A DNA stretch of 24,317 nt, taken from IMG/VR virus record IMGVR_UViG_3300010413_000178, positions 1 through 24,317 of that record; one strand, 5' to 3'. Source of the DNA: a virus. Each line of letters opens with the position of its first letter. Position 1 is the first letter of the stretch. Shown here in pieces: positions 1 to 24,317 of the stretch. A program made the translations under genes and the position numbers. A model generated the notes under the pieces. It saw only the letters and a program-made list of their open reading frames with translations, was not told where the DNA came from and searched no databases.

Positions 1-33
1 TTATCCAATAAGAACTTTCTGAAAGGGGGCCAG

Positions 34-237
34 ATGAAAGTTCTCACTACGAGGGAGGTGGCCGATCGACTAGGAGTCACGAGGCGCGCCATTGTATATT
101 GGATCCGGGCTGGAGAGTTTCCTGGCGCATACAAATTGCGGCCAAATAAGCAATCCAGTCCATACAGGATCCCTGAGAATGACGTGTTGAGGTTCGAGGA
201 AAAACAGCAGCAAAGTCGATCAACAGAATCCACCTAA
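34..237 (+). CDS. Excisionase-like / MerR-type helix-turn-helix protein
   Basis: This 67-aa protein is almost entirely one HTH_17-type winged helix. It opens with the hallmark LTTREVADRLGV, then TRRAIVYWIRAGEFPG, then a short wing and a polar tail. The ATG follows GGGGG with a 4-nt gap (gggggccagATG), a good ribosome binding site. Proteins of this size and fold act as excisionases (recombination directionality factors) or small repressors. Its place about 100 bp from the tRNA-derived attachment site and 0.7 kb from the integrase favours the excisionase role, but the fold alone cannot exclude a regulator. Its GC content looks lower than that of the late genes. Confidence 0.75.
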   Translation: MKVLTTREVADRLGVTRRAIVYWIRAGEFPGAYKLRPNKQSSPYRIPENDVLRFEEKQQQSRSTEST

Positions 238-322
238 AGCAAATGGAACAGGGCCGCCTCCCTTGCCAGGTAACGGCCCCATTCACCGAGATCGTGCACC
301 TTAAAAACTGAATAGGCGCACA

Positions 323-338
323 AGGGACAAATGTCCCT
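323..338. repeat. Palindrome abutting the tRNA fragment
   Basis: AGGGACA-aa-TGTCCCT is a perfect 7-bp inverted repeat with a 2-bp centre. It ends exactly where the tRNA-Gln 3' half begins. It could be a recombinase or excisionase binding site, or a hairpin downstream of the tRNA 3' end when read on the minus strand. No T-run follows it, so I do not call it a terminator. Confidence 0.5.
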
Positions 339-388
339 AGCTGGGGGACGTGGACTCGAACCACGATTTACGGTTCCAGAGTCCGCGA
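338..388 (-). other. tRNA-Gln(CUG) 3'-half, probable attachment site (att)
   Basis: Read on the minus strand, this is the second half of a tRNA. It has an anticodon arm with loop CTCTGGA (anticodon CTG at 377-379), a perfect T arm (CGTGG-TTCGAGT-CCACG, 349-365), the acceptor 3' strand TCCCCCA (342-348) and discriminator G (341), followed by CTA rather than CCA. No matching acceptor 5' strand (TGGGGGA) and no convincing D arm lie upstream. It is therefore a fragment, not a full tRNA gene. The anticodon stem carries an A-A mismatch at its loop end. Tyrosine integrases commonly use the 3' half of a tRNA gene as target, and the phage carries that half so the gene is restored after integration. 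An integrase and an excisionase-like gene lie on either side. The attachment role is inference. Confidence 0.75.
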
Positions 389-453
389 TTCTTATTGGCG
401 GCCGCGCGGCCCGTATGACGCGCACCGAGACGAGTAGAGAGGAAGAACCGACC

Positions 454-684
454 ATGGGTAAGCCAAGCGATAAAAAGCGCTCAGCTCGACGGTTAGGTAA
501 ACGTGAACGAATACGGAGAAAGAAATCTAGGCGACTAATCGCCATAAACGTGTCCAGCGCCGGTATCGTTCGCGTCAAGGCCGGCCGAAAGAAGTGGCAG
601 GAGTTGCGTAGGTCACAAAACCCAAACAACCCCTTTTCACTGGCCCATCTATCGGTGAACCGCATCTCGAAAGCCGGTACATAA
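454..684 (+). CDS. Small highly basic protein, unknown function
   Basis: This 76-aa ORF is extremely rich in Lys and Arg in its first half (KPSDKKRSARRLGKRERIRR and following), then has a less charged half ending in NRISKAGT. The reading frame is open further upstream to 331, but that extension runs through the antisense of the tRNA fragment, so it is not believable. I place the start at ATG 454, with GAGAGG about 11 nt upstream. The charge suggests nucleic-acid binding. I recognise no family, and the gene could be spurious. Confidence 0.4.
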   Translation: MGKPSDKKRSARRLGKRERIRRKKSRRLIAINVSSAGIVRVKAGRKKWQELRRSQNPNNPFSLAHLSVNRISKAGT

Positions 685-912
685 ATCCCAAACGACTGGA
701 CTATAAGGGAGATCGGGTGCAAGACCGATCCGCCAATCCCATCTGGTTTTAAAGGCCAAGGAGGCCTTAAAAAGACATCCCCCTCAGCTAGCCGGCAGGC
801 TCTCCCGATCGTGACAACGCCGTTCAAGGGGGAACGTACAAGCAGACCAACATCTAGACGGCGGGAGGGCCTCCCGGCTCAGTAGAGACGTGATTCACGG
901 ACTACAGATCCG
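685..912. other. Non-coding stretch with several palindromes between convergent genes
   Basis: I see no credible gene here. The stretch holds GATCGG(711-716)/CCGATC(725-730), an A/T-flanked repeat TTTTAAAGGCC-aagga-GGCCTTAAAA (747-771), CCCCCT(779-784)/AGGGGG(827-832) enclosing AGCC/GGCT, CGGGAGG-g-CCTCCCG (862-876) and CGTGA-t-TCACG (889-899). The sequence GATCGG or its complement recurs, also at 805. None of these has a T-run in the position of an intrinsic terminator. The density of short palindromes between the integrase and the attachment fragment fits arm-type recombinase sites or operators. That is inference. Confidence 0.45.
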
Positions 913-1862
913 TTAATCCTCCAGATGGTTCACCAGCGACCACCGCTCCGAGGCCCGCTTCAATCGCTCGCGGTCCTGATGCGCGTAAAACAGCGCCGTC
1001 GTGCGGATATCCGTGTGACCGAGTTTCTGCCGGGCCAGCTCCAGATTCGTCTCATCGGTAAAATGCTGGCCCACCAGATGCCGCAATGCGTGAGGGTTAA
1101 ACCGGCCCTTCACACCGGCCGCTCGAGCCAACCGCTTGAACACCTGGTAGATCCCACCCACGCCCAGCGGCTCGCCCGTCACCATGCTCACGAACACCCG
1201 ATCGTGATCCACCTCCGGCCGCACGTCCAACCACGCCCGCAACGCCGCCGCCGTCCTCCTCCCAAAATCGACCACACGCACCCGCGTTTTACCGCTCACC
1301 CGGGCCTCCATCTTCTCCAGGTCGAGGCTGGCCAGCGTCAACGTCGCCACTTCGCCCCGGCGGGATCCGGTATCCGCCACGAAACACAACAACGCCAGAT
1401 CCCCGCCAGATCCCGCGGCTGCCCGGCCTCGGCCCGTCGCTCCGCTTCCGCCAGTAGCAACTCCAGGTCCCCCGCCGCCATCGCCTTCGAAACCGCCGAG
1501 TGTCCCACCTGCGGCCGCTTCAAATGCCGCGCCGGCGAGCTCTCCAGGAGGCCGCGCTCGACGCACCAGGCGCAAAACGACTTCACCGCCTGGATCCGGC
1601 CCGAGATCGTCACCTCCGACAACCCGCCCCGCTGCGACGGCCGCCGCCCGTGATCGGCGTACCGCTCCGACTGGCGGCGCAGCGACACCACCCAGGCGTC
1701 CATCACCTCGGCGGTGATCCGGCCCAGCTCGTCGATCCCTTGTGCGCTCAAAAACCGGGAAAACCCTGCCAGGCGCTGCCGGTATGATCCAATCGTGCGC
1801 GGACGCCGGCCGTTCGCCTCCAGGGAAAGATAGAATTTCATCAAAGCCTCAGATAGCAGCAT
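913..1862 (-). pseudogene. int: Tyrosine recombinase (phage integrase), frameshifted
   Basis: The two reading frames together encode one complete tyrosine integrase. The N-terminal half (from ATG 1862, preceded by GGAGG-gtat) is a SAM-like core-binding domain with LEANGRRPRTIGSYRQRL. The C-terminal half carries the catalytic set: Arg in DTGSRRGEV, Lys in VSGKTRV, HALRH, LGHTDIRTT and the nucleophilic Tyr in ALFYAH. The halves are out of frame because an 11-bp unit is duplicated in tandem at 1393-1414. Removing one copy joins QPRDLA directly to LLCFVADTG, as the family expects. The gene faces the tRNA-derived att site. As written it should give only a truncated core-binding domain, so integration or excision would need a repaired allele, a mixed population or another recombinase. 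An assembly error is possible. Confidence 0.88.
1393..1414. repeat. 11-bp perfect tandem duplication that breaks the integrase
   Basis: CGCCAGATCCC occurs twice head to tail with no mismatch. Eleven is not a multiple of three, so the extra copy shifts the integrase frame just before the first catalytic arginine. With one copy the frame is continuous. Confidence 0.92.
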
Positions 1863-1907
1863 ATACCCTCCGATCATCCGGGCTGCTGCTACTGGTGGCC
1901 CATCCGG

Positions 1908-1945
1908 AGGTGAGGGGCCGGATTGCAGCCCAAAGCCCCTCACCT
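1908..1945. promoter_or_regulatory. Inverted repeat in the integrase leader
   Basis: AGGTGAGGGGC (1908-1918) and GCCCCTCACCT (1935-1945) are perfect 11-bp arms with a 16-nt loop. They lie between the proposed integrase -10 element and its start codon. In RNA they would form a strong hairpin; in DNA they could be an operator for a dimeric repressor. No T-run follows on either strand, so it is not an ordinary terminator. Confidence 0.55.
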
Positions 1946-1954
1946 ATCGTCATC

Positions 1955-1960
1955 ATTGTA
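1955..1960 (-). promoter_or_regulatory. Extended -10 promoter element for the integrase
   Basis: Read on the minus strand this is TGG-TACAAT, a TGn-extended -10 box, about 95 nt upstream of the integrase start. No good -35 is visible, which is common for extended -10 promoters. Confidence 0.5.
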
Positions 1961-2057
1961 CCATAAAAAAGAAACGGGGGCACGCGTCGCCAGTCAGACC
2001 AGAAAGGGGATGACCTGTCTCGCGCAACATGAGTCCCATAGCATATTGAGTTAGCCC

Positions 2058-2094
2058 GCCAGCCGGATTATTGGGCGTGCCCCCGCCGGCTGGC
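2058..2094. promoter_or_regulatory. Inverted repeat upstream of the first early operon
   Basis: GCCAGCCGG (2058-2066) and CCGGCTGGC (2086-2094) are perfect 9-bp arms. A smaller GGGC-gt-GCCC hairpin lies inside the loop. The element ends 20 bp before the next start codon, so it could be an operator or a leader hairpin. I see nothing else definite, and no convincing promoter, between 1961 and 2113. Confidence 0.4.
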
Positions 2095-2113
2095 CCAAAA
2101 AAGGAGCAGAGCA

Positions 2114-2323
2114 ATGGCACAAGACCATCGAAAGATCGCCAAGGTCCTCGCCAAACACTATTTCAAGCTCGCCATCACCGGCAGCGGCGGGGCCTGGGAC
2201 ATCGACCACAGCGCGGAAATCGACCAAATGATCGACGCCATCATCGACGCCAGCGTACAAGCCATCAAACAGACATCGGAGGCCGAAAGGAATGAACGCC
2301 TTGCTGAAGCCTGTCCTCCATAA
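2114..2323 (+). CDS. Small hypothetical protein, first gene of the helicase-methyltransferase operon
   Basis: The protein has 69 aa, with an N-terminal basic helix (HRKIAKVLAKHYFKLAI), a Gly-rich turn (GSGGAWD) and an acidic helix with spaced isoleucines (SAEIDQMIDAIIDASVQAIK). The ATG has a clear AGGAG 7 nt upstream. It overlaps the next gene by 32 bp, which supports translational coupling. I recognise no family. The helical, amphipathic make-up would suit a small DNA- or protein-binding accessory factor, but nothing proves this. Confidence 0.6.
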   Translation: MAQDHRKIAKVLAKHYFKLAITGSGGAWDIDHSAEIDQMIDAIIDASVQAIKQTSEAERNERLAEACPP

Positions 2324-2519
2324 TGCCAAATACGCCCTCTACAGCGCCGCGCTCGATTTCAGGCGTCGCGAGCGCCGCGATCCCGAATGGGTCGCCCTGG
2401 GCCCTGACGTCGAGCTGCCCAAAGGGTCCACTGGGCCCCTGGGCCTGCTCCGCGTCCAGGTCCCCGACGTGCGACCTGAGCATCTGATGGTTGGCATTGG
2501 AGAGATAATAGATGACTGA
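2292..2519 (+). CDS. Small hypothetical protein
   Basis: This 75-aa protein has a basic N-terminal half (DFRRRERRDPEW) and a C-terminal half reading VALGPDVELPKGSTGPLG. It overlaps both neighbours: its start lies in the end of the previous gene, and its stop (TGA 2517-2519) overlaps the helicase start at 2512. The tight packing argues that it is translated. No family is recognised. Confidence 0.55.
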   Translation: MNALLKPVLHNAKYALYSAALDFRRRERRDPEWVALGPDVELPKGSTGPLGLLRVQVPDVRPEHLMVGIGEIIDD

Positions 2520-3900
2520 TTATCACGAATTTCTAACACGAAAACAAGATCACGGCACATCGTCAGGCATCAAGATAGATCCCTCCGATCTTCATCCTGC
2601 CCTATTCGACTTTCAGCGGCATCTAACTCATTGGGCATTACAGAAAGGCCGAGCAGCCCTCTTTGAGGATTGCGGAATGGGTAAGACACTTCAACAACTT
2701 GTATGGTCTGATCAAGTTGTGCGTCATACCAACAAACCGATATTGATCCTGACTCCCCTGGCCGTCAGCGGTCAGACGATGCGCGAGGCGCACAAATTCG
2801 ACATAGATGCGCGGGTAGTAGCTCAGAGTGAAAAATGGAATGGTGTTCAAATCACCAACTACGAAAAGCTACATCACTTCGATCCCCGCTACTATGGCGG
2901 TATTGTCTGTGACGAGAGTTCCATTCTGAAAAATTTCGATGGAACGCGCCGCCAGCAGATCACCGAGTTTATGCGCCAGGTGCCATACCGCTTACTTTGT
3001 ACCGCCACCGCCGCCCCCAATGATTGGGTAGAGCTCGGCACGTCCAGCGAGGCCCTGGGCTATCTCGGCCATACCGATATGCTCACCCGCTTTTTTACTA
3101 ACAAAGGCTCATCATTCTTTAGGCGCGACACACTGCAAGGCAAACAATGGAGACTCAGAGGCCATGCCCGCGAGCCGTTCTGGCGCTGGGTAGCATCCTG
3201 GGCCCGGGCACTCCGCAAGCCGTCTGATTTTGGCTTTGACGATGATGGCTTTATCCTGCCAGAATTAAAAGAGCGGCATACTATCGTCCAGGCTGCCACG
3301 CCGACACCCGGCGCATTATTTGACCTACCCGCCGTTACGTGGCGTGAGGAGCGCGAGGCGATACGCCGCACGATTGAGGAGCGCTGTGAAAAAGCCGCAG
3401 AGACAGTCGGCAGGAATGGTAACCTATCTATGGTCTGGTGTCACCTCAATGATGAGAGTGCTCTGCTGCATCAATTGATCCCAGGGTCAATAGAGATCAA
3501 AGGCATCGACCCGGATGAGCGAAAAGAAGAGGCCGCCGACTGGTTTGTAAACGGCAGCGACGAAAAGCGCGTACTGATTTCCAAACCGACTATCTTTGGA
3601 TTCGGCCTCAACTTCCAGCATTGCAACCATATGACCTACTTCCCCACCCATTCATACGAGCAATATTACCAGGCCACCCGTCGTCTTTGGCGCTTTGGTC
3701 AGACAAAACCCGTCAAGGTCGATCTGATCTATACCGACAGCGGCAAGCGCATTATGCAGAATCTGGAGCGCAAATCCGAGGCCGCTGACCAGATGTTCGA
3801 CGAGCTCGTCCAGTTTATGAATCAGGCAATGCACATCGAAAGAGATTCATATCAACGAAAGGAGATCACAGTACCACAATGGATACGAAACGGCAGGTAA
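2512..3900 (+). CDS. Phage SNF2/superfamily II helicase-like ATPase
   Basis: This 462-aa protein shows the SF2/SNF2 motifs in order: motif I DCGMGKT (53-59), motif II CDESS (133-137, in place of DEAH), motif III TATAAPND (about 164-171), motif V GFGLNFQHC (363-371) and motif VI QATRRLWRFGQTKPV (387-401). The phrases CDESSILKNFDG and LRGHAREPFWRWVASWA are typical of a helicase family common in phage replication modules, usually next to a DNA methyltransferase, as here. It should couple ATP hydrolysis to movement on duplex DNA; its exact job (replication, recombination or counter-defence) is not known from sequence. It overlaps the methyltransferase by 22 bp. Codon use is more AT-rich than in the downstream genes, which hints at separate acquisition of the pair. 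Confidence 0.88.
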   Translation: MTDYHEFLTRKQDHGTSSGIKIDPSDLHPALFDFQRHLTHWALQKGRAALFEDCGMGKTLQQLVWSDQVVRHTNKPILILTPLAVSGQTMREAHKFDIDARVVAQSEKWNGVQITNYEKLHHFDPRYYGGIVCDESSILKNFDGTRRQQITEFMRQVPYRLLCTATAAPNDWVELGTSSEALGYLGHTDMLTRFFTNKGSSFFRRDTLQGKQWRLRGHAREPFWRWVASWARALRKPSDFGFDDDGFILPELKERHTIVQAATPTPGALFDLPAVTWREEREAIRRTIEERCEKAAETVGRNGNLSMVWCHLNDESALLHQLIPGSIEIKGIDPDERKEEAADWFVNGSDEKRVLISKPTIFGFGLNFQHCNHMTYFPTHSYEQYYQATRRLWRFGQTKPVKVDLIYTDSGKRIMQNLERKSEAADQMFDELVQFMNQAMHIERDSYQRKEITVPQWIRNGR

Positions 3901-4943
3901 TCACGGACGATTATGCGATCTATCTTGACGATTGTCTGGAGGTGATGCCGACGCTGCCCGATGGGTCGGTTCATTTCTCTATCTATAGCCCACCATTCGC
4001 GGGTCTGTACCACTACAGCAGCAGCCCCCGCGACCTGAGCAATAGCCGCAGCTACCCGGAATTTCTGGAGCATTACAATTACGTCATCGCCGAGATCGCG
4101 CGACTGACGATGCCAGGCCGCATCACGGCCGTACATTGTATGGATATCCCCCAGAGCAACACCGGTCGCGGCGACGCCCTGATGGATTTCCCTGGTGACA
4201 TCATTGCGCTACATTGCCAGTGCAAAGATCCAAATTGCGCCGCTCCCCACCTCGAACGATATAAGGGGCTATGTGGGCATGGTGAATGGGAATACAACGC
4301 CCGCTACCACGTCTGGAAAGAGCCCCTCGCCGTCCGTAATCGCACGATGGCAAAAAAGCTCAATCATTCCACCATCGTCGAGGATAGCTCCAAGTGCGGC
4401 GTGGCCAGCGCGGATTACCTGCTCTGCTTCCGACGCAAAGGGGAAAATCCCGAGCCTATCGAGCACCCGAATGGATTGCTAGAATACGCCGGCGAGCGCA
4501 CGCCCCCTCCCGAACTGCTCAAATACAAGGGATGGACGGGCAATCAGATCGAGAATCAATACTCACATTGGATCTGGAGGCAATACGCCAGCGCGTTCTG
4601 GGATGATGTTCGGATCGATCGCGTATTACCCTTTCAGGAATCGCGCGAGGATGAGGATGAGAAACACGTGCATCCTCTCCAATTAGATACAATCGAGCGC
4701 GCCTTAGTGCTCTGGTCGAATCCCGGCGATACGGTATTAACCCCGTTTATGGGAGTCGGATCCGAGGTGTATGCCGCTGTACGTCTTGGGCGCAGAGGCG
4801 TCGGCGTCGAGCTGAAAGAAACGTATTTTAGGCAAGCGTGCAAAAATCTTGAGGCCGTAGACAAAGCAACGGTTACGACGCCCACGTTGTTCGATTGGGC
4901 AATGATGAAAAACGAGAGAACCGAGCCCCAGGCTACCACCTAA
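3879..4943 (+). CDS. Site-specific DNA methyltransferase (beta class, N6-A or N4-C)
   Basis: This 354-aa protein has catalytic motif IV YSPPF (36-40) near the N terminus and AdoMet motif I TPFMGVGSEV (288-297) near the C terminus. The IV-before-I order defines beta-class amino methyltransferases. SPPF does not decide between adenine and cytosine as the target. The central region AVRNRTMAKKLNHSTIVEDSS and YLLCFRRKGENPEPIEH matches phage-type methyltransferases I know. A Cys/His-rich segment at 112-134 (H112, C113, C115, C120, H124, C132, H134) looks like a metal-binding insertion. No restriction endonuclease is nearby, so it is probably an orphan enzyme protecting phage DNA or acting with the helicase. 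Confidence 0.88.
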   Translation: MDTKRQVITDDYAIYLDDCLEVMPTLPDGSVHFSIYSPPFAGLYHYSSSPRDLSNSRSYPEFLEHYNYVIAEIARLTMPGRITAVHCMDIPQSNTGRGDALMDFPGDIIALHCQCKDPNCAAPHLERYKGLCGHGEWEYNARYHVWKEPLAVRNRTMAKKLNHSTIVEDSSKCGVASADYLLCFRRKGENPEPIEHPNGLLEYAGERTPPPELLKYKGWTGNQIENQYSHWIWRQYASAFWDDVRIDRVLPFQESREDEDEKHVHPLQLDTIERALVLWSNPGDTVLTPFMGVGSEVYAAVRLGRRGVGVELKETYFRQACKNLEAVDKATVTTPTLFDWAMMKNERTEPQATT

Positions 4944-5080
4944 GCTCGGTCCTCCTCCCTGGTGGACGCCCGGTCGGCGTGGCCCTTTCCCACACCCGCC
5001 CCGCCGGCCCGGGCCACCACTAACAGTATAGCACAAAAGTTCACTAAACGTCAATAGGGTGTGGAAGAAATGAAAAAACG
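4944..5080. other. Intergenic region with hairpins between two early operons
   Basis: GCTCGGT (4944-4950) pairs with ACCGAGC (4920-4926) across the methyltransferase stop. ACGCC-cggtc-GGCGT (4966-4980) and GTGGCCC(4979-4985)/GGGCCAC(5011-5017) follow. None is followed by a T-run. A weak -10-like TATAGC lies at about 5027 with no clear -35. This is a likely operon boundary with unproven control elements. Confidence 0.35.
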
Positions 5081-5923
5081 ATGCACGTACAAAAACGAGC
5101 CGCCTTCGCCACCCTGCGCGATCTCCAGGGCCGATCCGCCAGCCCCATCGTGGTCCTCTTGGCGATGTACATTAACAAAGCGCCGGTGAACAAGCGCTAC
5201 CTGGCCACCATCCTGGGCAGCTCACCTAACACTATTTCACGCATCGTCGACCGCCTCGAGATGGACGGCTACATCCAGCGCGACGGCTACCGCCGCTGGA
5301 TCCTGCCCAACGGTCAATTACCGCTGCCCGGCTTCGAACTGTCATCCACCCCTCGCATCTCCGCTTCAACACCTCGTATCCCACCCAAAACACCCTCCAG
5401 TATCCCTTCTGATCACCCTGATGACGTTCACGCCGATCGCAGCGAAATTCGCGCCGACGACGCTCCCATTCGCGTTTTAGACGCTCCCGTTCACGTCGAG
5501 GCCGATTTAGACCCTGAAACCTCAACCGTTGACGTTTCGCCCTTACTTACTACTACTACAGATACATCTGTACAAGATAAACCTGTAGTAGTAAGTAGTA
5601 GTAAGAGCCGCGAAACATCAAATTGTGATGTTTCAGCCGAACTCGCCGCCGCCTTCACCGATTGCGGCATCGGCCGCGGCGCCTGGGATCGCCTCGCCGC
5701 CCTCGAATGGGTCACGCCGGCGTACGTCCGCGCGCTCTGGGCCCGCCTGCAGGCCGATCCCAACCCACGCCGGCGCACCGTCGCCCTGCTCATCCACTGT
5801 ATGCGCAGCGGTGACCCCGCGCCCGAGCTGTGCGATCGCTGCGGAGGCCTCGATGGCCAGCACGCCAGCGATTGCCGCCAGCGCTACAGTGGCGGCAAAC
5901 ACGCGCACCTGTTCGAGCGGTGA
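5081..5923 (+). CDS. Winged-helix protein with C-terminal Cys/His motif, possible replication initiator
   Basis: This 280-aa protein has an N-terminal winged helix (about 20-75: LATILGSSPNTISRIVDRLE, then GYIQRDGYRRWILP). A long Ser/Thr/Pro/Asp-rich linker follows (about 85-185). The compact C-terminal region includes LAALEWVTPAYVRALWARLQ and a possible zinc site, C251, C254, H261, C265. The layout (wHTH, disordered linker, small helical domain) resembles phage and plasmid replication-organiser proteins. No primase or polymerase is seen nearby, so initiator is a plausible inference; a transcription regulator is the alternative. The linker contains two related phrases, ETSTVDVS and ETSNCDVS, separated by a (CTA)n/(TAG)n inverted repeat. 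The ribosome binding site is weak (GGAAG about 15 nt upstream). Confidence 0.6.
   Translation: MHVQKRAAFATLRDLQGRSASPIVVLLAMYINKAPVNKRYLATILGSSPNTISRIVDRLEMDGYIQRDGYRRWILPNGQLPLPGFELSSTPRISASTPRIPPKTPSSIPSDHPDDVHADRSEIRADDAPIRVLDAPVHVEADLDPETSTVDVSPLLTTTTDTSVQDKPVVVSSSKSRETSNCDVSAELAAAFTDCGIGRGAWDRLAALEWVTPAYVRALWARLQADPNPRRRTVALLIHCMRSGDPAPELCDRCGGLDGQHASDCRQRYSGGKHAHLFER
5534..5633. repeat. (CTA)n/(TAG)n inverted repeat inside the winged-helix gene
   Basis: TACTACTACAG (5551-5561) faces CTGTAGTAGTA (5583-5593). Both are flanked by outer arms GTTTCGC (5534-5540) and GCGAAAC (5610-5616), giving an imperfect repeat about 83 bp long. A further 8-bp hairpin AAACATCA-aattg-TGATGTTT follows at 5613-5633. 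The arms encode Thr and Val/Ser runs in the disordered linker. Confidence 0.75.
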
Positions 5924-5925
5924 CG

Positions 5926-6168
5926 ATGGCCAAGCTCAACCGCGCTCGCCTGCGCCTGATTTACGAGGCCGTCCGCGACCATCCCGGCAGCAAGGTCGGC
6001 GACATCGCCCGGCTCACCGGCCTCGAATATGGCCAGGTGCAGTGCTCGATGATCGCAATGAACAATAACGGATTTTTAATCACCGAGGATAACGACGGCC
6101 GCCTGTACGCCTTCGACCTCGATTGGAGAACAAGGGAGGGGAAAAATGATCACCAAACTGCTATTTGA
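5926..6168 (+). CDS. Small winged-helix DNA-binding protein
   Basis: This 80-aa protein reads MAKLNRARLRLIYEAVRDHP, then SKVGDIARLTGLEYGQVQCS and NNGFLITEDNDGRLYAFDLD. That is a complete MarR/ArsR-like winged helix: three helices, recognition helix around EYGQVQCSMI, and a beta wing. The frame is open upstream, but the ATG 2 bp after the previous stop is the natural start and implies coupling to the winged-helix gene before it. Likely a transcription regulator or an accessory replication factor; nothing shows its target. Confidence 0.65.
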   Translation: MAKLNRARLRLIYEAVRDHPGSKVGDIARLTGLEYGQVQCSMIAMNNNGFLITEDNDGRLYAFDLDWRTREGKNDHQTAI

Positions 6169-6277
6169 AACCCGCGTCGGCGATCGCATCCTGGCGCTCA
6201 TCGAGCGCATCACCGGCCGCGCCATAGACGTCATCGATGGCCGCCTGCAGCTCGTCTCGCTCGAGGAGCTGCGATGA
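6146..6277 (+). CDS. 43-aa hypothetical protein
   Basis: This short ORF begins at ATG 6146 behind GGGAGGGG, one of the best ribosome binding sites in the window, and overlaps the previous gene. Its stop overlaps the next start in an ATGA junction (6274-6277). The peptide alternates hydrophobic and charged residues (RVGDRILALIERITGRAID, ending VSLEELR), suggesting an amphipathic helix and a small strand. No family is recognised. The two tight overlaps are the main support. Confidence 0.6.
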   Translation: MITKLLFETRVGDRILALIERITGRAIDVIDGRLQLVSLEELR

Positions 6278-7044
6278 CCCACAAACCCAAACCACAGCCC
6301 ACCCTATGGCTCCTGGTCGCCATCGCCGCCGCCGGCCTCATCGCCCAGCTCATCGCCGCCCAGCACGCCTTTGACTTGCTCGGCCGCGGCCTCATCTATA
6401 GCGCCAGCGCCGCCATCCTCATCGAGGCCGCCACCGTCGGCGAGGCCATCGTCGCCCTGCGCTACGGTGACCGCCTCGCCGCGGTGCTCTTGCTGATCAC
6501 CCTGGCCGTCAGTGGCATATACAACTATGCCCAGGCCCACAGCGCCGCGCCCGATCTCGACGGCCTCGTCAAGGGCGCCCTCGCCATCGGCCCCCTGCTG
6601 GCCCTGCTCTCCGTCGGCCTGCTCCTCGGCGCCGAGCTGCGCGAATACGAGACCCGTCTCGCCGCCTGGCGCCAGATCCAGGAGGCCCATCAGGCCGAGC
6701 AGATCGCCGCCGATCGCCGCCACCAGGCCGAGGATCTCGCCTTCCAGCGCGAACAACAGCGCCTCCAGCTCGAGCATAAACTCCACGAGGAGGCCCTGGC
6801 CACCCGCCGCGCCGAGCGCCACGAGCGCAAGCGGACACCGTCCGGACAGCCGGACCATGACCGGACACCGTCCGGACAGACCGGGACAATGTCGGACAAA
6901 TGGGCGGACCTGTCCGCGTGGCGCGCGGACCCCGACCCGACACTGTCCGCCGCCGAGCTGGCCCGCCTGACCGGCCAGACCACCCGCAACGCCCGCCGCT
7001 GGCTCGCCGCGGTGAGTGGCAATGGACATCACGAGGAAACATAA
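6274..7044 (+). CDS. Four-helix membrane protein with coiled coil and C-terminal HTH-like end
   Basis: This 256-aa protein has four hydrophobic segments (about 11-33, 40-62, 68-87, 102-122), then a Gln/Glu/Arg-rich coiled coil (about 125-190), a Pro/Ser/Thr linker made by short repeats, and an end reading TLSAAELARLTGQTTRNARRWL that resembles a helix-turn-helix. Membrane helices followed by a cytoplasmic DNA-binding end recall DUF2637-type proteins of actinobacterial plasmids; I am not sure of homology. The next operon encodes an FtsK-type motor lacking membrane segments, so this protein may anchor it. The stop is followed at once by a GC-rich hairpin. Confidence 0.65.
   Translation: MTHKPKPQPTLWLLVAIAAAGLIAQLIAAQHAFDLLGRGLIYSASAAILIEAATVGEAIVALRYGDRLAAVLLLITLAVSGIYNYAQAHSAAPDLDGLVKGALAIGPLLALLSVGLLLGAELREYETRLAAWRQIQEAHQAEQIAADRRHQAEDLAFQREQQRLQLEHKLHEEALATRRAERHERKRTPSGQPDHDRTPSGQTGTMSDKWADLSAWRADPDPTLSAAELARLTGQTTRNARRWLAAVSGNGHHEET
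6832..6879. repeat. Two 18-bp direct repeats, core of a CGGACA/TGTCCG cluster
   Basis: CGGACACCGTCCGGACAG occurs at 6832-6849 and again, identically, at 6862-6879. Further CGGACA, CGGACC or TGTCCG hexamers continue to about 6950 inside the same gene. The repeats encode RTPSGQ twice. Repeat period is 30 bp. Confidence 0.8.
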
Positions 7045-7045
7045 A

Positions 7046-7068
7046 CCCCGGGCGATCCGCGCCCGGGG
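7046..7068 (+). terminator. Strong GC hairpin just after the membrane protein stop
   Basis: CCCCGGGCG (7046-7054) and CGCCCGGGG (7060-7068) form a perfect 9-bp stem with a 5-nt loop, starting 2 nt after the stop. There is no T-run after it (G-rich instead), so termination would be partial or need help. It may rather protect the mRNA 3' end. Confidence 0.45.
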
Positions 7069-7107
7069 CTGGCGGGGGGAGCAGAGCAGCAGCCCCGCCG
7101 CCACCAG

Positions 7108-7113
7108 TATAAT
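7108..7113 (+). promoter_or_regulatory. Consensus -10 box (TATAAT) before the FtsK-like gene
   Basis: A perfect TATAAT sits 21 bp before the start codon. The -35 position 17 bp upstream (agcagc) is poor. A transcript starting here would begin close to the AGGAG ribosome binding site, so the leader would be very short. Confidence 0.4.
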
Positions 7114-7134
7114 CGAAACAGGAGCAGAGAACAA

Positions 7135-8526
7135 ATGACAACCAACAAACGAGTACTAGAATTTCAAGCCGATCGCATCGAGGCGGTGTTGGCCCGCCAC
7201 AAAATAGGCGCCTGCGTTACCGGTGGCAACGTCTCGCCCCGCTGGATCCAGTTCCAGATCATGCCTACGCTTGGCACCAAAGTCAACCGCATCACCAGCC
7301 TGGCCGACGAGCTGGCGATGGCGCTGCGCGCTAATTCCTGTCGCGTCGCCCGCCAATCGAGCGATGGCCTGGTCACGGTCGAGATCCCCCGCGCTGATCC
7401 CCAGGTGATCCACCTGCTCAAACTGCAGCGGCGCCTGCAGGAACAAAAACAGCTCCCCGCCGTTGCCGCCGTCCTGGGCCTGGCCGACGATGGCGCGCCG
7501 CTTCTCGTGCGGCTGCCCTCGCCCCAGGTCGCCCACCTGCTCATTGCCGGCACCACCGGCAGCGGCAAAAGCGCCCTCGCGCAGACCATCATCGCCTCCC
7601 TGGCGCTCACCCACAGCCCGGATCAGCTCCAATTCGTTCTCATCGATCCCAAGCGCAGCGGGTTCGGCCCGCTGGCCGGGCTGCCCCACCTGATGCAACC
7701 CGTCATCACCGACCCCGGCGAGGCCGCCGCTGTCCTGGGCCAGCTCGCCAAACTAATGGAACAGCGCGACAAAGGCGCCGAGCCTCGCATCGTCATCGCC
7801 ATCGATGAGCTCGTCGATCTGCTCATCACCCAACCCGGCGCCGAAACGCCCCTGATGCGCCTGGCACAACGCGGCCGCGAGCCAGGTCTGCACCTGGTCG
7901 CCTGCACCCAGAAACCCGCCGCCGCCGTGATCGGCTCGCTCACCAAGGCAAATTTCCCCGTCCGCCTGGTGGGTCACGTCACCTCTCCGGAGGATGCCAA
8001 GGTCGCCACCGGCTACGGGGGCACCGGTGCCGAGCACCTGCAAGGGCCGGGCGACTTTATCGCCGTCAATGGAGGCCAGATAACCCGCTTCCAGGCGGCC
8101 TATACCCCGACCACCGACCTGGCGCGCATCGTGCGCGATCTCACCCAGCAGCATCACACGCCCGTGGTCATCGACCTGCCCTTGCTGGACGCGCCCACCA
8201 CCGACGATGACCAACTCGCCGCGTATGTCGCCCGCGCCCGCACAATCTGGCCCACGCTCCAGGAAAACGGCGGCCTGCGCTGGGGTGCCAAGGCCGACCT
8301 GGCCGAGGCTATTTTTGGCGAGCGCGATACCGCCGGCCACCGCGGCAAATGGGTCGACCGCGTCATCGCCGATCTGGAGGCGGATCCCGAGCCCATTGAG
8401 GGGCAGTCTGAGCCCGTCGAGGGTCAAAAAAAAACTACTACTACCGCCCGCAGACTCCTCCTTCGCAACAAACGCGGCGGACCGGCTCTCGAAACGGTAG
8501 TAGTAGTATTTAAGGGGGGAAAATGA
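7135..8526 (+). CDS. FtsK/SpoIIIE-type DNA translocase without membrane segments
   Basis: This 463-aa protein aligns by eye with the FtsK motor: the N-terminal region (QFQIMPTLGTKVNRITSLADELAMAL, about 39-64) matches the segment before the RecA-like core; Walker A is GTTGSGKS (139-146), Walker B IVIAIDEL (219-226), and ACTQKP and FPVRLVGHV follow. The C-terminal region (about 370-430) may be a winged helix like FtsK gamma, though this is weak. It has none of the N-terminal membrane helices of chromosomal FtsK; membrane proteins lie on both sides. Similar cut-down motors act in plasmid transfer (TraB) and in partition of extrachromosomal elements. Its start follows AGGAG. Its 3' end holds a (CTA)n/(TAG)n inverted repeat and overlaps the next start by 4 bp. 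Confidence 0.9.
   Translation: MTTNKRVLEFQADRIEAVLARHKIGACVTGGNVSPRWIQFQIMPTLGTKVNRITSLADELAMALRANSCRVARQSSDGLVTVEIPRADPQVIHLLKLQRRLQEQKQLPAVAAVLGLADDGAPLLVRLPSPQVAHLLIAGTTGSGKSALAQTIIASLALTHSPDQLQFVLIDPKRSGFGPLAGLPHLMQPVITDPGEAAAVLGQLAKLMEQRDKGAEPRIVIAIDELVDLLITQPGAETPLMRLAQRGREPGLHLVACTQKPAAAVIGSLTKANFPVRLVGHVTSPEDAKVATGYGGTGAEHLQGPGDFIAVNGGQITRFQAAYTPTTDLARIVRDLTQQHHTPVVIDLPLLDAPTTDDDQLAAYVARARTIWPTLQENGGLRWGAKADLAEAIFGERDTAGHRGKWVDRVIADLEADPEPIEGQSEPVEGQKKTTTTARRLLLRNKRGGPALETVVVVFKGGK
8434..8507. repeat. (CTA)n/(TAG)n inverted repeat at the end of the FtsK-like gene
   Basis: ACTACTACTACCG (8434-8446) and CGGTAGTAGTAGT (8495-8507) are perfect 13-bp arms 48 bp apart. They encode TTTT and VVVV in the protein tail. 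The left arm follows a run of nine A. The motif matches the repeat at 5551-5593 in both sequence and coding effect. Confidence 0.8.
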
Positions 8527-8894
8527 GCGTACAAAAGCGGATCTTACTCATCGCACTCGGGTTCGCGGCCGGCTTTGGCGCCGTCCTGGCCACCCGTCTC
8601 GACGCCTCCGCCATCGCCGCCGTATTGGGGGCCGTGTGCGCGCTGGCCTTCGGCGTGCCCATCACGGTGCTCGGCACCGCCATGCTATTCCGCTACCGCC
8701 AGCAGGCCCAGCAGCCCCAACCGCGCTCAATGCCACAATTCCAATCGCCCGTCGTCATCGTGCCCCCGGCCCAGATGTCACAGCTCGGCTACACGCCGCC
8801 CTGGTACAACCCGGCCGAGCTAGAAACGCGGCCCACCGGTCCCCGCCGTTTCTCTGTCATCGGCGAGGTCGACGAGGATTGGAGCAACGATTGA
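8523..8894 (+). CDS. Small two-helix membrane protein
   Basis: This 123-aa protein has two hydrophobic segments (about 6-24 and 31-54), then a Pro/Gln-rich cytoplasmic-type tail ending in VIGEVDEDWSND. It starts in an ATGA overlap with the FtsK-like gene behind GGGGGGAAA, so the two should be made together. It could anchor the FtsK motor in the membrane, or be a holin-like or superinfection protein; no signature decides. The operon context favours the first. Confidence 0.6.
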   Translation: MSVQKRILLIALGFAAGFGAVLATRLDASAIAAVLGAVCALAFGVPITVLGTAMLFRYRQQAQQPQPRSMPQFQSPVVIVPPAQMSQLGYTPPWYNPAELETRPTGPRRFSVIGEVDEDWSND

Positions 8895-8895
8895 C

Positions 8896-8909
8896 GTTTG
8901 CGCGCAAAC
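8896..8909. promoter_or_regulatory. parS-like 14-bp palindrome before the ParB-like gene
   Basis: GTTTGCGCGCAAAC is a perfect palindrome 22 bp before the ParB-like start. Its outer GTTT/AAAC matches canonical chromosomal parS (GTTTCACGTGAAAC), with only the central six bases different. The core TTGCGCGCAAACA recurs after the gene. Confidence 0.65.
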
Positions 8910-8931
8910 ATAAGATATACAGGAGATCGAA

Positions 8932-10692
8932 ATGATCATCATCCCGCTCCATCACATACACCCCAACCCCTGGCAAACCCGCCAGCGGGTGGACAAGACC
9001 CAGGTCGCCGAGCTCGCCGCCGACATCGTCAGCCGTAAAGCGGCCCGCCCCGAAACCCGCGGCCTGCTCCAGCTCCCCGCCGGCCGTCCCATCGACGCGG
9101 CCGGAAACCCGCTTAATGCCTGGATGCCCGGCGCCCACGTGCAGCTCGTCTATGGCCACAACCGCCTCGCCGCTTTCCACCTGCTCTCCGAGAATGACGA
9201 GGATTATCTCTACCTGCCTGTCGAGATCGTCCAATTCGATGATCAGGAAATGGCCACCGCCGCCTGGGCCGAAAACGCCCAGCGCAGCGATCTCACTCCC
9301 ATCGAGGAGGCCGAGGCCATCCAGCGGATGATCGAGGCCTTCGGCTGGACCCAGGCCCAGGCCGGCGACCATCTCGGCCTCTCCCGCCCTACCGTCTCCA
9401 ACAAACTCCGCCTCCTCAAACTCGACGACGCGGGCCGCCAGGCCGTCCTGGAGGGCCAGATCACCGAGCGCCAGGCTATGGCTATCCTGCCTGTGTTCGA
9501 TCTCCCTGCGCCGGCATTCGAGCGCGCCAAAAATAAAGACGGCTGGTTAAAAACCGACGACCTGGTCCAATGGGCCTTGGAGGGCCAATCCTCCGATTAT
9601 CTCCGCGGCCGTGCCGACGTCCTCGTTCGCTACTCTACCAAACATCTCGACCGCGACAACAAGCACGACGACCCCCCCTTCCCCCTCGATCACCTGTTCG
9701 AGGAGCTCCCCCTCGTCAACGAAGTCGCATCTGGCGGGATCCAGTCCCCCCGCTGCGACAACTGCCCCATCCGCGTCAAATACGGCCAATTCTACCGCTG
9801 CCCCGACTTTGACTGTTACGACGCCAAGGCCGCCACCTGGATCGCCGCCCGCCTCGCCGAGGCCTCCGCCATCCTGGGGATCTCCGTGGCTGATGACGAC
9901 GAATCGACAGCCTGGGAAGTAGAAAAAGGCTTTGGAGATGAGGACCTCGATCTCGTCTCAGAGATCGTCATCGAGGACGGCTGTAAGCGCGGCTGCCTCC
10001 GCCTCCGTTTCAACCGCAGCGATTACGCCTACCATCCCGCCGGCTTCGACGACATCGCCGTCGTCTGTCATCACGGTAAAGATGCCAACCGCTGCCATTG
10101 CCTCGCCGCCAAAAAGGGCCAGCAGACCCGCGAGGAAACTTTTAGAGAATCGAGGGATCGACTCGCGAAGGAGATCGAGAAAAAGATCAAGAATCCTGTC
10201 GCCGGTTTGTTGTCCACGTCTTTGGCCAGCAATCACCGCGGCGCGTGGATCGTCCTGCTCCGTGCGATGGCGATCGGATACAAGAAAGACGATATTAAAG
10301 AGTGGACGCTCCAACAGATTCAAGACAAGATCGCCCACAGGATGATCTGGAATCTGATGGGCTATTACAGCACATTCGAGGCTGCCCAAACCGACGTCAG
10401 CAAGATCCTCGCCGATGCCGGCCTCCCCGCTCCCTGGCAGTGCGACACTGCCGCCGACATCCTCCAGACCAAACTCGAACGAATCGCCGGCTGGTTCGCC
10501 ACCGAGGAGCTCCCCACTTCCGAGGCCGTCCAGGGCAACATCGACAACCTGGAGAAACTCGCCGATCAACTGGAGGACCTGGACGGCGACCACGCCGGCC
10601 TCGCCGAGGCCATCGCCGCCCTGCGAAATGAGCTGGAGGAGCTCCGAACGGAGCTCCAGATCGACCTATTCGAAGGCCACCTGGAGGACTAA
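8932..10692 (+). CDS. ParB-like partition protein with extra Cys-rich domains
   Basis: This 586-aa protein begins with a ParB/Spo0J core. It has the CTP-binding-type motif VYGHNRLAAF (73-82; canonical form GxRR), the ENxQR-type motif ENAQRSDLTPIEEAEA (114-129) and a helix-turn-helix WTQAQAGDHLGLSRPTVSNK (139-158). About 400 further residues follow, with two Cys/His clusters (C275, C278, C290, C295; and C351, C355, C379 to C390) and an acidic, Leu-rich helical end. Typical ParB is about 300 aa, so this is a long form. No ParA is in the window. It starts behind AGGAG. The parS-like palindromes on both sides suggest autoregulation, partition or both. Confidence 0.85.
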   Translation: MIIIPLHHIHPNPWQTRQRVDKTQVAELAADIVSRKAARPETRGLLQLPAGRPIDAAGNPLNAWMPGAHVQLVYGHNRLAAFHLLSENDEDYLYLPVEIVQFDDQEMATAAWAENAQRSDLTPIEEAEAIQRMIEAFGWTQAQAGDHLGLSRPTVSNKLRLLKLDDAGRQAVLEGQITERQAMAILPVFDLPAPAFERAKNKDGWLKTDDLVQWALEGQSSDYLRGRADVLVRYSTKHLDRDNKHDDPPFPLDHLFEELPLVNEVASGGIQSPRCDNCPIRVKYGQFYRCPDFDCYDAKAATWIAARLAEASAILGISVADDDESTAWEVEKGFGDEDLDLVSEIVIEDGCKRGCLRLRFNRSDYAYHPAGFDDIAVVCHHGKDANRCHCLAAKKGQQTREETFRESRDRLAKEIEKKIKNPVAGLLSTSLASNHRGAWIVLLRAMAIGYKKDDIKEWTLQQIQDKIAHRMIWNLMGYYSTFEAAQTDVSKILADAGLPAPWQCDTAADILQTKLERIAGWFATEELPTSEAVQGNIDNLEKLADQLEDLDGDHAGLAEAIAALRNELEELRTELQIDLFEGHLED

Positions 10693-10697
10693 TAGAA

Positions 10698-10730
10698 CAA
10701 CCGTACTAATCCAACGGTTGCGCGCAAACA
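10698..10730. promoter_or_regulatory. Second ParB-type palindrome overlapping a hairpin
   Basis: CAACCGT (10698-10704) and ACGGTTG (10714-10720) form a 7-bp hairpin 6 nt after the ParB stop. Overlapping it, TTGCGCGCAA (10718-10727) repeats the palindrome core found before the gene, and 13 bp (TTGCGCGCAAACA) are identical. It may be a second ParB site; the hairpin lacks a T-run, so it is a doubtful terminator. Confidence 0.5.
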
Positions 10731-10763
10731 CCCAATCCAAAATCCGCAATCCCAAATCCAAAA
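10731..10763. repeat. Intergenic repeat, CCAAAATC family
   Basis: A run of cccaatccaaaatccgcaa-type units fills the junction where the early (plus) and late (minus) operons converge, and runs up to the stop of the last late gene. Confidence 0.75.
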
Positions 10764-11045
10764 TCAAGAGGCCTCCGTCAGCGCCTCGTACCACCATCCA
10801 TCCCCCACGCTCACGCACAGCCACACATTCGCCCCCCCGCCGGCGTCGTTGATCACCCCGATCGCCCCCGTCCCTCCCTCGCTCGCCGCCCCCAGCGCCC
10901 CCTCGATCTGCTCCAGCGTCGGCGGATTGCTCACGTCATTCTCCGAGTACCGCGCGAACGCCTGCAGCTCCACCGCCTGCAAGGTGGCTACCGCCGCCTC
11001 CAACCGCTCCAAATGCCTGAGAACCTGATTCAAAACCTGCGACAT
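10764..11045 (-). CDS. Small tail-associated protein, last gene of the late operon
   Basis: This 93-aa protein has an N-terminal helical stretch (QVLNQVLRHLERLEAAVATLQ) likely to form a coiled coil, then a compact domain. The end GGGANVWLCVSVGDGWWYEAL resembles a short motif I know from the ends of siphovirus tail fibre proteins. It follows the tail hub gene after a repeat-filled 81-bp gap. A minor tail or fibre-associated role is inferred from position and this motif; no enzyme motif is seen. Confidence 0.5.
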   Translation of the reverse strand: MSQVLNQVLRHLERLEAAVATLQAVELQAFARYSENDVSNPPTLEQIEGALGAASEGGTGAIGVINDAGGGANVWLCVSVGDGWWYEALTEAS

Positions 11046-11078
11046 CCTCTATTCCCTCGCTGACTCGCTCATTCGTTC

Positions 11079-11128
11079 TATCCGCGTTCATCTGCGGTTC
11101 CAAAATCCAAAATCAAAAATCCAAAATC
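11079..11128. repeat. Intergenic repeat, CCGCGTTCATCTGCGG plus CCAAAATC families
   Basis: One unit of atccgcgttcatctgcggtt is followed by three ccaaaatc-type units. They fill the gap between the tail hub gene and the last small tail gene. Confidence 0.8.
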
Positions 11129-14100
11129 AGACCGTTTCCGTAGTAACGTCGATCCGCTCCCCCCCATCCGCCTGCAGCGCCACCGCCACCCGCGAAATCT
11201 TCTGCGTCAGCGTCAACTCATCATACCGCGCCGTCACCAGGTCCCCCATCACCCCATCGATACAGTAATGCTTTCCATACAAACTCGCCGGCGTCTGCAG
11301 CACGTCGAACGACAACTCCTCCCGTGCCCGGAACGTGTCCAGCTTCTCGTTTGCCGCCGAAACCAGCGCCGCCGCCGACTCCCGGTTGTTCGCGTCCACG
11401 AACAACTCCACATCGTTCGTCGCCGCGTAATCCTCCCCCGTCACCACCTGCGTCATCCGCGTGTCCTCCCGGCCTCGCCCCGCCGCCAGCACCACCGTCG
11501 CCTCCTGGATCCGGTTGTACCGGTACCGCGGATTTGCCATATTCCCCCACGCCAGGCTAAACGTCAGCGTCTCCGTCAGATCCGTCCCCCGCTGCCCGCT
11601 GTAAAAGTCGAACTCCCAGTTCGCCGCCGTCTGCTCCTCCAGGTCGAAATCCCCCCCCGCCACCCGCGCCAGCTCTTGCAGTTCGTCCAGCACGTTCTTC
11701 CACGAGCAGCCCCACGAAATGGTATTTCCTCCCGACGCCGTCGCCGCCACCGTGATCCCCGTGATCGCCCCCGCCCGGATCCGTCCGTTTCCCGTCGTCG
11801 CGTTCGCCCCACAGTTGTAATCGACCAGGTACTTCATCACCGTCTCGGCCGGCTGGCTCGTGAACTTGCTCCGGTTCGTCGTGTTCGCATACCACAACAC
11901 GTGCCGTGTCCCCAGCAGCCATAACACCCCTGGCGCCGCGCCCTCGAAATACGCCGCATCCGTCTGGTACCGCTGCTGGTCCAGAAATAGGCCCTGGAAA
12001 TCCCGGTACCAATCGATCTCGGCATTCACCACCCGCCGCCATACCTCCACGATGTACCGGTGCCCCAGCTCGTCGATCGCGTGGTGATCCCCCGCCAGCA
12101 CGAACCGGCACAACCCCGCCGCGTTCACCTGCTTCACGTACGACAGCCCCAGGAAATCCGTCACCTCCGCTACCAGATTCCCATCCGTGTCCAGGAACCG
12201 CAGCTTGTACTGAGCCTCCAGTACCTGCGTCCCCGTGCCCGGCGGCAAGGGGGGCGGCGCCGGTGGGGTGGGCGGTTCCTCCTCCTCCTCGGCCACGATC
12301 CCATTAGCCACGATGTACTCGATCTCGCCCTGCACCAGCGCGCGATCGAACACCGCCAGCTCGTCTATCAAGCCATCGTAATAGTATTCGTCATTCGTAC
12401 CCCGGCCCACCTCGAAAGCCGCGTCGCTATTATTTAGCAAACTCGTGAACGACGTGACCGGCGTGCAATCCAGCTCACCATCGCGGTACAGGCGCAATTC
12501 GTTCCCGTCGTACACCGCCGCCAGGTGTACCCACGAGCCCGCCGTCGTGGCCGTGCTTGCTTGCAGGTGCGTCGCCGCCGCTCCATCCGCCGACACCGAG
12601 ACGCGATGATAATAACTTCCGGTATCCAGGAGCAACGACACCTGATAAGCGCGATCGCCGCCATCGATGTCGAACTTTGATACCAGCGCGTGCCGGCCCA
12701 CATCCGTCAAGGATTCCGGCTTGACCCACATCAAGATCGTGAATTGATCGCTCAGATCCAGCCCCGTCTGGCTGGCGTCGGCGATACTCAGATATTGGCT
12801 GCTCGTGTCCTCGAAATCCGCCGAGTTATCCCCCTCCTGCGCATCCGACGAATACCCCACCGAGTTATTGTCCGTCAGGTCGTTCGAATCGTTCGGCGAA
12901 TCGTCGTACCGCGTCCCGCTCTCCTCCTCCATCCGCCACAACCCGCGCAGGTTCACGTCGTCATCGTACACCGGCGGATTCTGGATCCCGTTCGTGTAAA
13001 TGTCCAGGATCTGCGCCGCCGTCAGCGCCCGCCGGAACACTGCCACCTCATCCATCAGCCCGTCGTACGGCCATACGTCCTCTGGATGCCGCCCCAGGCG
13101 GAACGCCGAGCTCGAGTTATAAACCGACGACGAGAACGCCGTCGGCGAGCAATCCGATACTCCGTTCCGGTAAATCGTCAACTCCGTCCCGTCGTACACC
13201 GCCGCCAGGTGCACCCAGCTCCCCGCGCTCACGGCCGTATCCGCCTGCACTGCCGAATAACTCGATCCATCACTCGACACGTTCAACCGCGGATATAGGC
13301 TCCCTCCGGAGAGTACCAGCCACAACATATAGGCCCGCAGGTTCCCGCTCGTGACGTACTTTCCCGCCAGGAACGCGTTCGCCGCTACGCTCTCCGGTTT
13401 GATCCACATACAGATCGTGAACGCCGTGCTTAGATCCAATCCCTCCTGGTTCCCGTCCGTGATCTCCAGGTATTCGTTAGTGCCCGACTCGAAATCCGCG
13501 CTATACGTTCCCTGCTGTGCGTCCGCGCTCTGGGTCACCGTGTTATTATCCGTCAGATGATTCAGGTACAACGTCTGATCGTACCGCGTTCCCGAGGCCT
13601 CCTCCATCATCCACAGCCCACGCAACGCGCTATCGTCCTTGTAAACCGCGATCGTCTCCGCGGGTGGCGTCGTCTCCTGGATCTCTACCAGCCCCAGCGG
13701 GATAATCCACGGATCCGTCATCAAATCCGCCGCCCCGTCGTTATCGACGATGGCTGCCGTATTCTCGGTCCAGGTGGCCCAATATTGGATCATAACTACA
13801 TCGTCGTACGTGTCACGCACCGCGTCGATGCTATTCATACAATCGTACGTGCCCGACATCGGGTCGTACTCGGGCCCATGCTCCGGGATGATGATCGGGA
13901 CGCCACAGCTCTGCAGCTCAGAATATCCCGTCGATCCGATGTCAAAATTGTCGTCGTACACCGTGCAGCCCACCAGATCGGCGTAATCAGCTCCGGGAAA
14001 CGCCGCCGCTAGATTCCGGCCGATGTCGCGGTGACACGTTGTATATGCAAAGATCAAATGATCGTCCAGGCCGTGAGTATTGCCCAGGTAATCGTGCACG

Positions 14101-14678
14101 TCCTGAAATGCTGCCTTGAACGAATCCGTATACCTGCTCTGATCGAGGGTCCATTCGTTCCCGGCATCCGGCACCGGGCCCCACCAGTACCAGCCCCCCA
14201 GGACCTCGCGGAAGATCCTGAAGATGATGACCACGCCCGCGTCGGCGAAAACCTGGAGCTCGGTTGCATACTGGTCCAGGAGATCGTGCCAATCGGCATA
14301 CACAGACTCTCCCGAATCGACGAGCTCCTCCAGTCCCCACAGTGGACGATTGGTATCGTTCGTGCCCCCGCCGGTCCAGGGATTGGCAAAACTCGCCGTC
14401 ACCATGACCAATCCCCCGGCCTCCCAATGATCTATGGCCAGGTTAGTCATCAGCGTAATATCGGCCGCCGTGAACGACGGGCTTGTGCGCCGCCACTGGA
14501 ACCCGATGACGGCCGGCTGATACCCGGTCAGTGTCTCCAATCCCAAAAAGTACTCGTCGTAACAGGATTGGATCTCCAACCGTCGCGCGCAGTTCTGCTG
14601 ACCGATCAATACCCGGCGGTTGCTCTTGCTGGTCAGGCTATCGAAATATGCGAGGATCTGTTCTTTCGTCGCTGCCAT
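11127..14678 (-). CDS. Tail hub fusion: GH26-like glycosidase, two LamG domains, Gp37-like tail protein
   Basis: The domain order in this 1183-aa protein is unusual. Residues 1-335 look like a GH26 (beta-mannanase-type) barrel: RRVLIGQQN near the start, PAVIGFQW, the acid/base region FRIFREVLGGWYWWG (E158; the usual His before it is Arg) and the nucleophile region VPIIIPEHGPEY (E266). Residues about 350-563 and 574-792 are two LamG/concanavalin-type domains, closely related copies (LRGLWMMEE / LRGLWRMEE; SWVHLAAVYDG in both). An acidic and proline-rich linker (795-814) leads to a C-terminal region (817-1183) resembling the siphovirus Gp37-like hub family (LEAQYKLRFLDTDGNLVAEV). It probably breaks down and binds a host surface polysaccharide. 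Mannan as substrate is only a family-based guess. It starts in a TGATG overlap with the fibre gene. Confidence 0.82.
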   Translation of the reverse strand: MAATKEQILAYFDSLTSKSNRRVLIGQQNCARRLEIQSCYDEYFLGLETLTGYQPAVIGFQWRRTSPSFTAADITLMTNLAIDHWEAGGLVMVTASFANPWTGGGTNDTNRPLWGLEELVDSGESVYADWHDLLDQYATELQVFADAGVVIIFRIFREVLGGWYWWGPVPDAGNEWTLDQSRYTDSFKAAFQDVHDYLGNTHGLDDHLIFAYTTCHRDIGRNLAAAFPGADYADLVGCTVYDDNFDIGSTGYSELQSCGVPIIIPEHGPEYDPMSGTYDCMNSIDAVRDTYDDVVMIQYWATWTENTAAIVDNDGAADLMTDPWIIPLGLVEIQETTPPAETIAVYKDDSALRGLWMMEEASGTRYDQTLYLNHLTDNNTVTQSADAQQGTYSADFESGTNEYLEITDGNQEGLDLSTAFTICMWIKPESVAANAFLAGKYVTSGNLRAYMLWLVLSGGSLYPRLNVSSDGSSYSAVQADTAVSAGSWVHLAAVYDGTELTIYRNGVSDCSPTAFSSSVYNSSSAFRLGRHPEDVWPYDGLMDEVAVFRRALTAAQILDIYTNGIQNPPVYDDDVNLRGLWRMEEESGTRYDDSPNDSNDLTDNNSVGYSSDAQEGDNSADFEDTSSQYLSIADASQTGLDLSDQFTILMWVKPESLTDVGRHALVSKFDIDGGDRAYQVSLLLDTGSYYHRVSVSADGAAATHLQASTATTAGSWVHLAAVYDGNELRLYRDGELDCTPVTSFTSLLNNSDAAFEVGRGTNDEYYYDGLIDELAVFDRALVQGEIEYIVANGIVAEEEEEPPTPPAPPPLPPGTGTQVLEAQYKLRFLDTDGNLVAEVTDFLGLSYVKQVNAAGLCRFVLAGDHHAIDELGHRYIVEVWRRVVNAEIDWYRDFQGLFLDQQRYQTDAAYFEGAAPGVLWLLGTRHVLWYANTTNRSKFTSQPAETVMKYLVDYNCGANATTGNGRIRAGAITGITVAATASGGNTISWGCSWKNVLDELQELARVAGGDFDLEEQTAANWEFDFYSGQRGTDLTETLTFSLAWGNMANPRYRYNRIQEATVVLAAGRGREDTRMTQVVTGEDYAATNDVELFVDANNRESAAALVSAANEKLDTFRAREELSFDVLQTPASLYGKHYCIDGVMGDLVTARYDELTLTQKISRVAVALQADGGERIDVTTETV

Positions 14679-15661
14679 CAGCTATCCGCCGTGTACTCTA
14701 CCAACCACCCGACGAAATAGACCACCGCGCTCACCGTATCACTGGCGTGTGTGGCGTTTCTTATACAGTATACATTCACCACGTCATCCACTGCTGCGCT
14801 GGCCAGCGATTCATTATTGATCGCATCCCATTCGTCGCCCACGATCGCCGTCGCGCTGTACCCGCTCCCGGCCGTATGCGTGTCGATCGCCTCATCCAAC
14901 GCGCCATAGGTCGCGACATTCGTCGCGTAAATATTCCCCGACGCAACCGCCGCCGACACAATCGCCTTGATCGTCATCCCCGAGGCGAAATCCTTCGGGA
15001 CCACGAAATGTCCGCGACACTCACAGCTTTTATTATCCGCCAACTGGAATCCGCGACTGGCATACGTCAATGAGATCGCATCTGTATTGTTATACCCAGC
15101 CGTCGCCGGCACGAACAGCGTCCGCGTGCGGTTGTCGATCTTGGCCGCCGTCACCGCCTCGTCAGCGATGTTAGCCGTCTCGACCTCGATATTAGGGTGC
15201 ACCCACACCCGCGCATCCGTCACCGTGATCACCCCGCCCGTCGTGATCGAGGCCTGCGCCAGCGGGATCTGCCATTCCGAGCCGTCCGATTGCGTCAGGC
15301 TCGGCGCCCCCGCCCCCTCCGTGCCCGCAACCCTGGTGATCCGTACGGTCTGCGCCGTCCAGTCCGCCTCCAGTGTGATGTAATCGATCCGCGTCGCCGC
15401 GCTGGGCGTCGGGATCGCCACGTCCACGCTGGCCGTATTCCAATACGGGAACCCGTACACGATCGCCGCCCCCGTGTTCACCGCTACCGGCGTGCTGGTC
15501 CCCGTCACCTCCAGCTCGTTCAAATAGTTCTTATGTACCCCCTCGTCGGTATTGTCCGCCAGCCACATCTGGCGCATCCACCGGATCAGCTCCGCCTGGG
15601 TGTACTCGGTCGCCCCGTCCCCCGTCGCCCCCGTCGTCCAGAAAATACTTTTTTCAGCCAT
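14678..15661 (-). CDS. Tail fibre / baseplate-like protein
   Basis: In this 327-aa protein the N-terminal region has TGDGATEYTQAELIRWMRQM and then VAVNTGAAIVYGFPYWN, like the start of many siphovirus baseplate or upper-fibre proteins. The phrase EVETANIADEAVTAAKIDNRT is a common fibre shaft motif. The C-terminal third is beta-rich with small residues and ends VYFVGWLVEYTADS, likely a trimeric tip. It lies between the distal tail protein and the glycosidase-hub protein, overlapping the latter's start by 1 bp. A receptor-binding or adaptor role is inferred; no fold was confirmed. Confidence 0.7.
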   Translation of the reverse strand: MAEKSIFWTTGATGDGATEYTQAELIRWMRQMWLADNTDEGVHKNYLNELEVTGTSTPVAVNTGAAIVYGFPYWNTASVDVAIPTPSAATRIDYITLEADWTAQTVRITRVAGTEGAGAPSLTQSDGSEWQIPLAQASITTGGVITVTDARVWVHPNIEVETANIADEAVTAAKIDNRTRTLFVPATAGYNNTDAISLTYASRGFQLADNKSCECRGHFVVPKDFASGMTIKAIVSAAVASGNIYATNVATYGALDEAIDTHTAGSGYSATAIVGDEWDAINNESLASAAVDDVVNVYCIRNATHASDTVSAVVYFVGWLVEYTADS

Positions 15662-15672
15662 CCATCACCTCG

Positions 15673-15716
15673 CCATCCGCGTTAATCCGCGGTTCCAAAA
15701 TCCAAAATCGCAAATC
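15673..15716. repeat. Intergenic repeat, CCGCGTTAATCCGCGG plus CCAAAATC families
   Basis: The 55-bp gap between the distal tail protein and the fibre gene is almost wholly repeat, with the same two families in the same order as at 11079. Confidence 0.8.
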
Positions 15717-16598
15717 CTAAATCCCAATGTACCGATTATAATACCTGAGATACACCGTCGTCGCCGCCGTCGCTGCGCTCCCCGTCACCTGGATATCATT
15801 CGGCTTATTCGCCGCGCTCCCCATCGGCGCCTCCAGGTGGAACGTTGCCAGGTCGCTGTCGCTCGTCAGGTCCGCGATCGTGTTCGCCTCATCCGAGTCC
15901 ACCACCGTCTTGAACCCCCATCGACAATCGATATCGTAATAATCCCCCGCGTCGATCGTCGTCCCGCTGAAATCGATCTTTTCGTCCGTCGTGAGATTCT
16001 GTACCTTCGGGCTCGTGATCGGCCCCACGATCCGGATGAACGGGAATGTCCGCCAGCTCCCCGTGTAGTAAATCGTCTGAGTTACGTCAAGCGTGCTCGC
16101 ACCCACAGATAGCGGCACCTCCATCGGCACCTCGAAAGCGCCCCCGCCGGCCCCCAGCGCGAAAATCTCTACATCCGCATCCGGGTCGTAAAACGTCGGA
16201 TCCGGCGCCACCATCGTCACCGCCAGCACCTGGTTAAACCCCTTCAGCCCGTCCGTCCCCATCCCCAGGTCCGCGCTATAATGCGCGTCGATCTGGCGCA
16301 CGCTCCCATCGTCGAACGTCCACCGCAACTGTAGCGCGTCGTCCAGCGGCCGGAACAAACGCAGGATCCCATCCCGCTCCTCGTACACGTCCGCCAGGTC
16401 CGTCGCCTCGATGATGAAAAACAGCCGGAACACCCGCGGGTCCAGCCGGAACCCCAGGTCCGTCGCCCCATGCTGCGCCGGGCCTCGCTCCGTCAGCCGG
16501 TGCAGCGGCGCCATCCCCAGCCCGTCGTGACCCGTGTACCGGTACAACGAGGCCAGATCGTAACTCACGTCACTAACAATCAGCGTCGGCGTCGCCAT
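15717..16598 (-). CDS. Distal tail protein (Dit-like)
   Basis: This 293-aa protein comes directly after the tape measure gene, where siphoviruses encode Dit. The N-terminal half contains LFFIIEATDLADVYEERDGI and LRLFRPLDDALQLRWTFDDG, then VRQIDAHYSADLGMG, resembling the Sipho_tail family (a strand-rich ring domain). The phrase VTMVAPDPTFYDP is typical of the same family. The C-terminal half is beta-rich (galectin-like in known Dit proteins). It should form the ring joining the tail tube to the fibre and hub. The ribosome binding sequence falls in an ACAGGAT repeat unit. Confidence 0.75.
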   Translation of the reverse strand: MATPTLIVSDVSYDLASLYRYTGHDGLGMAPLHRLTERGPAQHGATDLGFRLDPRVFRLFFIIEATDLADVYEERDGILRLFRPLDDALQLRWTFDDGSVRQIDAHYSADLGMGTDGLKGFNQVLAVTMVAPDPTFYDPDADVEIFALGAGGGAFEVPMEVPLSVGASTLDVTQTIYYTGSWRTFPFIRIVGPITSPKVQNLTTDEKIDFSGTTIDAGDYYDIDCRWGFKTVVDSDEANTIADLTSDSDLATFHLEAPMGSAANKPNDIQVTGSAATAATTVYLRYYNRYIGI

Positions 16599-16604
16599 CC
16601 CTAG

Positions 16605-16675
16605 TTATCCTGTAAATCCTGTTAATCCTGTCAAGACCTGGTTTTCTCCGCGCTCCCTGCGCTCTCCGCGGTAAA
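16605..16675. repeat. Intergenic repeat, TCCTGTAAATCCTGTTAA plus TCTCCGCGCTCCCTGCG families
   Basis: Three 9-bp units of the atcctgtaa/atcctgtta type are followed by the ctccgcgctccctgcgctct family. Read on the minus strand, the first family supplies AGGA upstream of the distal tail gene start. Confidence 0.85.
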
Positions 16676-18553
16676 TCATCCGTACAACTGCGCCAGCATC
16701 CGCATATCGTCCACCAGGCTCGCCTCGCTCTGCACGTTGCGATAATGCGCGTCCACCGTCACGTTAACCTGGCGCCCGATACTCGTCCCCCCACCGCCCG
16801 CGCCCACGCCCGCCATCGTTCCCATCGTCGCCCAGTCCATCCGCATCTCCCGCAGCGCGTCACTCACCCCGCGGATCCCGATCTCCAGCGGCGTCGCGCT
16901 CCCTGGGATCAACCAGTCCGGGATGTGAATGCTCGGTAGCTTGATCTCCGGCACCTTGATCGAGCCCAGCGCGTCGGTGACTTTTCTGGCATACTCGATG
17001 ATCTTCTCCAGCACATCCACCACCATCTGGATCGCGCCCCTGATCTTCTCCCAGATCGGCTTGCCTGTTTGATTCCACCACCGCACCACCGTCGCGAATG
17101 CGTCCGGGATCTTGTCAGAAAGCCAGCCCACGAACCGCTCGATGATGGGGATTACCGGGTCCTGGATGAACCCCCACAGCGCCGACAGTGCCGGCTTTAG
17201 CGCGTTCTCCCACACCCCTTTTACCATCCGCATTGCCCGCGGCACGTTCGTGTTCAGCCAATTAAACAACTTTTCGATGATCGGGATCACCGGGTCCTTG
17301 ATAAACTCCCACAATGCCGTCAGCGCCGGCTTCAGCACCGAGTTCCACACATCTTGCGCCGCCGTCATCGCCTCCGGGATCCGGTCCTCGACCCAGCTCA
17401 CGAACTTCTCTAACCAGGGGATCACCGGATCCTGGATGAACTGCCATAGCGCCTCCAGCGCCGGCTTCAGCACCGAATTCCAGATATCCCGCGCCGTCTG
17501 CATCGCCTTCGGCACGTTCTCCTGCAGCCATCCCACCAGCTTCTCGATCCACGGGATTACCGGATTCTGGATGAACGCCGCCACGGCCTCCAATGCCGGC
17601 TTTAGCGTCCCACTCCAGAATCCCGCCACCGTGCTCATCGCCCCCGGCAGATTCTTTGACAACCACGACACCAGATCACCGATCGCCGGCACGACCTTAT
17701 CCTGGATCCACGGCACCACCTCGCTCTTGAATACCTCGATCAATATCGGGAGGTACTGCTGCGCCAGGCTCAAAACCCCCTGCATCAGTTCGTTCCACAC
17801 CGGCAACAAAGCGACCCCGATCGCGTCCTTTGTGTCCTGCAATTGCGCGCTCAGCGCCGCCTGCGCCTGCGCCGCCGTCCCCGCCACCTCCGGCATCGCC
17901 GCCGTGTTCTCCTGCAGCTTCTCCAGCACGACGTTCATCATCCCGGCTTGCGTCTGCGCCTTCGTCAGCTCCCCCGCCTCGACGCCGAACATCTCGCTCG
18001 CCCGGGCCGTCGCATCACTCAAGGCGACCTGGATCCCCAGATTGTCCAGGATCATCGGCGATAACCTTCCAACGCCGGTGATTAAGGAATCAATCATAAA
18101 CCCCATATCTTGCCCGGTCGCCGCCGAGACCTTGCTCAAATATGACATCGCGTCCGGCAGATTCTGGGCGAAATCGATCCCCACGAGCTGGGCCGCCTTA
18201 TTGAACCCCATCATCAGCTCGGTCTGGTTCACCATCCCCAGCGACCCCTCTTTCAAAGCCGCCAGCATATCCGCCGAGCCCCCCTCGATCGTGCTCGTCA
18301 GCCCTTCGAACGCGTCCGTTACCCCCTGCACCTTGCCCGCGTTACTGGCCAGCTTCACCAGCCCCACGCCCAGGCCCACCGCGCCCGCGGCCGCGCCGGC
18401 GAACCCCACCGCCGCCACCTTGCCCAGCGCGCCGAACCCGCCTTTCAGCTTCCCCACCACGCCCGACGCAAACCCGGCGGATTTCTCCATATCATTCCGG
18501 AAATCCGAGCTATCCGCCGTCAGCTTAACCACCAGGCTCGCTAAAGTCGCCAC
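16676..18553 (-). CDS. Tail tape measure protein with four 45-aa repeats
   Basis: This 625-aa protein has a typical tape-measure N terminus (LVVKLTADSSDFRNDMEKS), a hydrophobic Gly/Ala stretch (about 46-72) and a phage-minor-tail-type region (100-250). Four tandem 45-aa repeats follow (311-490), each with W..LKPAL.ALW.FI.DPVIP..EK...WL, and a degenerate one before them. A Gly-rich end follows. It sets tail length and is expelled into the host at infection. It starts at GTG behind AGGGAT, where an ACAGGAT intergenic repeat supplies the upstream AGGA. It is short for a tape measure. The Trp-rich repeat unit is not the usual 11- or 13-aa period. Confidence 0.88.
   Translation of the reverse strand: MATLASLVVKLTADSSDFRNDMEKSAGFASGVVGKLKGGFGALGKVAAVGFAGAAAGAVGLGVGLVKLASNAGKVQGVTDAFEGLTSTIEGGSADMLAALKEGSLGMVNQTELMMGFNKAAQLVGIDFAQNLPDAMSYLSKVSAATGQDMGFMIDSLITGVGRLSPMILDNLGIQVALSDATARASEMFGVEAGELTKAQTQAGMMNVVLEKLQENTAAMPEVAGTAAQAQAALSAQLQDTKDAIGVALLPVWNELMQGVLSLAQQYLPILIEVFKSEVVPWIQDKVVPAIGDLVSWLSKNLPGAMSTVAGFWSGTLKPALEAVAAFIQNPVIPWIEKLVGWLQENVPKAMQTARDIWNSVLKPALEALWQFIQDPVIPWLEKFVSWVEDRIPEAMTAAQDVWNSVLKPALTALWEFIKDPVIPIIEKLFNWLNTNVPRAMRMVKGVWENALKPALSALWGFIQDPVIPIIERFVGWLSDKIPDAFATVVRWWNQTGKPIWEKIRGAIQMVVDVLEKIIEYARKVTDALGSIKVPEIKLPSIHIPDWLIPGSATPLEIGIRGVSDALREMRMDWATMGTMAGVGAGGGGTSIGRQVNVTVDAHYRNVQSEASLVDDMRMLAQLYG
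17084..17623 (-). repeat. Four 135-bp tandem repeats in the tape measure gene
   Basis: The units run 17623-17489, 17488-17354, 17353-17219 and 17218-17084, encoding residues 311-355, 356-400, 401-445 and 446-490. The protein is conserved between units, while third positions vary, so the copies are not a very recent expansion. Confidence 0.85.
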
Positions 18554-18559
18554 ATCCCT

Positions 18560-18626
18560 ATCCTGTAAATCCTGTTAATCCTGTCCAAAAAGATCCGCGT
18601 TCATCCGCGTGCATCTGCGGTTCTAA
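18560..18626. repeat. Intergenic repeat overlapping the 3' end of the chaperone G-T frame
   Basis: TCCTGTAAATCCTGTTAA units and CCGCGTTCATCCGCG units lie between the tape measure and chaperone genes. The last residues of the G-T product (RTADARG) and its stop codon are read from the repeat itself. Confidence 0.85.
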
Positions 18627-18936
18627 GATCCCTGCCCCCCATCGCCTTATTGATCTGCTCCACGATCGCCAATTGCTCCTCCCACGGCCGCGCCATGGGC
18701 ATCAGGTTATCGAAATCCGGCATAAAATCCGCCGGCTGGAACGCCCGCCGCCGCTTCTTTGGATCCCGCGCCGTGTTCGCGATCGCCGCCGCCACGATTC
18801 CCATCTGCAGGTCCCCACGCCGCCCGCCGAACGGCTCCATCCGTTCCACGATCATCCATTCCGTCAGCTCCCGGCTGCTGATCCTGGCCAGCAACTCGTC
18901 GACCGTGCATCCCAGCGCCAGAGCTAGGCGGAAGTA
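18601..18936 (-). CDS. Tail assembly chaperone, frameshifted T part (DUF4035-like)
   Basis: This frame has no need of its own start. It runs open from the proposed slip site and reads YFRLALALGCTVDELLARIS followed by SRELTEWMIVERMEPFGG, the classic C-terminal module of G-T chaperones. It lies exactly in the -1 frame relative to the preceding G gene, as in phage lambda. The fused product would be about 240 aa and would coat the tape measure during tail assembly. Position between tail tube and tape measure fits perfectly. An internal start near 18894 is possible but less likely. Confidence 0.82.
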   Translation of the reverse strand, partial: YFRLALALGCTVDELLARISSRELTEWMIVERMEPFGGRRGDLQMGIVAAAIANTARDPKKRRRAFQPADFMPDFDNLMPMARPWEEQLAIVEQINKAMGGRDLRTADARG

Positions 18937-19319
18937 AAACCGTCGCTCTGGCCGCCGGTTAAATTTTCCGCCAGCTCCTCGATGTCCTGATCACTCAGCC
19001 CGCTCAACCGCTGCGCCACGTCGAACACGCGATCCAGCGCCGCCGCACTTTTCAGCCCGAGCTGCCGCACGTCCTGATCGGTGAATAGCCGCTTCCCATC
19101 CTCATCGATGATCGTCAGCGCCGCCAGCTTCGCCCGCACGTTCCTGGTATCGACCTTCGATTGACGGCCATTCAGCGACACGATCGAGGCCTCGAACTGG
19201 TCCCGCTCCGCTCCCGTCAGGCCCCGCACCCGCACCGTGCCACCCCACTCCGGCACCTCCACGTCCTCGTATACCAGGTCCTCGGCCTGCAGGATCTGCT
19301 CCCTGCTCAATAATCCCAT
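18924..19319 (-). CDS. Tail assembly chaperone G
   Basis: The protein has 131 aa from ATG 19319, which follows GGAGGgtgat; the frame is open 12 bp further to 19331, but that start has no ribosome binding site. It begins MGLLSREQILQAEDLVYEDV, then VPEWGGTVRVRGLTGAERDQ, a typical start for siphovirus tail chaperones, and ends in a helical segment (LSGLSDQDIEELAENL). It precedes the tape measure and ends at TAG 18924 shortly after a TTTT slip site that allows -1 readthrough into the T frame. Confidence 0.82.
   Translation of the reverse strand: MGLLSREQILQAEDLVYEDVEVPEWGGTVRVRGLTGAERDQFEASIVSLNGRQSKVDTRNVRAKLAALTIIDEDGKRLFTDQDVRQLGLKSAAALDRVFDVAQRLSGLSDQDIEELAENLTGGQSDGFTSA
18934..18941 (-). 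promoter_or_regulatory. Probable -1 frameshift site (GGTTTTAC)
   Basis: In the G frame the codons are GGT TTT ACT, 10 nt before the stop. Phe-tRNA on TTT can re-pair with TTT after slipping back one base, which enters the T frame at TAC. The glycine codon would not re-pair, so this is not a classical X-XXY-YYZ heptamer. Confidence 0.55.
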
Positions 19320-19328
19320 ATCACCCTC

Positions 19329-19404
19329 CATCCGCGTTAATCCGCGTCCATCTGCGGTTACTGTTTTGGTTTTCTCCGCGCTCCCTGCGCTCTCCGCGGT
19401 AAAA
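19329..19404. repeat. Intergenic repeat, CCGCGTTAATCCGCG plus TCTCCGCGCTCCCTGCG families
   Basis: Nearly the whole gap between the tail tube and chaperone G genes is repeat. The second half (from gttttctccgcgctccctgc) is identical over more than 30 bp to the copy at 16640-16674. Confidence 0.88.
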
Positions 19405-19830
19405 CTACGCCAGCGTCGGTTGCCCGCTACCCGACAACGTCACGCTCGCCGTCAGCTTTCCCGCCACCGGCGCCCCCGGCTCGAACCCCGTCACGAATGC
19501 CGCAAATGCCCACGTGGTTGTGCCCGTATCCGGAAACACGAGCTGGAAATTCCGCAACGTCCGCGCCACCATATCCGCGATCAACCCCGTGCTCGCGTCG
19601 TGCGTCGCCCCGGCCGGATCGTACTGGATGGCAAAGCCGACCTCTCCCACATCCAGGATCGTCGCGATCCGCTCCATCCACCCGGCCGTGCTATCGTGGC
19701 TGGTCCCGTCCTCGGTATTCAGCGTCAACCCCGGCCCGGTGATGTCCAGCACCTCCGCGATCGTCGTGAAACTCTCCGGACTTCCACCATCGCCCGCCTT
19801 TAACAACGTCCCATAACTAGCGATACCCAT
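19405..19830 (-). CDS. Major tail tube protein
   Basis: This 141-aa protein begins MGIASYGTLLKAGDGGSPES, then TIAEVLDITGPGLTLNTEDG and later WMERIATILDVGEVGFAIQY, a pattern I recognise from siphovirus tail tube subunits. TLRNFQLVFPDTGTTTWAF and SVTLSGSGQPTLA complete the expected beta-rich fold. The start follows a strong GGAGGTG ribosome binding site, fitting an abundant protein. Its place upstream of the chaperones and tape measure supports the call. Confidence 0.85.
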   Translation of the reverse strand: MGIASYGTLLKAGDGGSPESFTTIAEVLDITGPGLTLNTEDGTSHDSTAGWMERIATILDVGEVGFAIQYDPAGATHDASTGLIADMVARTLRNFQLVFPDTGTTTWAFAAFVTGFEPGAPVAGKLTASVTLSGSGQPTLA

Positions 19831-19846
19831 CCTACACCTCCATAAT

Positions 19847-20209
19847 CTATAGGGGCAGTTTTACCACCCCAAACTTCACCGATGCGCTGCTCGCTTCAAA
19901 ATACAACTTTCCGTCCGTCTGCTCCCATCCCTCCAGATCAAACGGGCCAAACACCGCGTACTCGCCCCCGGCCAGGCTGTACGTCGTGATGTCCCCCGTC
20001 CGGCCCGCCGCGTCTGCCACCGAACTGATCGTCACCGTGTACCCGGTCCCGCCCGTGTTGTGCGCGATGATGATCTCCGCGCCGGTGAACGTCACCTGTT
20101 CTTTATTGGCCGCGTCGGCCGCCGTCATCGTCAGGTCGGCCGCGTTGGCTGTGTAGGCGTTAGTTTTCGTCCCCAGCGCCGTCAGCGGCGTGTGGCTCTG
20201 TCTGGCCAT
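19847..20209 (-). CDS. Small structural protein of the tail region
   Basis: This 120-aa protein is rich in Ala, Thr and Gly, with TMTAADAANKEQVTFTGAEI, then IIAHNTGGTGYTVTISSVAD, GRTGDI and GPFDLEGWEQTDGKLYFEAS. I recognise this pattern from small proteins near tail tube genes of siphoviruses; it looks like a single beta-sandwich. It could decorate the tail or head. It starts behind a purine-rich GGAGAGGGAGATAGAGG leader, inside the end of the preceding zinc-finger gene (50-bp overlap). Confidence 0.6.
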   Translation of the reverse strand: MARQSHTPLTALGTKTNAYTANAADLTMTAADAANKEQVTFTGAEIIIAHNTGGTGYTVTISSVADAAGRTGDITTYSLAGGEYAVFGPFDLEGWEQTDGKLYFEASSASVKFGVVKLPL

Positions 20210-20453
20210 CCTCTATCTCCCTCTCCACCTCGATCGGCTCCCCGCGCGCGTCCACGAACGGCAAACGTATCTTGGGTGGGGGCTTTGGGGCGTGATCGGC
20301 CTCGTAATGCCGCATCATTTCATCCACCCCCTCCAACGTGTCGAACCGACAAAATTTACATTGGAGCTGCGGTAACCCCTTCCACGAGCCCACTGTATAC
20401 GGCCGTTCATCCCCGTCCCATCTGCGTTTATCCGTGTTCATCTGCGGTTCCAT
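20160..20453 (-). CDS. Small C2H2 zinc-finger-like protein
   Basis: This 97-aa protein contains a C2H2-type signature CKFCRFDTLEGVDEMMRHYE followed by ADH (C-x2-C-x12-H-x4-H). The C-terminal third is acidic. The N-terminal residues EPQMNTDKRRWDGD are a direct translation of the intergenic repeat, so the start may have been captured from it, with ATG 20453 or ATG 20441 as the start. A GTG near the end of that segment is the alternative. Small zinc-finger proteins of this kind are common in phage tail operons, but their role is not known to me. Confidence 0.6.
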   Translation of the reverse strand: MEPQMNTDKRRWDGDERPYTVGSWKGLPQLQCKFCRFDTLEGVDEMMRHYEADHAPKPPPKIRLPFVDARGEPIEVEREIEDGQTEPHAADGAGDEN

Positions 20454-20462
20454 CTGCGGTCA
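20418..20462. repeat. Repeat captured into a coding start
   Basis: Units of the ATCTGCGTTTATCCGTGTTCATC type and a second shorter copy overlap the first 12 or so codons of the zinc-finger gene, and supply its ATG codons. Confidence 0.75.
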
Positions 20463-20849
20463 CTCCTGATACCAGATCAAATAATCCGCTCGCACCACCG
20501 GCTTCTCGAACACCGTCGACCAGATGTCGCTCTCATCGTCCAGGAAACACGCCCCCACCACCGTCGAGCCCCACGTCCCACTCTGCCCGTCCAGCGCTGC
20601 CCGCACCGCCTCGCTCACACCCTTCGCGCTCGAATAGCTGCTCCCGATGCACGTCACCTGCATCCGCGCGAACGCCAGCCCGCTCGGCCCGTCGTGCGCC
20701 GTCTCCCTGGGCCCCGAGATCCTTTGGTACGCAATCGCCGGCAGGCTCGCCTCTTGGGGCACCAGCAGCGGGTATACCCGCGTGCTCACCAGCGCCGTCA
20801 CGCCCGCCACCGCCTGCAGCCGGCTGTACAGCCCCTCCTCGATCGTCAT
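20460..20849 (-). CDS. Tail terminator / completion protein (DUF3168-like)
   Basis: This 129-aa protein reads MTIEEGLYSRLQAVAGVTAL, then RVYPLLVPQEASLPAIAYQR and later ARMQVTCIGSSYSSAKGVSE, the pattern of the DUF3168 family, which caps the tail tube at the head end. The start lies in an ATGA overlap with the gp10-like gene. The order connector, closure, gp10, DUF3168, tail tube is the standard HK97-type one. Confidence 0.85.
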   Translation of the reverse strand: MTIEEGLYSRLQAVAGVTALVSTRVYPLLVPQEASLPAIAYQRISGPRETAHDGPSGLAFARMQVTCIGSSYSSAKGVSEAVRAALDGQSGTWGSTVVGACFLDDESDIWSTVFEKPVVRADYLIWYQE

Positions 20850-21283
20850 CCCAGCGCCCTTTTCTTGATCACCGCCCCTGCTTCCTCCGCCGCGTTCTTT
20901 TTCTGGCTATCGAACGCCGGCCGCAGGAATGGTCGCGCCGCCATCCCCGGATGTCCCACCGCCCACGTCACGATAGTACCCTGGTCCCCCTCGAACACCA
21001 GCGGATCCCCCGTGATGTTGTGCGGCCCCGCCCCCGTCTCCAGATAGCGCCAGTACCACACCTCGTCCGGCATCCCCACATCGACGGTCACCTGCCCGGG
21101 CCTCCGCTCCGCCGTCTCCGTCTTGATCAGCCGCCGCGGCGCCTTCGCATTCGCCATCTCCGCGATCATCTGGGCCCCGGCCGTCGCCGCCGCCTCCAGC
21201 ACCTGCTCCACGTCCACCCCCAGCTTCTTCAGCTTGGCGATCAGCTCCGGCCCCCCCTCCACCTCCACCTTCACCCGCGGCAT
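20846..21283 (-). CDS. HK97 gp10-like head-tail protein
   Basis: This 145-aa protein begins with VEVEGGPELIAKLKKLGVDV and has AAATAGAQMIAEMANAKAPR, then VWYWRYLETGAGPHNITG and MAARPFLRPAFDSQKKNAAE, the recognisable core of the HK97 gp10 family. It acts at the head-tail joint. The start follows AGGGAAAGGGAAAA. Its stop overlaps the DUF3168 start. Confidence 0.87.
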   Translation of the reverse strand: MPRVKVEVEGGPELIAKLKKLGVDVEQVLEAAATAGAQMIAEMANAKAPRRLIKTETAERRPGQVTVDVGMPDEVWYWRYLETGAGPHNITGDPLVFEGDQGTIVTWAVGHPGMAARPFLRPAFDSQKKNAAEEAGAVIKKRALG

Positions 21284-21297
21284 TTTTCCCTTTCCCT

Positions 21298-21330
21298 ATC
21301 TGCGTTAATCCGCGTCCATCTGCGGTTAAA
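21298..21330. repeat. Intergenic repeat supplying the head closure stop codon
   Basis: A unit reading tctgcgttaatccgcgtcc and a following ctgcggttaaa lie between the closure and gp10-like genes. The TAA stop of the closure gene is part of the repeat. Confidence 0.8.
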
Positions 21331-21643
21331 GCACCTCGCGACAGTACAAATTCAACTCGCGGTCCCGATTATCCACGTTGATCACCGCCAGGATATCGTA
21401 AATGTTATCCCCCTCCGTCGCCCGCATCTCCGGCACCACCCCGCTCCGATACCTTAGCACGATCTTGGTCGACACCTCCGCCCCGGCGAAACTGACATCC
21501 TCGAACTCCCGCCCCCGTACCGGCTCCACCGACCCCCACACCGTGGCCACGTCCGACCACGTCACCACCTCCTCGCCGAAAGTGTTCCTGGTGACCGCCT
21601 TTTCCTGTATCGTAACCCTATGCCTTAATCTGCCTGCTCTCAA
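21326..21643 (-). CDS. Head closure protein (Phage_H_T_join, SPP1 gp16 type)
   Basis: This 105-aa protein begins MRAGRLRHRVTIQEKAVTRN and continues TFGEEVVTWSDVATVWGSVE and VRGREFEDVSFAGAEVSTKI, the classic head-tail joining pattern. It closes the head after packaging. The start is TTG, behind GGGGAACG. The stop codon lies in an intergenic repeat. Upstream is the gap that carries the opposite-strand RNA gene. Confidence 0.88.
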   Translation of the reverse strand: MRAGRLRHRVTIQEKAVTRNTFGEEVVTWSDVATVWGSVEPVRGREFEDVSFAGAEVSTKIVLRYRSGVVPEMRATEGDNIYDILAVINVDNRDRELNLYCREVL

Positions 21644-21678
21644 CGTTCCCCCTGCTCACAAGGGATCGCCAGATCCCG

Positions 21679-21732
21679 CCATCCGCGTTCATCCGCGGTT
21701 CCAAAATCCAAAATCACAAATCCAAAATCCTT
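21679..21732. repeat. Intergenic repeat next to the opposite-strand RNA gene
   Basis: CCGCGTTCATCCGCGG and CCAAAATC family units end about 10 bp before the TTGACA of the RNA gene promoter. Confidence 0.8.
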
Positions 21733-21741
21733 AGTGTACTC

Positions 21742-21771
21742 TTGACAATATCAGTACAAATGTGCTACAAT
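21742..21771 (+). promoter_or_regulatory. Near-consensus sigma-70 promoter of the opposite-strand RNA
   Basis: TTGACA (21742-21747), an 18-bp spacer and TACAAT (21766-21771), with a TGn extension directly before the -10. It is the best promoter sequence in the window. It points away from the late genes' direction, and no ORF with a ribosome binding site follows. Confidence 0.82.
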
Positions 21772-21777
21772 TAAAGC

Positions 21778-21871
21778 GGTTGGGGCGGGTCGAAGCGCCA
21801 CGGTGCCGGCCACACCGTTGGACCAGAGCGGAAAGATCCCCGGGCTGGAAGGCGCCTCCCGCCACTTTTTT
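21778..21871 (+). ncRNA. Predicted structured small RNA (three-way junction), unknown family
   Basis: Starting about 7 nt after the -10, a ~94-nt transcript would fold as follows. P1 is GGCGGG (21784-21789) with CCCGCC (21858-21863). P1b is GCGCC (21795-21799) with GGCGC (21851-21855). P2 is ACGGTG (21800-21805) with CACCGT (21813-21818), 7-nt loop. P3 is CCAG (21823-21826) with CTGG (21845-21848), extended past an AG/GG internal loop by CGG (21829-21831) with CCG (21840-21842). Six U (21866-21871) follow P1. Promoter, helices and U-run together look like a free-standing RNA gene. The gap contains no protein gene. I do not recognise the fold. Function could be antisense control of late mRNA, protein binding or another regulatory role; all are guesses. 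Confidence 0.72.
21858..21871 (+). terminator. 3' stem strand and U-run ending the small RNA
   Basis: CCCGCC, two bases, then TTTTTT. The stem is closed by pairing with GGCGGG at the 5' end of the RNA, so termination would use the whole folded transcript as its hairpin. Confidence 0.6.
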
Positions 21872-21890
21872 CCCCACCCCCATCCGCGTC

Positions 21891-21915
21891 CATCTGCGTT
21901 TATCCGCGGTTAAAA
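21891..21915. repeat. Intergenic repeat supplying the connector stop codon
   Basis: CCGCGTCCATCTGCG and TTTATCCGCGGTTAAAA units lie between the RNA gene and the gp6-type connector; the connector's TAA stop lies within them. Confidence 0.8.
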
Positions 21916-22491
21916 TCGCAACACCCGATAAGGCCACAACAAATACTCCGACCCCTGCGGGATCCGCTGGATATTCCCCACGCCCAGCGTGTCCTCGCGA
22001 TTCTCGTACCAGTGCCCGATCATCAGCAACATCGCCCTCCGGATCGCCTCGGGCACGTCCGAGGCCGCGCCGCCGTACCCCGCCACGAATCGCACCGTCA
22101 CCCCGTTGGCCACCCGCAGTGTATCACCGGGCCAGGTCGCCGTCGACTTGAGCACCACCCGCCCGGGCTCGCTATTGATATCGACCACGTAATCGCTACT
22201 CGAGACCGTACCCGTCGTCGCGTCCTGTTTGGTGTACGTGATTGACGTGACCGAGCGCAGCGGGGGCAGCGGGATCTCCAGGCGGTCCGTACCCGGGAAC
22301 GCGTCGAATATCCAGTCCCACGTCTGAGTGATCAGCGCCCGCCGCGTGATCGTCTCCGTCATCTGGCGCGCCGCCGTGATCAGCCCCAGGATCAGCTCGT
22401 CATCCGTCGTCACGTCCACCCGCAGGTGTGTTTTCGTCTCGATCAAACCCAGCGGCTCCACCGTCGCCGCCGTGTATATCGTCAGGCTCAT
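21910..22491 (-). CDS. Head-tail connector (HK97 gp6-like)
   Basis: This 193-aa protein begins YTAATVEPLGLIETKTHLRV, then DDELILGLITAARQMTETIT and RRALITQTWDWIFDAFPG, the pattern of the phiE125 gp8/HK97 gp6 connector family. IPLPPLRSVTSITYTK and the C-terminal IRRAMLLMIGHWYENRED fit as well. It forms the ring below the portal. The start ATG follows GGAG, which overlaps the previous stop (ttaGGAG). Confidence 0.88.
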   Translation of the reverse strand: MSLTIYTAATVEPLGLIETKTHLRVDVTTDDELILGLITAARQMTETITRRALITQTWDWIFDAFPGTDRLEIPLPPLRSVTSITYTKQDATTGTVSSSDYVVDINSEPGRVVLKSTATWPGDTLRVANGVTVRFVAGYGGAASDVPEAIRRAMLLMIGHWYENREDTLGVGNIQRIPQGSEYLLWPYRVLRF

Positions 22492-22500
22492 CGCGAGCTC

Positions 22501-22803
22501 CTAACTACTACTAACCACCCGGGCCACCGGCGCCCAAAAGTGCATCTCGTCAGCCGCGATCACCGCGCCCGTCCCTTCAAAGCGATACCACCATTCCCCG
22601 GCCTCGTCGATCGTGACGTACATGTAATAGACGCCGGTCTCCTGCTTTGTGACCTGGCTCAAAGCATACGTATAGGTGGATACGTTCCCGCTGGGATCCC
22701 TTACCTTGACCGCCACTGCCGTCGGGTCGGCCGCCGTGCCGTTCGCGTCGGTGAACGCGCCCTGGATCTTGACCCGATCCCCTACGTCGTACGTATTAGC
22801 CAC
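22501..22803 (-). CDS. Small Ig-like head-associated protein
   Basis: This 100-aa protein reads [20 protein letters not shown], then [17 protein letters not shown] and [20 protein letters not shown], a single immunoglobulin-like beta sandwich of a kind often found among phage head genes, where it may decorate the capsid. It starts at GTG overlapping the SEC-C gene stop by 8 bp. The end VVSSS is encoded by an AGT run and TAG stop. It is not an enzyme. Confidence 0.65.
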
Positions 22804-22990
22804 CGGGCTGATCCTCCGTGTCGATGCTATCGCTCACGTGCACCCCCAGCACGGGAGGCGCCGGCGCATTTTTCTTGCTCGCCTCGATCATCTGGCGAAA
22901 AGTCTCCTCGGGCAAACAGCAGAACTTGTACTTCTGCCCGCTCCCACACGGGCAAGGATCGTTGCGTCCGACTTTCTTTTTATCACTCAC
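22796..22990 (-). CDS. SEC-C motif mini-protein
   Basis: This 64-aa protein starts at GTG 22990 in a GTGA overlap with the glycosyltransferase stop; the frame is open further upstream, but only as a shadow of that gene. The motif [19 protein letters not shown] is a complete SEC-C zinc site (C-x-C-x8-C-C), as found at the end of SecA and in many small proteins. The rest is a short helix and an acidic tail. SEC-C binds zinc and partner proteins. Its role among head genes is not known; it may help the glycosyltransferase beside it. Confidence 0.8.
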
Positions 22991-23877
22991 GGAAACTGCT
23001 CCCCATCTGGATTGATATGCTTGCAGAAAATGTTCGTGTCCACCAGGAATGGGAACTCCTGCTCCTGGTATTCCTTCCATCCCGCTTTCTCGAAAAACCC
23101 ATCCTTCATTATGCGCGTGCACCAGTCCAGATCACTGGTGCCCGTGCTCGTGTTGAACTGCTGCGATTCCTGGTCGTACCACACGTCGCGCGGCGTATTG
23201 AACACCTTGCGGGTCAGATCCCGGCGCCCGTCCGGGTGCTGGATGATGTATTGCTCGCTCTCCTCCCACATCGCCCGCAGGATCCCGCAGTGGATCAGCA
23301 GGCAACCGGTAGGCACCCCATCGCACCACACCAGGTCCCCGAACTTCCAGTCCCCGTAGAACGACGTGCCCCGCCCACGATACACCAGCGGCTCGCTCGG
23401 GCGATTGCGCGTGTAGTACAGGCCGCTGATGATCGGGATCTTGCCTTCGCGCATATAATCGTTGTAGCGCTTGAACGCATCCGGAGGCAGGATCACGTCG
23501 TGCTCGATCAGCAGCAACCACTGGAAATCCCGTTGCAGCGCCTCGCGGACGATCAGGTTCTGGGCGTCCGCCACCTGGTAGCGTAGCGGGATGAACGAGT
23601 TGAGATACTGGTTCATCTGCACCATGCTCCAGTTCGGAGGCACGATCTGACCATACCGCCCCATCACCCATTCAATCCGCACCAGCCCCGTGGTAGGGGT
23701 GGCCACCAGCAAGCGGTTCACGTAGCCCGGATCTTTGCTATCCAGCACCACCGTGCGGTAAGCCGTCTCCGGAGGATCCGCCACCAGCGGCCCCTGATAC
23801 CGCTCCCCGACCTGCCTCTCCAGCTCGGCCAGCTTGTCCTTGATCTCCTCGATGGCCACTGTCAACTCTAGCCCCAT
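22987..23877 (-). CDS. GT-A fold glycosyltransferase (GT2-like)
   Basis: In this 296-aa protein a short coiled N terminus ([15 protein letters not shown]) precedes a GT-A-type core. The core shows [18 protein letters not shown] (118-135, EHD as the DxD-like metal site), [10 protein letters not shown] (149-158), [20 protein letters not shown] (184-203) and [14 protein letters not shown] (248-261), with a late His (H287). It should transfer a sugar from a nucleotide donor. Being inside the head gene cluster, it may glycosylate a virion protein, but it could also modify the host surface. It overlaps the upstream gene by 10 bp. Confidence 0.8.
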
Positions 23878-24317
23878 TTCACTTGCTCCGGACGGGCCAG
23901 CTTTGCGAACTCCCGATCGAACGATTCACGCTCCACTCCCAGGTCCTTTATCTTGCGATAGCAATAGTCCGCGTTTTTCACGAACAGCGGGAACACCATC
24001 ACCTTGCACGGCAGCGAGTACAGTAGGCACGCCTCCAGCGCCCGCCCGAACGCCATCGCCAGGATCTGCGCCTGGTCCTGGACGCGATCCTCGCCGTATA
24101 GCTCCGGCGCTACCATCCAGTCCAGCTTGACGTCCAGCCGCGAGCGTGCGCTCACGTCCAGGTCCCGGAACGGGATCAGCACGTGATCCACCTCGATCAG
24201 CTCCTCCATCAGCAGCCGTTTCAGCGTCAAGCCCCACTCCGGCGATTTCAACACCCGCGGCGCCGCGCCGATGATCCTGCGGATCTTCTCCGGCGAGTCC
24301 TCATTCCAATGCCAGCC
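23868..24317 (-). CDS. Unknown protein, 5' end beyond the window
   Basis: The frame is open through the right edge, beginning GWHWNEDSPEKIRRIIGAAP; the GTG at 24254 is therefore probably not the true start. The visible 149 residues are mixed alpha/beta with LMEELIEVDHVLIPFRDLDV, ALEACLLYSLPCKVMVFPLF and a basic, helical end. No motif is recognised. The overlap with the glycosyltransferase suggests related work, perhaps in sugar or surface modification, but that is only context. Confidence 0.6.
   Translation of the reverse strand, partial: GWHWNEDSPEKIRRIIGAAPRVLKSPEWGLTLKRLLMEELIEVDHVLIPFRDLDVSARSRLDVKLDWMVAPELYGEDRVQDQAQILAMAFGRALEACLLYSLPCKVMVFPLFVKNADYCYRKIKDLGVERESFDREFAKLARPEQVKWG

What the first reader, a model, noticed from the sequence alone, without database searches (positions are those of the whole stretch)
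21742..21871. Free-standing structured RNA with its own promoter, antisense to the late operon
Inside a run of tightly packed minus-strand head and tail genes, a 266-bp gap carries a near-consensus plus-strand promoter (TTGACA-N18-TGC TACAAT). It is followed by ~94 nt that fold by eye into a closing stem, a second helix and two hairpins around a three-way junction, then six U. No protein gene is present. Late phage operons rarely spare this space. Transcription from here would run against late transcription, so it could act in lysogeny, as an antisense regulator, or as a decoy. I know no family with this layout.
Basis: partly seen in the sequence, partly recalled or inferred. Interest (0 to 1): 0.85.

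Follow-up and report, generated by a model that had tools for sequence, protein, structure and literature searches.

The report
Antisense promoter and RNA, phage late operon

Summary
In detail: a 266-bp gene-free gap (21644-21909) between head-tail adaptor and head-closure genes carries an 11/12 sigma-70 promoter with extended -10 on the plus strand, a GC-rich ~94-nt stretch and six T. Shuffled windows essentially never give such a promoter. In the closest relative found (L002) the same gap keeps the promoter, same orientation and spacing (about 78% over 60 bp), while the RNA body is not recognisably conserved. The specific fold is not special: energy z = -0.18; 22% of shuffles give the same three-way-junction layout; L002 does not keep the fold or the U-run; Rfam has nothing. 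So 'structured RNA family' is not supported, 'antisense transcription unit' is. Two further units of the same kind turned up: one in the same window (minus strand, 5054->4906, z = -3.6, with terminator), one against the late genes of a related phage (L083, z = -6.2, 19-bp terminator). Best reading: a host-sigma-70-driven short antisense RNA or interference promoter opposing late transcription, comparable in layout to STnc6030 of Salmonella prophage BTP1. No transcript was seen; function is inferred. Interest moderate.

The parts
21742..21771 (+). sigma-70-type promoter, -35 TTGACA (21742-21747), 18-bp spacer ending in TGC (extended -10), -10 TACAAT (21766-21771)
   Evidence: conserved in L002 as TTGACA-18-TATACT with TGC
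21731..21790 (+). block conserved with L002 (about 78% over 60 bp): upstream bases, promoter, first about 13 nt of the RNA
21753..21766 (.). possible operator in the spacer, AGTACAAATGTGCT (imperfect palindrome; perfect AGCACAATTGTGCT in L002); a lead only
21778..21871 (+). predicted short non-coding antisense RNA, ending in T6 (21866-21871); start about 21778 inferred from the -10
   Evidence: fold not better than shuffles; body not significantly conserved
21671..21730 (+). dispersed repeat copy plus ATCCAAAATCC tract, between the promoter and the head-closure gene; absent from the L002 gap
21872..21911 (+). dispersed repeat copy overlapping the stop codon of the head-tail adaptor gene; absent from the L002 gap
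21326..21643 (-). head closure Hc1 gene, flanking
   Evidence: phrog_25, E 8e-28
21910..22491 (-). head-tail adaptor gene, flanking
   Evidence: phrog_442 E 3.4e-28, phrog_40
4906..5054 (-). second unit of the same make: TTGACG-18-TATACT with TGC before the -10 (5054-5025), about 113-nt GC-rich RNA (5018-4906) ending in a long hairpin and UCGUUUUU, antisense to the flanking plus-strand genes

Best explanation
The gap holds a small antisense transcription unit. A strong host-type sigma-70 promoter at 21742-21771 starts a short untranslated RNA near 21778 that runs against the late head/tail operon and stops near the T6 at 21871. Shown: promoter sequence far above chance, its conservation in position, orientation and spacing in L002, absence of a recognisable protein gene, and parallel promoter-plus-folded-RNA units in the same window and in related phage L083. 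Inferred: that it is transcribed by the host polymerase when the late operon is silent or just starting, and that it acts in cis, either by pairing with the late mRNA across the adaptor/closure junction (RNase cleavage or destabilisation) or by the two polymerases colliding, so lowering late gene expression or excluding a second phage of the same kind. A cis-antisense RNA stays complementary to its target whatever its sequence, which fits a conserved promoter with an unconserved body.
For: Promoter 11/12 with TG, none in 200 shuffles. L002 keeps TTGACA-18-TATACT with TGC at the same place within a 60-bp block at 78% while the RNA body is not significantly alike (p about 0.05). Both genomes keep a gene-free gap where almost all other relatives' genes abut. 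Two strong TG promoters in the window against 0.087 expected, both pointing against the flanking genes with no gene family downstream. In 16 related records (about 273 kb) a strict promoter pattern occurs once, again against late genes, in the gap before the tape-measure gene of L083, followed by a 146-nt RNA with z -6.2 and a 19-bp terminator hairpin. Precedent: STnc6030, an antisense RNA within the late genes of prophage BTP1 (PMC7067206).
Against: No transcript data. Only one relative shares the locus. The window fold is no better than chance, the T6 is not called as a terminator and is lost in L002. No integrase or known lysogeny repressor was identified in the window, so temperate life is unproven. 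No base-pairing target elsewhere in the phage stands out.
Confidence: 0.5

Rival explanations
1. A trans-acting structured sRNA (host-factor decoy, sRNA sponge or RNA anti-CRISPR) whose shape or short seed matters, expressed from the prophage as a moron-like RNA gene.
For: Own promoter and T6; sits at a mosaic boundary (90.6% identity to L002 on one side, 73% on the other), as morons do; the parallel RNAs at 4906-5018 and in L083 fold far better than shuffles.
Against: RNA body and fold not conserved in L002; window fold z -0.18; no Rfam match even at low threshold; the RNA bodies of the three units are not alike.
Confidence: 0.2
2. The conserved thing is a DNA site: an operator-bearing promoter or protein-binding site (palindrome AGYACAAWTGTGCT in the spacer), with the RNA only a by-product.
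For: Conservation covers the promoter and upstream bases and fades in the RNA; L002 has a perfect 14-bp palindrome in the spacer.
Against: The window's copy is imperfect (5 of 7 pairs), occurs once, and its right half overlaps the extended -10 motif that sigma-70 alone would conserve; no matching regulator identified.
Confidence: 0.15
3. Relic: a promoter left from a moron or rearrangement at a recombination joint, with no present function.
For: Gap lies exactly at the identity step between 90.6% and 73% segments, contains dispersed repeats on both sides, and the RNA body drifts freely.
Against: Hexamers, spacing, TG and 10 of 11 upstream bases are kept in L002 where the neighbouring gene has diverged to 73%.
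Confidence: 0.12
4. The promoter drives a small peptide gene.
For: GTG-started frames of 36 aa (window) and 44 aa (L002) follow the start site, and two indels in the hand-aligned 3' part are multiples of three.
Against: The two peptides have no detectable similarity, no family match, run into repeat or antisense of the adaptor gene, and lack a well-placed ribosome site in L002.
Confidence: 0.03

Closest known systems
STnc6030 antisense RNA of Salmonella prophage BTP1 (PMC7067206)
   Same: Untranslated RNA from its own start site inside the late structural operon, opposite strand; reported there as a superinfection-exclusion factor acting by pairing.
   Different: 786 nt and antisense to coding sequence (DNA-injection and tailspike genes); here about 94 nt and confined to a gap between genes; no sequence relation tested; no expression data here.
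OOP and aQ antisense RNAs of lambda; sas of P22 (reviewed in PMC12197685)
   Same: Short phage cis-antisense RNAs with own promoters.
   Different: Those oppose regulatory or exclusion genes (cII, Q, sieB), not a head/tail gene junction.
Moron-type insertions in phage late operons
   Same: Own promoter and terminator-like end, sits at a mosaic boundary between late genes.
   Different: Morons as usually described encode proteins (own knowledge); here no protein gene was found.

Membership tests
Phage cis-antisense RNA (STnc6030/OOP kind) | promoter on the strand opposite to the target transcript | tested here: met
   conserved in L002
Phage cis-antisense RNA (STnc6030/OOP kind) | no protein-coding gene in the transcript | tested here: met
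Phage cis-antisense RNA (STnc6030/OOP kind) | a transcript is made | not testable with these tools
   needs RNA-seq or Northern blot
Phage cis-antisense RNA (STnc6030/OOP kind) | it lowers expression of the overlapping mRNA or excludes superinfecting phage | not testable with these tools
   needs a host and genetics
   z -0.18; MFE as low in 43% of shuffles
   22% of shuffles
   only one homologous gap (L002); its fold differs, but two sequences are too few for a covariation test
Any Rfam family | covariance-model match | tested here: not met
tRNA/tmRNA | ARAGORN match | tested here: not met

The most novel reading that the evidence does not exclude
A group of uncultured phages places short, sigma-70-driven non-coding RNA genes, unrelated in sequence, in gaps of its operons and always against the flanking genes, as a general device by which host polymerase holds back phage transcription or excludes related phages.
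Probability: 0.2. Interest if true: 0.65.

Novelty: new member of a known kind. Interest (0 to 1): 0.4.

Why it matters
Few phages have strand-specific transcriptomes, so antisense units in late operons are known from a handful of model prophages. A case visible from sequence alone, with a conserved promoter and parallel units in the same and a related genome, suggests the arrangement recurs in uncultured phages and gives a simple search rule: strong promoter, opposite strand, gene-free gap, terminator.

Tried and rejected
Rfam at gathering and relaxed thresholds on this gap, the 4906-5054 unit and the L083 unit: nothing credible. BLAST of the element in phages and plasmids: only short promoter-like or chance matches, one inside a CpeT-like gene. 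Scans of viral contigs for promoter+G-rich start or promoter+operator: only L002, plus L114, a chance match inside the coding region of what looks like an RNA phage. One scan was wasted: I set the spacer too long, so it could not match even L002; its single hit (L115) lies inside a gene. The single host-genome scan gave only distant prophages, so the host is unknown. Homology between the RNA here, the 4906-5054 RNA and the L083 RNA: none significant. L083 RNA in 15 related records: none. Small-peptide reading: rejected. Trans base-pairing to phage translation starts: not above shuffles. Reverse promoter for the late sense in the same block: only weak hexamers at a 15-bp spacing, by eye.

Full report
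What is there. The window is a virus record of 24,317 bases: early-type genes on the plus strand (helicase, methyltransferase, FtsK-like, ParB-like) and tail/head genes on the minus strand. Between the head-tail adaptor gene (21910-22491) and the head-closure gene (21326-21643) lie 266 bases without a recognisable gene. On the plus strand they carry TTGACA-N18-TACAAT, with TGC before the -10, at 21742-21771, a GC-rich stretch and T6 at 21866-21871.

Is it more than chance? The promoter is: no site with >=11/12 hexamer matches and TG appeared in 200 dinucleotide shuffles of the window. The fold is not: -39.3 kcal/mol against a shuffle mean of -38.7 (z -0.18), and 22% of shuffles, and 17% of arbitrary 94-nt segments of the window, give a spanning stem with a three-way junction.

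Relatives. Of about 90 viral relatives of the two flanking genes, nearly all have the genes abutting or within about 60 bases; the longer spaces in L020 and L034 hold open frames that look like small genes. The nearest relative, L002 (adaptor protein 91% identical), has a 163-base gap with the promoter kept: TTGACA-N18-TATACT with TGC, same orientation. A 60-base block (21731-21790) is 78% identical; across the rest of the RNA similarity is at the edge of chance (p about 0.05). L002's fold differs and its T-run is missing. DNA identity to L002 is 90.6% from the adaptor gene outward and 73% from the closure gene onward, so the gap is a mosaic boundary. The spacer contains a perfect 14-base palindrome in L002 and an imperfect one here; part of it coincides with the extended -10 motif, so I list it only as a lead.

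Parallel units. A scan for strong promoters found one more in the window: minus strand, 5054-5025, TTGACG-N18-TATACT with TGC, in the 137-base gap between the plus-strand methyltransferase and HTH genes. It would give about 113 nt ending in a long hairpin and UCGUUUUU (-63.3 kcal/mol, z -3.56). Two such promoters are observed where 0.087 are expected. In late-operon relative L083 the gap before the tape-measure gene has TTGACT-N17-TATAAT with TGG against the late genes, followed by 146 nt (z -6.21) with a 19-base-pair hairpin and GUUUU. A strict version of this promoter occurs only there in 16 related records of about 273 kb. A possible small ORF follows the L083 hairpin, without a family match, so L083 could also be a leader. 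The RNA bodies are not homologous. These parallels were found after looking, so they support the arrangement rather than prove it.

Mechanism. What is kept between relatives is promoter, strand and place; what drifts is the RNA. A cis-antisense RNA, or plain collision with late transcription, predicts exactly this, because complementarity to the opposing transcript maintains itself. A shaped trans-acting RNA or decoy predicts the opposite. I therefore favour cis-antisense or interference (0.5), then a trans RNA (0.2), a DNA-binding site (0.15), a relic (0.12), a peptide (0.03). That the unit works in lysogeny is inference: no integrase or known repressor was identified here.

Known systems. 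Prophage BTP1 makes STnc6030, a 786-nt RNA opposite late genes, reported as a superinfection-exclusion factor (PMC7067206). Lambda OOP and aQ and P22 sas are other phage cis-antisense RNAs (PMC12197685). The present unit is like these in layout; membership in a functional sense cannot be tested without transcripts and a host.

Verdict. Observation partly confirmed, interpretation partly supported: a real conserved antisense promoter with a probable short RNA, not a demonstrated new RNA structure family.

Noticed in passing
window 4906-5054, minus strand: Second strong promoter followed by a GC-rich, well-folded RNA (z -3.56) with terminator-like end, opposite the flanking early genes.
   Followed up: partly
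L083 4426-4604, minus strand: Strong promoter against late genes, 146-nt RNA with z -6.21; alternative interlocking hairpins (GACTCGCGAAAG arms versus the 19-bp terminator) and a small ORF with a ribosome site after it: could be an attenuator leader.
   Followed up: partly
window 11080, 15675, 18593-18620, 19340, 20430, 21308, 21681, 21882: Dispersed repeat ATCCGCGTNCATCTGCGGTT, often with ATCCAAAATCC tracts, mostly just downstream of stop codons of late minus-strand genes, sometimes overlapping the stop; 9 copies against 0.06 expected.
   Followed up: partly
window 8896-8909 and 10716-10729: Palindrome GTTTGCGCGCAAAC (second copy one mismatch) on both sides of the ParB-like gene 8932-10692: candidate parS or operator sites.
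   Followed up: partly
window 21637-21911 versus L002: Abrupt identity step (90.6% to 73%) at the gap: a mosaic boundary between adjacent late genes.
   Followed up: yes
L081, end of contig: A contig 100% identical to window 16329-21698 stops at the dispersed repeat beside this gap, perhaps an assembly break at the repeat or strain variation.
   Followed up: no
window 17133-17672: Four 135-nt (45-codon) tandem repeats within the tape-measure gene.
   Followed up: no
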